Of a stretch of DNA of 54,473 bases, positions 1 to 54,473 are shown piece by piece (the stretch's first letter is position 1; every line of letters starts with the position of its first letter). Source of the stretch: an uncultured Lachnospiraceae bacterium (GTDB lineage: Bacteria; Bacillota; Clostridia; Lachnospirales; Lachnospiraceae); NCBI GenBank assembly GCA_948470905.1, contig CAOKQK010000013.1:1-54473 (forward strand), given 5' to 3'. Made by a program: the position numbers and the translations under genes. The notes beneath the pieces were generated by a model that did no database searches, was not told the origin of the DNA, and saw only the letters and a list, made by a program, of their open reading frames with translations.

Positions 1-55
<55 letters not shown>

Positions 56-311
56 TGTAACGTACATCCTTGCGTCACAACATAAGTTATTTTACAATGT
101 ATAAGGCAAAATGTCAAGACCTAAATTTATTTTTTTACTGCAATTCAGCCAATCAGCGAATGAAAAGTATGCTGCCAGAAATGAAACAGTTCCGATATAG
201 ATTTGATACAGTTTTGATACAGGCGCAGAGTATTTTAATTTTACATTTTACAGGGTATTGACTTACCCCATTAGCGCCGTCATGCATCGGCTATATTAAG
301 GAGGAAACACA

Positions 312-1598
312 ATGTTATGGTATGACAAAATGAAGGCGGGGGGATTAGCGATTCTTCTCGGCCTGTCAACGGTTCTGTCGGGATGTTCTCAGGAGGTGGA
401 TGCCGGAGAAAAGCTTTTTCAAAGCGGGCAGGTGGGAGCAGGCATATCAGCTCCCCAGGGAATGGAAACTCCTGAAACGGAGGCTCCTGATACTAACGGA
501 AAGGAAACTTCACAGGCTTCACAAGCCTTAAATAACACTTCTTTTGCCGTAAATGACACGGATGTCAGGGAAATTATTCCGCTGACAGAGCTGCCCGAAC
601 ATGTTTTTCAGACGAATGACGGGAAGCTGCTTCTGCTTGGAGACAAGGCAGTGCTGATGGACATTGATACTTATGGGATGGAAATATGTAAAGAGATGAC
701 AGGGCTGGATTTTTCATTTCAGGATATTCAATCCTGTAAATTTGTCCAGCGGGAAAATGAGTATCTGGTAGCGGGCAATTATCATAAGCTGGAAAAGGAC
801 GCTGGAGAAAATTTCTTTACTTCTTCTGATGAGCCCAGGCTGATGCTGATACGCTTCAGCAACAGCCTGGAGGTATTGGAGACCCTGGACATAGGGGAGG
901 CCATGGGGGCGCAGCGGGGAATAGACAAATATGACTTTATTGACCATGGCAGGAAGCTGCTTTGTTCTTCTATGGAGGGGTTCTTTTTATACGATTTGGA
1001 GACGGGAGCGCGTACTCAATATTCGCTGGATGATGGGCTTCTGGGAATTAACACCTTCGGCTACATGGAAGCAGAGAATAAGATTCTCTTTACGGCGTTT
1101 TATAACAACGGAAGTCAGGCGGATTCCCTGAATGTCCTTGGAAGCCTGCATCTGGACGGGACGGATTTGGAATATGAGAAAAAGCAGACTCATGAGTGGG
1201 GGGAAATATGGTCTTTTGAAGATTTTGCCCTGATCGAGGATGGAAAATGGAACGCAGATGGGGAAAGAGCAAGCGCGTTCTGTTATAGAGACGGGAAGAT
1301 TCAGGAGTGGGCCCTGGCGGATGAATATGCCGCCATTCAGGCATCTGAAACAGGAAAGTACTTTGCGGTACAATCCCGGGATTGGGCAGAGAACGGAAAC
1401 AACACCGGGTATACGGTGAGGGTGTATGAGACCGAAGGCGGACGGCTTATGCAGGAAATCTCCTGCCCGTTCTCGGAAACAGGGCAGGACACCATGCTCT
1501 GCCAGTGTGTTGTCAGCGAGAAGGCGGAAGCGGTTTTTCTGTTGATGTGTGACAGGGAGACAAAAAAGGACGCGCGCTTTCAGGTGTTGAAATTATGA
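312..1598 (+). CDS. Hypothetical lipoprotein, beta-propeller-like
   Basis: A 428-residue exported protein of no family I can name. The N-terminus has a short positively charged start, a hydrophobic stretch and a lipobox LSGC with the lipidated cysteine at residue 25, so it should be anchored to the outer face of the membrane. Residues 30-70 are a Glu/Thr/Ser-rich spacer. The rest alternates short hydrophobic strands with Asp/Gly turns (for example DGKLLLLGDKAVLMD and EGFFLYDLETG), which looks like a WD40/beta-propeller fold, but this is inference. The start is fixed by AAGGAGG seven bases upstream. It lies 115 bases before a substrate-binding lipoprotein on the same strand, so the two may be co-transcribed. 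No transport permeases follow. Confidence 0.8.
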   Translation: MLWYDKMKAGGLAILLGLSTVLSGCSQEVDAGEKLFQSGQVGAGISAPQGMETPETEAPDTNGKETSQASQALNNTSFAVNDTDVREIIPLTELPEHVFQTNDGKLLLLGDKAVLMDIDTYGMEICKEMTGLDFSFQDIQSCKFVQRENEYLVAGNYHKLEKDAGENFFTSSDEPRLMLIRFSNSLEVLETLDIGEAMGAQRGIDKYDFIDHGRKLLCSSMEGFFLYDLETGARTQYSLDDGLLGINTFGYMEAENKILFTAFYNNGSQADSLNVLGSLHLDGTDLEYEKKQTHEWGEIWSFEDFALIEDGKWNADGERASAFCYRDGKIQEWALADEYAAIQASETGKYFAVQSRDWAENGNNTGYTVRVYETEGGRLMQEISCPFSETGQDTMLCQCVVSEKAEAVFLLMCDRETKKDARFQVLKL

Positions 1599-1713
1599 AA
1601 GCCTAAATCTCTTACTGATCGTTTGTGCCGCTGGAGACGGCATGTTCAGAAATGTGCAAAAATTTTCCAGCGGTCAAAGTACGCCCGCCAGAGGCAGGAA
1701 GGAAGGTTTAAGT

Positions 1714-2979
1714 ATGACAAAAAACAAAAACGAAAAATGGAGGATGTTGCCCGCGGCATTGCTCATTTTATGCATCTGTACCCTATGCGGCTGTGGGAGC
1801 CGGGATGAGCAGGGACCTGTGGTGATAACATATGGAACCCTGCATTTGGATATAGCTATGGAGAATTGGATTGCCTCATGGAACCAATCCCAGGACGCCT
1901 ATAGGGTCGAGGTAAAAGTTTATGAAGACAGCGACACAGGACGCACGCAGCTGAATAACGAAATCGTTGCCGGCAAGGGACCGGATCTGCTGGATCTGTC
2001 AGATATCAATCTGGCAGTTTATGCCGACAAGGGGATACTGGAGGATATGTATCCCTATCTTGATAAGGACGGAAAGGTGACAAGGGAGATGCTGATGCAG
2101 GGCGTTATGCAGTCCTATGAATTTGAGGGAAAGCTTTGCGGGCTTCCCATGGGCTATTCTTTTGAAACACTTCTTGGAAAAAAAGCAAGCGTGGGAGATG
2201 TGAAGGACTGGACAACCGATAAGATGCTTGAGCTGATGCAGGGGCTGAAGGAGGGGCAAATGTTGATGGATGCCCTGAGCCCGGAGGGGTTTCTGCGGGC
2301 AGTATTTGCCGCAGATATGGTTTCTTATGTGGACATGGCAGAGAAAAAATGTTACTTTGAGGACGAGAAATTCCGAAAGCTTTTAGAGACGGCGGCCGGC
2401 CTGAACGCAGACATTCTGTCGGAGGAAGACCATGCAAAGGGACTGGCGGAGGGAACCATTCTTCTGGAGAGGGCATATGTTTCTGATGTTTCAAGCTATC
2501 TGGATTACTGCGGCAGATTTGGGGGCGAGGAAGTGTCATGGGTGGGTTTTCCTTCCAGCCAGGGCGGCAAGGCAGTCATCTATACCCGCATGCCTGTAGG
2601 GATATGTGCATTCAGCAGCAAAAAGGATGCGGCGTGGGAATTTGTGGTTTCTCTTCTGGGAGATGAATTTCAGGAAAAATATGTGATGTTTCTTTTCCCT
2701 ATTCGCATAAGCGCGCTTGAAAAAAGCTTTGAGGCGGCAAAAGCAGCTGGTTATGATGTGGGTTTTCAGGTGCAGGAACAGATTCCTGCCACACAGGAGC
2801 AGATAGACGCGCTGACGAAGGTAATCAGCAGCTCAAAAAGCGACAGCATATTGGATGCTAATATATGGCAAATCGTCAGCGAGGAGGCATCTACCCTGTT
2901 TGAGCAAGGAAAGGATATGGACGAAGTGATACGGATCATACAGAATCGGGCGGCAAATTATGTCCATGAGCAGGAATAA
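1714..2979 (+). CDS. ABC transporter substrate-binding lipoprotein (family 1, sugar type)
   Basis: A 421-residue extracellular solute-binding protein. The chosen ATG at 1714 has GGAAGGAAGG just upstream and is followed by a lysine-rich start, a hydrophobic core and lipobox LCGC (Cys27). An upstream in-frame start at 1642 would put 24 extra residues before the signal and is less likely. The mature protein opens with VVITYGTLHLD and has the lobe-1 signature of family 1 binding proteins: a helix with WIASWNQSQ, then LNNEIVAGKGPDLLDLSD. A later GLPMGYSFETLLGKK and a C-terminal AWEFVVSLLG stretch also fit. Such proteins capture oligosaccharides for MalFG-type importers. No permease or ATPase gene is adjacent, so it is an orphan SBP or serves a distant transporter. 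The ligand cannot be told. Confidence 0.85.
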   Translation: MTKNKNEKWRMLPAALLILCICTLCGCGSRDEQGPVVITYGTLHLDIAMENWIASWNQSQDAYRVEVKVYEDSDTGRTQLNNEIVAGKGPDLLDLSDINLAVYADKGILEDMYPYLDKDGKVTREMLMQGVMQSYEFEGKLCGLPMGYSFETLLGKKASVGDVKDWTTDKMLELMQGLKEGQMLMDALSPEGFLRAVFAADMVSYVDMAEKKCYFEDEKFRKLLETAAGLNADILSEEDHAKGLAEGTILLERAYVSDVSSYLDYCGRFGGEEVSWVGFPSSQGGKAVIYTRMPVGICAFSSKKDAAWEFVVSLLGDEFQEKYVMFLFPIRISALEKSFEAAKAAGYDVGFQVQEQIPATQEQIDALTKVISSSKSDSILDANIWQIVSEEASTLFEQGKDMDEVIRIIQNRAANYVHEQE

Positions 2980-3302
2980 GCCGCTGGATAATCCCGATTG
3001 TGGGATTGTGGCAGGCTATCCGGATTCTAATGATAAGTCACCGAGCTGCAGCATTTGGAGGCATAATGTTTTATCAATGCCATGAAAATCCGTATTTGCC
3101 GGAAGGATCGTGCAGGTGTCTGGACTGCCAGGAGTTTCCTTTGTATGGCGCCTTGTCCAGGTTGTCTCTAGCCGGCTCTTTATCCGGCTGTTACACCTGC
3201 CGTCCCGAATGCCAATGCGGACGTGCTGAAGCTTTCGTATACCCTGTGGGCTATGCAACTGGCATTTTCATCCACCGGCTATGCCCATAGGGACAGCAAA
3301 TC
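2980..3302. other. Gap without a recognisable gene
   Basis: About 320 bases between the SBP gene and the convergent flavodoxin gene. It holds only short open frames on either strand with no recognisable motif and no good ribosome-binding site. It could be a decayed gene end, because several overlapping frames are open for 40-95 codons. I see no RNA structure or terminator that I would defend. Confidence 0.4.
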
Positions 3303-3788
3303 TCAGCTGCAGTTTTTGATCTTTTCACAGAATTTATCTATCTCCGCATCAATATCCCCCCTATGTTCCAGAGGGTTCACCAATTTCATTTCAGCAATCA
3401 GCTTATCGGTCCCGGCCAGCTCCCGAATGCTTTCAAATGCCTTACCAGCATCTCCGCCTCCGCAGGATATGAATGCCGCAATTTTCTTTCCACACAGATC
3501 ATTTTGGGCAAGAAAAGTCCTGAGCGGCGGGGTGACTGACCACGCCCAGAGGGGATTGCCGACAATTACCGTATCATATTTCCCACTGTTGAAATCATAT
3601 TTCTCCAAATCCGGCATTTCTTTAAAGACTGTGCTTTTACCTCCCCAGAAGAATTTGCTCACTTTCCCTGTAGGATAGGACTTTACAGGCTTAAGCTCTA
3701 TAAGGTCCGCCCCAAGCCTGTCCGATATCTTCTGCGCTGTCATCCTTGTGTTTCCCTCAAGTGAATAATATACTACTGCAATGCTCAT
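3303..3788 (-). CDS. Flavodoxin family protein
   Basis: A 161-residue cytosolic flavodoxin-like FMN protein. The N-terminal strand AVVYYSLEGNTRMTA is the phosphate-binding loop (normally S/T-x-T-G-N-T), here with SLEGNT. The middle strand DTVIVGNPLWAWSVTPP matches the GxPxWxxxxPxP flavin-edge loop of the WrbA/flavodoxin group. The later strand KKIAAFISCGGGDAGKAFES contains the third flavin contact region. These proteins carry electrons or act as small quinone or nitro reductases. The start is fixed by GAGGAGG about 10 bases upstream. It sits 61 bases downstream of the bcp gene on the same strand, so a two-gene redox unit is plausible. Confidence 0.9.
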   Translation of the reverse strand: MSIAVVYYSLEGNTRMTAQKISDRLGADLIELKPVKSYPTGKVSKFFWGGKSTVFKEMPDLEKYDFNSGKYDTVIVGNPLWAWSVTPPLRTFLAQNDLCGKKIAAFISCGGGDAGKAFESIRELAGTDKLIAEMKLVNPLEHRGDIDAEIDKFCEKIKNCS

Positions 3789-3849
3789 TTTTACTATTCC
3801 TCCTCATATCCTGGCAGAAAAGCTTTCTTCTCCGTTCCCTTCCTGCTTC

Positions 3850-4302
3850 TCAGATCTCCTGTAGCATTTTCTCCGGGTCGTCTGCCGCCTTTACCCTGTC
3901 ATTGGCTTTGATTATGATACCTTCTTCATTAATCAGATACGTTGTCCTGACCACGCCCATGGAAACCTTTCCGTAATTCTTCTTCTCTTTCCAGACATCG
4001 TAGGCTTCAATGACCTTACGCTCCGGATCAGCCAGCAGCGTAAACACGAGCCCGTACTTCTCCTCAAATTTCTTGTGGGATGCCACAGTGTCCTTGCTGA
4101 CCCCCAAAACAACCGCCCCCCTTTCTGCGAACTGAGGATATCTCTCAGAAAATCCGCATGCCTGGCTGGTGCAGCCCGGGGTGTTATCCTTTGGATAAAA
4201 ATACAAAATAACCTTTTTGCCTGCATAATCTGATAATTTATGCAGCTTTCCATTCTGGTCCGGAAGTTCAAAATCCGGTGCCTTTGTTCCTGTTTCTAAC
4301 AT
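3850..4302 (-). CDS. bcp: Thioredoxin-dependent thiol peroxidase (peroxiredoxin Q/Bcp)
   Basis: A 150-residue peroxiredoxin of the Bcp/PrxQ class that reduces hydrogen peroxide and organic hydroperoxides, using thioredoxin as reductant. It begins with the usual APDFELPDQNGK. The active-site strand is LYFYPKDNTPGCTSQACGFS: Cys44 is the peroxidatic cysteine, and the second cysteine five residues later is the resolving cysteine of atypical 2-Cys Bcp enzymes. The conserved VVLGVSKD and the FxLLADPE stretch follow, with RTTYLI near the end. Length is typical for the family. A good GGAGG precedes the ATG. It is upstream of the flavodoxin gene in the same direction. Confidence 0.95.
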   Translation of the reverse strand: MLETGTKAPDFELPDQNGKLHKLSDYAGKKVILYFYPKDNTPGCTSQACGFSERYPQFAERGAVVLGVSKDTVASHKKFEEKYGLVFTLLADPERKVIEAYDVWKEKKNYGKVSMGVVRTTYLINEEGIIIKANDRVKAADDPEKMLQEI

Positions 4303-4808
4303 TTGTCCCTCCGTTTCCGTGCCTCTGCGCGCTTAGTGGCAATATCCTCCAACCCGTACCCTTCCCCCACTCTGCTCCGGCATCAGCCGCGCAATCAGGG
4401 GCAGATCACACTCTTTTTCCCACCATTCTATGATAAACATGGTCTTTCCGATCAGAAGACCTCTTTTGTAATGACTTCTTTGAAGCTCCGATAACTTGTC
4501 TTTCAAAAATGCTGTTATCTGGACACAGTTTATCATAAAATACTGCCAATGAAAAGTATTACCTGCGTATTTCACGATAAAGCCAACGGCAGGCTGTAAC
4601 AATTAAGACAGAACGCTGGACTGTTACGGCAGCTTACAGTTCACACGTCATAGTGATAAGCATTATAAGACGTCAGCCCATTATACAGGTGCCGGGTCCA
4701 AGATTCCCTTCAACCGTCAGTTGCAGCCAGACAATAACACGAAACATACCGTCGCTTTGAATCCATCACAGAGTAAGGTATAATACAGACATCAACAAAG
4801 AAAGAGGT
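4303..4808. other. Gap; possible gene remnant and promoter region
   Basis: Roughly 500 bases between bcp and the Xre-methyltransferase gene. On the minus strand 4333-4602 there is an 89-codon open frame whose last 45 residues (with IIEWWEKECDLPLIARLMPE) look more protein-like than the rest. It has no clear ribosome-binding site, so it may be the tail of a decayed gene lying in front of bcp. The right part holds the promoter of the next gene and three copies of an ACTGTTAC/TGTAACA-type motif (about 4600-4645). No function can be given. Confidence 0.3.
4757..4784 (+). promoter_or_regulatory. Sigma-A-type promoter for the Xre-methyltransferase gene
   Basis: TTGAAT at 4757-4762 and a perfect TATAAT at 4779-4784 are separated by 16 bases. 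Transcription would start about 20-25 bases before the gene's ribosome-binding site, which fits well. Confidence 0.6.
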
Positions 4809-4814
4809 GTGCTT

Positions 4815-5783
4815 ATGGTTAATAAGATTCATTTTGGAAAAAGAATTGCCGCACTACGGAGGACAAAAGGATTATCCCAGGTCGAGCTGGCAGAAAAACT
4901 CGGTGTAACCTCCCAGGCGGTATCCAAATGGGAATGTGGAAATGCTGTACCTGATATCGACCTGCTACTTGATCTGTCACATCTGTATCATGTAACGATT
5001 AATAAAATGCTGGAAGATGTTGACCTGCTATATGAATTGACAGAAAGCCAGACAGGAAGTTCCGATATTGCTTATTTTGTCTCTGAAGAAGACCCCAACC
5101 TTGAATGGGCAAATGAAATCATTCACGGCGGCTGGATCAGGCGCAATTGGGAACACGCGCAATACGAAAATTTCTATAGAGATGCTGTGGGAAAACAGAT
5201 TGCGTTATGTGACGGCGTGATCCTTGAAATCGGTGCAGGTCCCGGAGGCGGCTTTATGCCCTATGTGCTGAAAGCCAATCCCGATGCCGTCATTATCATC
5301 AGTGATCTGTCCCCCACAGTCGTCCGCGAATGGAAATCCTTTTTGGATAGGACTCTTGCTTCCCCCAATCTCTATTATTCCGCCTTTGACTTCTGCAATA
5401 TGCCTTTCAAAGATAATTGTATTGACATCATATCTGACGGAGGCGGGATCGGTAATTGCATTGGCGAAAAAACGAACGCTTTGAAAGAAGCATACAGGGT
5501 TTTGAAGCCGGGTGGAAAGCTGATCACTTCCACCGGCTTCGTAAATAAAGAAACACTTGCAAGCCTTCCCTCCGAGACACAAAAGATATTACTTAACAAA
5601 CGTCCGGATATTTTTGAAGATTTATACGAGGATACTGTGTTGGCAGGGTTCAGCAAAATCGACAGCGTAATAAGCGGCAGCTGGTACACGGACAACGACG
5701 ACAGTGAAATTGCTGACTTAGCCCGTTCCCTGGGCATTAATTTAAAATTTACGAGCTACACCAGATATTGCATGAAAGAGTAG
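4815..5783 (+). CDS. Xre-type HTH regulator fused to a SAM-dependent methyltransferase
   Basis: A 322-residue two-domain protein. Residues 5-65 are an Xre/Cro helix-turn-helix: FGKRIAALRRTKGLSQVELA, then LGVTSQAVSKWECG, then the PDIDLLLDLSHLYHVTI turn. After a linker, residues 125-245 form a class I methyltransferase. It has motif I EIGAGPGG, an acidic end of strand 2 (IISDLS), a strand-4 region DIISDGGG and a post-motif ALKEAYRVLKPGGKLI. The natural role would be DNA binding coupled to methylation of a small molecule or macromolecule, but the substrate is unknown. ATG 4815 is preferred over GTG 4809 because the GTG lies inside the ribosome-binding site. Similar HTH-methyltransferase fusions are scattered in Clostridia. 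It is alone downstream of its own promoter. Confidence 0.85.
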   Translation: MVNKIHFGKRIAALRRTKGLSQVELAEKLGVTSQAVSKWECGNAVPDIDLLLDLSHLYHVTINKMLEDVDLLYELTESQTGSSDIAYFVSEEDPNLEWANEIIHGGWIRRNWEHAQYENFYRDAVGKQIALCDGVILEIGAGPGGGFMPYVLKANPDAVIIISDLSPTVVREWKSFLDRTLASPNLYYSAFDFCNMPFKDNCIDIISDGGGIGNCIGEKTNALKEAYRVLKPGGKLITSTGFVNKETLASLPSETQKILLNKRPDIFEDLYEDTVLAGFSKIDSVISGSWYTDNDDSEIADLARSLGINLKFTSYTRYCMKE

Positions 5784-5859
5784 CGTCCACGCTCCTTTTA
5801 CTTTTTGCTCCTTTTTAGGCGTTTGCGAAACACCAGAACCCATATAAATACGGAATTCT

Positions 5860-5880
5860 ATATCAAGCGTCGCTTGATAT
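5860..5880. promoter_or_regulatory. Perfect palindrome upstream of Xre gene (operator candidate)
   Basis: Two 10-base arms, ATATCAAGCG and CGCTTGATAT, flank a single central T and form a 21-base perfect palindrome. It lies 130 bases before the following Xre-family gene. The right arm contains TTGATA, which with a TAATTG at 5897 could be a promoter, so a repressor bound here would block it. There is no T-run, so it is not a good terminator. Confidence 0.5.
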
Positions 5881-6010
5881 TTATACAACGAATTGATAAT
5901 TGTTTTTTCATAGAAATACATTTACAATACAAATACACCGGTGTAAATCAGCTTTGTTTAAAATTTTGATGCTCGCCAAAACGGGCAGGAAAGGTGTAAA
6001 GGAAGAAAGT

Positions 6011-7120
6011 ATGAAAGTTGAAATTGGTGAAAATATCAGAGAACTGCGCCGCAGGAGCGAAAGAACCCAGGAGGATCTGGCGACGGCGCTGGGCGTCACC
6101 TGTCAGGCCGTCTCCCGCTGGGAGGCAAGCGGCGGCTATCCTGACATGGAAATCCTCCCCTCTATCGCAAATTACTTCGGCGTATCTATCGATACCCTGT
6201 TTGGCTTCCAGTCGGATCGGGACAGACGGGTCGCTGAAATCATTTCCCAAATTGATGCCTGCCATATCAAGGCTCGATCCGATGACGGATGGGTGGATGA
6301 GTGTATCGGCATACTTCGGGAAGGCCTGCTGGAATATCCCCAGGACGAAAGACTGCTCATCAAGCTGGCGGATACCCTGTCGGAAGCCGGTTGGCGGCGT
6401 TATCAGGAATGGCTGTATTATGACGAGGAAGGCTACATCCGACACGATTACGACCGCCAGAAAAAAAATGAATACTGGGCAGAATCCGTGAAAATCTGTG
6501 AGCGCCTTGCGGACAGCTCCAGAGACAGCGCCATCGTAACAAAGGCAATCTCCCTTCTCGTGCTGCTCTGCAGGAACTTCGGCGAGACAGAAAAAGCTGT
6601 CTCCTATGCCAGCCGGATGCCGGATCTGGCACATTCCCGTGAAATCCTGCTGGCGGAAGCCACCGACGGTAGAGAGGAGGCCAACTATGTCAAAAACGCT
6701 TTGCTGATAATGGCGAGGGAATTTGCCACAAAACTGGTCTACGGGCTGATGACCTGCATCCACAATTATGACAGCGACAGACCCATAACCCAGATAAAAG
6801 GCGCTATCTCTCTATTCGGTCTGATCTGCGAAGACGACAATCTCGGAAATTATCATGGCATCGTCATCTCACTGTATTTATATCTATCCAGGATACAGTG
6901 GGAACGCGGATACCACGATGATGCTTTTGTCTCGCTGGATGAAGCGCTGCGGCACGGAAAGGCACTGGAAGCATTCCTGGAAGGCAGCGATCATGAGCCT
7001 GTTGTAGAAAAACTCCCCATGGACTGGCCCTGGTGGTGTAAGCCGGACTATTCTCAGGTAGAAAAAGAGATCAAGGCCGATCCCAGGTGGGACGCTTGGG
7101 TGGAAAAAACGAGAGGATAA
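6011..7120 (+). CDS. Xre family transcriptional regulator with helical-repeat C-terminus
   Basis: A 369-residue cytosolic regulator. Residues 3-65 are an Xre helix-turn-helix: IGENIRELRRRSERTQEDLA, then LGVTCQAVSRWEASGGYPDMEILPSIANYFGVSIDTLFG. The remaining 300 residues are mainly helical with repeated Trp/Tyr/Arg-rich helices, as in TPR-like sensor domains of the RRNPP/Rgg kind. Whether it binds a peptide is inference. Start ATG 6011 has GGAAGAAAG directly upstream; an open frame extends 37 codons further but without a ribosome site. The gene has its own palindrome upstream and a strong terminator downstream, so it is probably a single-gene unit. Confidence 0.83.
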   Translation: MKVEIGENIRELRRRSERTQEDLATALGVTCQAVSRWEASGGYPDMEILPSIANYFGVSIDTLFGFQSDRDRRVAEIISQIDACHIKARSDDGWVDECIGILREGLLEYPQDERLLIKLADTLSEAGWRRYQEWLYYDEEGYIRHDYDRQKKNEYWAESVKICERLADSSRDSAIVTKAISLLVLLCRNFGETEKAVSYASRMPDLAHSREILLAEATDGREEANYVKNALLIMAREFATKLVYGLMTCIHNYDSDRPITQIKGAISLFGLICEDDNLGNYHGIVISLYLYLSRIQWERGYHDDAFVSLDEALRHGKALEAFLEGSDHEPVVEKLPMDWPWWCKPDYSQVEKEIKADPRWDAWVEKTRG

Positions 7121-7224
7121 AAATCTCAGCTGCAAGCATTACATCCTGACACACTATACCGGGAAAGATGCTTTTGGGCTGATCATACATGAAGCGTTTT
7201 TGCGCTTGCTGCGTTTCTGGATGG

Positions 7225-7258
7225 AGCCCCCGTCAGCTTGCTGCGGGGGCTTTGATTT
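7225..7258 (+). terminator. Rho-independent terminator after the Xre gene
   Basis: AGCCCCCG (7225-7232) pairs with CGGGGGCT (7244-7251). The stem is extended inside by CAG/CTG and followed by TTTGATTT. The orientation fits termination of the plus-strand Xre gene, about 100 bases after its stop. Confidence 0.8.
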
Positions 7259-7285
7259 ATGACAGGTTCCTGCTTCATTTGGCTT

Positions 7286-9073
7286 TTATTTTTTGCCCTT
7301 ATTTCGTGCCAGCACGCCTATTGCCACTGCTGCCGCCGCTGCCACAGCGAGCACAATTATCGCAATGACCATAGATGACTGCGCCCTGCCGGACTCCGGT
7401 TTCTGTTCCTGCTGCGGCGCAGAGGCGGCGGGGCTGTCCGCTCCAGAATCTTCCGGCTCGTCACCGGAGGCAAGCCGCAGACCGAAGGTGAAAATTTCGG
7501 ATTCCGGAGATTCTCCTGCCGCATTTATCGCTGTCACCTTATAAGCATAATGCTTATCCTTCTCTGCGTCCATATTAGCAAAGTCACACACGGTGGTGTA
7601 ACCAATAATTTCAAACTCCCCTACAAGCTCATACACGTCAGATGCCGTATCGCCGTCTGACTCGCTGCCTTGCGCCGCTGCACCGTCTCCGACGGCAGAG
7701 CCGCCCGCAGTCTCGGCTCCGTCTTTCGCAGCTTCGCCCTGCGCGTCCTTGCTCACCAGCTCCGCCGCCATGACCTTATAATAGTCAGCCCCTTCACAGG
7801 GTGTCCATGTGATTCTGCTGACAAAATTTCCGTATTTCTTCTCTGCGATCCCTTCCGGCATCCCAGGCGCCTCTTTAGGCGTCTCCAGGGGAACATAATG
7901 CTCGGAAATGCCCTGCAGCTCCAGCTTATGCAATTCTTCCGCCACATAGCCTCCCACCAGCTTTGCCCCATAATACTGCAGATGGGTATCATCCCTGACG
8001 CCCTTGGCATATTCGCCCTCATAGGCGCCCGCAATGGCATGGTTATAAATGATATCCTTGGTGATCCCGGGTCCCAGCCGCTGATTCAGCTCTGTAAAAC
8101 GGTCTACGGTTATGGCATTCAGATCAATCAGCAGCGTTCCCGTCTCCGCTGCCGTTTCCCTCATGGCCTCCACATACTCCGGAAAGCTCACAATAAATTC
8201 ACTGTTTGTGCGCGCATATTGATTACGGTTGCAGAGCGTCACCAATACCGGAGTTGCGCCTCTGTCCCGGATTGCCTTAATATAAACGTCCGCAAGCAGC
8301 TTTTTGTAATCCGCCACCGAGACATACCTGTCCTTATTCCCGCTGCCGGCGTCATTGTGCCCGAACTCGATCAGGACGCAGTCTCCAGGCGCAATTTCAC
8401 AGAGCACCTGGTTCAGCCTTCCCTGCCTCAGATAGTTCCCGGTGCTCCTGCCGCCCAGGGCGCGGTTGACAAATGTTACATTTTCATCAAAGTAAAGCGG
8501 AAGGGTCTGCCCCCAGCCAGTCTGGGGCGCGTATTTCGCCCCGTAGGTCTGCACCAGAGAATCTCCCACAGTGTATATACATTTCTTTTCATTGGGAGCC
8601 TTTGCCGCCTGTCTGACCGCCCTGATGCTCAGGACCCTGCCCTTCCCTGTGGCTTGGATGGTAATATCGCCCTCAATGGCTGCAACAGCAAAGGTTCTTG
8701 TCTGCTGCTCACCTTCTCTGACCTTTTCCTCCAGCAAGCCGCTCCTGTCGCTTGCCGCGCTGTCTGTGTTGGGCACCATCTGGTCCTCCGTAACCCTGTC
8801 ATAAGCAAAGCTCATGACACTGTCGGCACCATTTCCGGCAAAAGTTATCTCTATGTCATAATTCTCTCCGGCGGCAGCGGGGATTACAAATTCTTTCCTC
8901 CCATCCACCAGGCCGTCCTCTCCATAAGTAAATACCACAGGGTCCTGTCCATTAAGATTCTCTGTGACTTCCCCCCTGTTCTGTTCCGCATAGACCGGAC
9001 TGCTCACGCTTCCTGACACAAGGACAGCCGCCAGGATTCCCAATGCCGCAGCTATTTTCTTCTTAATCCCCAT
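7286..9073 (-). CDS. Surface SGNH/GDSL esterase, rhamnogalacturonan acetylesterase-like (CE12 type), membrane-anchored
   Basis: A 595-residue exported enzyme expected to remove acetyl groups from pectic rhamnogalacturonan. Residues 1-29 are a signal peptide (cleavage near VYA-E). Residues 30-155 look like a beta-sandwich of the kind placed before CE12 domains. The catalytic domain covers about 160-390: block I VGDSL (Ser172), block II ALGGRS (Gly209), block III FGHNDAG (Asn240) and block V DDTHLQ (Asp361, His364), so all four SGNH residues are present. A fibronectin-III-like domain follows, split by an Ala/Gly/Asp-rich insert (about 455-495). The protein ends in a hydrophobic segment and the basic tail RNKGKK. 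ATG 9073 has a close AGAGGG and begins directly at the signal peptide; a GTG at 9130, overlapping the kinase stop, is the alternative. Confidence 0.87.
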   Translation of the reverse strand: MGIKKKIAAALGILAAVLVSGSVSSPVYAEQNRGEVTENLNGQDPVVFTYGEDGLVDGRKEFVIPAAAGENYDIEITFAGNGADSVMSFAYDRVTEDQMVPNTDSAASDRSGLLEEKVREGEQQTRTFAVAAIEGDITIQATGKGRVLSIRAVRQAAKAPNEKKCIYTVGDSLVQTYGAKYAPQTGWGQTLPLYFDENVTFVNRALGGRSTGNYLRQGRLNQVLCEIAPGDCVLIEFGHNDAGSGNKDRYVSVADYKKLLADVYIKAIRDRGATPVLVTLCNRNQYARTNSEFIVSFPEYVEAMRETAAETGTLLIDLNAITVDRFTELNQRLGPGITKDIIYNHAIAGAYEGEYAKGVRDDTHLQYYGAKLVGGYVAEELHKLELQGISEHYVPLETPKEAPGMPEGIAEKKYGNFVSRITWTPCEGADYYKVMAAELVSKDAQGEAAKDGAETAGGSAVGDGAAAQGSESDGDTASDVYELVGEFEIIGYTTVCDFANMDAEKDKHYAYKVTAINAAGESPESEIFTFGLRLASGDEPEDSGADSPAASAPQQEQKPESGRAQSSMVIAIIVLAVAAAAAVAIGVLARNKGKK

Positions 9074-9126
9074 GATCCCTCTTTTCTGCACCACAGCTTC
9101 CTGCGGTACGCATAATTCACAGGCTT

Positions 9127-9705
9127 TCACCGCTCTTTGCCGGAATTTCCGCCAACACCCATGAAAGCATCAATCTTCTCCAGCACTGCGGGATCTTTCT
9201 GATAGGAAAAGTCCGTAGCCTCGATTGTCAGAGTTTCTCCCGGGACTATTTCTTTCCTGATCCACTCCGCCGACCTGAAAAAATCTTCTTTTACATCCAA
9301 TGTGGTGGACAAGTGGACGGGATGCCTGTTTTCCTCATTCATGCGGTGAAGATACCTGTGGTACAAAACTTCCGCTTCTCCCCGCAGCACAATGGTCAAG
9401 ACCTCATAGTGGTTTTCATCGGCAATGGAATGCAGCTTTATCAGCTCCTTTTCATGAAAATTTGCCTCCAGGATCATATCCTTTCCCGTCAGGGCGATCC
9501 GTGAAAACGCATGGCACATAAGCTCTACCGTCGCATTGGAAAGCTTCTTGTTCTCCTCACGGTCATGAAACCCGATAAAATCACCCAGAATCTCCTTAAT
9601 GGTGTCTTTCTGGAATACTACACTGCGGTATCTTTCGGATAATATTTGGGAAAACGTTGACTTCCCTGCCGCTATATCTCCTGTGATCAATAATAATTTC
9701 TGCAT
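9127..9705 (-). CDS. Small P-loop kinase (AAA/zeta-toxin-like ATP-binding protein)
   Basis: A 192-residue cytosolic nucleotide-binding protein. It starts with strand LLLITG and the Walker A loop GDIAAGKST (residues 8-16). FQKDTIKEILGDF follows, at the place where small-molecule kinases bind substrate. A central VELMCHAFSRIALTGKDMILEANF resembles the Walker B-like strand of zeta toxin/chloramphenicol-phosphotransferase-type kinases. The conserved RGEAEVLYHRYLHRM, with several Arg, is the lid. The substrate is not known. No antitoxin partner is next to it, so I do not call it a toxin. GGAGG precedes the ATG. Its stop overlaps a possible GTG start of the esterase, so the pair may be co-transcribed. 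Confidence 0.8.
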   Translation of the reverse strand: MQKLLLITGDIAAGKSTFSQILSERYRSVVFQKDTIKEILGDFIGFHDREENKKLSNATVELMCHAFSRIALTGKDMILEANFHEKELIKLHSIADENHYEVLTIVLRGEAEVLYHRYLHRMNEENRHPVHLSTTLDVKEDFFRSAEWIRKEIVPGETLTIEATDFSYQKDPAVLEKIDAFMGVGGNSGKER

Positions 9706-9781
9706 TGATATATTCCTCCTATATTAGTTCCGCCTCTCCGCTTCTACGCCCCCTTGTCATTGTCTGAACTGTTACTTTTGA

Positions 9782-11152
9782 TCAGCCCTCTGCCTGAACC
9801 TGCCTGTAATACTGCAGCAACAGCCGCACAACCCTGCTGTAGCTCACCGCCCCGTCCGTGACGCCGTTCACCTTCAGATTGGTGTCTATGAACGCATCCG
9901 AGATCTCGTCAACGATCTCCGTGTCGATCAGCGCCTTGCCGTTGATCCTGTCCCACTCATCCTGGGTAACAAAGACATCGTCCGCCCATACCCGGCTGTC
10001 CACAGCCACAGGCGGGATCACAGCGGCTGCCGCCTCATAGGATACCCTGCTCTCCTCCCACGCCTTGTACAGGTCATTGTTCAGATAGACCAGCACGCCA
10101 AGGTAGCCTGAATACTGGAAAAATACGTCATCGGACTGTGTGCATGCCAGGTAGGCTATGAAATTCGCCTCGTCCTCAAAGATATATCCCCTCAGATGCG
10201 CCAGCTCATGGCACATGGTCTCGGGAATATTCAGGATCTGCATCACATCATTATAGTTCGCCTCCATGGAGAAGGGAAAATAATACCCCTTCATATACTG
10301 CTGGCACATAAAATCCGAGGCAAGCAGCGCCTTGGGACGGGGATAATAGCCGTCCAGCTGGGGATAGGTCTTCCCAAGCCGCCTCATCAGTTCCCTCGCC
10401 TGGTCAGCCAGAGCATTTAACTGTACCCGGTATTCCGCCCCCTGCAGTTCGCCGCCAGGACCTGTATAAATCACCCTTCCTGCCTCGTCACGCTCCATCA
10501 CCTTCGCCAGCTGGTTACACTTTCCCGCTACAATATTATAGACGGCGATCAGCTCTGTCAGCTCATATTCCCCGTCATCCTCCCCGAAATAATGTTCCGA
10601 AAAGGTGGACGCATGATAGAGGATAAAGCAGTTTAAGGTCATGACCAGGCAGACTGCCAGCAAGGTCCATGCAAGGAAGCGGTAAAATCCCGCTGCAAAG
10701 CGCCAGAAACCTCCTGTCCGACGGCACGCTGCGCCCTTCTGCCTCCCCGCATCGCCCGACTGCGCCAACCGGTCGCCCGACTGCCCGGCTTCCTGTAGCC
10801 TGCCCGACCGACTGCCTTCCTGCGCCCTGACCAGCCGGCTGCCCAACCGCCCGGCTTCCTGCGTCCTGACAAACCGTCTGATCCCGCGCACCGCTCCCCC
10901 CATGGCACAGGCCAGCCCCAGGAGCAGCGCAAAAATAACCATAACGGCTCCCGCTCCCAGCATCCACTCCCCCACGGAGAAGGGAAACAGCCCTGTGACC
11001 CGCCCGTAAAGATTCACCCATACGGGGAAAATATTGGCGATATACCAGTCTGAAAACCCCCTGCTGTTCCACGCCGCCACATTCAGCAATATTGTCAGCA
11101 GCCCAATGCCTGCATAAATTATGAGACTTTTGCGTCCTTTTATCCTGTGCAT
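9782..11152 (-). CDS. DUF3810 family membrane protein, zinc-metallopeptidase-like
   Basis: A 456-residue membrane protein. It has three hydrophobic segments (about residues 10-30, 60-85 and 155-180) followed by a large domain. The segment ETMCHELAHLRGYIFEDEANFIAYLAC holds an HExxH-like helix (HELAH) plus a downstream Glu-Ala-Asn-Phe, as in gluzincin-type metallopeptidases and the DUF3810 family. The likely function is a zinc protease, but no substrate is known. Oddly, residues 95-150, between transmembrane segments two and three, are a low-complexity Arg/Gln/Ala/Gly/Ser stretch made of repeated QEAG/QEGS units. That insert is not expected in the family. Start ATG 11152 has AGGAG upstream. It sits between the kinase and the DUF3048 gene on the same strand. 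Confidence 0.85.
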   Translation of the reverse strand: MHRIKGRKSLIIYAGIGLLTILLNVAAWNSRGFSDWYIANIFPVWVNLYGRVTGLFPFSVGEWMLGAGAVMVIFALLLGLACAMGGAVRGIRRFVRTQEAGRLGSRLVRAQEGSRSGRLQEAGQSGDRLAQSGDAGRQKGAACRRTGGFWRFAAGFYRFLAWTLLAVCLVMTLNCFILYHASTFSEHYFGEDDGEYELTELIAVYNIVAGKCNQLAKVMERDEAGRVIYTGPGGELQGAEYRVQLNALADQARELMRRLGKTYPQLDGYYPRPKALLASDFMCQQYMKGYYFPFSMEANYNDVMQILNIPETMCHELAHLRGYIFEDEANFIAYLACTQSDDVFFQYSGYLGVLVYLNNDLYKAWEESRVSYEAAAAVIPPVAVDSRVWADDVFVTQDEWDRINGKALIDTEIVDEISDAFIDTNLKVNGVTDGAVSYSRVVRLLLQYYRQVQAEG

Positions 11153-11207
11153 ATTGCGCTCCTGTGCATGACTGGGCAGGGAAAATCTTTTCCTGCCTGT
11201 GCATATA

Positions 11208-11244
11208 AGAAAATCACGGCCTCCCCATGGAGAGAGGTCGTGAT
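11208..11244 (-). terminator. Rho-independent terminator after the DUF3048 gene
   Basis: On the minus strand ATCACGACCTC pairs with GAGGCCGTGAT (one mismatch; plus coordinates 11234-11244 and 11213-11223), and TTTTC follows. It starts 15 bases past the DUF3048 stop, so it separates that gene from the DUF3810 gene. A second imperfect hairpin lies at about 11175-11198. Confidence 0.7.
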
Positions 11245-11259
11245 CTCACACTTATCGGT

Positions 11260-12483
11260 TTATTCCCAGTACATGTGCTGGGAATACTCTTTCCAAATAC
11301 AGCAGATCCAGGTCTTGCCCTGATTCAGGACGATCTCCTTGCCGTTCTCGTCGTAGAAAAGATTCGGGTCCGTGTCGCTTTCGCGCTTCCAGGTTCCCTT
11401 GATCACCTTGCCATTGGTAAAGACATAAGCGTCTCCTGTGCCATGGATACCAAAACCCAGATAATCAGAGGCAGGATCGTCAGGAACCTTCTTCTCGCCG
11501 TGGCAGACCTTGAACACCACATTGGTAACGGCAACCTGCTCGTTGTTCATCTCATCTATCTGCGGCGAACCATACTGGGTACGGTAGTAAAGTCCGTCAT
11601 CCGGATTGTATGTAAAGCAGGGATTGTGCTTTCCGTATCCGCCCGCATTGCTCTGAGTACCTCCAGGATAAACCTTGGTCGCATTCGGATAGCTGTCATA
11701 AGTAGCCCTATAGCCGTCATCCGCAAAGCTGAACGCCTTTACAAATGTATCTCTGTAGTCAGTCTTGTAGCCCAGCCTTTTCACCGCGGCGTTATATCCC
11801 TTGATAAAAAGATAGCCTGTATGCTCTGTGCTGTATTTACTGCCTCTGTCAATACGTCCGTATGCCTCGCTCGCCCCGTTGTTAATGCCTGCCAGAGCCT
11901 GGCTGACATTGTCGATCCTGTTGGAGTTGATCAGCTCCTCAACCCAGGGTCTCGCAAGTCCCCAGTTACAGTAGATGGAGTCGTATGCCATCGCTTCATA
12001 GAGATAATAGTCACGGGCACTCCTTACGGAACCGATATGATCCAGATTGTCATAATCCTCAAAAAGCCCCATCAACCGGGTAATACGCCCCTCCACAGGC
12101 GCTTCATAGATGATGCTTGCGGCAGAAATGCCGTACTGGGGAAGGCTTACCTGAATATTATTGATCATGACTGCCATGTTTCTTCTCTTGACTACAGATT
12201 CATCCTTCCACTCGCCGGTCAGATAACTCTGCATTTTTCCGTCCACTACCAGCCTCGCCGTAATGGGATGGTTCTCGCCCCCTGCCAGCTTGCCGGCTGT
12301 CGGTACAGGCGTAGGAGCCTCTGTCGGCGTCGGCGCCGCCGTAGACGCCGGTTCGGGCGTATTGCTTGGAGGCGTTTCCGTCACCATAGGCACCGGGTCT
12401 ATCATAACCGGAGAATCAGTCTGGCTGCATCCTGCCAAAATACCCAGCGCTAAAAAAAATGCCGCTAATACTTTCTTTTTCAT
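11260..12483 (-). CDS. yerB: DUF3048 domain-containing lipoprotein (YerB-like)
   Basis: A 407-residue lipoprotein. Lipobox LAGC gives lipid Cys19. A Pro/Thr/Ala/Glu-rich spacer (about 25-63) leads to the DUF3048 core. Typical stretches are RRNMAVMINNI, GISAASIIYEAPVEGRITRLMG, DHIGSVRSARDYY and, near the C-terminus, VTNVVFKVC and GKVIKGTWKRE. The family is common in Gram-positive bacteria; the Bacillus member is YerB. The molecular function is not known to me. Upstream sequence has AAGGAATATAAGGAA before the ATG. It is followed by its own terminator, so it is probably a single-gene unit. Confidence 0.9.
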   Translation of the reverse strand: MKKKVLAAFFLALGILAGCSQTDSPVMIDPVPMVTETPPSNTPEPASTAAPTPTEAPTPVPTAGKLAGGENHPITARLVVDGKMQSYLTGEWKDESVVKRRNMAVMINNIQVSLPQYGISAASIIYEAPVEGRITRLMGLFEDYDNLDHIGSVRSARDYYLYEAMAYDSIYCNWGLARPWVEELINSNRIDNVSQALAGINNGASEAYGRIDRGSKYSTEHTGYLFIKGYNAAVKRLGYKTDYRDTFVKAFSFADDGYRATYDSYPNATKVYPGGTQSNAGGYGKHNPCFTYNPDDGLYYRTQYGSPQIDEMNNEQVAVTNVVFKVCHGEKKVPDDPASDYLGFGIHGTGDAYVFTNGKVIKGTWKRESDTDPNLFYDENGKEIVLNQGKTWICCIWKEYSQHMYWE

Positions 12484-12671
12484 AAGTTGTTTCCTTATAT
12501 TCCTTTCTGATTCTTTTTCTCTATTTTATATCCAAATACCCTGTTTTGTCCATTCTTTCCTGTAAAAATTAAGAGTTTTTTAAATGTATTTTTTACCATT
12601 TGACTTATTTTTGTCTTCTCTTTCTCATTATTTTGTGCTAAAATAACAAAAAAAGGCATCGGAGGTATACC

Positions 12672-12899
12672 ATGAACCTAAAAGACGATTTTGTTATGGC
12701 GGACTTAATAGAAGCAGCGAAAGATTGTACAGGCAACGTCTTCTTCCATTGCGAGGGAGGAGACATCGTAAATCTGAAATCCCTGCTTTCCCAGTATGTG
12801 CTGGCGTCCATCGCCTGCAAGCCGGGATTGCTCAAAAATGCCCGGGTTGTCTGTACGCAGGATGAAGACTATGCAAGATTAGCTGATTTTCTGCAATAG
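12672..12899 (+). CDS. Small HPr-like domain protein
   Basis: A 75-residue cytosolic protein with GGAGG seven bases before ATG and an extended -10 (TGCTAAAAT, near 12635-12645) upstream, so it is a real gene. The stretch IVNLKSLLSQYVL followed by a short strand and a final helix DEDYARLADFL resembles the second half of HPr-fold proteins (VNAKSLLGVLSL...). The phosphorylatable His of true HPr is absent, because the first segment has no HxxP. The likely identity is a degenerate HPr-like regulatory domain, common in Lachnospiraceae, but this is inference. It stands alone between divergent DUF3048 and the convergent esterase gene. Confidence 0.65.
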   Translation: MNLKDDFVMADLIEAAKDCTGNVFFHCEGGDIVNLKSLLSQYVLASIACKPGLLKNARVVCTQDEDYARLADFLQ

Positions 12900-12931
12900 C
12901 TCCATCCCGCCGCTTTCAGACAGGGCTTTCG

Positions 12932-15142
12932 TTATTCTGCGTATCTTTTATAAATTGCCTGTACGCCTGTCACAGAGGTTGTAACCTCCTTGCCGGTACT
13001 GTCCTTATGGACCACGTCGTATGTCACCATGTCGTTCATGGACAACCCATCCAGGGTATTGCCCTGCCCATCCGTTGCATCGGCCGCCTTCTGCTGTGCA
13101 AGAGAGGTTGCAACCAGCTCTGCCACCTTCAGCGCCCCATGATAGGAAAGGTGAAGTGTGTCCTCCTCTATGCCGCGATGGGAATTGTAGAGATGATAGT
13201 TCTGCGCCACATAGGTCCTTCCCACAACACTATACCATTCTCCGGTCATTTTCCCCGTGTCCACAAGAAATACCTTTTTATCCTCGGCAAGCTTTCTGAT
13301 GGCGTCCATAAACGGCGCCAACCCGCTCCCTTCAGGGGTTCCGAACTCTCCCAGCTCATTCCCGCCCGCATCCTTCCAGAACTTGCAGCTCTGCATTGTG
13401 GTGGCAAGAATGACAATGATGCCCTTCTCCCTGCACTCATCTATCATTTTGGTCAGATACTGCACCATCTCGTCCACATTGCTGTAAGAACGGTCATTGA
13501 TGCCTGCCTGTATGATAAAGTAGTCGCCGGGCTGGCCGTTCTGCACCACACCGGGAAACGCCATCTCATACCAGCTCCTGGCATAGGTGCCGCCGCCTGC
13601 AAGGTTGGTGACTGCGTTTTCTTCCGTCACATACTGGGCAAACACCTGTCCCCAGCCGGTCTGATATCTGCCCGGCTGAGGCTCCGAGGTCTCTATGGGA
13701 TAATAATTGCTTACCGTAGAATCCCCGCCAATATAAATATGTACCCTGCGCTCCGTGATTTCGGGCGTCTTCCTGATCTCCACCGCGGCAAGGGAATAAT
13801 CTTTCTCGCTGAGGGAAAGCCTCATGGTCCCGCCGTCCACCCGCACATCCTCCATAAGATAGATATAGGGCAAAGCACCATTTCTGTCACCGGTTCCCTT
13901 ATTTCCCACATTAGTTCCCTGGGAAGCCCCATTGATGCGCACCGTAGAACGTCCGGTGCCTGACTTGGGCTTGGTTATCCTGATACTGTAGAAACCGTCC
14001 GGAAGGGCCGCCACAAACATACCGCTCTCATTGCGCAGGTTCACGCCGCCGGTAGTGCCCCCCACCGATCCGTAAAAGCCGTACAGTTCTTCGCCTGTAT
14101 ACTTCTCTTTTGCTTCTACATGGATATAACCGTCCGTTTCCGCAAATTCACACTGCCCCAGGCTGAACATCAATACAGGGGATACCTCCACTGCCGCCGC
14201 CCTGTCCAGCTTCAGGTTTATCTTCCCGCTCCCGTCAGCATGCATATCTTCCTTAGTCACGCTTCCGTCCTCATGACGTACCGTGACCTGATAAACGGTG
14301 TTCGGAGTGCAATTCACCAGCCCCGTCACATCCACCGCAAGCTCCTGCAGCCCTGCGGCATTTTGATTTACATAGGCATAGGCGCCTGCATCCACCTCTC
14401 TCCCCTGGGAAAAGTCGATTTCACGCAGCACCTTGACCCTTGCCTGCGCCAGCTGCTCCAACGCCGCTGCGTCCGGCTGATATTCCTCCAGGCTGTGTAC
14501 AATGAATTTCTTTTCCACGGAGACGCCGTCTACGGTGGCACAGACAGCTGCATAATCTATCTCTGTGCCCGCCAGGTAGCACTGAAGCGCCCCGTTGCTC
14601 ACCGTCAGGTTCTCGTCGCTGGTCTCCCAGAGAATGTCCTCCGGATCAGGCGCCTCCATGGGCTCTCCATATTGATCCAGGCAGTTGACCAGTGCAATCT
14701 CCGGCTGGGACCGCCTTTTGACTGCGTCGGGTAGAGAGATATCAAACGAAGCGACACGCTGCGCCTCCCGCACATGCAGCGTGGTGGTGAGCGCTTCCCT
14801 GGCATCGTCTCCCCACGCCGCCTGCAGCGTGATATCCGTCCCGTTGATATCTCCCGCCACATAGGCATCCGTAAGCGTAACCACTCCTTCCCCATCAATG
14901 GAAACACCGGCGCCGGAGCTCAAAACGCTCCATGTCACCTCAACCGGCTGCGCCTCCCCGCCTTCTCCCTTCATCACCACAAAGGGCGCCGACTGCGTCG
15001 TCTCCCCCGCGTGAGGAGCATACATATATTCCTGTCCACCTGTAATCTGCATACTTTCTTCCTTTCCGCAACCTGTCAGCAAGACAAGAGCTGCCACTGA
15101 CATGAGCTTTGCTATTTGAAAATGTATTTTGTTTTTTTTCAT
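12932..15142 (-). CDS. Multidomain lipoprotein with SGNH esterase domain (rhamnogalacturonan acetylesterase-like)
   Basis: A 736-residue surface lipoprotein. Lipobox LLTGC gives Cys25. Residues 30-220 hold Ig-like strands (TWSVLSSGAGVSIDGEGVVTLT, LWETSDENLTVSNG) resembling Big_2 modules. Residues 320-460 form a carbohydrate-binding-like beta-sandwich of the sort next to CE12 domains. The catalytic domain covers about 465-690: GGDST (Ser475), NLAGGG (Gly517 region), QAGIND (Asn550) and DTLHLSYHG (Asp661, His664), a complete SGNH set. It should deacetylate pectic polysaccharide. ATG 15142 has AGGAGAGGATGCT upstream and begins at the signal peptide. It is a distant paralogue of the esterase at 7286-9073, with a different anchor (lipid rather than C-terminal helix). 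Confidence 0.86.
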   Translation of the reverse strand: MKKNKIHFQIAKLMSVAALVLLTGCGKEESMQITGGQEYMYAPHAGETTQSAPFVVMKGEGGEAQPVEVTWSVLSSGAGVSIDGEGVVTLTDAYVAGDINGTDITLQAAWGDDAREALTTTLHVREAQRVASFDISLPDAVKRRSQPEIALVNCLDQYGEPMEAPDPEDILWETSDENLTVSNGALQCYLAGTEIDYAAVCATVDGVSVEKKFIVHSLEEYQPDAAALEQLAQARVKVLREIDFSQGREVDAGAYAYVNQNAAGLQELAVDVTGLVNCTPNTVYQVTVRHEDGSVTKEDMHADGSGKINLKLDRAAAVEVSPVLMFSLGQCEFAETDGYIHVEAKEKYTGEELYGFYGSVGGTTGGVNLRNESGMFVAALPDGFYSIRITKPKSGTGRSTVRINGASQGTNVGNKGTGDRNGALPYIYLMEDVRVDGGTMRLSLSEKDYSLAAVEIRKTPEITERRVHIYIGGDSTVSNYYPIETSEPQPGRYQTGWGQVFAQYVTEENAVTNLAGGGTYARSWYEMAFPGVVQNGQPGDYFIIQAGINDRSYSNVDEMVQYLTKMIDECREKGIIVILATTMQSCKFWKDAGGNELGEFGTPEGSGLAPFMDAIRKLAEDKKVFLVDTGKMTGEWYSVVGRTYVAQNYHLYNSHRGIEEDTLHLSYHGALKVAELVATSLAQQKAADATDGQGNTLDGLSMNDMVTYDVVHKDSTGKEVTTSVTGVQAIYKRYAE

Positions 15143-15348
15143 AGCATCCTCTCCTCTGCTTTTTTGATAAGTATACACCATTGCCAGGAGTCGCACAATG
15201 GATTTTTTATATTTATACCCCCATGCGTGCTTTGGCGCCATATCAACCCCCCCTGGACATTTATTTTCAGACTTACAACTCCCGGAGCAGCCAAAAAGGC
15301 TGCCGCCTGCTGAATTGTCCAGCTGACGACAACCTCCTGTATTATCCT

Positions 15349-16179
15349 TTATGCAAGCTCGCAGCCTATGAGGACCGCTCCTCTCTCAGCATAGTAACTG
15401 CAAAGCCCCCGCGCCTTATATACCAGCACGTCCGCACCGTGGTAAAGTTCCTTGATCGCTGCCTTGATCTGATTGGCGAGATGCTCATTTTCCACATGGC
15501 TGATCCGGATCTTGCCTCCGTTATAGCCCAATTTCTTCAGCTCCTCCAGCATCTTGGCGATAACCTTCTTATCCCCCCGGCTCTTGGAGATCGGCTCCAG
15601 GGTTCCCTGAGTGCTGGCCGTACCAATGATGCTGATGCCCAGCATGCCAATGGCTGACGCAACCGCCTTGTTGATCCTCCCGTTCTGGGCAAGATTATGC
15701 AGAGATTTCAGGGAAAAGAGAAGCCTTGTCTTTTTCTTGTATTCCTTCGCCTTGTCGCATATCTCCTCAAAACTGCAGCCCTGATCGTTCAGCTCCATTA
15801 ATTTTTCCACAAAAAGACGGATCTCCGCACCTGTGCTCAGGGTGTCAAAGACCTGGATCTTTACATCCGGATGTTCTCTCAAATACAGGTCCCTTGCCAC
15901 CATGGCAGAATTGTATGTTCCGGAAAGCCCGCTGGTCAGCGTTGCCACATAGACCACATCCGCCCCCTCAAACGCCTTCATCCAGCGTTCCACATTGGGG
16001 CATGCCGTATAAGATCTCCCCTTGTATGTCTCCAGCTCGCTCAGCATCTCCTCTATATCCAGATCCTCGTCCAGCCAGTCGCGCCTGTCCGTGGAAATCG
16101 TCAAAGGCACTGTCGTGAGGTTGCTGTACTCCGTATCCCGCATATCACAGGATGAATCCACAACAAATTTAACTGTCAT
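15349..16179 (-). CDS. DegV family protein (fatty-acid-binding FakB-like), variant C-terminus
   Basis: A 276-residue cytosolic protein. The DegV fold is shown by KFVVDSSCDM at the start, YTACPNVERWMKAFEGADVVYVATLTSGLSGTYNSAM (the fatty-acid carboxylate loop) and RLFSLKSLHNLAQNGRINKA. Related FakB proteins present fatty acids to the kinase FakA. Here the C-terminal motif GTHxGPG, which holds the conserved His, is replaced by CSYYAERGAVLIGCE, so this belongs to the DegV subgroup without that His. Start ATG 16179 was chosen because it begins exactly at the domain; the frame is open 82 codons further upstream, but that stretch is promoter region. It is divergent from a TetR gene and close to a second DegV gene. 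Confidence 0.9.
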   Translation of the reverse strand: MTVKFVVDSSCDMRDTEYSNLTTVPLTISTDRRDWLDEDLDIEEMLSELETYKGRSYTACPNVERWMKAFEGADVVYVATLTSGLSGTYNSAMVARDLYLREHPDVKIQVFDTLSTGAEIRLFVEKLMELNDQGCSFEEICDKAKEYKKKTRLLFSLKSLHNLAQNGRINKAVASAIGMLGISIIGTASTQGTLEPISKSRGDKKVIAKMLEELKKLGYNGGKIRISHVENEHLANQIKAAIKELYHGADVLVYKARGLCSYYAERGAVLIGCELA

Positions 16180-16354
16180 CTTCTTTTCCCTGTATGTCGC
16201 CCGACCGCTCCATACGACCTTTCTTAAATCATGATTTACAATTGCATCTTTTGCCCGCAGGGCATTCAGATGAGTTACTGCCCGCGGGAGTGGATCATGC
16301 AATGTAGTTTTAATTACTACTTTATATTGTAACCCAAACTCTTTTATGATACAA

Positions 16355-16379
16355 TTTACAAAACGATGCAGTTTGTAAA
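16355..16379. promoter_or_regulatory. Inverted repeat between degV and tetR (TetR operator candidate)
   Basis: TTTACAAA (16355-16362) and TTTGTAAA (16372-16379) are perfect 8-base arms around a 9-base spacer. The site lies 83 bases before the TetR start and 176 bases from the divergent degV start. This size and placement are typical for a TetR dimer controlling itself and a divergent neighbour. Confidence 0.6.
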
Positions 16380-16461
16380 CTTTTATCAACTGCAGCTGCC
16401 AGGTTGCAGGCAGCGGTCCAGCCATGCAGTATTTCGCAATATAGAAGGAGAGTCACCTCAT

Positions 16462-17016
16462 ATGAAATTTTTTCCCGAACGCATAACGATACAGAACAAA
16501 ACCAGGCGAAGCCGCTTTACGAGAATGTGCATCGGTGAGGCGATCATCGACCTGATGAAAAACACAGATTATGAAAGCATCAAGATTTCCGACATTGCCA
16601 AACGATCCGGCATTTCGCGGATGACCTTCTATCATTACTATGACTCCAAGTCAGCCGCCCTGACGGACTATCTGGATGAGATCATCCTGCGTTATCTGAG
16701 GGAAAGCCGCAAAAATCCCCATGTGGGAAGATTTCAGGAATACACACACATCCTGTTCTCCCTGAACTTCTTTGACCAATACGCGGATTATTTCCTGGTG
16801 ATGGCGCAGGCGGGGCTGTACTCGATCCTGATCAACGGGATCAACGAATTCATGACCTCCCGCTTTACCTCCGGCTTCAAGAGCTCCCTCTACGGGCTCT
16901 ACTACTACGCGGGCGCCCTGCTGAACACCTTCCTCAAATGGGAGGAGGATGGAAAACAGGAACCTGCGGAGAAGATTGCGGAGATCATTTCCTGTTTCCT
17001 GCCCGCGCGGTCGTAA
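16462..17016 (+). CDS. TetR/AcrR family transcriptional regulator
   Basis: A 184-residue regulator. The N-terminal helix-turn-helix spans about residues 12-60: RRSRFTRMCIGEAIIDLMKN, then YESIKISDIAKRSGISRMTFYHYYDSK, the classic TetR recognition helix with TFYHYY. The remaining helices would form the ligand pocket and dimer face, with no diagnostic residues. The C-terminal NTFLKWEEDGKQEPAEKIAEIISCFL resembles TetR_C domains of the DhaS type. ATG 16462 has AAGGAG upstream at 11 bases. It is divergent from one DegV gene, in tandem with another, and has an inverted repeat in its upstream region. It may control the DegV genes; this is inference from position. Confidence 0.9.
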   Translation: MKFFPERITIQNKTRRSRFTRMCIGEAIIDLMKNTDYESIKISDIAKRSGISRMTFYHYYDSKSAALTDYLDEIILRYLRESRKNPHVGRFQEYTHILFSLNFFDQYADYFLVMAQAGLYSILINGINEFMTSRFTSGFKSSLYGLYYYAGALLNTFLKWEEDGKQEPAEKIAEIISCFLPARS

Positions 17017-17206
17017 GCAGGCGAAACAGGAATCCGTTTTTTGCCACAATAAGCCGGGGGCTTACAGGCTTTTGCTCAATGCCCCCAGGAATAAGTGTTG
17101 ACAAACCTGCCGCCATACACTACACTCTTTAACATAAACCAAATTCCTGCGGCAGACCCTTACAAGCATATGGGAACTGTTCATAAATAACCTTACAGTT
17201 GGCACA

Positions 17207-17295
17207 GGATAAGTCCCAAAGACAAGGCGGAGGAAAGAGTCAACGATGCCACCGCATCGCCCCCTTCCTCCGCCTTGCAGACTGAAAATTTATCC
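17207..17295. repeat. Nested inverted repeat (palindromic element)
   Basis: The outer arms CAAGGCGGAGGAA (17223-17235) and TTCCTCCGCCTTG (17265-17277) are perfect 13-mers. Between them lies a second perfect hairpin, CGATGC (17244-17249), CACC, GCATCG (17254-17259). Farther out GGATAA (17207-17212) pairs with TTATCC (17290-17295). There is no T-run on either side, so it is not a simple terminator. It lies in the 400-base gap between tetR and the second degV and could be a palindromic mobile repeat or a structured leader. The rest of the gap shows nothing else I can name. Confidence 0.7.
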
Positions 17296-17413
17296 TTTAT
17301 GAGACATTAGGCGCTTAACAATGAAATCCTGCGCAAGAAGGCAAAATTGGGGTTACGGCTTGTCCGGGTTAGGGCAATTAAGTTGAGTTATACCAGATTA
17401 AGGAGACACAAAA

Positions 17414-18256
17414 ATGAGCATACACATTATCACAGATTCCGCTTCGGACATTTCAGCATCAGAGCATGACAACCTGACCGTCCTCCCCATGACGATCACC
17501 TTCGGCGAAACAGAATATCAGGATGGCGTCACGCTGACCCACAGGCAATTTTATGAGCTGCTGGTGGAAAGCGACTCCCTGCCTGTGACAAGCCAGATTC
17601 CGCCCTTCGCATTCGAGGAAGCCATGCGGAAAATAGTGGATAATGGCGATACGGCAATCGTTATCACCTTGTCCGGCAAGCTGTCCGGCACCTGGCAGAG
17701 CGCCATGACAGCCGCCGCTGCCTTTGGGGAATCCGTCTATGTAGTAGACAGCGAAAATGTCACGATCGGCGAGCATATTCTTGTGAATTATGCATTTGAA
17801 TTGATAGAACGCGGGTGGAATGCCCCAGATATCGTTGCGGAACTGAACCTTGCCAAAAAGAAGATCCATCTGGTAGCGCTCCTGGATACTCTGGAATATT
17901 TAAAAAAAGGCGGACGTGTTTCCAGTGCGGTCGCCTTTGCCGCAGGCGTCCTGTCCATCAAACCCGTTATCGCCATTCAGGACGGGGAGGTCGTCATGCT
18001 GGGCAAGGCGCGGGGCTCCAAACAGGCTAACAACCTGATTGCCGAACAGATTCAGAAGGCAGGCAGCATAGATTTCTCCAAGCCTTACCTGCTGGGTTAC
18101 ACAGGGCTGAGCGATGCCCTGGTCAGAAAATATATGGCAGACAATGCCTCTCTCTGGAAAAGCGAAACCGACCAGCTGCCCGTGGGGAGCGTAGGAGGCA
18201 CCATCGGGACACACGCAGGTCCCGGCGCCATAGCGGTCGCATGGTTCTCAAAGTAA
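17414..18256 (+). CDS. DegV family protein (fatty-acid-binding FakB-like), canonical
   Basis: A 280-residue cytosolic DegV protein with all usual motifs. They are HIITDSASDIS, the fatty-acid loop VITLSGKLSGTWQSAM, VDSENVTIGE, LDTLEYLKKGGRVSSAVAF and the C-terminal GGTIGTHAGPGAIAVAWF with the conserved His. It probably binds an acyl chain for phosphorylation by a FakA-type kinase, which is not in this window. AAGGAG precedes the ATG. It follows tetR on the same strand after a 400-base gap with a large hairpin and ends in a strong terminator. Unlike the DegV encoded at 15349-16179, it keeps the His loop. Confidence 0.93.
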   Translation: MSIHIITDSASDISASEHDNLTVLPMTITFGETEYQDGVTLTHRQFYELLVESDSLPVTSQIPPFAFEEAMRKIVDNGDTAIVITLSGKLSGTWQSAMTAAAAFGESVYVVDSENVTIGEHILVNYAFELIERGWNAPDIVAELNLAKKKIHLVALLDTLEYLKKGGRVSSAVAFAAGVLSIKPVIAIQDGEVVMLGKARGSKQANNLIAEQIQKAGSIDFSKPYLLGYTGLSDALVRKYMADNASLWKSETDQLPVGSVGGTIGTHAGPGAIAVAWFSK

Positions 18257-18263
18257 ATAGGAC

Positions 18264-18311
18264 AAAAAATGCCTTCCCAGTGTGGTTTCCGCACCTGGAA
18301 GGCATTTTTTT
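18264..18311. terminator. Bidirectional terminator between degV and the PL11 gene
   Basis: Fourteen-base perfect arms AAAAAATGCCTTCC and GGAAGGCATTTTTT, extended inside by CAG/CTG with one bulge, have A-runs and T-runs at the two ends. The structure therefore can end transcription from degV (plus) and from the large lyase gene (minus). Confidence 0.88.
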
Positions 18312-18354
18312 AATCTTTTTTACAGATAAAAATCTGTCAGGTCATTTTAAATCC

Positions 18355-21300
18355 TTATTTCTTCTTGCCCTTCAGGACAAAGAAGGCTGCTGCACCGGCT
18401 ACCACTACCACGCCAATGACAATCCAGAGCCATGTAAGGCTGCCGGAATCCTCGTTCTGCACAGAATCACTGGAGGCATCCGTGCTGGGCGCGCTGGTAG
18501 GCGCTGCCGTCGTGGAAGGTTCTGTGGTAGATGCTGTCTCGGGAGCTGTGGTGGGCGCCGCTGTAGGTGCCGCAGTAGGCGCCGTTGTCGCTGTCGCCAC
18601 AGGTACTACAAGGGGCTTCGGCGTAGGCGCCGGCCTGCCCTCTGTCCCGGGGTACTTGATATTTGCGGTAGCAAGCTTCATACCTGTCACATCGCTCTTG
18701 TTGTCCTCTCCCAGGTAAATGCCAAGGTGAGGAGGCTGATTGTAGCTGGTGTTCTGATTCGCAACCGCATTGCGGTACACGGGATCATGCATCAGCGTAT
18801 AGATCATGTACTTGGTGTCTTCTGTGGTCATGTAGATACGAAGCTCCGTATCATCCTCGCTGCGCACCACCGCTTCCTCACGCCAGTCGCCCAAAAGGTC
18901 AGCCGCCAGGCTGGGGGTGTTCTTGGTGCTGTTGCACATCTTGGTGCCTTCAAAGGTGATCAGCGTATCGCTGCTTCCGCTGGTCTCATTGTACTTGGTG
19001 ATGGTCATGTTGCCTTCTGTGCCTGCACCGTCCGCAAGCTCACTGAGAAGGTCGCCGTCCCAGTAAATTCTCCAGTTGCAGGATACAACGGACCTGCTGG
19101 GATTTAGAAGCGTGCCGTCAAAGCCGTAAATACCGCTGCCATCCGACGTTGCCCAGGATTCAAAACCAGGGTTGGATGTTATGTTGGCTGCAACTCCGCG
19201 TCCCACATCCTTGGTACTGAACCAGGAACCTGTGATACGGGTGCCGTTAGCGGCATTGTAAAGAGCCTGGTTCATGGTTGCCGTAGACTTATCCTCCTGA
19301 GGGGAGAATACATACAGGTTGTTATTGTTGGGGTTCATTGCCGCCAGGTGGATGGAATCGCCGTGGCCGCCGAAGTCCCTTCCGTCCTTACCGTTGTTGA
19401 CCCAGAGCACTGTGCCGTCATGGTCGATGGCAATAGCACCCATTACCAGCTCATCAAAGCCGTCCTGATCCACATCACCGGTAGAGACATTGTGGTTGCC
19501 CTTTCCGGCATTCTCGTCCCCGGTGGGCACTGCAAAGTTCCATTCCAGCTGGATCTTGCCGTCGCGCAGGGTATAAGCCGCAACGGTTGTCTTTGCATAG
19601 TAGCCGCGGTTAAACAATACTGCAGGGATCGTCTCCGTGCAGTTGGCATCAGACTTATCCCTGGGCAGGTACGCAATTGCGATATTGTAGCGCGCCGATC
19701 TGTTGCCGCCGTCAGACTTACCCCAGTCAGTGTATTCGCCCGTGGTATTCACATAGTCGATGGTGTCGATCTCTTCGCCGGTAAGCCCGTTGAACACGGT
19801 AACATACTCATGGCTATTGGAATTCACATGTCCATTGTTGTCGATATTAGTGCCGGGAACAACGCTCTTATCGCCGATATAGGATACGATCGTGCTCTCG
19901 TCTGTCATGTCAAATTTGCCGCCTGCGTTAGGCTTGTAGGTTGTGGTGCCGTCAGAGGTCTTGATAAAGAGCTCTGCCTTGCCGTCCTCGTCCAGGTCAT
20001 AGAACATGAACTGATTAAAGTGTGCGCCGGAAGGCATTTCCAGGCCCATGTTCAGTCTCCAGAGCGGTGTGCCGTCCATTTTATACACATCAAAGATGGT
20101 CGGTGAAGATGGCTTTACTGCCTTACCGGAGTCAAACGCGTTGTCGGGATACCATTTTACAATGAATTCATACTGCCCGTCGCCGTCCACATCCGCCACA
20201 CCCACATCATTCAGTGTGTATGCTGACATTTCTCCTGTTTTGCTGGGCTGAGGTTCCGGTTTCTGCATGGGGATTGACAGGTAATTCTTGTCATTCGCCG
20301 TCACCGGAGTACTCTCGGTGGTCTTATCACCCAGGATCGTCTCAATGGTGTAAGTATCGCCCGCCTTGCCCTTGGGATCTGTAAAGTTGGTTTTGGTCTT
20401 AATCGCAACATCGTTTACCTTTTCTCCGTTGCGCTTAATATTAAAGGAAATATCTTCGCCGTACTCTGTTGCAAGCAGTCTCCAGGATACGAAGACGCCT
20501 TTTTCCGTCGCAATCGCGTATACGCCTCTGTCCAGCTGCTCCATATTACGGGCATATCCGTTGTAAATGTCAGGGCTGTAGAAATTGCTTACATGGAAAT
20601 ATACATCATAGCCCGAAAAACTCTGTTTCCCGCTGGGGTTGGTGTTTTGTGCCAGCTTATCCTTCTGGATCTCGATCAGGCCCTCTGTCCCTACCAGGTT
20701 GGCGCCATATACATAAATGCCCTGCTTGGTAATGTCGAACTCGCCATTAAGTGCCGTCCACTCACTGACCTTTACCTTGCCCATCTTGCCGTCGTTCATC
20801 AGCGCATCCACTTCCGTGGGGAACATATCTGCCGTCAGGTCCTCGCCGTATTCCAGCTCCACGGTCGTGGGATGGAAAGCGTAAGTAGGATATGTGTAAG
20901 GAATATACTGCATGGAGAACGATACGCTCAGATTCTTGGGATTGTTCACGCCGCTTTCCAGCTCCAGCGGCGCTGTCCACACGTAAGTGCCGGACTTCTG
21001 GGCATCAAACGCAGGCTCAGAAACCCATTTGCCCAGAGCGATCTCCTTACTGCTGCCGTCGCCCATCTTTGCCGCCACCTTTACAGGGAAGGTAAAATTG
21101 TCATAATCCTTTTTTGTAAAGGACACGCTTGCAGGATTGGTGATCCCGGTCACGTCCGCAGCCGTATAGCTCACTCCTGTGCCTTCCCCGCTGGTAGCCA
21201 GGGTCATATTGTCATAGAACGGACCTGCGCCTGTGGTCTTGAGCTGGATACCTGCCACATCAAAATTGGAGATGCCTGCGGTAGCCGCGCCATTGACATG

Positions 21301-22848
21301 GGTGCCTGCCTCTATGATATTGCCTCCCTTATTATTTCCCAGAGGCTTGATATAATCCTGCTGGCTGAACTGCCCGGTCCTCTTCTGGCCGCCTTCGGCA
21401 TCCTCCGTGGCAAAAAGCTTCCACTTGGTGTCGGTTCCCTTGTAATCGCCGTCCGGCGTATAGAGGTCAAGGGTAAAGTTCAGGACGCCGCCTGCATTGG
21501 ATGCGTCCAGGTCAATATCCAGCACTACCCTTTTCCAGGTAGATTTGCACAGACCCATCCAGGTAAACACCGTCCCGACGGTCGCATAGCTGGTGCCGGA
21601 GGCCGCGTCGTTCTCGTATGCGGGCATAATGTTCATATTGCCGCTTCCCGCACCGCCGATATTGACCAGGGCATTGCCTGCGCTGTCATAGACCACAAGC
21701 GCGTTGGCGATACCGTCACTGTATATGTCATAAGCAAGCTGTACATGCCCCGTCGCCACCGCGGAATCCAGTTTATAATCCACCTGTGCCGCCTTGCTGA
21801 AAGTAAGCTTGTTGGAGGTATTGCCGCCCTTGTCATCCTTGGAATAAACCACAGCGCCGGAATCCATGACCCATCCGGAGGGAGCTTCCGCCTCATCTGT
21901 ATAAATCTTTACTGCGCCTTCTGCTGCTGCGCTGCTGCCTGCCGAAGCACCGGACCCACCGCCTGCTGCGGTGTTATTGTTTTCATTTCCCGCCGGTGTG
22001 CCTTCGCTGCTGCCGGTTCCTGCCGCTGCGCCCGATGCGTCAGCAGTCATGACAATGTTGTCATAAGTAACGCCCTTGCCGGTGGTCAGCATATGGATGC
22101 CCGCCACATCAAATTTTGAGATGCCTGTTGTAGCCGCACCGTTTGCGTGAGTGCCTGCGGAAATGATATTGGTGCCCTTATTGCCGCCCTGGGGCTTAAT
22201 GTAATCCTGCTGGCTGAATTTTCCGGTTCTCTTTTGAGCGTACTCGGTATCCTCCGCCTCAAAGATCTTCCACTTGGTATCTGTCCCCTTATAGTCGCCG
22301 TCGGGCGTGTAGAGATCAAGGGTAAAGTTCAGGACGCCGTCTGCGTTGGACTTGTCAAGGTCGATATCCAAAACAACCTTTTTCCAGGAATCCTTACAGA
22401 GGCCCATCCAGGTAAATAAGGTGCCGCGGGTTGCAAAACTCGCCCCTGTGGCTGCGTCTTCCTCATACGCGGGCATAAGGTTCATGTTGCCGCTGGCTGC
22501 GCCGCCGATGTTGATCAGCGCCTTGCCCGCGCTGTCGCAGATTACCAGCGCATTGGCAACGCCGCTGTTGAGCACTTCATACTCCAGCTTCAAATGTCCG
22601 GTGGACACAGCGGAGCCAAGCTTGTAATCCGCCGTCCCGCCCATCTGGAAGCTCATGGTCTTGTCGGCATACGATACTACATTGTCAGCGCTCAGCTTCC
22701 AGCCTGCGGGAGCCGACGTCTCATCCGTATAAAGCGGGGTGCTCTCCGCCGCCTGCACTGTTGCTGCCGGAAGCATCGGAAACGCCATTGCCGCCGCAAG
22801 AGCCAGCGCCAGGACTTTGTTTCTCTTTTTCAGAAACTTACTTTTCAT
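18355..22848 (-). CDS. Surface rhamnogalacturonan lyase, PL11-like, with two duplicated binding modules and membrane anchor
   Basis: A 1497-residue exported enzyme. The signal peptide covers residues 1-34. Two closely similar modules follow (about 36-270 and 313-553), separated by a Gly/Ser/Ala/Asn-rich linker. Both contain YTDE..AP.GW, NALV.CDSAG.AL-type and FTWMGLCK segments and are probably carbohydrate-binding sandwiches. Ig-like regions lie at about 563-720. From about 763 the PL11 catalytic part begins: NMEQLDRGVYAI, then a beta-propeller with calcium-type loops DVDGDGQYE, DLDEDGKAE and DVDQDGFDE. An Ala/Thr/Pro linker (about 1400-1468), one hydrophobic helix and KGKKK end the protein. 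It should cleave the rhamnogalacturonan I backbone outside the cell. ATG 22848 has AAGGAGGATGG upstream. It fits the two CE12-like esterases nearby. Confidence 0.9.
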   Translation of the reverse strand: MKSKFLKKRNKVLALALAAAMAFPMLPAATVQAAESTPLYTDETSAPAGWKLSADNVVSYADKTMSFQMGGTADYKLGSAVSTGHLKLEYEVLNSGVANALVICDSAGKALINIGGAASGNMNLMPAYEEDAATGASFATRGTLFTWMGLCKDSWKKVVLDIDLDKSNADGVLNFTLDLYTPDGDYKGTDTKWKIFEAEDTEYAQKRTGKFSQQDYIKPQGGNKGTNIISAGTHANGAATTGISKFDVAGIHMLTTGKGVTYDNIVMTADASGAAAGTGSSEGTPAGNENNNTAAGGGSGASAGSSAAAEGAVKIYTDEAEAPSGWVMDSGAVVYSKDDKGGNTSNKLTFSKAAQVDYKLDSAVATGHVQLAYDIYSDGIANALVVYDSAGNALVNIGGAGSGNMNIMPAYENDAASGTSYATVGTVFTWMGLCKSTWKRVVLDIDLDASNAGGVLNFTLDLYTPDGDYKGTDTKWKLFATEDAEGGQKRTGQFSQQDYIKPLGNNKGGNIIEAGTHVNGAATAGISNFDVAGIQLKTTGAGPFYDNMTLATSGEGTGVSYTAADVTGITNPASVSFTKKDYDNFTFPVKVAAKMGDGSSKEIALGKWVSEPAFDAQKSGTYVWTAPLELESGVNNPKNLSVSFSMQYIPYTYPTYAFHPTTVELEYGEDLTADMFPTEVDALMNDGKMGKVKVSEWTALNGEFDITKQGIYVYGANLVGTEGLIEIQKDKLAQNTNPSGKQSFSGYDVYFHVSNFYSPDIYNGYARNMEQLDRGVYAIATEKGVFVSWRLLATEYGEDISFNIKRNGEKVNDVAIKTKTNFTDPKGKAGDTYTIETILGDKTTESTPVTANDKNYLSIPMQKPEPQPSKTGEMSAYTLNDVGVADVDGDGQYEFIVKWYPDNAFDSGKAVKPSSPTIFDVYKMDGTPLWRLNMGLEMPSGAHFNQFMFYDLDEDGKAELFIKTSDGTTTYKPNAGGKFDMTDESTIVSYIGDKSVVPGTNIDNNGHVNSNSHEYVTVFNGLTGEEIDTIDYVNTTGEYTDWGKSDGGNRSARYNIAIAYLPRDKSDANCTETIPAVLFNRGYYAKTTVAAYTLRDGKIQLEWNFAVPTGDENAGKGNHNVSTGDVDQDGFDELVMGAIAIDHDGTVLWVNNGKDGRDFGGHGDSIHLAAMNPNNNNLYVFSPQEDKSTATMNQALYNAANGTRITGSWFSTKDVGRGVAANITSNPGFESWATSDGSGIYGFDGTLLNPSRSVVSCNWRIYWDGDLLSELADGAGTEGNMTITKYNETSGSSDTLITFEGTKMCNSTKNTPSLAADLLGDWREEAVVRSEDDTELRIYMTTEDTKYMIYTLMHDPVYRNAVANQNTSYNQPPHLGIYLGEDNKSDVTGMKLATANIKYPGTEGRPAPTPKPLVVPVATATTAPTAAPTAAPTTAPETASTTEPSTTAAPTSAPSTDASSDSVQNEDSGSLTWLWIVIGVVVVAGAAAFFVLKGKKK

Positions 22849-22963
22849 TTTCCATCCTCCTTCATTATTTTTGGTACTTGTGGATCTATATAATATCCTC
22901 CCACCCGGATACCGCGCCAGGCTGCACACGGCATCTGGATTGAAAGAAATATTAACATAAGGA

Positions 22964-24391
22964 TCATATATGGCCGGTTTTCTGCAGCAAGACCACAGCC
23001 TCACAATGTGTTGTCATCCCAAACTGGTCTACACCCCTCATTCTGCAAAGCTCATATCCTCCATTGCAGAGATACCTCAGATCCCTCGCCAGCGTAGTGG
23101 GATCGCAGCTGACATATACAATGCGTTCCGGCTGCATCTTCACCATGGTGGCAAGGCAGACCTCGTCACAGCCCTTACGGGGCGGATCCACCACAATGAC
23201 GTCCGGATTTTCCATTTCATAGAACTCCGGCAGCACCTCCTCCGCCTTCCCCACAAAGAATTCTGCGTTTTCAATACCATTCCTCACCGCATTCTGTCTG
23301 GCATCCTCCACCGCCTGGGGGATCACCTCCACGCCATAGACCTTCCCGGCATGGCGTGCCATAAAAAGAGAGATTGTGCCGATGCCGCAGTACAGATCCC
23401 ACACGGCTTCCCTGCCGGTAAGCGCGGCGTACTCCAGCGCCAGGCTGTACAGCTTCTCCGTCTGCACAGGGTTTACCTGATAAAAAGACAGGGGAGAAAT
23501 ACTGAAAACCAGCTCCTCTCCGGTACAGGGATAGCCTGATGCCCTCATATCCCGCACACGGATTGTATCTGATATTGTATCCCTTCCCCATAAAGTATAT
23601 ATTTCCCTGCCCATAATTACATTGGTCCTGTCATAATTCAGGCTGAGTGAAATGCTGGTCATTCCCCGAATCCGGCCCAGCCTCCCGACCAGCCTCTCCG
23701 GAGCAGGGAGCAGATTGCTTTCCCGGGCATTGATCACCAGGCAGACCATGATTTCCCCACTGGCAAAGCCCTTGCGTATCAATATGTGGCGCAGCAGCCC
23801 CTCTCCTGTGGACTCATTGTACGCCGGCACATGTTCTTCACGCATATAGGACAAAATATGTTCCAGAATTTCCTTATTTTCCGCAGCCCCTAACAGGCAG
23901 TCAGTGTTGGGGATAATGGTGTGGGTCCTGCCGGCGTAGAAGCCGGTCACGATCCTGCCGTCCCTGTCCGTGCCGACAGGATACTGCGCCTTGTTGCGAT
24001 AACGGAAAGGTTCTTCCATCCCCACAATAGGCTCCATGCAGGCATCCACCTGCCCCGGTGCAAACCCGCCAATGCGGATCATGCTGTCACGGAGCTTTTT
24101 CTGTTTAAAGCTCAGCTGCTCCTGATAGGCAAGTGCCTGCAGCTGACAGCCGCCACACTGCCTGTGGTAAACACACCTGGGTTCCACGCGGAAAGGAGAC
24201 GGCTCCAGCACCCTCTCCAGCCGCGCATAGGCATAATTCTTTTTATTTTTTACTATCTTTGCTTCCACGGTATCACCCACGACGGCATCCTTTACAAAGA
24301 GAGTAAAGCCATCCACCCTCCCGATGCCCTCGCCATCGCTGCCGATATCCTCGATTGTCACCGTCACATGATCATTCTTCTGAAACTCCAT
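22964..24391 (-). CDS. rlmD: 23S rRNA (uracil-C5)-methyltransferase, RlmD/RumA family
   Basis: A 475-residue cytosolic enzyme that methylates a uracil of 23S rRNA using SAM. Residues 5-60 are a TRAM RNA-binding domain (VTIEDIGSDGEGIGRVDGFTLFV). The iron-sulfur motif CVYHRQCGGCQ has the C-x5-C-x2-C spacing of RumA-type proteins. The methyltransferase domain has VWDLYCGIGTISLFMA (motif I), GVEVIPQAVEDA, VDPPRKGCDEV and the catalytic-Cys region VYVSCDPTTLARD, then ERVE-like C-terminal residues replaced by HCEAVVLL. Length is typical for the family. The precise uracil (1939 or 747) cannot be read from sequence. GAGG precedes the ATG. The yhaM gene is 20 bases upstream, so the two are likely one operon. 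Confidence 0.93.
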   Translation of the reverse strand: MEFQKNDHVTVTIEDIGSDGEGIGRVDGFTLFVKDAVVGDTVEAKIVKNKKNYAYARLERVLEPSPFRVEPRCVYHRQCGGCQLQALAYQEQLSFKQKKLRDSMIRIGGFAPGQVDACMEPIVGMEEPFRYRNKAQYPVGTDRDGRIVTGFYAGRTHTIIPNTDCLLGAAENKEILEHILSYMREEHVPAYNESTGEGLLRHILIRKGFASGEIMVCLVINARESNLLPAPERLVGRLGRIRGMTSISLSLNYDRTNVIMGREIYTLWGRDTISDTIRVRDMRASGYPCTGEELVFSISPLSFYQVNPVQTEKLYSLALEYAALTGREAVWDLYCGIGTISLFMARHAGKVYGVEVIPQAVEDARQNAVRNGIENAEFFVGKAEEVLPEFYEMENPDVIVVDPPRKGCDEVCLATMVKMQPERIVYVSCDPTTLARDLRYLCNGGYELCRMRGVDQFGMTTHCEAVVLLQKTGHI

Positions 24392-24410
24392 GGAAACCTC
24401 ATTCCTGGGC

Positions 24411-25355
24411 TTACAGCCTGGTAGCCCTCAGATTGGATTCAAACAGCCTGTTATAACCCAGCCATCCGGTATTTTCTTTGTTGTTCTCAAGTATTTCCTT
24501 AAAGGTCTCCAGCTTTGCGTCCGTATCGTCCGCATAGTTCAGCGCCAGCGCCTCTATCAGTGCAGGAATCTTGGGAGAGCCAAACTCATATTTCCCATGA
24601 TGCGCCAAAATACAGTGCTGCAGCTCCACCAGCAGCCCGTGGGGGAAATCCGCTATCTTTGCCGCATGCTCCGCCACCATCTGAGACCCCATGACGATGT
24701 GCCCCAACAGCTGGCCCTCGTCCGTATAATCATTCTCCGGGAAAGATGACAGCTCCCTTATCTTGCCGATATCATGGCATATTGCCGCCGTCAGCAGCAG
24801 ATCCCTCTTTAATATGGGATAAGCACTGCAATAATAATCACACAGCTTCGTCACACCCAGGGTATGCTCCAGCAGGCCGCCCATAAAGCCATGGTGAACG
24901 GTCTTTGCCGCAGACGCAGCCTTAAATATCCTGGCAAAGCTTTCGTCTTTTACAAAGAAAGCCTCCAACAGCTGTCTTAAATAAGGATTTCCGATGCTCT
25001 GTATCAAAGCCAGCAGCTCACCATACATGGTATCAACATTCCTGGCGCTGACCGGCAGATAATCCGAAGGCGCATATTCTCCCTCCTGGCAGGTCCGGAT
25101 CCTCTTGACATTCACCTGGAGGCTTCCCTGAAAATTGGTAACGTCCCCATAGACTTCTATGTAATTCAGTGTGTCATAATCTCCGATCCCCGGATTGTTC
25201 GGCTCCCAGACCTTGGCGTCAACGGTTCCCGTCTTATCCTGCAAAATAACATTTTCGTAAGGTTTTCCGTTCTTCGTCACCGCCGCCTGTTTATGCTTAC
25301 AAAGATAAATGTCATACACTCTGTCGCCTTCTTTAAAATCCTTGATAAATTTCAC
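24411..25355 (-). CDS. yhaM: 3'-5' exoribonuclease YhaM family (OB fold + HD domain)
   Basis: A 314-residue cytosolic nuclease. An N-terminal OB-fold (KPYENVILQDKTGTVDAKVWEPN) binds nucleic acid. An HD domain follows with HHGFMGGLLEHTLGV, AAICHDIGKI (the HD pair) and a later HCILAHHGKYEFGSP. This is the standard YhaM architecture and length. YhaM trims short 3' ends of RNA and can act on DNA. The start is taken as GTG 25355, with GGGGG eight bases upstream and directly before KFIKDFKEGDRV; an upstream ATG at 25403 overlaps the end of the preceding gene and lacks a ribosome site. It is between the HtrA-like gene and rlmD, all on the minus strand. Confidence 0.93.
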   Translation of the reverse strand: MKFIKDFKEGDRVYDIYLCKHKQAAVTKNGKPYENVILQDKTGTVDAKVWEPNNPGIGDYDTLNYIEVYGDVTNFQGSLQVNVKRIRTCQEGEYAPSDYLPVSARNVDTMYGELLALIQSIGNPYLRQLLEAFFVKDESFARIFKAASAAKTVHHGFMGGLLEHTLGVTKLCDYYCSAYPILKRDLLLTAAICHDIGKIRELSSFPENDYTDEGQLLGHIVMGSQMVAEHAAKIADFPHGLLVELQHCILAHHGKYEFGSPKIPALIEALALNYADDTDAKLETFKEILENNKENTGWLGYNRLFESNLRATRL

Positions 25356-25399
25356 TGCTCTACCCCCTGCAGAAATTATTTTTGAATATAATATATATA

Positions 25400-26749
25400 T
25401 CAATTTCCAGCCTTTACCTCTCCAAGCACAACGCTGAAATTCATTTCCCTGTATTCGTCCCGGACCCTTCTCATTATTTTCAACTCTATGGTCTGCCCTG
25501 CCCCAAGCTGCAGCAGGCTGTTGCTGTAGCCATTAAAGGCAGTGACCGTTTTGCCCTCCACACCGGTGATCACATCTCCCCGCTGTATGCCGGCACGCAT
25601 GGCAGGAGAATCAAAATCAATCTCCCTGACATAAGCGCCGTAGGGCACGCCCTGCTCCCGGTTCGCCTCTGTGGGCACATCGACCCCGTTGATCCCCAGA
25701 TAAGGCGTTTTGATGCCGTTTGACATATTCTCTATTATCTTCTTCAGCTCTGTGATCCCATAGGCACAAATCATATTGTCCATGTCAGGGACTGTCCTTT
25801 TATCCGTAATGATCCCTATGACCTGCCCCTGCAGGTTAAAAAGCACCCCGCTGGCGCTTCTGCTCCCCACAATATCCGTCAGAAGCAGATTATAATTTCT
25901 GTCTGTCAGGGACAGCTGGCTGCCTGATGCCGTCACTATGCCGTAGCCAACGGAGCCGCTGACTCCCATGGGACTGCCCATGGCTATCACCGGTGTCCCC
26001 GGCAGGTTCCCGTTGGACGATCCCAGAGCAGCGATGGAAGGCTTCTCCTCCTCCAATTCATAGGGCAGGTCGGAAAGCTCTGCGGATACCACTGCCAGCC
26101 CTGTGGAAGGGTCATACTGCTCCAGCTGTGCCTCCGCCTGTTCTCCTGCATAAAAAGTCAGGATGATCCGCTCTGCATTCCTGATCGTAGCATAATTCGT
26201 CAGGATCAAAAGCTCTATCCCATTATTCTCCAGGATCAGCCCGGAGCATTGATTCCTGCTCTCCTGGATGTCGTCAAACCAGTCTCTGTTGGAGGTGACG
26301 GCCGTAACAGTCACCATGCACTTTTTCAGGTTGTCCGCATAAGCGGCAAGCGCTCCCTGTATTTCCCTATAATCATTTATATCCAGCTTTATATAAGACA
26401 ATATTTCCCGGATCTGTGCTTCTTCCAGCTTCAGGCTTCCCTCCTCCTGCTCCTGTCCGGCTTCCGGATCTTCCTCGGCAGAGTTCTCCGCCAGCATATC
26501 CTCCGGAGACATTTCCTCCTGATCCTCCGGAAAAGTCACAAACTGAGGCTTCTCCTCCGGGTAAAGCCAGTTGCTGATAACGGGTTCAAGCACCAGGAAC
26601 GTCACACAGGCGATCAGTCCAAAGATCACTGCCATCACCGCAGTGATAAGGGTTCTCCGTATCAGCTTCCTCCTGTTCACAGGCCTCACCTTTATCTTTT
26701 CCGTGAGAAAATCTCTTTGCCTGTTATTGTTCTGTTCCTGATCAGGCAT
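25400..26749 (-). CDS. Membrane HtrA/DegP-like PDZ protein, catalytic triad lost (pseudoprotease)
   Basis: A 449-residue protein of the S1C/HtrA type: cytosolic basic N-terminus, one transmembrane helix (about 32-56), an acidic Glu/Asp-rich spacer (65-110), a trypsin-like domain (about 140-340) and a C-terminal PDZ domain (about 350-445, with GAYVREIDFDSPAMRAGIQRGDVITGV). The trypsin fold is recognisable from LGSSNGNLPGTPVIAMGSP and GQVIGI. However, the three catalytic sites are changed: ILTNH.. is ILTNYAT (Tyr186), D-LAV is STGLAV (Gly217), and GNSGGPL reads SRSASGVL (Ala299). It cannot be a normal serine protease and is probably a scaffold or sensor. ATG 26749 has AAAGGAGG. It lies 45 bases before yhaM, likely in one transcript. 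Confidence 0.88.
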   Translation of the reverse strand: MPDQEQNNNRQRDFLTEKIKVRPVNRRKLIRRTLITAVMAVIFGLIACVTFLVLEPVISNWLYPEEKPQFVTFPEDQEEMSPEDMLAENSAEEDPEAGQEQEEGSLKLEEAQIREILSYIKLDINDYREIQGALAAYADNLKKCMVTVTAVTSNRDWFDDIQESRNQCSGLILENNGIELLILTNYATIRNAERIILTFYAGEQAEAQLEQYDPSTGLAVVSAELSDLPYELEEEKPSIAALGSSNGNLPGTPVIAMGSPMGVSGSVGYGIVTASGSQLSLTDRNYNLLLTDIVGSRSASGVLFNLQGQVIGIITDKRTVPDMDNMICAYGITELKKIIENMSNGIKTPYLGINGVDVPTEANREQGVPYGAYVREIDFDSPAMRAGIQRGDVITGVEGKTVTAFNGYSNSLLQLGAGQTIELKIMRRVRDEYREMNFSVVLGEVKAGN

Positions 26750-26956
26750 ATGCCCTCCTTTCAACCGAACAGACCCCCGCCATCATCACTGCATCCTACC
26801 TCTTTCAGTATACCCTATCCGCTGCAAAAAGTAAAGAAGAACGTCGCTGCGCCCGGCATTCCGGGTACCTTCCCGCCGCAGTTTCAGCGCCCCTGCCGCG
26901 ACGCCAAAAACGCGGGTGGTTCCTGCAGATCACCGGACAGATAATATCCAGGACCA

Positions 26957-27814
26957 TTATTCGGCAATATGCCCAAACAGCGCCAGCGGTCCCGCCAGCA
27001 CCTCCCTGGCCACATAGAGCGACCGGTCCTGCCTGGTCTCCATATTCCACTTTACAAGGGATATGGCCCCATTCTGAATCTCCAGACAGGTGATACAGCT
27101 CGGATGCACACAGCTGCCGGTGTTAAAATACCGTGTCTGCGCATCGCCCAGCATGGGTCGGTGGGTGTGCCCCGTGACCAGATAGCAGTTTTTCTTTACC
27201 GCCCAGGCGGAAAGCCGCCTTTCGCTGCGCTGTCTGTGCCTGTAATTCTTGGCGGCGCTGGTGGGGTCAAGAACGCCCATCTGCTCCAAAGGCTTCCAGA
27301 GATAGCGCACCAAAAAGCGTGACAGCTTCCAGAAGGTAGAATTGAGGATATCCGCCTGATGCCCATGGGTAAGGTACAATTCAAGGCAGCCGGCCCTCCC
27401 TGGCGCCTGCTGCGCGGTAGGACAGATTTTGAGCACAATCCCCTCGTAATGAGGGAATTCCCGGCTATTTTTCATGACGTGGTCATGATTTCCGTAAATC
27501 ATATAGAGCCTGTTTTCCTTCTGAAAAAGGGAGAGCAGCCAGAAAACATTGCTGTGGATTTCCCTGATTGCCGCCAGGCTGCGGTTCTCCCAAAGCTCCT
27601 CTCCATCGCCCAGCTCAATGTAGGTGAAGCCGTTTGTATAATAATAGCGCAGCGCGGCAAAGTACAAATGCTGGTTTTTCAAGAAATTGTCGTTTGCGTT
27701 TCCCACTCCCCGATGGCAGTCGCTGATCAGCACAATCCTTGAGTGCGGGTACAGCGCCAGCACCGGCGCGTTGCGGAAGCTTTTGTCCAGTCTTCTCTCA
27801 CAGCCTGTTTTCAT
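26957..27814 (-). CDS. Calcineurin-like metallophosphoesterase
   Basis: A 285-residue cytosolic phosphoesterase. The metal-ligand blocks are in order: ISDCHRG (D-x-H, here DCH), ELGDGEELW (GD), MIYGNHDHV (GNHD), YLTHGHQAD (H region) and VTGHTHRPML (GHTH). This is the full dinuclear-metal pattern, so it should be active. The natural substrate is unknown; relatives act on UDP-sugar lipids, nucleotides or nucleic acids. GGAG precedes the ATG. It is upstream of the HtrA-like gene and follows the DUF4474 gene on the same strand with a 88-base gap. Confidence 0.92.
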   Translation of the reverse strand: MKTGCERRLDKSFRNAPVLALYPHSRIVLISDCHRGVGNANDNFLKNQHLYFAALRYYYTNGFTYIELGDGEELWENRSLAAIREIHSNVFWLLSLFQKENRLYMIYGNHDHVMKNSREFPHYEGIVLKICPTAQQAPGRAGCLELYLTHGHQADILNSTFWKLSRFLVRYLWKPLEQMGVLDPTSAAKNYRHRQRSERRLSAWAVKKNCYLVTGHTHRPMLGDAQTRYFNTGSCVHPSCITCLEIQNGAISLVKWNMETRQDRSLYVAREVLAGPLALFGHIAE

Positions 27815-27902
27815 GGCATACTCCTTTTATACCTGCTTAAAAATCACTTTTTGCTAATCGCCTTTGAGCAAGACGCCTTCACAGGTCTTTGTCCCGTTTC
27901 AG

Positions 27903-28811
27903 CTATCTGCACCTGCGGCAGCACTTTTTGCAGCACTTCCTGCGCTTCTTATTCCGGAATATACGCCGGAAGAAGGACGGCAGGCAGTAATACAGGCAGA
28001 GCAGCCGGTCCATGCTGGACTCAAAGGGCTTTGTCACCCATAGGAACATACGGCAGGAAAGCCTGTTTTTCCACTGGGCAAAGCGGCAGACTATCCTCCG
28101 CCATAAAGAACCCGCGCTGGAAGTACAGCCTTTAAAGAATATCTGCACCTGAGTCCCGCAGATGTTGAATCCTGCATCTGTCTGTGCGTTAAGAGCATTC
28201 ACAAATGCGCTTGCCATATGGCAGTCAGGGAATGATATACATGCCTTGACCTCCAGGTCACAGGGCTCGCTGTAGCAGCCCATACGAAAGGCTGTCATCC
28301 ACCACTGCCTCCTGTGCAGGTGGGCGCATTGGTTCTTCCCCTGATAAAGCCGCACGGACATGGGCAGCATCTCCGCGTTATCCACGCTTCGGAACAGAGT
28401 CCTTTTCCTGTTGATCTCAGCAACCAGGGAATCCGCCTTATAGACGCCGACTTCACAGCCCAGGTTAATGCCGTACTGCCCCTTCCACAGTTCGATCATC
28501 CAGGTTCTGCCTCCGTAATCAAAATATACCGGCAGACAGTCAAATACCATGCTGAAATACGGAGCATAGCGGTCATAGAGTGCCGTATAGCCAAAGGCTC
28601 GCTGAGGCGCATCCACTACAGTGGAAAAGACATCCTGCTGCGGCACATAGCAATAGCCAAAAGGCTTTATAAGGCCGTCCAGGGTGGTCAGCTTTTCCTC
28701 ACAGGTCATGGCGCAAAGCTTTTTGCGTGCCCTCTTTTTGCGGAATGCAATAAAAGAGAAGCCAAACACAAATACGACCAGAAACAATAAAAATCCTGCA
28801 ATAAAATACAT
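27903..28811 (-). CDS. DUF4474-type membrane protein with Cys/Lys-rich tail
   Basis: A 302-residue protein with one N-terminal transmembrane helix (residues 3-24), a positive stop-transfer RKKRARKK and a large cytosolic part. The core stretches GLIKPFGYCYVPQQDVFSTVVDAPQRAFGY, MVFDCLPVYFDY and WMIELWKGQYGINLGCEVGVY are as I remember for DUF4474, whose function is unknown. The last 17 residues are almost only Lys, Arg and Cys (RRKCCKKCCRRCR), a possible metal- or nucleic-acid-binding tail or a membrane-adjacent cluster. GAAA-type ribosome site AGGAAA precedes the ATG. It heads the minus-strand group down to rlmD. Confidence 0.75.
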   Translation of the reverse strand: MYFIAGFLLFLVVFVFGFSFIAFRKKRARKKLCAMTCEEKLTTLDGLIKPFGYCYVPQQDVFSTVVDAPQRAFGYTALYDRYAPYFSMVFDCLPVYFDYGGRTWMIELWKGQYGINLGCEVGVYKADSLVAEINRKRTLFRSVDNAEMLPMSVRLYQGKNQCAHLHRRQWWMTAFRMGCYSEPCDLEVKACISFPDCHMASAFVNALNAQTDAGFNICGTQVQIFFKGCTSSAGSLWRRIVCRFAQWKNRLSCRMFLWVTKPFESSMDRLLCLYYCLPSFFRRIFRNKKRRKCCKKCCRRCR

Positions 28812-28934
28812 TGTCTTTTTCCTGTTTCCTTTATTTCCTATTTTTTTATCATATTATGCAAAAAGCGACTTTATTGTTCATACAATGTTTTATTAGGGAA
28901 ACATCTCGCATTTTTCCGGAATCCATGGTAAAAT

Positions 28935-28961
28935 GTTGACACAGAAGGGGCTTGTGTCAAC
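28935..28961. promoter_or_regulatory. Inverted repeat upstream of mutS2
   Basis: GTTGACACA (28935-28943) and TGTGTCAAC (28953-28961) are perfect 9-base arms with a 9-base loop. The left arm contains a TTGACA-like -35 hexamer, so a protein could cover a promoter. The 360-base gap also contains a 57-codon plus-strand open frame (29028-29201) overlapping the start of mutS2, with only a weak ribosome site; I do not call it a gene. Confidence 0.45.
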
Positions 28962-29172
28962 TTCTGAATTCCATGCGCGCTGATACACGCAATATCATGG
29001 TAAAATATTTTCAAAGGGCTGAGCCAAATGAGTAAAGCGAAAAAGATGCGGGACATCCTGGAAAACCGCAGTTTTTTGGCTCTGCCCGGAGCAGGTGCAG
29101 GTTCTTTGCTCTCTCCCCCGGAACATGCACGGCATTTAACAAAGCCGCAGGCGCGGCAGAATGGAAGGTATT

Positions 29173-31557
29173 ATGAATCAAAAAGTATTAAAAACCCTTG
29201 AATATAACAAAATCATTGACATGCTCACAGAGAAGGCGGACTCTGAACCGGGCAGAAAGCTGTGCCGGGAACTCACCCCCTCCACAGACCTGAAAGAGAT
29301 CCGTGAGAACCAGCGGCAGACAGCGGATGCCCTGAACCGCCTCTTTGCGTCGGGAAGCACCTCCTTTGGCAGCAACAGGGATATCGGCTTCTCCATCAAG
29401 TCGCTGGAGATCGGCAGCACTCTCTCCATCCTGGAACTGCTGAACATCGCGTCCATGCTGGACAATGTCTCCCGCATCAAGTCCTATGGCAAAAAGGCAA
29501 GGGAGGATGCGCCGGAGGATTCCCTGGACGGATATTTTGAGGGACTGACCCCCCTGACACAGCTTGCAAACGAGATCAACCGCTGTATTCTGTCGGAGGA
29601 GGAGATTGCAGATGACGCAAGCCCCAAATTAAAGAGCATACGCCGCTCCATGATACAGGCCAACGAAAAGATACACACCCAGCTGACCAACATGTTAAGC
29701 GGCGCCTACCGCACCTATCTGCAGGATGCGGTCATCACCATGCGGAACAACCGCTACTGCATCCCTGTGAAAGCAGAATATAAGGGACAGGTAAACGGCA
29801 TGGTCCACGACCAGTCCGCCACAGGCTCCACTTATTTCATCGAGCCTTCCGCCGTGGTGGACCTGAACAATCGCCTGCGGGAGCTGGAGCTGGAAGAAAA
29901 GGAAGAAATCCAGGTAATCCTGGCCTCCCTCAGCGCCCAGGCAGGGGAGCACACCAAAGAGCTTGCAGACAATCAGAAAATCATGACTATGCTGGACTTT
30001 ATCTTTGCCAAGGCAGAGCTCGCCATGGACATGAACGCCACAGAACCGCTCTTTAACAGAAAGCAGTACATCAATATTCGCAAAGGGCGCCATCCTCTCC
30101 TGGACAAGAAGAAAGTGGTTCCCATAGACATCCACCTGGGCAGAGATTTTGACCTGCTGATCATAACCGGTCCCAACACCGGAGGCAAGACCGTGACTCT
30201 GAAAACCGTAGGGCTTTTCGCCCTTATGGGCCAGGCAGGGCTGCACATTCCGGCGCTGGACCGCTCGGAGCTGTCCATCTTTACGGAGGTGTACGCTGAT
30301 ATTGGGGATGAACAGAGCATCGAACAGAGCCTGTCCACATTTTCCTCTCATATGAAAAGCATTGTCCACATTCTGGCCCATGCGGACGCGGATTCCCTGT
30401 GCCTTTTTGATGAGCTGGGCGCGGGCACTGACCCCACGGAGGGCGCGGCACTGGCCATCGCCATCCTGAATTTCCTCCATGACAGAGGCATCCGCACCAT
30501 CGCTACCACTCATTACAGCGAGTTAAAGATATACGCTCTCTCCACCTCCTTTGTGGAGAATGCCTGCTGTGAATTCAGCGTGGAGACCCTGCAGCCCACT
30601 TACAGGCTGCTTATCGGCATACCGGGAAAGAGCAACGCCTTCGCCATCTCCTCCAAGCTGGGGCTTCCTGACGACATCATAAATGCCGCCAGAGAACAGA
30701 TTGGCAGTGAGGACAAAAGCTTTGAGGATGTCATCGCAGATCTGGAGCAGAGCCGTGTTACCATCGAGAAAGAGCAGCGGGAGATTGCAGAGTATAAAGA
30801 ACGAATCCACACCCTGCAGGAGCAGCTGCAGCACAAAAACGAAAAAATTGACCAGGCAAAAGACCGTATCTTGAGAGAAGCCAACGAGAAAGCCCGTGAA
30901 ATCCTGCAGGAAGCGAAAGATGTTGCCGACGAGACTATCCGTGATTTCAACAGGGCAAACAGCGGCACGGATATCAAAGAGCTTGAGAAAAAGCGCCAGA
31001 AGGTCCGGGACAAAATAACTGAAAAGAACGAGCGTCTGTCCGTAGGCGGAAGCCACAGGGAGCCCGAAAAGAAGGGAATCGACCCTGCCAAACTCAAAAA
31101 GGGCGACGCTGTAAAGATCGTCTCCATGGGACTCAAGGGAATCGTCAGCAGCCTGCCGGATTCCAAGGGCGCCTTGTTCGTCCAGTGCGGCATCATGCGC
31201 ACCCAGACGAATATAAAGGATCTGGTCTATATAAACGAGGACTCCGTCTCCTCCCCCGCCCCCCGGCGAAGCAGCAGCGGCACCAGCAGGCTCAAGATGT
31301 CCAAGACCCTGTCTATCTCGCCGGAGATCAACCTGCTGGGCAAGACCGTGGACGAGGCGATCTCCGCGCTGGACAAATATCTGGACGACGCTTACCTGGC
31401 CCACCTCTCCAGCATCAGGGTGGTACACGGCAAGGGCACAGGCGCCCTGAGAAGCGCGGTCCACAGCCATCTGAAACGGCTGAAATATGTGAAAGAATTC
31501 CGGCTGGGCGAATATGGGGAAGGGGACGCGGGAGTCACCATCGTCACATTTAAATAA
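29173..31557 (+). CDS. mutS2: Endonuclease MutS2
   Basis: A 794-residue MutS2 protein, a ribosome-rescue and recombination-suppressing ATPase of Firmicutes. The N-terminal part has the core and lever helices. The ATPase domain has Walker A GPNTGGKT (from residue 333), then LFDELGAGTDPTEGAALA (Walker B and signature) and TIATTHYSELK. A coiled coil (about 520-620) precedes a KOW-like segment (KKGDAVKIVSMGLKGIVSSLPD). The C-terminal Smr domain is complete, ending in SIRVVHGKGTGALRSAV. The start at ATG 29173 (GGAAGG upstream) is preferred over ATG 29161. Length is typical. It is alone on the plus strand before the two-component system. Confidence 0.97.
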   Translation: MNQKVLKTLEYNKIIDMLTEKADSEPGRKLCRELTPSTDLKEIRENQRQTADALNRLFASGSTSFGSNRDIGFSIKSLEIGSTLSILELLNIASMLDNVSRIKSYGKKAREDAPEDSLDGYFEGLTPLTQLANEINRCILSEEEIADDASPKLKSIRRSMIQANEKIHTQLTNMLSGAYRTYLQDAVITMRNNRYCIPVKAEYKGQVNGMVHDQSATGSTYFIEPSAVVDLNNRLRELELEEKEEIQVILASLSAQAGEHTKELADNQKIMTMLDFIFAKAELAMDMNATEPLFNRKQYINIRKGRHPLLDKKKVVPIDIHLGRDFDLLIITGPNTGGKTVTLKTVGLFALMGQAGLHIPALDRSELSIFTEVYADIGDEQSIEQSLSTFSSHMKSIVHILAHADADSLCLFDELGAGTDPTEGAALAIAILNFLHDRGIRTIATTHYSELKIYALSTSFVENACCEFSVETLQPTYRLLIGIPGKSNAFAISSKLGLPDDIINAAREQIGSEDKSFEDVIADLEQSRVTIEKEQREIAEYKERIHTLQEQLQHKNEKIDQAKDRILREANEKAREILQEAKDVADETIRDFNRANSGTDIKELEKKRQKVRDKITEKNERLSVGGSHREPEKKGIDPAKLKKGDAVKIVSMGLKGIVSSLPDSKGALFVQCGIMRTQTNIKDLVYINEDSVSSPAPRRSSSGTSRLKMSKTLSISPEINLLGKTVDEAISALDKYLDDAYLAHLSSIRVVHGKGTGALRSAVHSHLKRLKYVKEFRLGEYGEGDAGVTIVTFK

Positions 31558-31666
31558 CCATAACAATATCCCTATTGCCAAAATATTGATCTGTGCAAAG
31601 AATGGGGAACCAGTACTGTGCAGATGACGCCCCCGCAACAGCAAAACGCACGGAATGGAGATTAAA

Positions 31667-32371
31667 ATGGTAAACAAACAGAAAGTCCTGATCGTGGACG
31701 ACGACAACAACATAGCAGAATTGATCTCTCTCTATTTCACCAAGGAATGTTACGAGACCATGATTATCAACGACGGAGAATCCGTCATGCCGGCGATGAA
31801 AAGCTTCGCCCCAAACCTGATACTGCTGGACATCATGCTTCCCGGCATGGACGGCTATCAGGTCTGCCGGGAACTGCGGGCAAAATATTCCGTGCCTGTT
31901 ATCATGCTGTCCGCAAAGGGCGAGGTCTTCGACAAGGTGCTGGGACTGGAGCTGGGGGCTGACGACTATATTGAGAAGCCCTTTGACTCCAAGGAGCTGG
32001 TGGCACGCGCCAAAGCTGTGCTGCGCCGTTACAAGCCCACTGGCAGCACTCCCCAGTCGTCCAGGGATAAATGTGTGGAATATCCTGACCTGTCCATCAA
32101 CCTGACCAATTACTCCGTGGTATATATGGGCAGGACCATAGACATGCCCCCCAAAGAGCTGGAGCTCCTCTATTTTCTCGCCTCATCTCCCAACCATGTT
32201 TTTACCAGGGAGCAGCTGCTGGACCAGCTCTGGGGTTATGAATATATTGGTGACACCCGCACCGTGGATGTACACATCAAACGGCTCCGTGAGAAGATCA
32301 AGGATCATGCGGGCTGGAAAATATCGACCATATGGGGGATCGGCTACAAATTCGAGGTGCGCAGTCCATGA
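31667..32371 (+). CDS. Response regulator, OmpR/PhoB family
   Basis: A 234-residue regulator. The receiver domain has acidic DDD at 11-13, phosphoacceptor Asp55 in LILLDIMLPGMDGYQ, the switch Ser82 (LSAKG) and Lys104 (EKPF). The C-terminal winged helix (about 140-232) has PPKELELLYFLASSPNHVFTREQLLDQLWG and the recognition part TVDVHIKRLREKI. ATG 31667 is preferred because GGAG lies seven bases upstream. Its stop overlaps the start of the histidine kinase gene (ATGA), which implies translational coupling. The next genes (kinase, cellulase lipoprotein) are in line, so the system may control them. Confidence 0.96.
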   Translation: MVNKQKVLIVDDDNNIAELISLYFTKECYETMIINDGESVMPAMKSFAPNLILLDIMLPGMDGYQVCRELRAKYSVPVIMLSAKGEVFDKVLGLELGADDYIEKPFDSKELVARAKAVLRRYKPTGSTPQSSRDKCVEYPDLSINLTNYSVVYMGRTIDMPPKELELLYFLASSPNHVFTREQLLDQLWGYEYIGDTRTVDVHIKRLREKIKDHAGWKISTIWGIGYKFEVRSP

Positions 32372-33795
32372 AAAAGACCCTGTATCTGAAGTTTGTGCTG
32401 GCGTACTTTATATTTGGCGTATTCAGCTTCATTGCCGTCTCCGTCTTTGTGCCCGGCATGACAAAGGAACAGCTGGTGCGCGAAAAAGTGGAAGACCTCT
32501 ATTCGGAGGCTGTCCTGATCGCAGATACCTACGCCACCGGACTGTATACCAGCGAAACAGACCTGGAAACAGTGAAAGGGCAGCTTGACGCCCTCTCCCT
32601 CTACATGAACACCATCATCCGCATTATCAACCCCTCCGGGCGCCTGGTCCTGGATACCAGCGCTCCCATCAACGTGGAGGATGTGGTCATCATCAAAGAT
32701 TTCGACCCTACTGTCACCAGCGGTTCCTTCTATGTGGCTGACAACTTCTTTGGAAGCTTTGACTCGGATGTACTCAGCGTCCTGGCGCCCATTACTTCCA
32801 ACTATATGGTAAAAGGCTATGTGGTCATCCACTACCGTATGTCGGACATCCAGGAATCCTGCAACGGGCTGCTGAGCATCTCATATATTACAATGGTAGT
32901 ACTGTTCCTGCTGTCCCTGATCATCCTGATATTTTTTACGGAGCTGGTGTATGTGCCGATCAGAAAGATCACCTATGCCACAGAGCAGTACGCCTCCGGC
33001 AACATGCACTATCAATTCCAGGTGGAGAGCGAGGACGAAATCGGATACCTGGCGGGCTGTCTGAACTATATGGCGAGCCAGATTGCCGGCGCAGAGGATG
33101 ACCAGAAAAAGTTTGTGGCAAATATTTCCCATGATTTCCGTTCTCCCCTGACCTCCATCCGGGGCTACCTGGACGCCATGATAGACGGCACCATCCCTCC
33201 GGAAATGCACGAAAAATACCTGAATATCTTATTGAATGAAACAGAGCGGCTGACAAAGCTTACCAACAGCCTGCTCACCCTGAACAACCTGAACACAAAG
33301 GGGATGCTCCTGGACAGGACGGACTTTGAACTCAATGGTGTCATACGCGGCACTGCCGCCTCCTTTGAAGGCACCTGCAGGCAGAAAGCCATTGCCATTG
33401 AGCTGATACTTACCGATGATGAAATGTACGTCAACGCGGATATGGGCAAGATCCAGCGCGTCCTGTACAACCTCCTGGATAACGCCATCAAGTTCAGCCC
33501 CCACAACTCCGTGATCAAGGTGGAAACCTCCGTGAAAAAAAACAAGCTGTTCACCTCCGTCAAGGACAGCGGCATCGGCATCCCCAAGGAGGACCTGAAA
33601 CTGATCTGGGACAGATTCTACAAATCCGACATCTCCCGCGGCAAAGACAAGAAGGGCACAGGGCTGGGCCTTTCCATTGTAAAGGAGATCATCAACAGCC
33701 ACGAAGAACATATCAACGTGATCAGCACAGAGGGAGCGGGAAGCGAATTCATCTTCTCCCTGCCCCTGTCAGACAGAGATGAGGAGAATGATTAA
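32368..33795 (+). CDS. Sensor histidine kinase
   Basis: A 475-residue membrane kinase. It has a transmembrane helix at about 8-30, an external sensor of about 140 residues, a second helix at about 170-192 and a HAMP linker (VYVPIRKITYATEQYASGN). The HisKA box FVANISHDFRSPLTSIRG has phospho-His255. The ATPase domain has an N box (LYNLLDNAIKFSPHNS), a G1 box (VKDSGIGIPKEDLKLIWDRFYKSD) and a G2 box (KGTGLGLSIVKEII). The start overlaps the response regulator stop by ATGA. The sensed signal is unknown. The stop is five bases before the likely start of the GH5 gene, suggesting a three-gene operon. Confidence 0.96.
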   Translation: MKKTLYLKFVLAYFIFGVFSFIAVSVFVPGMTKEQLVREKVEDLYSEAVLIADTYATGLYTSETDLETVKGQLDALSLYMNTIIRIINPSGRLVLDTSAPINVEDVVIIKDFDPTVTSGSFYVADNFFGSFDSDVLSVLAPITSNYMVKGYVVIHYRMSDIQESCNGLLSISYITMVVLFLLSLIILIFFTELVYVPIRKITYATEQYASGNMHYQFQVESEDEIGYLAGCLNYMASQIAGAEDDQKKFVANISHDFRSPLTSIRGYLDAMIDGTIPPEMHEKYLNILLNETERLTKLTNSLLTLNNLNTKGMLLDRTDFELNGVIRGTAASFEGTCRQKAIAIELILTDDEMYVNADMGKIQRVLYNLLDNAIKFSPHNSVIKVETSVKKNKLFTSVKDSGIGIPKEDLKLIWDRFYKSDISRGKDKKGTGLGLSIVKEIINSHEEHINVISTEGAGSEFIFSLPLSDRDEEND

Positions 33796-33799
33796 TGCC

Positions 33800-35260
33800 A
33801 TGACTACAAAGATTATGATGACCAAGAAGAAAAAAGCCTTAGCGCTGGCAGGAATCCTGGCACTTTTGCTGACGGGATGCGGGCAGCCGGACCACCCAGA
33901 TACCGCCGCATTGTCTGGAGCAAATGCCACAGAGGCGCCATCCGATACCACAGGGCAGCCTGATACGGCAACGCAGAAGCCGACGGCTGCTCCTTCGGCA
34001 ATTCCTGATGCAACTCCAACGGCAGCTCCCGGTTCGACGGCGGCACCAACTGCTGCTCCAACGGCAGTTCCCACTCCGACAGAGGCTCCTGCTTCGGTGG
34101 CGGCACCAACTGCTGCGCCAACAGCAGCTCCCACTCCGACGGCGGTTCCCACTCCCGCCCCCACAGCGGCTCCTGCTCCGACGGCGACTCCCGCTGCAGC
34201 AGTACCTACCGAAGCTCCTACCGCAGTTCCCACTGCTGCACCAACAGCAGCTCCCACTCCGACGGCGGTTCCCACTCCCGCCCCCACAGCGGCTCCTGCT
34301 CCGACGGCGGCTCCCACTCCTACCCCCACGGCGGCTCCTGATGCAGCGTCCTCCTTCCTGAGCACACATGGCGCGCTCGCCGTAAACGGCACAGACCTGG
34401 TGGATCAGAACGGAGAAAAGATACAGCTCTACGGCATATCCACTCATGGGCTGGCATGGTTTCCCCAGTATGTAAATGAGGATGCCTTCCGTACCCTGCA
34501 TGAGGACTGGAAGATCAACTGCGTCCGTCTCGCCCTGTACACTGACGAATACGGCGGTTACAGCAGCGGCGGGGACAAGGAAAATTTAAAGAACCTGATC
34601 CGGAACGGCATTGCATACGCTACTGGCCAGGACATGTATGTGATCGTGGACTGGCATGTGCTCAACGACAGGGATCCCGGCGTCCATAAGGCAGACGCAG
34701 TTGCCTTTTTTGATGAAATGGTGTCTGAATATGCCGATTACACAAATATTATATATGAGATATGTAATGAGCCCAACGGCTATGCCACATGGGACAGCGT
34801 GAAAAGCTATGCCAACGAGGTGATCCCCGTCATCCGCGCCCACGATGAGGACGCCGTAATCCTGGTTGGCTCCCCTACCTGGAGCCAGGATATCGACAAA
34901 GCCGCGGCTGCTCCCCTGGACTTTGACAATATCATGTACACCCTGCACTTCTATGCGGACACCCATCGGGACGACCTGCGCAGCCGCCTGGAGAACTGTG
35001 TAAGCAATGGGCTTCCTGTATTTATCAGCGAATTCGGCACCTGCGACGCCTCCGGCAACGGTTCCAACAACTTCGACCAGACCTCCAAATGGCTGGAACT
35101 GATCGAGAAGTATAACCTGAGCTTTTTCAATTGGAGCCTGTCCAACAAAGCGGAAACCAGCAGCCTTATCTCATCCTCCTGCGCCAAGACGGCAGACTGG
35201 ACGGAAGACGAACTCAGCGAGTCCGGAAAATGGCTGCGAAATTACTTCCGGAACAAATAA
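33800..35260 (+). CDS. GH5 family cellulase, lipoprotein with long Ala/Pro/Thr linker
   Basis: A 486-residue surface glycoside hydrolase. Lipobox LLTGC gives lipid Cys27 if translation starts at ATG 33800; starts at 33779 or 33788 are also possible. Residues 40-185 are an extended Ala-Pro-Thr linker with an exact 69-base DNA repeat. The GH5 barrel spans about 195-480 and shows INCVRLALY, YVIVDWH, IIYEICNEPNG (acid/base Glu324), YTLHFYADTH and VFISEFGT (nucleophile Glu411). It should hydrolyse beta-1,4-glucan or a related glucan at the surface. Its start lies directly behind the histidine kinase stop, so it is probably in the two-component operon, an unusual close pairing. Confidence 0.93.
   Translation: MTTKIMMTKKKKALALAGILALLLTGCGQPDHPDTAALSGANATEAPSDTTGQPDTATQKPTAAPSAIPDATPTAAPGSTAAPTAAPTAVPTPTEAPASVAAPTAAPTAAPTPTAVPTPAPTAAPAPTATPAAAVPTEAPTAVPTAAPTAAPTPTAVPTPAPTAAPAPTAAPTPTPTAAPDAASSFLSTHGALAVNGTDLVDQNGEKIQLYGISTHGLAWFPQYVNEDAFRTLHEDWKINCVRLALYTDEYGGYSSGGDKENLKNLIRNGIAYATGQDMYVIVDWHVLNDRDPGVHKADAVAFFDEMVSEYADYTNIIYEICNEPNGYATWDSVKSYANEVIPVIRAHDEDAVILVGSPTWSQDIDKAAAAPLDFDNIMYTLHFYADTHRDDLRSRLENCVSNGLPVFISEFGTCDASGNGSNNFDQTSKWLELIEKYNLSFFNWSLSNKAETSSLISSSCAKTADWTEDELSESGKWLRNYFRNK
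34118..34309 (+). repeat. Exact 69-base tandem-type repeat in the GH5 linker
   Basis: Positions 34118-34186 and 34241-34309 are identical and 123 bases apart, both inside the Ala/Pro/Thr-coding linker. Shorter imperfect copies extend the low-complexity part from about 34000 to 34340. Such repeats can expand or contract and so change linker length. Confidence 0.9.
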
Positions 35261-35320
35261 TGGATTTCGCCGTTGCTTAATGCTTCCTAAAATGCTACAA
35301 TATCCCGTGAGTATGATGCA

Positions 35321-35346
35321 CCGCTGTTTATGCGCAATTACAGCGG
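35321..35346. promoter_or_regulatory. Inverted repeat upstream of the chemoreceptor gene
   Basis: CCGCTGT (35321-35327) and ACAGCGG (35340-35346) are perfect 7-base arms with a 12-base loop that itself contains TGCGCA. It ends 34 bases before the ATG, in the untranslated leader or an operator position. There is no T-run. Confidence 0.4.
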
Positions 35347-35380
35347 AGTCCGACAGTTTATTTTACGAAAGGGGCACTGA

Positions 35381-37258
35381 ATGAAGAAAACAATCACGAA
35401 ACACCTTTTTATCTACATGTTGGCAGCTTTTCTCTGTACGATCCTTGCCATTTTTGTCCTGCAGACCTTTGTAAACCAAAGAAATAATATTCTTTCCAGC
35501 CAGGAGAAACTGGATGCCGTAAAAGAAACATTGAGGAGCAATGAAGAAAATATTAAAAGGCTCACGGAAAATCTAAGTGCGGACAATCTTGCAAAGACAA
35601 GAGCCTTTGCGGATATGCTCGCCATGGACAAATCCATTTATGGGAACACAAAACGATTAAATGAAATCAAGGACCGCCTGGAAGTAAACGAGTTACATAT
35701 TATCGACGCAGACGGTATCATCACCAGCAGTACCATAGACGGTTACATTGGATTCGATATGAAAAGCGGTGAGCAGTCCAATGCATTCATGGTGATTGTG
35801 CAGGATCCTTCCATCGAGATTGCCCAGGAGCCCCAGGTAAATGTGGCGGAAGGCGTCATCATGCAGTACATCGGCGTGGCGAGAAAGGATGGCAGGGGAC
35901 TTGTCCAGGTAGGCGTGCGTCCGGAAGTCCTGGAAAATACCCTCGCCGGCACAGAGATCGATGTTGTCCTGGGCACAATCGAGCACGGCAGCAACGGATA
36001 TGTCTATGCCATCGACCAGGCGAGCGGGATAATCCTGGCGCATCCGGACAAAAGCCTGATCGGCACACCTGCCGCAGGCGCAGGATTTCCCAGGACATTG
36101 ACAGGCCGGGGCAAAGCCAAAATAAACAACGTGAGCGGTTATTACCAGGCGGAGGAATATGATGGGAAAGTCATCGGGACCTTTATGCCGGCTAACGAAT
36201 ACTATAAAGAGAGACGCAACCAGACTATCGTGGTGGCAATCAGCATGTTGATCATATTCGGCGTGCTGTTGCTGACCATCAATCAGCTGATGGACAGCAA
36301 GATCATAAAGGGAATCGACAATATCATCTCATCACTGTCAGGCATCACAGCAGGAAATTTTAATATTGTGGTAAACGAACGAAGGAATCCGGAGTTCGGC
36401 ATGCTTTCCGACAGTATTAACAAAATGGTAAACAGCATCCGCAGCGGCATGCAGGAGAACCTACAGCTTTTGGAGCAGCAAAAGGCTGACGTGGAAAACA
36501 ACAAAGCCCTGATCCAAAATGTAAAAAATGCCTGCACCAACCTGGATCACGTATCAGGTGAAACCCTTGCACATGCAGATAATATTTATAACGGCACCGG
36601 AGAACAGAAGAAAGCGGTGGAAGATCTGCAGCATATTATGGATGTGCTCATGCAGGAGCTGAGCAGCAGTGTGAAGGTATCTGTGAACGTGACTACAGAT
36701 ACCGGCGCAACCGTACAGCAGATCATGCAGACCCAGTCCCGAATGGATCAGCTGAAAGAGTCCATGCAGAACATCTCAGACATGTCCATGGCAATAGAAA
36801 AGATCATCGACGAGATTACATCCATCGCCCAGCAGACTAACATGCTTTCCCTCAACGCTTCCATAGAGGCGGCTCGCGCAGGAGAAATGGGCAAGGGCTT
36901 CTCTGTGGTAGCAACCCAGGTAGGCGAACTTGCGGCAAGAAGCACACAGGCAGCAAAAGAGACCAACGAGCTTATCACCAATTCCATTTTGGCTGTGGAA
37001 CAGGGAAAAGAGATTACAGAACGCACAGCGGAAGCCTTTGCCAGCGTGGTTGGAGACATTGAAAAGGCAAATTCCGATGTAGAAAAGATCACCGCAATGG
37101 TTAGAGATAATGTAAACATCGTTTCAGATGCCGTGAAGCAGCTTGAACGCATTTCAACGGTGGTGGAAAGGAACGTGGAAATCTCCCAGAATACGAAACA
37201 CGTCTCCTCCAACATGGCAGAAATCACAGCAAACCTGCTGGAGATGGTGGAATCGTAA
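35381..37258 (+). CDS. Methyl-accepting chemotaxis protein (Cache type)
   Basis: A 625-residue chemoreceptor. It has a first transmembrane helix at 10-30 and an external region of about 240 residues with a Cache-type fold ([20 protein letters not shown], ..[14 protein letters not shown]). The second helix is at about 283-305, followed by a HAMP-like stretch. The cytoplasmic signalling hairpin has [44 protein letters not shown]. It ends without a CheR-tether pentapeptide. It should sense an outside ligand and control CheA. The GAAAGGGG ribosome site precedes the ATG. It follows the GH5 gene after a 120-base gap with its own hairpin and is ended by a perfect terminator. Confidence 0.95.
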
Positions 37259-37334
37259 AAGACCATATACCCCGTCAAACCTGCAAGGGTATTCTTTGCG
37301 GCATCCGCCAGGTTCCAGGGACGATACAATTTAC

Positions 37335-37378
37335 AAAGGAGGCAGCTGCTTATGGGAGCAGCTGCCTCCTTTCATTTT
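37335..37378. terminator. Perfect 16-base hairpin terminator between two chemoreceptor genes
   Basis: AAAGGAGGCAGCTGCT (37335-37350) and AGCAGCTGCCTCCTTT (37357-37372) are exact complements around a 6-base loop. TTTCATTTT follows on plus and TTTGTAAATT on minus. It separates the convergent chemoreceptor genes and can act in both directions. Confidence 0.85.
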
Positions 37379-37439
37379 CATTTCCTGGTCCTAAATCCCC
37401 TGCAGCATCCCCCGGGTCTTTGGCTCATGCCCGCGGAAA

Positions 37440-39461
37440 TCATCTGCTTCCAATTCCCCCTGGTTCCTTAAGCCGGAACCGGGATACCAGCTCCTTCAGG
37501 GCATCAGCCTGTCCGGACAGCTCCTCGCTGGCGGCAGCGCTGGCTTCCGCCGTGCTCACATTGTTTTGTATAACAATGGATATCTGCTCGATCCCATGGC
37601 CGATATCCGTAGCCGCTGTGGACTGCTGCTTCATATGGTCCGCAATATCGCCAATCAGACCATCCATCTCCTCCGCAAGCCCTGCCGCCGACAGCATGGA
37701 TTCCGCCGTATCCCCGGCAGCAACAACGCCGTCTTCCATAGAACGCATTGTCTCTCCAAGGAGCTCTGTCGTCTCCTGTGCCGCAGCAGCAGATCTGCTC
37801 GCCAGAGTCCGGACTTCGTCGGCAACCACCGCAAAACCTTTTCCTGCCTCCCCGGCACGTGCTGCCTCCACTGCTGCGTTGATCGCCAGGATGTTAGTCT
37901 GGAATGCAATATTGTCAATTGTCTTGACAATCTTATGGATCTCATTGGATCTGTCGCTTATCCTCTGGATCACTTCCGTCATATTCCGCATCTTGGTGTT
38001 GCTTTCAATCAGCCCCTGTCTGACTTCCCTTGAAATATCGCTGGCCTTCTGTGCCTCCTGAGAAACCTGTTCCACATTTTCTGACACTCCCATGATATTT
38101 CTGGCAAGCGCTTCTATCTCAGCCGCCTGCTCCGTAGAACCCTGAGAGAGGCTCACAGCGCTGTTTGAAACCTGTCCCGCGCCTGCGGCAATATCCCTGG
38201 AAGATGAGCTCAGCTGACCCATGATTCCGTTCAGCTCAACGGAAATTTCCCCGAAAGAACGTTTGATCTTCGCAAATTCTCCGGCATATTCGCTCTCCAG
38301 CGTAAACGCCAGATTCCCTTTTGCAATCTCCCGAAGCGTATCCGATATCTCGTTAATATATTTTATGTATTCACGAAGCCTCACCGTCACCTGGTTGAAA
38401 TTATCCGCCAGGACGCCTAATTCATCCCGGGACCTGTAATGGATGACCTGATCCAGGTCCCCTTCCGCGATCCGCGTAGCTACCCGGCTCAGCTCCCTTA
38501 CCGGCCTGCCAATGATCCGCCGTGTCTGGAGGACCACAAGGAGGATCAGCACCAGCACCGCTATGACCGAAACGCTCGCCATGGTCTTTGTCAGATCCTG
38601 AAGTTCCGATAATACCTCCGCCCTGGACACGTATGCAACCGCCACCCAGCTGCTTCCGGAAACCTCTGCCACCTGGACATAAGTGTCTTCATAAAGGCTC
38701 AGCCCCATCTTCCCTGCCCGTATCTGTCCTGCGGCATAGGAATACATTCCGCCGCTGACTCCGCTCAGCTTTTGTCCCACGAGCGCCTGCTCTTTATGTC
38801 CGATGATCGTGTCTGTACGGGTATCGACCAGAAAAATACCGCCGGTATCTTCTATCCGGATATTGCGGACAATATCGGAGATAGAATCCAGATACACATC
38901 TGCCGCGGCGACACCCCGCACTGCTCCCGTTTTCGTCTTCAATACTCCGGACGCCCCCACCACATAAGACTGGCTGTCCTCATCAAAGTACACATCACCC
39001 AATATGAAATCTTCGGAAGCCACTCCGTTCTGATACCAGCTTTTTGCCAATGCATTGAAATCCGGTCCCGGCACAAATGTTGCATGATACAGGGAGCCGT
39101 CCGTCAGCGCCACATACAGCCCTGCGGGATAAGCGTCATTCTGTTTCACTGTATGCTTGATATATTCCTGCATCTCAGGGATGTCCATATCCTCATATTC
39201 TATGACATCTCTCTGCGCTTCCAGCATGGTGAGCGTCTTGTTCATCCATGCCCTGGTTTCCTGGAGGGTCTTGTCGGTGGTGGTTCGCAGCATTTCCTCG
39301 CTTTTCTCCAGAAGCGTCTGAGACATCCGGTCATATACCACTGTCATCAATATGGCAATGGCGATCATAACGCTCCCCACAATAGCCGCCACCAGTTTCG
39401 CCGTGACCCCGATCCCGCGCTTTTTGGATACGCCTGTCTGGTCTTTTCTTCCTTCTTCCAT
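37440..39461 (-). CDS. Methyl-accepting chemotaxis protein (dCache, HAMP)
   Basis: A 673-residue chemoreceptor. It has helices at about 18-42 and 288-312, and between them a large dCache-like sensor ([52 protein letters not shown]). A HAMP domain with [20 protein letters not shown] follows. The signalling hairpin holds [45 protein letters not shown]. This is a classical class-36H-type receptor layout; the dCache ligand is likely a small organic molecule but unknown. AGGAA precedes the ATG. It is convergent with the preceding receptor and divergent in character, so the two are not recent duplicates. Confidence 0.96.
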
Positions 39462-39534
39462 GGTTTTCCTGATTCCTTCTTTCTCTATGTATTATCTACA
39501 ATTATATAGCAAAAACATATCAACAGGCAAGTGT

Positions 39535-40380
39535 TCAATATTCCTCCGCAATATCAATCTCTTTCTGTTCCGCCTCCGCCGTGGTGTGGGAATAAGGCGT
39601 CCTGTGCAGGTATACAAGCCAGTAGCCGAAGCCCACGATACCCGCTCCGCCCACGATATTTCCCAGTGTCACAGGCAGAAGGCTCCCTATAAGGAAGCGT
39701 CCCCAGGTAAGCCCCTCGGCGACGATGCCATACTCCGAGGAAGCCAGAAGCGATGCCACCCCAAAGTACATATCCGCAATGCTGTGCTCAAAGCCGCAGA
39801 GCACAAACACAAAAACAGGCCAAAAGCTGGTGAGCAGTTTACCGGAAACCTCTTTTGCCGCAAAGGACATCCAGACGGCAATACACACCAGGACGTTGCA
39901 GAGTATGCCTCTTATAAAGCCCTCCGAAAAGCTCAGGTCCGTCCTGGCCTTTCCCGCATTGACAATGGACTGGGCGAGATTCCCCCCAAACAGGTCAGGC
40001 GTATGCCCATACACCACCAGCACAGCTACCAAAGCGGCGCCAAGGAAATTGCCCAGATAGACAAAGAACCAACTCTTCAGCATTTTTGCCACTGTCACCT
40101 TTTTTTCCAATACTGCAATGATAATAAGGTTGTTGCCGGTGAAAAGCTCGCTGCCTGCGATCAGGACCATCGCCATGCCCGCCGGAAAAACCACAGCCCC
40201 GAGAAGCTTTGCAGCGGACGGAGACGCAATGGTGCTGGACGCGGTAGTGGACGCAATTCCGGCAAAACCGATGAATATGCCTGCCAGAAACCCCAGCAAT
40301 ACCATCTTGTAAATGGAAAGATTGACCTTGTGGATTCCCACTTCAATGTAATTTCGTGCAATTTCCAAGGGTGAATGCAT
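39535..40380 (-). CDS. Formate/nitrite transporter family channel (FocA/NirC type)
   Basis: A 281-residue membrane protein with six hydrophobic segments. Family marks are GIFIGFAGIASTTAS near the first helix, AGSELFTGNNLIIIAV (the conserved S-E-L-F-T-G-N loop), FFVYLGNFLGAALVA, RGILCNVLVCIAVWM (the conserved N-x-L-V-C-x-A-V-W) and CGFEHSIADMYF with the conserved central His. These channels move formate, nitrite or hydrosulfide. Which one cannot be read here; formate fits a fermenting anaerobe and the nearby OFA carrier. GGGAGG precedes the ATG. It lies downstream of the leuA fusion on the same strand with a 113-base gap. Confidence 0.94.
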   Translation of the reverse strand: MHSPLEIARNYIEVGIHKVNLSIYKMVLLGFLAGIFIGFAGIASTTASSTIASPSAAKLLGAVVFPAGMAMVLIAGSELFTGNNLIIIAVLEKKVTVAKMLKSWFFVYLGNFLGAALVAVLVVYGHTPDLFGGNLAQSIVNAGKARTDLSFSEGFIRGILCNVLVCIAVWMSFAAKEVSGKLLTSFWPVFVFVLCGFEHSIADMYFGVASLLASSEYGIVAEGLTWGRFLIGSLLPVTLGNIVGGAGIVGFGYWLVYLHRTPYSHTTAEAEQKEIDIAEEY

Positions 40381-40493
40381 AAAATAATACCTCCCGTCAT
40401 GAATCAGCTAGAGATATTTTATCATATTTCCCATTCCCTGTGCAATAGTACCGTTTTTATTTTTTCACTTAGGAGCTGTTGACAGATCCTTAC

Positions 40494-42494
40494 CTACCCC
40501 TGTCTGCGATACTGCACCGGCGTAATTCCATAGCTTTTCTTGAATAGCCTGTTAAAATGCTCCACATTCTCATAGCCGGACTCCACGGCAATGGCCTCCA
40601 CAGTCTGGTCAGTCTCCCGCAGCATGGTGCGCGCCCGTTTCATGCGCTCCTCCCGGACCACGTCCTGAAAAGTCATGCCTGCCTTTTCCCTGATGTATCT
40701 GGAGAGATAGGGCTTGGAGAGATGAAAGATATCCGAAAGCGTATCCAGCGTCACATTTTTATAATGCTTCTGGATATAGGTGACAATTTCCACAATCCTG
40801 TCTTCCCTTGCCTCCGTGATGTGCTGTTCTGCGGCGAGTTTGTTTACGGCGGAGGCAAGCGCCGCAATGGAAGCCTTAATAATGTCCTCATCCACGCCTA
40901 CGCCCCAGTAAACCTTGTCCTCGCAGGCAATGCCCACATACGCCGCCGCCCTGGAGCTGGACCCCCTGGAGACGGCATGCTCCTCATATACGGAAAGCTC
41001 ATAGCTGACGCCGAAACAGGTCTTGAGAGCGTTGCTCACCGCGTCAAGCCTTCCGTTTCCCGCCGCCTCAATGATCCTTCTGTCCCCGTTCTGCTCGATT
41101 GTCACCTGTGCCTGGATCCCTTTTTCCTGGCGGAAATGGCACTCCGGTATGCTGAAGATACTGCGCGCGGAGATATAATTTTCCTCAAAAATGGCATAAA
41201 TCTCAGCGGGATGCAGCTCCTGATGACGCCTGTCAGAAATCCCCTTCACCAGATATCCCACCTCCTCTTTCATTGCCGCAGGCAGTGAGAATCCAAACTG
41301 TTCCTTCAGCACAAACGCCACGCCGCCCTTGCCGGATACGCTGTTGATGCGGATGACATCGGACTCATACTCCCTGCCCACGTCCTCCGGGTCAATGGGC
41401 AGATAAGGCACATCCCAGCGCTTTCCGCTCCTGCCCTCTTTCAGCCACGCCATACCCTTACTGATGGCATCCTGATGAGATCCGGAGAAGGCAGTGAACA
41501 CCAGGTTCCCCGCATAGGGCGTGCGCTCATGGACCTTCATACCGGTAAAGCCCTCATAAGCCTCCCTGATTTTCATGATATGGGAGAAATCCAGCCCGCT
41601 GTCCACACCGTGGCACATCATGTTCAGCGCCACAGTCACCAGGTCCACGTTTCCGGTGCGCTCCCCGTTCCCGAACAGGGTGCCCTCCACACGGTCCGCC
41701 CCCGCCAGAATTCCAAACTCCGCGTCGCTGATGCCGCAGCCTCTGTCATTGTGGGGATGTACGCTCAGAACCACATTCTCCCGATATTTCAGATGCCTGT
41801 GCATGTACTCCACCTGGCAGGCAAACACATGGGGCATTGCCACCTGCACCGTGGTCGGCAGATTGATGACCGCCTTATGTGCCGCGTCCGGCTTCCACAC
41901 GTCAAGCACCGCATTGCACACCTCCAGCGCATACTCCACCTCTGTCTGGGAAAAGCTCTCCGGGCTGTACTCGAAGGTAAAGGACCCTTCCGTCTCCTCC
42001 GCAAGCCTTTTCAGAAGCTCCGCCCCGTCCACAGCAAGCTTCTTTATGGCTTCTTTATCCTTTTTAAAGACCTGTTCCCTCTGCTCCACGGAAGTGGAAT
42101 TATAGAGATGGACCACTGCGTGGGGAGCACCCTTCACCGCCTCAAAGGTCTTCCTAATAATGTGTTCCCTCGCCTGGGTCAATACCTGGATAGTCACATC
42201 CTCCGGTATCATATCCTTCTCTATCAGTGTACGGATGAAATTATACTCCGTATCGGAGGAAGCGGGAAACCCCACCTCGATCTCCTTGAAGCCAATTTCC
42301 ACCAGCAGTTCAAAAAAAGCCAGCTTATCCTCCAGGCTCATGGGATCTATAAGCGCCTGATTACCGTCCCGCAGATCCACGCTGCACCAGACAGGCGCCC
42401 TGTCGATAGAATCCTTCTTCACCCAGTCATAAGTCACTTCCGGGGGCATATGATAGGTCTTGCCGTATTTCTCACTGATTGCCGTCTTATCCAT
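40494..42494 (-). CDS. leuA: 2-isopropylmalate synthase (type 2) fused to an AraC-type DNA-binding domain
   Basis: A 666-residue protein in one uninterrupted frame. Residues 1-435 are a type-2 LeuA TIM barrel: SVDLRDGNQALIDP (Arg/Asp metal and substrate site), SVHPHNDRGCG (His246/His248 metal ligands) and GTLFGNGERTGN. It condenses acetyl-CoA and 2-oxoisovalerate in leucine synthesis. Residues 440-553 are the LeuA_dimer regulatory domain that binds leucine. Normal type-2 enzymes end here. Residues 565-666 are a complete AraC/XylS domain: helix-turn-helix one LDTLSDIFHLSKPYLSRYIREKAGM and two QTVEAIAVESGYENVEHFNRLFKK, ending YGITPVQYRR. ATG 42494 has GGAGG seven bases upstream. The N-terminal enzyme is complete, so I infer an enzyme that also regulates. 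Not known to me elsewhere. Confidence 0.94.
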   Translation of the reverse strand: MDKTAISEKYGKTYHMPPEVTYDWVKKDSIDRAPVWCSVDLRDGNQALIDPMSLEDKLAFFELLVEIGFKEIEVGFPASSDTEYNFIRTLIEKDMIPEDVTIQVLTQAREHIIRKTFEAVKGAPHAVVHLYNSTSVEQREQVFKKDKEAIKKLAVDGAELLKRLAEETEGSFTFEYSPESFSQTEVEYALEVCNAVLDVWKPDAAHKAVINLPTTVQVAMPHVFACQVEYMHRHLKYRENVVLSVHPHNDRGCGISDAEFGILAGADRVEGTLFGNGERTGNVDLVTVALNMMCHGVDSGLDFSHIMKIREAYEGFTGMKVHERTPYAGNLVFTAFSGSHQDAISKGMAWLKEGRSGKRWDVPYLPIDPEDVGREYESDVIRINSVSGKGGVAFVLKEQFGFSLPAAMKEEVGYLVKGISDRRHQELHPAEIYAIFEENYISARSIFSIPECHFRQEKGIQAQVTIEQNGDRRIIEAAGNGRLDAVSNALKTCFGVSYELSVYEEHAVSRGSSSRAAAYVGIACEDKVYWGVGVDEDIIKASIAALASAVNKLAAEQHITEAREDRIVEIVTYIQKHYKNVTLDTLSDIFHLSKPYLSRYIREKAGMTFQDVVREERMKRARTMLRETDQTVEAIAVESGYENVEHFNRLFKKSYGITPVQYRRQG

Positions 42495-42570
42495 AATATC
42501 CTCCAATCCTCACAGTTCCTTCCGATGTGACACCGCTGCCTCCTGCTGCCGTGCAGAGGACTTTCCTCAT
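42487..42570 (-). CDS. Possible 27-codon upstream frame overlapping the leuA start
   Basis: An open frame starts at ATG 42570, only about 16 bases after the predicted transcript start, and stops at TAA 42487-42489, inside the first codons of leuA. It carries only one Leu codon (the fifth, CTC), so it is not a classical leucine attenuator peptide. There is no ribosome site before it. It may be chance; if translated it would couple or compete with leuA. Confidence 0.25.
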   Translation of the reverse strand: MRKVLCTAAGGSGVTSEGTVRIGGYYG

Positions 42571-42592
42571 ACAGTGCTGTGCCGATTTGAAA

Positions 42593-42621
42593 ATATTATC
42601 ATATAAATATTGCCCTATCAA
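42593..42621 (-). promoter_or_regulatory. leuA promoter
   Basis: On the minus strand TTGATA (42616-42621) and TAATAT (42593-42598) are separated by exactly 17 bases. The start of the transcript would be near 42586, giving a leader of about 90 bases that contains a small GAGGA/TCCTC hairpin. Confidence 0.65.
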
Positions 42622-42622
42622 T

Positions 42623-42654
42623 GATTTATTTTGTTATTTATTTTGATTTATTTT
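42623..42654 (-). promoter_or_regulatory. Three direct repeats upstream of the leuA promoter (AraC-domain site candidate)
   Basis: On the minus strand the 10-mer AAAATAAATC/A occurs at 42645-42654, 42635-42644 and 42623-42632, at spacings of 10 and 12 bases. The last copy ends one base before the -35 hexamer. AraC-type activators usually bind direct repeats abutting the -35 box. The surrounding 42600-42780 region is AT-rich, which lowers the weight. Confidence 0.45.
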
Positions 42655-42902
42655 ATTATATTTTTTATTAGAAATACATATTTCACTAATTTTAAGAACA
42701 ATCTAACTTGTTTAAATTTATTGTGATAATTGATCTTTTTTATTAACGCTCTCCATATTTTAGCAAACACCACGGGGATTTCAAGGTTATCTGTTTTCTT
42801 TCAAATATATTATATATTATCCCTATCTCAGCCATTTCCCTTATTGTCCGCTGAAATCAAATACCCCGTTGCATTCGTCAAGGTCCCAGAGAAGTAAACT
42901 TT

Positions 42903-42920
42903 AAGGAAGTTCACTTCCTT
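42903..42920. promoter_or_regulatory. Palindrome upstream of leuA region
   Basis: AAGGAAGT and ACTTCCTT flank TC. It lies 30 bases from the terminator of the OFA carrier and about 280 bases upstream of the leuA promoter, with a TGCCCGCGGGA element beside it at 42935-42945. Role unknown. Confidence 0.35.
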
Positions 42921-42947
42921 GGACTTGTGACTCATTGCCCGCGGGAA

Positions 42948-42992
42948 TAAAAAACTGCTGCACCTCACATTTTCTAATGTCAGTGCAGCAGT
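42948..42992 (-). terminator. Terminator after the OFA carrier gene
   Basis: On the minus strand ACTGCTGCAC pairs with GTGCAGCAGT (plus 42983-42992 and 42954-42963), with an inner ACATT/AATGT stem, and TTTTTTA follows. It starts 28 bases past the stop of the carrier gene. Confidence 0.85.
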
Positions 42993-43019
42993 CTTTCATT
43001 GAAATCAGCTCTCTACATA

Positions 43020-44336
43020 TTAATTATTGCCAGTTTTCTTCTTTTCATCCTTCTTACAGGGCTTCACCAGGAACAGGCTGATCAGCAGCGCGATCACATA
43101 AAGGGTGATCGTGAAGAACAGCACATTCTGGTAGCCTGCAGGATTGATCATATTACCATGAGAATCCTGAAAAAACTGACCGGTGTTATTTACGATCAGG
43201 TTGGCAATCTGATTGCCGGTCAGGCCCGCAAATGCCCAGGCAGAAAGGGTAATCCCATGAATGGCGCTGATGCTGCCCATGCCGTAGTGGTCGGAGAGCA
43301 GGGTCGGCACATTGGAGAAGCCTCCGCCGTATCCGGCATTCACTACAAAAATCAGCGCAAGCACCAGAATGGTCAGGACGATGTTGCCCTCTCCGTTCTT
43401 AATGCCGCTGGTCAGTATTGCCACTCCCGTAAAGACAATGGAAAGGATGAAGATCAGCTTGTAAATCGTATTTCTGTCTTTCATCTTGTCCGCCCATGCG
43501 GAGAAGCCCAGCCGCCCGCCGGCATTAAACACAGCGGACACTGTGGAGATAATGCCCACGGAAGCCGCCAGCCCGATACACTTCACGATCATCTTCTCCT
43601 GTGAGATCAGGGCAAGTCCGCAGGTGATGTTAATATAGAACATCAGCCAGATGCCGATATAGCTTGTGATCGGCTCCCTCTTGAGGGTGGCAAGGATTCC
43701 CTCGCCCTTATCTTTCTTTGCGGGCTCATGCCAGCCAGCCGGCTTCGCCAGAAGCAGATGCCCCGTAAACATCATGACAAAGTAAACCGCCGCCAGGATC
43801 AGGAACATCTTGTAAATGCCGCCCTCCCCCAGATTATCCAGAAGCGCCTGCATGATGGGGCTGGCAATCGCCTTCGCCGCACCGAAGCCCGCTACCGCAA
43901 GACCGGTGGCAAGACCCTTTCTGTCCTCAAACCAGAGCATCAGCGTCTTTACCGGAGACAGATAGCCCGTCCCAAGCCCGATCCCCATGATGAAACCATA
44001 GCAGACATAAATGCCTATCAGCGCAAGGGGACTACCCTTGTGCTGTCCGCCATAATAAATAAAGAAACCTGTGCCAGCCATTCCCAGCGCGAAAGAAATC
44101 GCTGCGATCAGGGAAGATTTGTGGATGTCCTTCTCAACGATATTCCCCAAAAATGCCGCCGACATCCCCAAAAAGAAGATGGCAAAGCTGAACGCCCATT
44201 CGGTAGCCCCCTTCGAGAAACCAATGTAATCAGCAATCTCCTGGCTGAAAATAGACCAGCAGTACACTGTACCAATACTGCAGTGCAGAAGCAGCGCAGG
44301 TATGGCTGCACGAATCCATTTGTTTTGAACTTTCAT
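43020..44336 (-). CDS. OFA-family MFS transporter (oxalate/formate antiporter type)
   Basis: A 438-residue membrane carrier with 12 predicted helices. OFA-type marks are HCSIGTVYCWSIFSQ at helix 1, EWAFSFAIFFLGMSAAFLG, GIGLGTGYLSPVKTLMLWFEDRKGLATGLAVAGFGAAKAIASP and, in the second half, GGGFSNVPTLLSDHYGMGSISAIHGITLSAWAFAGLTGNQ. The family exchanges oxalate and formate or other carboxylates; the real substrate is not fixed by sequence. ATG 44336 is chosen (an in-frame TTG lies nine bases upstream). It has its own promoter and terminator. The FNT formate channel is on the other side of leuA. Confidence 0.93.
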   Translation of the reverse strand: MKVQNKWIRAAIPALLLHCSIGTVYCWSIFSQEIADYIGFSKGATEWAFSFAIFFLGMSAAFLGNIVEKDIHKSSLIAAISFALGMAGTGFFIYYGGQHKGSPLALIGIYVCYGFIMGIGLGTGYLSPVKTLMLWFEDRKGLATGLAVAGFGAAKAIASPIMQALLDNLGEGGIYKMFLILAAVYFVMMFTGHLLLAKPAGWHEPAKKDKGEGILATLKREPITSYIGIWLMFYINITCGLALISQEKMIVKCIGLAASVGIISTVSAVFNAGGRLGFSAWADKMKDRNTIYKLIFILSIVFTGVAILTSGIKNGEGNIVLTILVLALIFVVNAGYGGGFSNVPTLLSDHYGMGSISAIHGITLSAWAFAGLTGNQIANLIVNNTGQFFQDSHGNMINPAGYQNVLFFTITLYVIALLISLFLVKPCKKDEKKKTGNN

Positions 44337-44407
44337 AGCAATCAACCACTATCCTTTCATTAAAATTTTCTTATTTTTTTGTAAAATTTTGTCGTTTGAC
44401 TGTTGCT

Positions 44408-44436
44408 ATTTTACTCCTATCTCAACAAGATTGCAA
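44408..44436 (-). promoter_or_regulatory. Promoter of the OFA carrier gene
   Basis: On the minus strand TTGCAA (44431-44436) and TAAAAT (44408-44413) are 17 bases apart, about 70 bases before the start codon. Confidence 0.55.
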
Positions 44437-44449
44437 GTACCAAATGATA

Positions 44450-44505
44450 TTACCTTTCCGCCGCCGTTATGTTATAATAGTTCAGACAGGTCACTGAACT
44501 GTTAC
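44450..44505 (+). promoter_or_regulatory. Promoter-like TATAAT with overlapping inverted repeat, no gene downstream
   Basis: TATAAT at 44473-44478 has a weak -35 (TTACCT, 17 bases upstream). It is followed at once by AGTTCAG (44479-44485) and CTGAACT (44494-44500). It points into an AT-rich stretch (44505-44734) where I see no gene, only an 18-codon frame. A small RNA start or a repeat element is possible. The rest of the 390-base gap shows nothing more. Confidence 0.35.
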
Positions 44506-44734
44506 TATGTTTGTTCATTCAAGCTCCTGCGTACTGTCATACTCAAAATTGCATATTCACTAATTATAACAAATGTTATTTATCCTTTTATGACCGCAAA
44601 AGCAGTATTTATTTACTTTTTTTCCATAATGTTCTTGCATTTACTTCCATAGTTTACTCTAAAATGCATAAATTCACGCATTATTTTCCAAATATTTCTA
44701 CAATATTTTTATATTTTGCAAGTTTTCTGTCACA

Positions 44735-45268
44735 TTATTTTATCCTGTTCATAATTGACCGCACTGGTTTGTACAGAACAAGCATCAAAACGAAGTTCCC
44801 GGCACAGTGGCCGATATCCCACGGAATTCCCGCCACCCACCAGCTGAACCCGGCATACAGCCCCTGCCGCAGCCCGTCTGCTGCCCCGATCAAGGCATAG
44901 GGGATGGAACACAGCAGGCCAAAGCACAGTCCAAAAATCCCGGACACAACACTCCAGAACCAGGGGGACTCCTCCTTCCGGAACTTCCAGACAATCAATA
45001 CCAGAAGGGGCCACACATACAGATACATCACCCACCAAAGGCCAAATCCATATATGCAGCCTTCCACCAGAATAAACACCGGCACCACAAGGAAGACCTT
45101 CCACCCGAAAAACAGCGTGAACATGATCAGCCAAAAAGATGTGAGCTCAATGTTGGGCAGGAATGCCAGCGCCATCTTGCACACCTCAATGACAGCCGCC
45201 ATCATCCCCACCAACGTAATATCCCCGGGCATGAGCTTACCCAATAAAGTTTGTCGTCTATTTCTCAT
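44735..45268 (-). CDS. ECF transporter S component, probably cobalamin
   Basis: A 177-residue membrane protein with five to six hydrophobic helices and short polar loops, the size and layout of energy-coupling-factor substrate-binding subunits. The N-terminus GDITLVGMMAAVIEVCKMAL is the S-component helix 1, where small Ala residues contact the shared T subunit, and WDIGHCAGNFVLMLVLYKPV ends the last helix. No A or T genes are adjacent, so it would be a group-II ECF using shared energising subunits. It is 26 bases downstream of the DUF4430 gene and behind a B12 riboswitch, which makes cobalamin (or a precursor) the likely substrate. The ribosome site is weak. Confidence 0.85.
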   Translation of the reverse strand: MRNRRQTLLGKLMPGDITLVGMMAAVIEVCKMALAFLPNIELTSFWLIMFTLFFGWKVFLVVPVFILVEGCIYGFGLWWVMYLYVWPLLVLIVWKFRKEESPWFWSVVSGIFGLCFGLLCSIPYALIGAADGLRQGLYAGFSWWVAGIPWDIGHCAGNFVLMLVLYKPVRSIMNRIK

Positions 45269-45294
45269 AATATCAGCTTATCCACACAAAATTT

Positions 45295-45711
45295 TCACTG
45301 TGCAGGCGTATACACAATGCGGAAAGCGTCTCCATCCAGAACCGGCTGTGTCTCTATTCCATAGTTACAATATTCACCATTTACATAAAATGACCAATAG
45401 GCGCCGTTTACATTATAATCCGCCGTAACTCCGTTGACGGTTGTCACCATCATGCCATATTCGCTCTCCGAGCCGGAGAACTCCAGTCCCTCCGCTTCTT
45501 CCATCGCCTGACGCAGATACTCGGCATCCGTCTTTACATCATAAGTAACATTCTTCTGCTCATCATCCACTACTTCGATGGTAATCGCCTTACTGCCCTC
45601 CACAGGCTTCTGCCGGAATAAAAAGAACACCACTGCCAACAGGGCAACTGCTGCCACCAATGCCACAATGCCGATCGCTACTTTCCTGTCCATCTTTCTT
45701 TTTTCTGTCAT
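45295..45711 (-). CDS. DUF4430 protein, membrane-anchored, probable cobalamin-binding accessory
   Basis: A 138-residue protein with an N-terminal transmembrane segment (about 10-30) and an external DUF4430 domain. The domain resembles the C-terminal beta-sheet of transcobalamin and intrinsic factor: ITIEVVDDEQKNVTYDVKTDAEYLRQAMEE, GLEFSGSESEYGMMVTTVNGVTADYN and the signature YWSFYVNGEYCNYGIETQPVLDGDAFRIVY. There is no lipobox, so the helix is the anchor. GGAGGAGAG precedes the ATG. It is the first gene after a B12 riboswitch and directly precedes an ECF S component, so it probably hands corrinoid to that transporter. Confidence 0.9.
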   Translation of the reverse strand: MTEKRKMDRKVAIGIVALVAAVALLAVVFFLFRQKPVEGSKAITIEVVDDEQKNVTYDVKTDAEYLRQAMEEAEGLEFSGSESEYGMMVTTVNGVTADYNVNGAYWSFYVNGEYCNYGIETQPVLDGDAFRIVYTPAQ

Positions 45712-45840
45712 TTCTTCTCTCCTCCGATTTTCTCCGACCTTACACGCAGTCTTGTCCTGCGTTTTTTGTCAGCTTGTAATTTTTCGCGGATAAGGAGCCG
45801 GACAGAAAATCCGTGCTGCCAGTGCAGGGAAGATTCTATC

Positions 45841-45871
45841 CCTCCCCGCACGCAGAGCGCGTGCGGGGAGG
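45841..45871. repeat. Perfect 13-base hairpin in the DUF4430 leader
   Basis: CCTCCCCGCACGC and GCGTGCGGGGAGG are separated by five bases. There is no T-run, so it is not a simple terminator. It lies between the riboswitch and the DUF4430 start. Confidence 0.75.
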
Positions 45872-45900
45872 CAGCAATCTACATTGCACCCCTATGCACA

Positions 45901-45932
45901 GCCAAACTCCCGCTGTAAAGCGGGAGTTTGGC
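45901..45932. repeat. Perfect 14-base hairpin in the DUF4430 leader
   Basis: GCCAAACTCCCGCT (45901-45914) and AGCGGGAGTTTGGC (45919-45932) have a four-base loop. Together with the hairpin at 45841 it forms a tandem palindromic block. The AAACTCCC-CGCTG-AAAGC pattern reappears at 54414-54433, so this may be a dispersed element. Confidence 0.75.
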
Positions 45933-45937
45933 ATCAC

Positions 45938-45969
45938 AAAAAAAACGAATCGCACATCAGGCTGTGCAT
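45938..45969 (-). terminator. Probable riboswitch expression-platform terminator
   Basis: On the minus strand a short stem GCACA/TGTGC, with two more pairs after a bulge, is followed by eight T. It comes directly after the B12 riboswitch and about 230 bases before the DUF4430 start. The stem is weak, so another fold could also be the control switch. Confidence 0.45.
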
Positions 45970-45994
45970 CCATTATTCTGTACCGGCCAAATCC

Positions 45995-46225
45995 GCGTGG
46001 CTTAATAGTACCTGTCACAGGCAGGTCTTCTGGCTTGAGTATCCTCATCCTGCTTCGCCTTCCCAGGCTGACGCCCAGTGGCTGGTATCAAAGTACTGTC
46101 CGGTACTTGCTCCCTGAAGCAAAACTCCTCTCTCACAGCGACGGGTTCGCGCAGGTCTTTCACCTGCTTCCCTTTTCATCGGACCCAAACCACATTCCTG
46201 CGGTTCGTCCGACACCTGTAACAAT
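45995..46225 (-). ncRNA. Cobalamin (B12) riboswitch
   Basis: The minus strand shows the ordered conserved blocks of the cobalamin riboswitch. First comes AAAAGGGAA (near 46170-46180), then GGTGAAAGACC, the CCCGTCGCTGTGA segment and the B12 box GCCACTGGGCG (45-base region around 46072-46082). GGGAAGGCG follows, and AGCCAGAAGACCTGC (46021-46035) closes the structure. It lies between the dehydrogenase gene and the DUF4430/ECF genes on the same strand. Cobalamin binding should lower expression of those two genes, probably through the T-run hairpin at 45938-45969. Confidence 0.95.
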
Positions 46226-46246
46226 TCATTCCAATTTTCCCAACTG

Positions 46247-47305
46247 CTATCTCAACACCCCTGCAAGCACCGGGTCCTCTGCCACTACCCGCCTTGCAGC
46301 CTCCCTGTAACGCTCCTCATGCAGATATGTATGCCTGTGAGGCTTGATGAAAGGAGCCATGTCGATTGCCCTGCAGAAGTCCTCCTTTTTCATGCCAAGA
46401 GTCGCCGCATACTTCCAGAAGCCTGTATCCGTGAGCACAGTGTTCACGCGCTTATACCTGTGGTCATGGACCACGCTCATGATATAAGTGGCAATCCCCA
46501 CCTGCACCCCGTGGAGCTGAGGCTGCTCCAGAAGCTGGTCAAGGGCATGGGAGATCAGGTGTTCACTGCCGCTGGTAGGCGCGCTGCTGCCCGCTATCTC
46601 GTTGGCAATGCCGCTCATGGAAAGAGAATCCAGAAGCTCCTTTAAAAAGATCTCATCCTTTATGCTCTCATAGGGCGTACGCACAAAGCTGTTCACAGCC
46701 TTCTTTGCGATCATCACAGCAAAGTCATTCAGCTGGGAACAGCCCCTCTCAGCCTCAAATACCCAGTCATAGATTGCCGTTATCTTGGAGATCATGTCAC
46801 CTACACCGGAATAAATAAATTTCTCCGGCGCCGTGCGGATAACCTCCGTGTCCACGATAATGCCGTAAGCAAGCCTGGCGGGGACAGAAGTCCTCCTGCC
46901 GTCCACCGTAAGGGAAGCGCTGGCACTGGAGAAGCCGTCGCTGGAACTGGAAGTAGGCACGCTGATAAAAGGAATATTTTTCAGAAATGCCGCGTACTTT
47001 CCCGCATCTATGACCTTCCCCCCGCCTATCGCCACCACCGCCTGGGTCTTGTTGGGCATGGAGAACGCCATCTGGATAATATCGTCTATGGCAATCGTGT
47101 CAATCTCGCAGTACTCCAGTATATTAATCCCGGCATGTTTCAGGGATTCCATGACCTTCTCCCCAAACAGGTCTATCAGCCCGTTTCCAAAGTAGAGCAC
47201 CACCTGCTCAAAGGCGGCATCCTTCATATAAGCACCTATGTTGTCAAGTGCCCCTTTCCCGATCTTCAAAATTGCCGGGATCTCAATACTGCTCGCATTT
47301 CTCAT
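46247..47305 (-). CDS. Iron-containing dehydrogenase, glycerol-1-phosphate dehydrogenase (EgsA/AraM) type
   Basis: A 352-residue cytosolic NAD(P)-dependent dehydrogenase. The nucleotide-binding half has AVVAIGGGKVIDAGKYAA (the GGGKxxD motif), FISVPTSSSSDGFSSASASL and then IVDTEVIRTAP. The metal-binding half has GVGDMISKITAIYDW (Asp ligand), SGSEHLISHALDQL (His) and HGVQVGIATYI (His), as in G1P and glycerol dehydrogenases. It converts dihydroxyacetone phosphate to sn-glycerol-1-phosphate, or acts on a related small polyol. The exact product is not fixed by sequence. The gene end is 20 bases upstream of the B12 riboswitch, on the same strand. GGAGG lies 14 bases before the ATG. Confidence 0.92.
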   Translation of the reverse strand: MRNASSIEIPAILKIGKGALDNIGAYMKDAAFEQVVLYFGNGLIDLFGEKVMESLKHAGINILEYCEIDTIAIDDIIQMAFSMPNKTQAVVAIGGGKVIDAGKYAAFLKNIPFISVPTSSSSDGFSSASASLTVDGRRTSVPARLAYGIIVDTEVIRTAPEKFIYSGVGDMISKITAIYDWVFEAERGCSQLNDFAVMIAKKAVNSFVRTPYESIKDEIFLKELLDSLSMSGIANEIAGSSAPTSGSEHLISHALDQLLEQPQLHGVQVGIATYIMSVVHDHRYKRVNTVLTDTGFWKYAATLGMKKEDFCRAIDMAPFIKPHRHTYLHEERYREAARRVVAEDPVLAGVLR

Positions 47306-47343
47306 ATGCTGTCATCACGCCTCCTGATTACAAGCTCCGTCTC

Positions 47344-48033
47344 TTATTTCCTGCCTTTTCCGGCAGCGAAATCCTTTACAAGCCCTGTCTTGAGATATTC
47401 CGCCCAGGCGCTCTGATATTTAAAGGTATAAATGGTCGCATAGATACCGGCAAGAAGGATCCACCAGCCGCTGATCGCTCCCTGCTGTAACGTCATTATG
47501 ATCATATTGAACGCGCCGTACACAGTAAGGATTATGGCACATACCCTGCTCTTGCCAAGCTGAATGCCCAGACCCATGCCGATTATCAGCAGTATATCCA
47601 GTATAGTTGCAAAGATACTGCCCGCCAAAGCCGACAAAACCAGATTGATCCCCGCAATGACATAGCAGATAATACCGGCGCTGCGGATCTGGCTCCTCAC
47701 GGGAGCAATATTAGGATGCTTGTAAAACTGGTCCTTTGTCATGGGAGCCTGGCCGCCCGGTCCCGGATTCATGCCGTATCCTGCCTGCGGAACTGCACCT
47801 GCGTTATAACCGCCAGGCTGTCCCGCGCCTGCACCTGAGTTATATCCCCCAGGCTGTCCCGCTCCCGCTCCTGCATTATAACCACCCCCAGGCTGTGCCC
47901 CATTTGCCGCTGCATTGCCCGGATTTGCTGCCGCATTGGCATTCTGCCCGTTGCCTCCGCCTACCGGGGCACCGCACTTGCTGCAGTTACTGCTCCCCTG
48001 ATCAATCCACTGTCCACACTTCTCGCAAATCAT
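47344..48033 (-). CDS. Zinc-ribbon membrane protein with Gly/Pro-rich repeats
   Basis: A 229-residue protein. Residues 3-23 are a zinc ribbon (CEKCGQW...CSKCGAP). Residues 25-95 are a low-complexity Gly/Ala/Asn/Pro/Tyr region with three GGYN(A/S)GAGAGQP-type repeats. Residues 110-215 hold four hydrophobic helices (GIICYVIAGINLVLSALAG, TILDILLIIGMGLGIQL and two more). The fold is common in Clostridia and functionally unknown; membrane sensing or protein assembly is only a guess. GGAGAGGG precedes the ATG. It is next to the dehydrogenase on the same strand with a 38-base gap. Confidence 0.88.
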   Translation of the reverse strand: MICEKCGQWIDQGSSNCSKCGAPVGGGNGQNANAAANPGNAAANGAQPGGGYNAGAGAGQPGGYNSGAGAGQPGGYNAGAVPQAGYGMNPGPGGQAPMTKDQFYKHPNIAPVRSQIRSAGIICYVIAGINLVLSALAGSIFATILDILLIIGMGLGIQLGKSRVCAIILTVYGAFNMIIMTLQQGAISGWWILLAGIYATIYTFKYQSAWAEYLKTGLVKDFAAGKGRK

Positions 48034-48167
48034 TTATCCTTCCCTCTCCTTTTATATTTTGTTTCCCGGCATATTCCACGGCGCCGGCTTTCGGTTTTCC
48101 GCATGTATTAAAAGCATATCACGATAACGCTGCAATTTCAAGCCGCATATTTATTTTCCCCACATCC

Positions 48168-48653
48168 CTATATGATCTCTATCCGCTGAAAATATTTGAT
48201 CAGGATATCCGCACAATTTTCCCGTCCCAGCCTGGAGGTGTCCAGTATCATGTGATAATTGTTCACATCACCCCAGACCTTCCCGGTATTCTGGTAATAG
48301 TACTCCGAGCGGTCCCTGTCATTCTTTTCCAGCATTGCCTTTGCATCTTCATACGGCAGAGATTCCTTTTCCATAATACGTGCAATGCGGTCCTCCTTGT
48401 CGGCAACCACATATATGTTAAACACATTCCCCTGATCCTTCAAGATCTCAGAAGCACAGCGCCCCAGAATAATGCAGGAATGCGTTGCAAGCTCCCGGAT
48501 AACCTCCGCTTCACTGGCAAAGCTGTCACCCTCAAGCTCATTCTCAATGTAAGCCCTGTCATATACCGGGATTTCCAGCTTCCTGGAAAGCTCCTCCGCG
48601 ATCATGCTTGCGCCGGTGCCAAACCTGCGGCTCATAGTGATAACCAGATTCAT
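48168..48653 (-). CDS. Cytidylate-kinase-like family protein
   Basis: A 161-residue protein, shorter than the roughly 200 residues usual for this family. The N-terminus NLVITMSRRFGTGASMIAEELSRKLEIPVYDR matches the P-loop region of cytidylate kinase-like proteins, but the loop reads RRFGTGAS instead of GxxGSGKS: the P-loop Lys is missing. CIILGRCASEIL and DKEDRIARIMEKESL also fit. It may be a weak or non-catalytic relative. GGAGG precedes the ATG. An AGTTCA-type inverted repeat (48818-48841) lies upstream and could be its control region. Confidence 0.85.
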   Translation of the reverse strand: MNLVITMSRRFGTGASMIAEELSRKLEIPVYDRAYIENELEGDSFASEAEVIRELATHSCIILGRCASEILKDQGNVFNIYVVADKEDRIARIMEKESLPYEDAKAMLEKNDRDRSEYYYQNTGKVWGDVNNYHMILDTSRLGRENCADILIKYFQRIEII

Positions 48654-48817
48654 AGTAGTTTCCTCCTCCCTGTTCCGAGACTGTTTTTCATCCGTATTTC
48701 CCTAAAGTCAGCACCTCCGCTGCAGGCAGCACAGTTCATGCCGCCCCCGCGTAAATCTGAAAACCTGCTGCAGCCAGCCGGATATATGCCCCACAACCCT
48801 GCAAGGCAGCCGGATGA

Positions 48818-48841
48818 CAGTTCATCATAAAGACTGAACTG
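48818..48841. promoter_or_regulatory. Inverted repeat upstream of the cytidylate-kinase-like gene
   Basis: CAGTTCA (48818-48824) and TGAACTG (48835-48841) are perfect 7-base arms with a 10-base loop, about 165 bases before the start. On the minus strand a TAAAAT -10-like box lies just upstream. It shares the 9-mer ACTGAACTG with the inverted repeat at 44479-44500. Confidence 0.45.
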
Positions 48842-48926
48842 CTATTATTTTACCACAACCGAAAATCCGATACAAGAAAAGCTTTGCGTTTTGGGGACAG
48901 CGCGGGTGAACTGCAGCTTACCGCCA

Positions 48927-50600
48927 TCAGGATTCCGGCAGGTAACGGAACCCGTCCTTCAGGTCATCCCCGCGAAGCTCGAACTCATAATTTTTCTCAC
49001 TGCTGGAAGGAAAGTATTCATAACCCATGGCTCCGCCGGCAGGATTATAATAAAAGGTCACTCCGTCAACCTCATAGCTCTCCATCTCATAGACCTCATA
49101 AGTTTCCTGCCATATATAGCTGGGCCAGTGAGCGGTCTGTATGACCTGATCCGCACATACATACAGCTTGTACGCGCCATACAGGATCAGGAAAGCATAT
49201 GCCCCTCTTACCAGCACCCTGGAATACTGCAGCAGATATCCGGCCATCAGCGCCGCCATCAGGAGCACATAGGCATATCCATACCGCACCATGGGCGCAG
49301 TGAGCTGCCAATAGGCATAAGAACAGGCAATCGCTGTCAGTACCAGCATGATATCCAGCTTCTTCCACTGCTTCCGGATCAATATATATACAGCCAGGAT
49401 CACACACAGCACTACGGCCGCCAAATCTGCCAGGATCAGCAGCTTTTCCGTGGCAAAAAGCTCGTTTTGAAACCAATTCGGGAACCACTCCATGATCCCG
49501 GCGTCCGGATTTCCCATGGTGTTTGTCCCCTTAGCCCATGCCTTGATCTGGAAGGCGTCTATATGAAGCATGTATTCCGGCATTTTCCAGTCAACGTCAA
49601 ACAGATCCAGCTCCGGCAGGGGATACAGAAGCCAGCCAGTGATAATGACCGTCCGCCACAGCCAGGGAACTGCCGTTAGCAGCCCCAGCGAGAGATAAAT
49701 GACAATCTCCTTCCAGCGCTTCTCTTTCAAAAGACAGTAAGCCGGCTTCAATATCAATATCAGTATCAATCCAGCCGTCACCTTCAGCGTCAGCGCATAA
49801 GCTCCCGCCACGCACAACAGGGCATAAGGAGTGATATTGCCGCGGCTCTCCTCCTCCGCCTCCTCCAGCTGCGTCAGCCACTTGATCACAATAAAAAAGA
49901 CCGTACACATGACCGCATAATCCGAAGACGGCGCCAGCACCTCGTCTATTATGGTGGTCAGATAATACACCGCCCCCACTCTGGCAAAATCGGACAGCAG
50001 CATTTTCCTCCTCTTAAAGCACTTCCCGAGATCCAGCACCGTTATGCTCAGGACGAAAGCAATAAAGCCATCCACCGTGTGGAGTGAGACGCCCAGAAGA
50101 AATTTCATGCTGTAAAGCGCCGTAAGCGCGAAAATGGAACTGTTGTAGCCCACCCGCGCCAGCATGTTCCCCAGCCCTTTGACCACTCCGTATTCTTCTA
50201 TCCAGCGTATGCATTGTCCATAATACTCGTTCATATCCGGCAGCGTATAGCCTCTGGAGGTATAAAAGCACCACGCAAGCATCAGGATGGGGATCAGTAT
50301 CCTGCGGATCAGGGAGCACTCCCTGAAGGAACCGCGTATAAACCGGAGCATCTCCTTCCTCATCACAATGCAGAACAGGATACATACCGCCGTCAAAATA
50401 ACGTTTGCCTCTACATTTACCCGGTAAAACAGACTGAAAATCTGCGCATAGACCGCCGCAATGATAAGCCCGGTCATCAATATACTGTCCACACGCTTTA
50501 TCTGATAGTGCAGCACCTTCCGGACAAAACGCGAAAAGGCAAACCCCAGGCTGAATACCGTAAACAAGATATAGATCCAGTTCAAAAAAATCGTCAGCAT
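48927..50600 (-). CDS. Large multi-pass membrane protein, LIC_10190/GT-C-like
   Basis: A 557-residue integral membrane protein with about 11 hydrophobic helices. A long external loop between helices 3 and 5 contains the acidic and aromatic ARSYTLPDMNEYYGQCIRWIEEYG-type segment, and another loop has PLPELDLFDVDWKMPEY. This is the appearance of GT-C glycosyltransferases and of the LIC_10190 family, which probably use lipid-linked sugars. No DXD-type catalytic motif is certain. The C-terminal part (about 495-557) is soluble with aromatic residues. AGGGAGG precedes the ATG. It is divergent from the membrane protein at 50936. Confidence 0.75.
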   Translation of the reverse strand: MLTIFLNWIYILFTVFSLGFAFSRFVRKVLHYQIKRVDSILMTGLIIAAVYAQIFSLFYRVNVEANVILTAVCILFCIVMRKEMLRFIRGSFRECSLIRRILIPILMLAWCFYTSRGYTLPDMNEYYGQCIRWIEEYGVVKGLGNMLARVGYNSSIFALTALYSMKFLLGVSLHTVDGFIAFVLSITVLDLGKCFKRRKMLLSDFARVGAVYYLTTIIDEVLAPSSDYAVMCTVFFIVIKWLTQLEEAEEESRGNITPYALLCVAGAYALTLKVTAGLILILILKPAYCLLKEKRWKEIVIYLSLGLLTAVPWLWRTVIITGWLLYPLPELDLFDVDWKMPEYMLHIDAFQIKAWAKGTNTMGNPDAGIMEWFPNWFQNELFATEKLLILADLAAVVLCVILAVYILIRKQWKKLDIMLVLTAIACSYAYWQLTAPMVRYGYAYVLLMAALMAGYLLQYSRVLVRGAYAFLILYGAYKLYVCADQVIQTAHWPSYIWQETYEVYEMESYEVDGVTFYYNPAGGAMGYEYFPSSSEKNYEFELRGDDLKDGFRYLPES

Positions 50601-50709
50601 ATGAAATATAAAACCTCCCTGTCAGCCTTTAGGATACCATACCTTGACCAAAACGTCAAACCACTCCCTCCCCCATTACGGTCCGCTCCAAAATCCACCT
50701 TCACCCCTC

Positions 50710-50738
50710 TTGCTAACTTCCCCCAAGTCCGCTATAAT
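50710..50738 (+). promoter_or_regulatory. Promoter for the plus-strand membrane protein gene
   Basis: TTGCTA (50710-50715) and a perfect TATAAT (50733-50738) are 17 bases apart. The leader to the start at 50936 would be about 190 bases. I see no conserved RNA in it. Confidence 0.6.
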
Positions 50739-50935
50739 CTTTCTGTAACCTACTATTGTTATTGTCAGGTCGAAACTGCTGTTTGGGAAATTGTCCGCTG
50801 CGCAGCATGCTTCCTTCTGCCAGCTGCCGCCCTCATGTAATTGCAGGCGGAAACCAAACCGCAGGCTGCCCTGCCCTGATTCCACCGAGAGATAGCTTGG
50901 GCAATCTGGAAAGATGCCGGGAAAGGATTCCATCT

Positions 50936-52519
50936 ATGGCTGAAAAGTTAAAATCCGCAGGCGAAAAGCTTGAGAAGGCTGCCGAGTGGATATTATTGTT
51001 TTTGTGTATCTGTATCTTCTGCGGGCTTGCCTATTACAGCGCGAGATATACCGTTATGTTAAACGAGGACTCATTCCCTGTGGAGCTGCGCGACAATGCA
51101 GGGCTGAACCTCCTTGTGCTGGCGGCGGTGGCTGGGCTTTCCGTCCTGCTGCACGTCATCTGGCAGCGCATTCCCCGGCATCCCATCCGTCAGCGCATAG
51201 CCGCGTTTCAGCCGTATTGGATCGGCATTGTGACGGTTTATGTGTATGTCATCAGCGCGATCTGGGTATCCAACTGCTTCATCATGCCAGGCGGGGACGG
51301 CACTGCGCTTTGCTCGGCTGCCCATCGGATGACGACGGGCAACTTTATCGACATGAAAGAAGGGGGCTATATGTTCATATTTCCTCACCAATATGGCCTT
51401 CTTTCTGTAATCTATGCCATATTTACCCTGTTTGGCCCCCTGCGCTATGAAATATTCCAGCACCTGAACGCTCTCTGTATGCCTTTGCTTTTCTACAGCG
51501 GTTACAAGCTTTTACAGTTTATCTGCAAAGATCTGAAAGCTGTATTTTATTATGTCCTTTTTTTCCTGGGCTGTATCCCGCTGTTTTTATATGTGCCCTA
51601 TGTATATGGGGAGATCATCTCCATCACCTTTACCATGGTGTTAATGTGGCAGACGGTGCGATTCTGTAAAACCGGCAAAAAAAGCTGCTTCCTGTGGGGG
51701 ACAGCCGCGATCATACTGGCATGCATTGTGCGCAAAAATTCCTTGATCGTACTGGTTGCCGCCGGGATCATCCTGTTGGTCCATTCCATCAAAAAAGCAG
51801 ACCTTCGGGGAGTGGTCTGGCTTCTTGTAATGGCTCTGGCGGTATCCGGCGCCGGCAAAATGATACATGCCTTTTACGAAAATAAATCGGGGCTTGAAGT
51901 GTCAGAAGGGGTTCCCTATGTAGCCTGGATCCGTATGGGAATGCAGGAGAACTGGACAGGTCCCGGCTGGTTTGACAACAGCAGCATAGAGACTTATGCG
52001 GAACATGGCTACAATACGGAGCAGGCCGCTATAACGGAAAAAGAGCGGCTTGCAGAGAATCTGAAAGAATTGTGGAAGGACAAGGCCCGCGGCATTGACT
52101 TCCTCCGCCGGAAAATATTGTCACAGTGGAATTCACCGGCATATTCCTCCCTCTATGAAACGCAGATCTTTGATTATGAAAAGGGCGATCTGCCGGATTT
52201 TGTAAACCGGGTTTATTATGATGACAGGGCGGCGGTGGAGACTTATATGAACCGATATCAGTTTGTGCTTTATTCCTTCGCGGCAGCTTCCGCCATTCTA
52301 TTATTGGCGGACAGACGAAAAAGACATTGCCTGCCGGAGCTCCTGCTGTTCGTAGCCATAGTGGGCGGTTTCCTGTTCAGCACATTCTGGGAAGCCTGTG
52401 ACCGTTATATAATGCCCTATGCGGTTTATATGATTCCGCTGGCGGCAGCGGGGTTATGCCGCCTGACACAGTATGCGGGCAGGTTCCTCAGCCGAACCTG
52501 TAAATATTATAAATGTTGA
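50936..52519 (+). CDS. GT-C-like multi-pass membrane glycosyltransferase candidate
   Basis: A 527-residue membrane protein with about 11 helices, resembling protein or lipid mannosyltransferases (PMT/GT39-like) in layout. The first external loop after helix 3 holds MPGGDGTALCSAAHRMTTGNF and then GYMFIFPHQYGLLSVIY. It has an acidic Asp and aromatic residues, as in lipid-linked sugar transferases. Another external loop carries PYVAWIRMGMQENWTGPGWFDN. The usual paired Asp at the first loop is not evident, so function is uncertain. ATG 50936 is the chosen start; the frame is open further upstream but without a ribosome site. Its 3' end overlaps the convergent TauE/SafE gene by 32 bases. Confidence 0.72.
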   Translation: MAEKLKSAGEKLEKAAEWILLFLCICIFCGLAYYSARYTVMLNEDSFPVELRDNAGLNLLVLAAVAGLSVLLHVIWQRIPRHPIRQRIAAFQPYWIGIVTVYVYVISAIWVSNCFIMPGGDGTALCSAAHRMTTGNFIDMKEGGYMFIFPHQYGLLSVIYAIFTLFGPLRYEIFQHLNALCMPLLFYSGYKLLQFICKDLKAVFYYVLFFLGCIPLFLYVPYVYGEIISITFTMVLMWQTVRFCKTGKKSCFLWGTAAIILACIVRKNSLIVLVAAGIILLVHSIKKADLRGVVWLLVMALAVSGAGKMIHAFYENKSGLEVSEGVPYVAWIRMGMQENWTGPGWFDNSSIETYAEHGYNTEQAAITEKERLAENLKELWKDKARGIDFLRRKILSQWNSPAYSSLYETQIFDYEKGDLPDFVNRVYYDDRAAVETYMNRYQFVLYSFAAASAILLLADRRKRHCLPELLLFVAIVGGFLFSTFWEACDRYIMPYAVYMIPLAAAGLCRLTQYAGRFLSRTCKYYKC

Positions 52520-53273
52520 TGACGATGATCACTGCCATAAGCCCGATGAACAGCTTATCCACTGTGGTTTCCTTAATTTTTTTGTTCAGTGCCCTCCCCA
52601 CGATGCCACCGCCAATCCCGCCAACGATCATCAATAACAGCACGGGCAGTTCCGTCCTAAACGCCTCCCCGTTGATCAGGCTTAAGACCAGGCTGGCAAG
52701 CTGGGAAAAGAAGATAATGTACAGGGAGTTCTCCGCCGCAGTCTTGGTAGGCATGGAAAAAAAGAAAAAAAGCACCACCAAATTAATAGGTCCTCCGCCA
52801 ATCCCGAGAAAAGAGGACAAAATGCCAAGTATCAGCCCTATCAGCAGGCAGACAGTGATCTTTTCAATCTGCAGGGTCTTAATCCTGCTCTTAAATATGG
52901 TATAGATCAGAGTTCCAAGGGTGACGACGGCCAGACATGCTGCCTGGATCTGCCCTACCTTATTGATATCCGGGCTGATGCTTTTCACATAGGAAAAAAG
53001 GAGCTTGCCCGCGATCCCTCCGAAGGCCGCGCCCAGCGCCAGCGGCAGACCTGTATTTTTCTGGATATTGGACTCTCCCTTGATCTTACTTTTCAGCACG
53101 GAATAGGTAGTCATGGACAGCACCGTACAGCCCGACAGGAAGCTGATCTGTGCCGCATCCATCACGCCGAAGGCATCCAACACGGGCTTGATGATGACAC
53201 CGCCCCCAATCCCACAGATAGCCCCTATGACCGAGGCAAAAAAACAGACTAATAAAAAAATAAGATACAACAT
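52488..53273 (-). CDS. TauE/SafE family sulfite/sulfoacetate exporter-type membrane protein
   Basis: A 261-residue membrane protein with seven to eight hydrophobic helices in two repeated halves. Family marks are FFASVIGAICGIGGGVIIKPVLDAFG in the first half and GLILGILSSFLGIGGGPINLVVLFFFF in the second; both have the GIGGG turn. The substrate is unknown; sulfite, sulfonates or other anions are exported by relatives. AAGGAAAG precedes the ATG. The gene is convergent with the preceding membrane protein and the two coding ends overlap by 32 bases. Confidence 0.92.
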   Translation of the reverse strand: MLYLIFLLVCFFASVIGAICGIGGGVIIKPVLDAFGVMDAAQISFLSGCTVLSMTTYSVLKSKIKGESNIQKNTGLPLALGAAFGGIAGKLLFSYVKSISPDINKVGQIQAACLAVVTLGTLIYTIFKSRIKTLQIEKITVCLLIGLILGILSSFLGIGGGPINLVVLFFFFSMPTKTAAENSLYIIFFSQLASLVLSLINGEAFRTELPVLLLMIVGGIGGGIVGRALNKKIKETTVDKLFIGLMAVIIVINIYNIYRFG

Positions 53274-53420
53274 ATTATTTCTTTCCTTTTCTGGTATTCT
53301 AATTTATAGTATAATAAATGAAACTTTTTTGCAAGATTCCCATATCATATAAAGGAGAAAAGTTGCAGCCCCCCTCCGGCGGCTCCCTGCCGCCCGCGAT
53401 AGGTATGCGACAGGATAACC

Positions 53421-54401
53421 ATGTCAACAGGACATTACAAAATGCTGCTTATACCACTTTTTCTGCTGCTTTGCGGCTGTGCGCAGGCAAGAGGCAATAC
53501 GTCCCCAACCCCTGACAGGGACGCAGCTTCCGCACAGGCGCCTTCTTATCATGCGAACCCTCCCGCACAGGGAAGCCTCTCAACACAGGAACTTCTGTCA
53601 GCTTCAGGACTCCCCTCCCCAGGCCCGGATTCCCTGCCAGCTTCGGAGTTCCCCTCCGCGGACCTGGAGCCCCTCCCCACGGCGGGGCTCCCCACTTTGG
53701 AAAACCTGATCCTCACCGCTCTTGAGCCTGTGGGCAGCACTATGTATGTGTGGGGCGGAGGATGGAACGAAACCGACACGGGTGCCGGCCCGGAGGCGCT
53801 TTCTATCGGCTGCAGCAGGCGCTGGGCAAAATTTGCCTCCGAACAGGGCAGGGACTACGATCATCGAAATTTCCGCTACCGGATCCATGACGGGCTGGAC
53901 TGCTCCGGCTATATCGGATGGACCCTGTATAACCTGTTCCATGCCGAAGACTCCCCTTCGGAAGGTGATGGTTATGTAATGAAATCTTCCCTCATGGCAA
54001 AAACCTTTGCCGGCTACGGCTGGGGCGAACTGGTTCCCGCCTCCGAAGCGGAAGACTGGAAACCCGGAGACATCTGCAGCATGTCCGGGCATGTATGGCT
54101 TTCACTGGGCATGTGCCAGGACGGCAGCGTGCTGCTGCTCCACTCCAGCCCCCCGGGCGTGCGCATCTGCGGCACCGCCTCCGGAGACGGGCAAAAGTCC
54201 CACGCAGTAAAACTTGCCGAAGAATGGATGGCAGGCTGTTATCCCGAATGGCATGACCGATTTCCCAAATGCTCCGTAAAAGATACTTATCTGACCTCCT
54301 CTGACATCATGCGCTGGAACAGTGATACCCTTCAGGATGCGGAACAGTTCCAGGCCATGTCCGCAGAGGAGATCATGACCTATTTTATACCGGAACATTG
54401 A
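53421..54401 (+). CDS. NlpC/P60-like cell wall hydrolase, lipoprotein
   Basis: A 326-residue lipoprotein. Lipobox LCGC gives Cys20. Residues 25-90 are Pro/Ser/Ala-rich. The hydrolase domain starts near residue 95. GLDCSGYIGW holds catalytic Cys161, MSGHVWLSLG holds His224 and LLLLHSSPPGV has His241 as the third polar residue, giving a full NlpC/P60-type triad. TMYVWGGGWN is the usual upstream Tyr/Trp loop. It should cut cell-wall peptide bonds (D-Glu to diamino acid type) or related amides at the cell surface. A weak AGGA lies before the ATG. Nothing downstream in the window is in the same unit. Confidence 0.88.
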   Translation: MSTGHYKMLLIPLFLLLCGCAQARGNTSPTPDRDAASAQAPSYHANPPAQGSLSTQELLSASGLPSPGPDSLPASEFPSADLEPLPTAGLPTLENLILTALEPVGSTMYVWGGGWNETDTGAGPEALSIGCSRRWAKFASEQGRDYDHRNFRYRIHDGLDCSGYIGWTLYNLFHAEDSPSEGDGYVMKSSLMAKTFAGYGWGELVPASEAEDWKPGDICSMSGHVWLSLGMCQDGSVLLLHSSPPGVRICGTASGDGQKSHAVKLAEEWMAGCYPEWHDRFPKCSVKDTYLTSSDIMRWNSDTLQDAEQFQAMSAEEIMTYFIPEH

Positions 54402-54473
54402 TCCGTCCAAGTGAAACTCCCCGCTGCAAAGCACAATGCATCCATGATGCATGGGCATCAAGCTTGCAACACT
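54402..54473. repeat. Window end, fragment similar to the leader palindrome
   Basis: After the NlpC/P60 stop, AAACTCCCCGCTGCAAAGC (54414-54432) resembles the left arm and loop of the hairpin at 45901-45932. Then a small palindrome around ATGCATC/GATGCAT (54437-54450) follows. It may be a truncated or diverged copy of a dispersed element. The window ends here. Confidence 0.3.

What the first reader, a model, noticed from the sequence alone, without database searches (positions are those of the whole stretch)
40494..42494. 2-isopropylmalate synthase fused to a complete AraC-type DNA-binding domain
One continuous frame encodes a full type-2 LeuA barrel, a full leucine-sensing dimer domain and then both helix-turn-helix units of an AraC domain. 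All catalytic and metal residues seen in LeuA are kept (RDG, HPHND, GNGERTGN). The join lies exactly where ordinary type-2 enzymes end. This suggests a biosynthetic enzyme that also acts as its own leucine-responsive transcription factor, with the LeuA_dimer domain serving as the ligand input usually provided by an AraC sensor domain. I do not know of a described example.
Basis: partly seen in the sequence, partly recalled or inferred. Interest (0 to 1): 0.93.

Follow-up and report, generated by a model that had tools for sequence, protein, structure and literature searches.

The report
Leucine enzyme that regulates its gene
In many gut bacteria the enzyme that starts leucine synthesis carries a gene-switching domain at its end, and a matching DNA site usually sits in front of its gene when that domain is present and is missing when it is not, so the enzyme very probably controls its own production.

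Summary
The fusion is real. Window 40494-42494 (-) encodes one 666-aa protein: a complete type-2 2-isopropylmalate synthase followed by a complete AraC-type double helix-turn-helix (HTH). At least 89 of 397 sampled genomes of the same family carry it full length, as do 76 of 80 named loci, so it is no artefact.

The main new result is its probable target: a ~40-bp operator next to the promoter of the fused gene. A matrix trained on 29 loci scores it in 44 of 60 held-out fused genes. Among 40 unfused leuA genes it occurs only in the two whose HTH is a separate neighbouring ORF. In 14 of 15 fused genes with a T-box leader it lies upstream of the leader; all four fused genes found outside the family have it. 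A matrix from relatives alone ranks this promoter first in the window. In four genomes it also precedes other leu/ilv operons.

Most likely: an enzyme that is also a transcription factor controlling leuA, with LeuA_dimer as leucine sensor, often where sister genes use T-box control. Control of its own promoter is well supported by comparison. Leucine response, direct binding and sign are untested. Eight literature searches listed no description.

The parts
40494..42494 (-). leuA-araC fusion gene, 666 aa plus stop
   Evidence: full length in at least 89 of 397 family genomes and 76 of 80 named loci
41562..42392 (-). HMGL-like catalytic barrel (residues 35-311)
41304..41507 (-). IPMS_D2 post-catalytic domain (residues 330-397)
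40836..41219 (-). LeuA_dimer allosteric domain (residues 426-553), presumed leucine sensor
   Evidence: GNGRLDA conserved in fused proteins; leucine binding not tested
40794..40835 (-). variable linker (residues 554-567), 32% mean pairwise identity in fused proteins
40497..40793 (-). AraC-type double HTH DNA-binding domain (residues 568-666)
   Evidence: segments taken as recognition helices (placed by eye) 78-81% pairwise identical, whole domain 64%
42618..42659 (-). promoter-proximal operator: half-sites 42657-42642 and 42635-42620, 22 bp apart; the second overlaps the -35
   Evidence: best site in the window, both strands (44.5 bits), with a matrix built from 39 relatives and not from this site; only match in the own genome at E<=0.5 (E 0.064; 150 of 1518 first-look candidates scored) with model R2; half-site scores 17.6 and 8.8. 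Model R1 misses it
42705..42746 (-). second operator, upstream: half-sites 42744-42729 and 42722-42707, also 22 bp apart, 87 bp from the proximal one
   Evidence: second-best site in the window (16.7 bits); best site outside this promoter 0.7; half-site scores 20.7 and 9.7
42616..42621 (-). -35 hexamer TTGATA
   Evidence: sequence, read by eye; 17-bp spacer to the -10
42593..42601 (-). extended -10 TGATAATAT (hexamer TAATAT 42593-42598); predicted start of transcription near 42586
   Evidence: sequence; a TGnTAnnAT element (5 of 6 fixed letters) starts 57-59 nt after the start of the site in 147 of 153 fused loci, 6.2 expected by shuffling

Best explanation
The protein is a bifunctional leucine-pathway enzyme and autoregulator. 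Its first 553 residues are a type-2 2-isopropylmalate synthase. Its C-terminal AraC domain binds an operator of two half-sites, about 22 bp apart, that abuts or overlaps the -35 of the leuA promoter. The enzyme is a dimer (recalled for the family), so it can present two AraC domains to the two half-sites, the role that the sugar-sensing domain plays in AraC. Leucine bound in LeuA_dimer would inhibit the enzyme and also change the placing of the AraC domains, so that leucine-free protein activates the promoter and leucine-bound protein does not, or represses with a second operator. In one subgroup the second operator starts about where transcription would start, 73-75 bp (seven helical turns) downstream; in the window it lies 87 bp upstream instead. 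Shown by comparison: the fusion, its conservation, the operator, its fixed place at the promoter, its coupling to the HTH. Inferred: direct binding, leucine as signal, looping, and activation rather than repression (a little better than even odds). The confidence given is for control of its own promoter.
For: (1) De novo motif in 29 fused upstream regions: log-likelihood 384 (width 28) against 85-96 in three shuffled sets. (2) With that matrix, 400 bp upstream, 44 of 60 held-out fused loci score 13.6 bits or more (the other 16 score 5.7 or less); of 40 unfused loci (one with only 56 bp upstream) 2 do, the others -4 or less, and those 2 (L098, L106) have the AraC HTH as a separate ORF directly after leuA. 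(3) Of 15 fused loci with a T-box core, 14 have the site 283-381 bp upstream of that core (none of these sites was in training). (4) At >10 bits within 1000 bp: fused 82 of 89, unfused 0 of 37, split 2 of 2 (54 of these sites trained the matrix). (5) HTH was gained or lost repeatedly on the tree; in 4 independent pairs on well-supported branches the operator went the same way in 4.0 on average over 200 pairings, never the opposite way. (6) All 4 fused genes found outside the family have the site, 36-54 bits. (7) A matrix from relatives ranks the leuA promoter first and second in the window. (8) Genome-wide, the best R1 match is upstream of leuA in 11 of 12 fused genomes and a match at leuA is found in 60 of 77 more; most of these sites were in training. 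In 40 genomes chosen for an unfused leuA only G061, the split form, has one at leuA. (9) Fixed spacing to an extended -10. (10) Sites upstream of leuC-leuD in two genomes, leuB-ilvD-ilvB in one, ilvB-(ORF)-ilvE in one. (11) 35 of 40 fused genomes have no other LeuA_dimer match.
Against: No binding, expression or enzyme data. Seven of 89 fused loci lack a site above 10 bits (L010, L050, L065, L072, L082, L088, L090). Of 13 non-leuA matches at E<=0.01, 9 are not at recognised leu/ilv operons, and 17 of 18 leuC loci of fused genomes have no site. In G005 the best matches are not at leuA. The own site reaches only E 0.064 genome-wide and R1 misses it. The 22-bp repeat is clear in the window but the second half-site is on average a poor copy of the first: mean score at offset 22 is -4.1 (family set) and -5.3 (named set), and offset 13 does about as well in the named set (-5.0). 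The tree test has 4 supported pairs and cannot reach p<0.05. The own genome also has an unfused type-2 leuA (L001). The sign is open: -35 elements match TTGACA at 3.2-3.7 of 6 positions on average.
Confidence: 0.8

Rival explanations
1. The operator belongs to a separate, stand-alone regulator; the HTH on LeuA has another target or merely came along.
For: Binding was not tested; AraC-like regulators are common in such genomes (recalled). Some matches lie at genes that are not leu/ilv.
Against: Site and HTH go together: fused 82/89, unfused 0/37, split 2/2; among 40 genomes chosen for an unfused leuA only the split form has a site at leuA; 4 of 4 fused genes outside the family have it.
Confidence: 0.08
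2. Simple autorepressor: the protein, with or without leucine, blocks RNA polymerase at the overlapping -35 (and at a second operator); there is no activation.
For: Proximal half-site overlaps the -35; where a second site is found 50-99 bp downstream it is at 73-75 bp in 24 of 31 loci, near the expected start of transcription; the window's own -35 TTGATA and extended -10 look good.
Against: In the family set the -35 is often poor (TTTCCT is the commonest, 11 of 82), as in activator-dependent promoters; an AraC-type site just upstream of and touching the -35 is the usual activating position (recalled). In the window the second site lies upstream, not downstream.
Confidence: 0.35
3. The HTH is a vestigial or structural appendage without DNA binding.
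For: The linker is poorly conserved (32%); unfused enzymes exist without the domain.
Against: HTH_18 matches end to end; putative recognition-helix segments are about as conserved as the catalytic barrel (78-81% against 81%); the operator goes with it.
Confidence: 0.04
4. Assembly or frameshift artefact joining leuA to a neighbouring araC gene.
For: The window comes from an assembly of 157 contigs, about 90% complete.
Against: The same single-frame join in at least 89 of 397 genomes and 76 of 80 named loci, including Acetatifactor muris DSM 23669 and the complete genome of Lachnospiraceae bacterium GAM79.
Confidence: 0.01

Closest known systems
Type-2 2-isopropylmalate synthase (NF002991/PRK03739; solved relative PDB 1sr9)
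   Same: Whole enzyme part: barrel, D2 and LeuA_dimer, catalytic stretches
   Different: The 40 unfused relatives fetched end at 550-575 aa and mostly lie behind a T-box: core motif at 32 of 37 unfused against 15 of 89 fused loci; Rfam T-box in 16 of the 20 unfused loci given
AraC/XylS-family regulators (AraC DNA-binding domain 2k9s, SoxS 7w5w)
   Same: Complete double-HTH domain; two-half-site operator touching the -35, in a subgroup a second operator about seven helical turns away
   Different: The sensor and dimer part is a full biosynthetic enzyme
Ada (recalled): AraC-type HTH joined to a DNA-repair methyltransferase
   Same: An enzyme domain joined to an AraC-type HTH that regulates its own gene
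PutA, BirA, NadR (recalled): enzymes that double as transcription factors
   Same: A metabolic enzyme that also regulates genes of its pathway
   Different: Other enzymes and other DNA-binding domains; none concerns leucine synthesis

Membership tests
Type-2 2-isopropylmalate synthase | Whole-length match above the curated family cut-off | tested here: met
   NF002991: residues 8-552, 791 bits, cut-off 455
Type-2 2-isopropylmalate synthase | Catalytic and metal-binding residues kept | tested here: met
   WCSVDLRDGNQ invariant, HPHNDRG and GNGERTGN invariant or nearly so in fused proteins; their roles are recalled
Type-2 2-isopropylmalate synthase | Enzyme activity and leucine inhibition | not testable with these tools
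   Indirect: the only LeuA_dimer match in 35 of 40 fused genomes
AraC/XylS family | Complete double-HTH domain | tested here: met
   HTH_18 positions 1-80 of 80, residues 586-665
AraC/XylS family | Direct-repeat half-sites about 21 bp apart near the -35 | tested here: inconclusive
   Clear in the window (-163/-141 and -250/-228); over all loci the second half-site is a weak copy, and offset 13 scores about as well as 22 in the named set
AraC/XylS family | Sequence-specific DNA binding and regulation | not testable with these tools
   Co-occurrence of operator and HTH only
AraC/XylS family | N-terminal cupin-type sensor as in AraC itself (not shared by all members; recalled) | tested here: not met
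   No such domain in Pfam; the N-terminal part is LeuA
Bifunctional enzyme and autoregulator (PutA/BirA-like in manner) | Regulates its own gene or pathway | tested here: inconclusive
   Operator at the own promoter and, in four genomes, at other leu/ilv operons; no expression data
Bifunctional enzyme and autoregulator (PutA/BirA-like in manner) | DNA binding controlled by a pathway metabolite | not testable with these tools
   Leucine response inferred from LeuA_dimer

The most novel reading that the evidence does not exclude
A self-contained leucine homeostat: one allosteric site sets both the flux (feedback inhibition) and the amount (transcription) of the committed enzyme, with catalytic state or substrate possibly also read out at the promoter and paired operators that may form a loop. 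The gene carries its own operator, so it can move between lineages as a working unit and take the place of T-box control.
Probability: 0.4. Interest if true: 0.93.

Novelty: new variant of a known kind. Interest (0 to 1): 0.87.

Why it matters
End-product inhibition of an enzyme and control of its gene are normally separate circuits. Here both appear to hang on one domain of one protein, in many genera of a gut-associated bacterial family. The operator is defined to the base, so the idea can be tested at once by binding and reporter assays. It also offers a natural, possibly leucine-responsive regulator of unusual design, a likely case of protein-based control standing where sister genes have an RNA leader, and a caution for annotation: among the 25 NCBIfam matches shown, only an enzyme model passes its cut-off.

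Tried and rejected
Reading the operator as an inverted repeat (TCAA-N6-TGAT): that element is strong in the main clade but not kept in the clade of the window, whereas the window has two clean 22-bp direct repeats. The direct repeat is preferred but not proven: on average the second half-site is weak and offset 13 competes.

General regulon beyond leuA: searched with leuC (18 of 30 fused genomes gave a locus) and rejected as general, 1 of 18 having the site. The other non-leuA matches at E<=0.01 (L161, L162, L163, L165, L166, L167, L168, L171) lie at genes not recognised as leu/ilv; L164 lies near ilvB but could not be assigned. In the four leu/ilv cases the -10-like element starts 59-61 nt after the site start and the distance to the gene is 115-501 bp, a looser fit than at leuA. 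In the window's genus the matches of the fused G627 and G685 at leuA stand, G657's best match lies inside a coding frame, and the remaining matches checked are not at a leuA; G670 and G677 have none.

A T-box upstream of the window's gene: none found by Rfam. Structure prediction was tried seven times and the machine was always busy, so there is no model and no fold search.

Literature: eight searches of the held library; only listings were seen, no paper was opened. Searches found no paper; one search listed 20 of 131. No listed title or shown start of an abstract describes a LeuA-AraC fusion. Most subscription papers are not in the library.

Rows dropped or special: L018 (47 bp upstream) and L127 (56 bp) left out of the operator counts; L018 left out; L096 is cut by its contig end; 4 of 80 named loci are partial. 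The matrix was trained on 54 fused loci, so 82/89 is not held out; 44/60, 14/15 and 4/4 are. The 12-bit and 10-bit lines and the 57-59 nt range were set after seeing scores.

Full report
WHAT IS THERE. The minus-strand frame 42494-40494 encodes 666 residues without a stop. Pfam places HMGL-like at 35-311, IPMS_D2 at 330-397, LeuA_dimer at 426-553 and a complete HTH_18 at 586-665, all above cut-off; NF002991, 2-isopropylmalate synthase, covers 8-552 at 791 bits. By sequence, the best solved matches are 2-isopropylmalate synthase 1sr9 for residues 29-521 and AraC-type DNA-binding domains for about 565-664. The neighbours are not leucine genes: an MFS transporter gene upstream and a formate/nitrite transporter gene downstream, both on the same strand.

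IT IS CONSERVED. In 397 genomes drawn from the same family, 366 have a LeuA match at E<=1e-30, and at least 89 (the own genome included) align to the window protein through residue 663 or beyond, the others at 61-83% identity (the list was cut after the strongest matches). Of 300 relatives of the C-terminal part found in named genomes the best 80 were kept; 76 of 80 are full length, among them Acetatifactor muris DSM 23669 and the complete genome of Lachnospiraceae bacterium GAM79. In an order-wide draw 50 of 392 genomes carry it, all of the same family; four listed same-genus genomes do not. In class-wide and phylum-wide draws 13 of 391 and 4 of 398 do, four of them outside the family (G990, G1175, G1305, G1307). 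In 35 of 40 fused genomes tested the fusion is the only LeuA_dimer match. The window's own genome has a second, unfused type-2 leuA (L001).

THE OPERATOR. Expectation-maximisation on the 400 bp upstream of 29 fused genes gave a strong motif (log-likelihood 384 against 85-96 in three shuffled sets). On held-out loci, 44 of 60 further fused genes score 13.6 bits or more, the other 16 score 5.7 or less. Of 40 unfused genes only two do, and in both the AraC HTH is encoded by its own small ORF directly after leuA (L098, L106). Fifteen fused loci have a T-box core (14 of them were given to Rfam and 12 reach its cut-off); in 14 of the 15 the site lies 283-381 bp upstream of that core, two of them weak at 13.9 and 15.1 bits. 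Counting 1000 bp upstream and 10 bits, 82 of 89 fused, 0 of 37 unfused and 2 of 2 split loci have it (54 of the sites trained that matrix). The seven fused loci without it are L010, L050, L065, L072, L082, L088 and L090.

ITS ANATOMY. Consensus in the family set: ATTAAAAwAnATCAAtnAAAnTGATTAAATTTaTCACTT. I read it as two TTAAA...ATCA half-sites 22 bp apart. In the family set offset 22 is the best copy of the first half-site (mean -4.1 bits, next -5.6 at 13); in the named set 13 (-5.0) and 22 (-5.3) are about equal, so the second half-site is weak on average and the spacing is not settled by these data alone. A TGnTAnnAT element begins 57-59 nt after the start of the site in 147 of 153 loci, 6.2 expected by shuffling (the range was set), so the site touches or overlaps the -35. 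A second site 50-99 bp downstream was found in 31 loci and lies at 73-75 bp in 24 of them (24 of 38, where distance was free), about where transcription would start. These come mostly from related rows.

IN THE WINDOW. A matrix built from 39 relatives and not from the window's site puts its two best sites in all 54 kb, both strands, at 42659-42618 (44.5 bits) and 42746-42705 (16.7 bits); the best site outside this promoter scores 0.7. Each consists of two half-sites exactly 22 bp apart (-163/-141 and -250/-228). The proximal one overlaps a -35 TTGATA (42621-42616) followed after 17 bp by TAATAT (42598-42593). In the whole own genome this is the only match at E<=0.5 with a model from 38 relatives, though weak as a genome-wide statistic (E 0.064; 150 of 1518 first-look candidates scored). 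The broader model R1 misses it.

COUPLING TO THE HTH. On a tree of 130 enzymes (FastTree; 43 of 127 inner branches open) the HTH label needs at least 9 changes, gains or losses. On well-supported branches there are 4 independent pairs that differ in HTH; over 200 pairings the operator goes the same way in 4.0 on average, sometimes 3, never the opposite way (too few for p<0.05). Genome scans with R1 find the site upstream of leuA as best hit in 11 of 12 fused genomes (G005 is the exception) and some match in 64 of 77 more, in 60 of them at leuA; most of these sites were in training. Of 40 genomes chosen for an unfused leuA, two have any match at E<=0.01: the split-HTH genome G061, at leuA, and one weak match inside a coding frame. 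All four fusions from outside the family have the site at 36-54 bits. These and the T-box loci were not used in training and are the cleanest prediction tests.

OTHER TARGETS. Of 13 non-leuA matches at E<=0.01 in fused genomes, four precede leucine or branched-chain operons: leuC-leuD in G207 and in G216, leuB-ilvD-ilvB in G341, ilvB-(ORF)-ilvE in G191. Nine do not, as far as I could tell. Of 18 leuC loci from fused genomes one has the site. The general target is leuA itself; wider control is sporadic.

RELATION TO T-BOX CONTROL. T-box cores (at most 1 mismatch, within 700 bp) occur at 32 of 37 unfused and 15 of 89 fused loci (string test). Rfam confirms a T-box in 16 of 20 unfused loci given. 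The HTH thus largely stands where an RNA leader stands in sister genes, and some loci have both. The independent-pairs test for HTH against T-box shows no clear trend.

HOW IT MOST LIKELY WORKS. A dimeric enzyme (recalled) presents two AraC domains to the operator. The position at the -35 and the often poor -35 elements (3.2-3.7 of 6 matches on average) suggest activation when leucine is low; leucine in LeuA_dimer would inhibit the enzyme and turn activation off, with a second operator allowing repression or looping in some lineages. Segments placed by eye as recognition helices are about as conserved as the barrel (78-81% against 81% mean pairwise identity; whole HTH domain 64%), which fits DNA binding. 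Binding, signal and sign are inference.

NOVELTY. Enzymes that double as regulators are known (PutA, BirA, NadR, Ada; recalled). A leucine-synthesis enzyme with an AraC domain and its own operator was not seen in eight library searches (listings only). I file it as a new variant of a known kind.

Noticed in passing
L098 2122-2466 (-) and L106 2092-2343 (-): Two genomes have leuA and the AraC HTH as separate adjacent ORFs (overlapping by a few bases in L098) and keep the operator: natural split forms, or frame breaks in assembly.
   Followed up: partly
L001 (own genome, contig C20): A second, unfused type-2 leuA in the window's genome, without a T-box found by Rfam in the stretch held; the same-genus genome G022 also has a second, shorter LeuA_dimer frame.
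   Followed up: partly
window 46003-46234 (-): Cobalamin riboswitch (Rfam RF00174, 108 bits).
   Followed up: no
L162 4103-4144 (-): An R1 match (E 7e-5) upstream of a gene that looks MarR-like, followed by genes that look like prephenate dehydratase and DAHP synthase (named by eye); chance or a second kind of target.
   Followed up: no
L171 4051-4092 (-): An R1 match (E 6e-4) in G191 between a folD-like gene and a gene that looks like a bile-acid/sodium symporter-type transporter (named by eye); possible keto-acid transport link.
   Followed up: no
L282 (G990, same phylum but not same class): Fused leuA with operator, about 77% identical to a family member: probable lateral transfer of gene with operator, or a misbinned contig.
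   Followed up: partly
window 1-54 (-): Partial tRNA at the contig edge.
   Followed up: no
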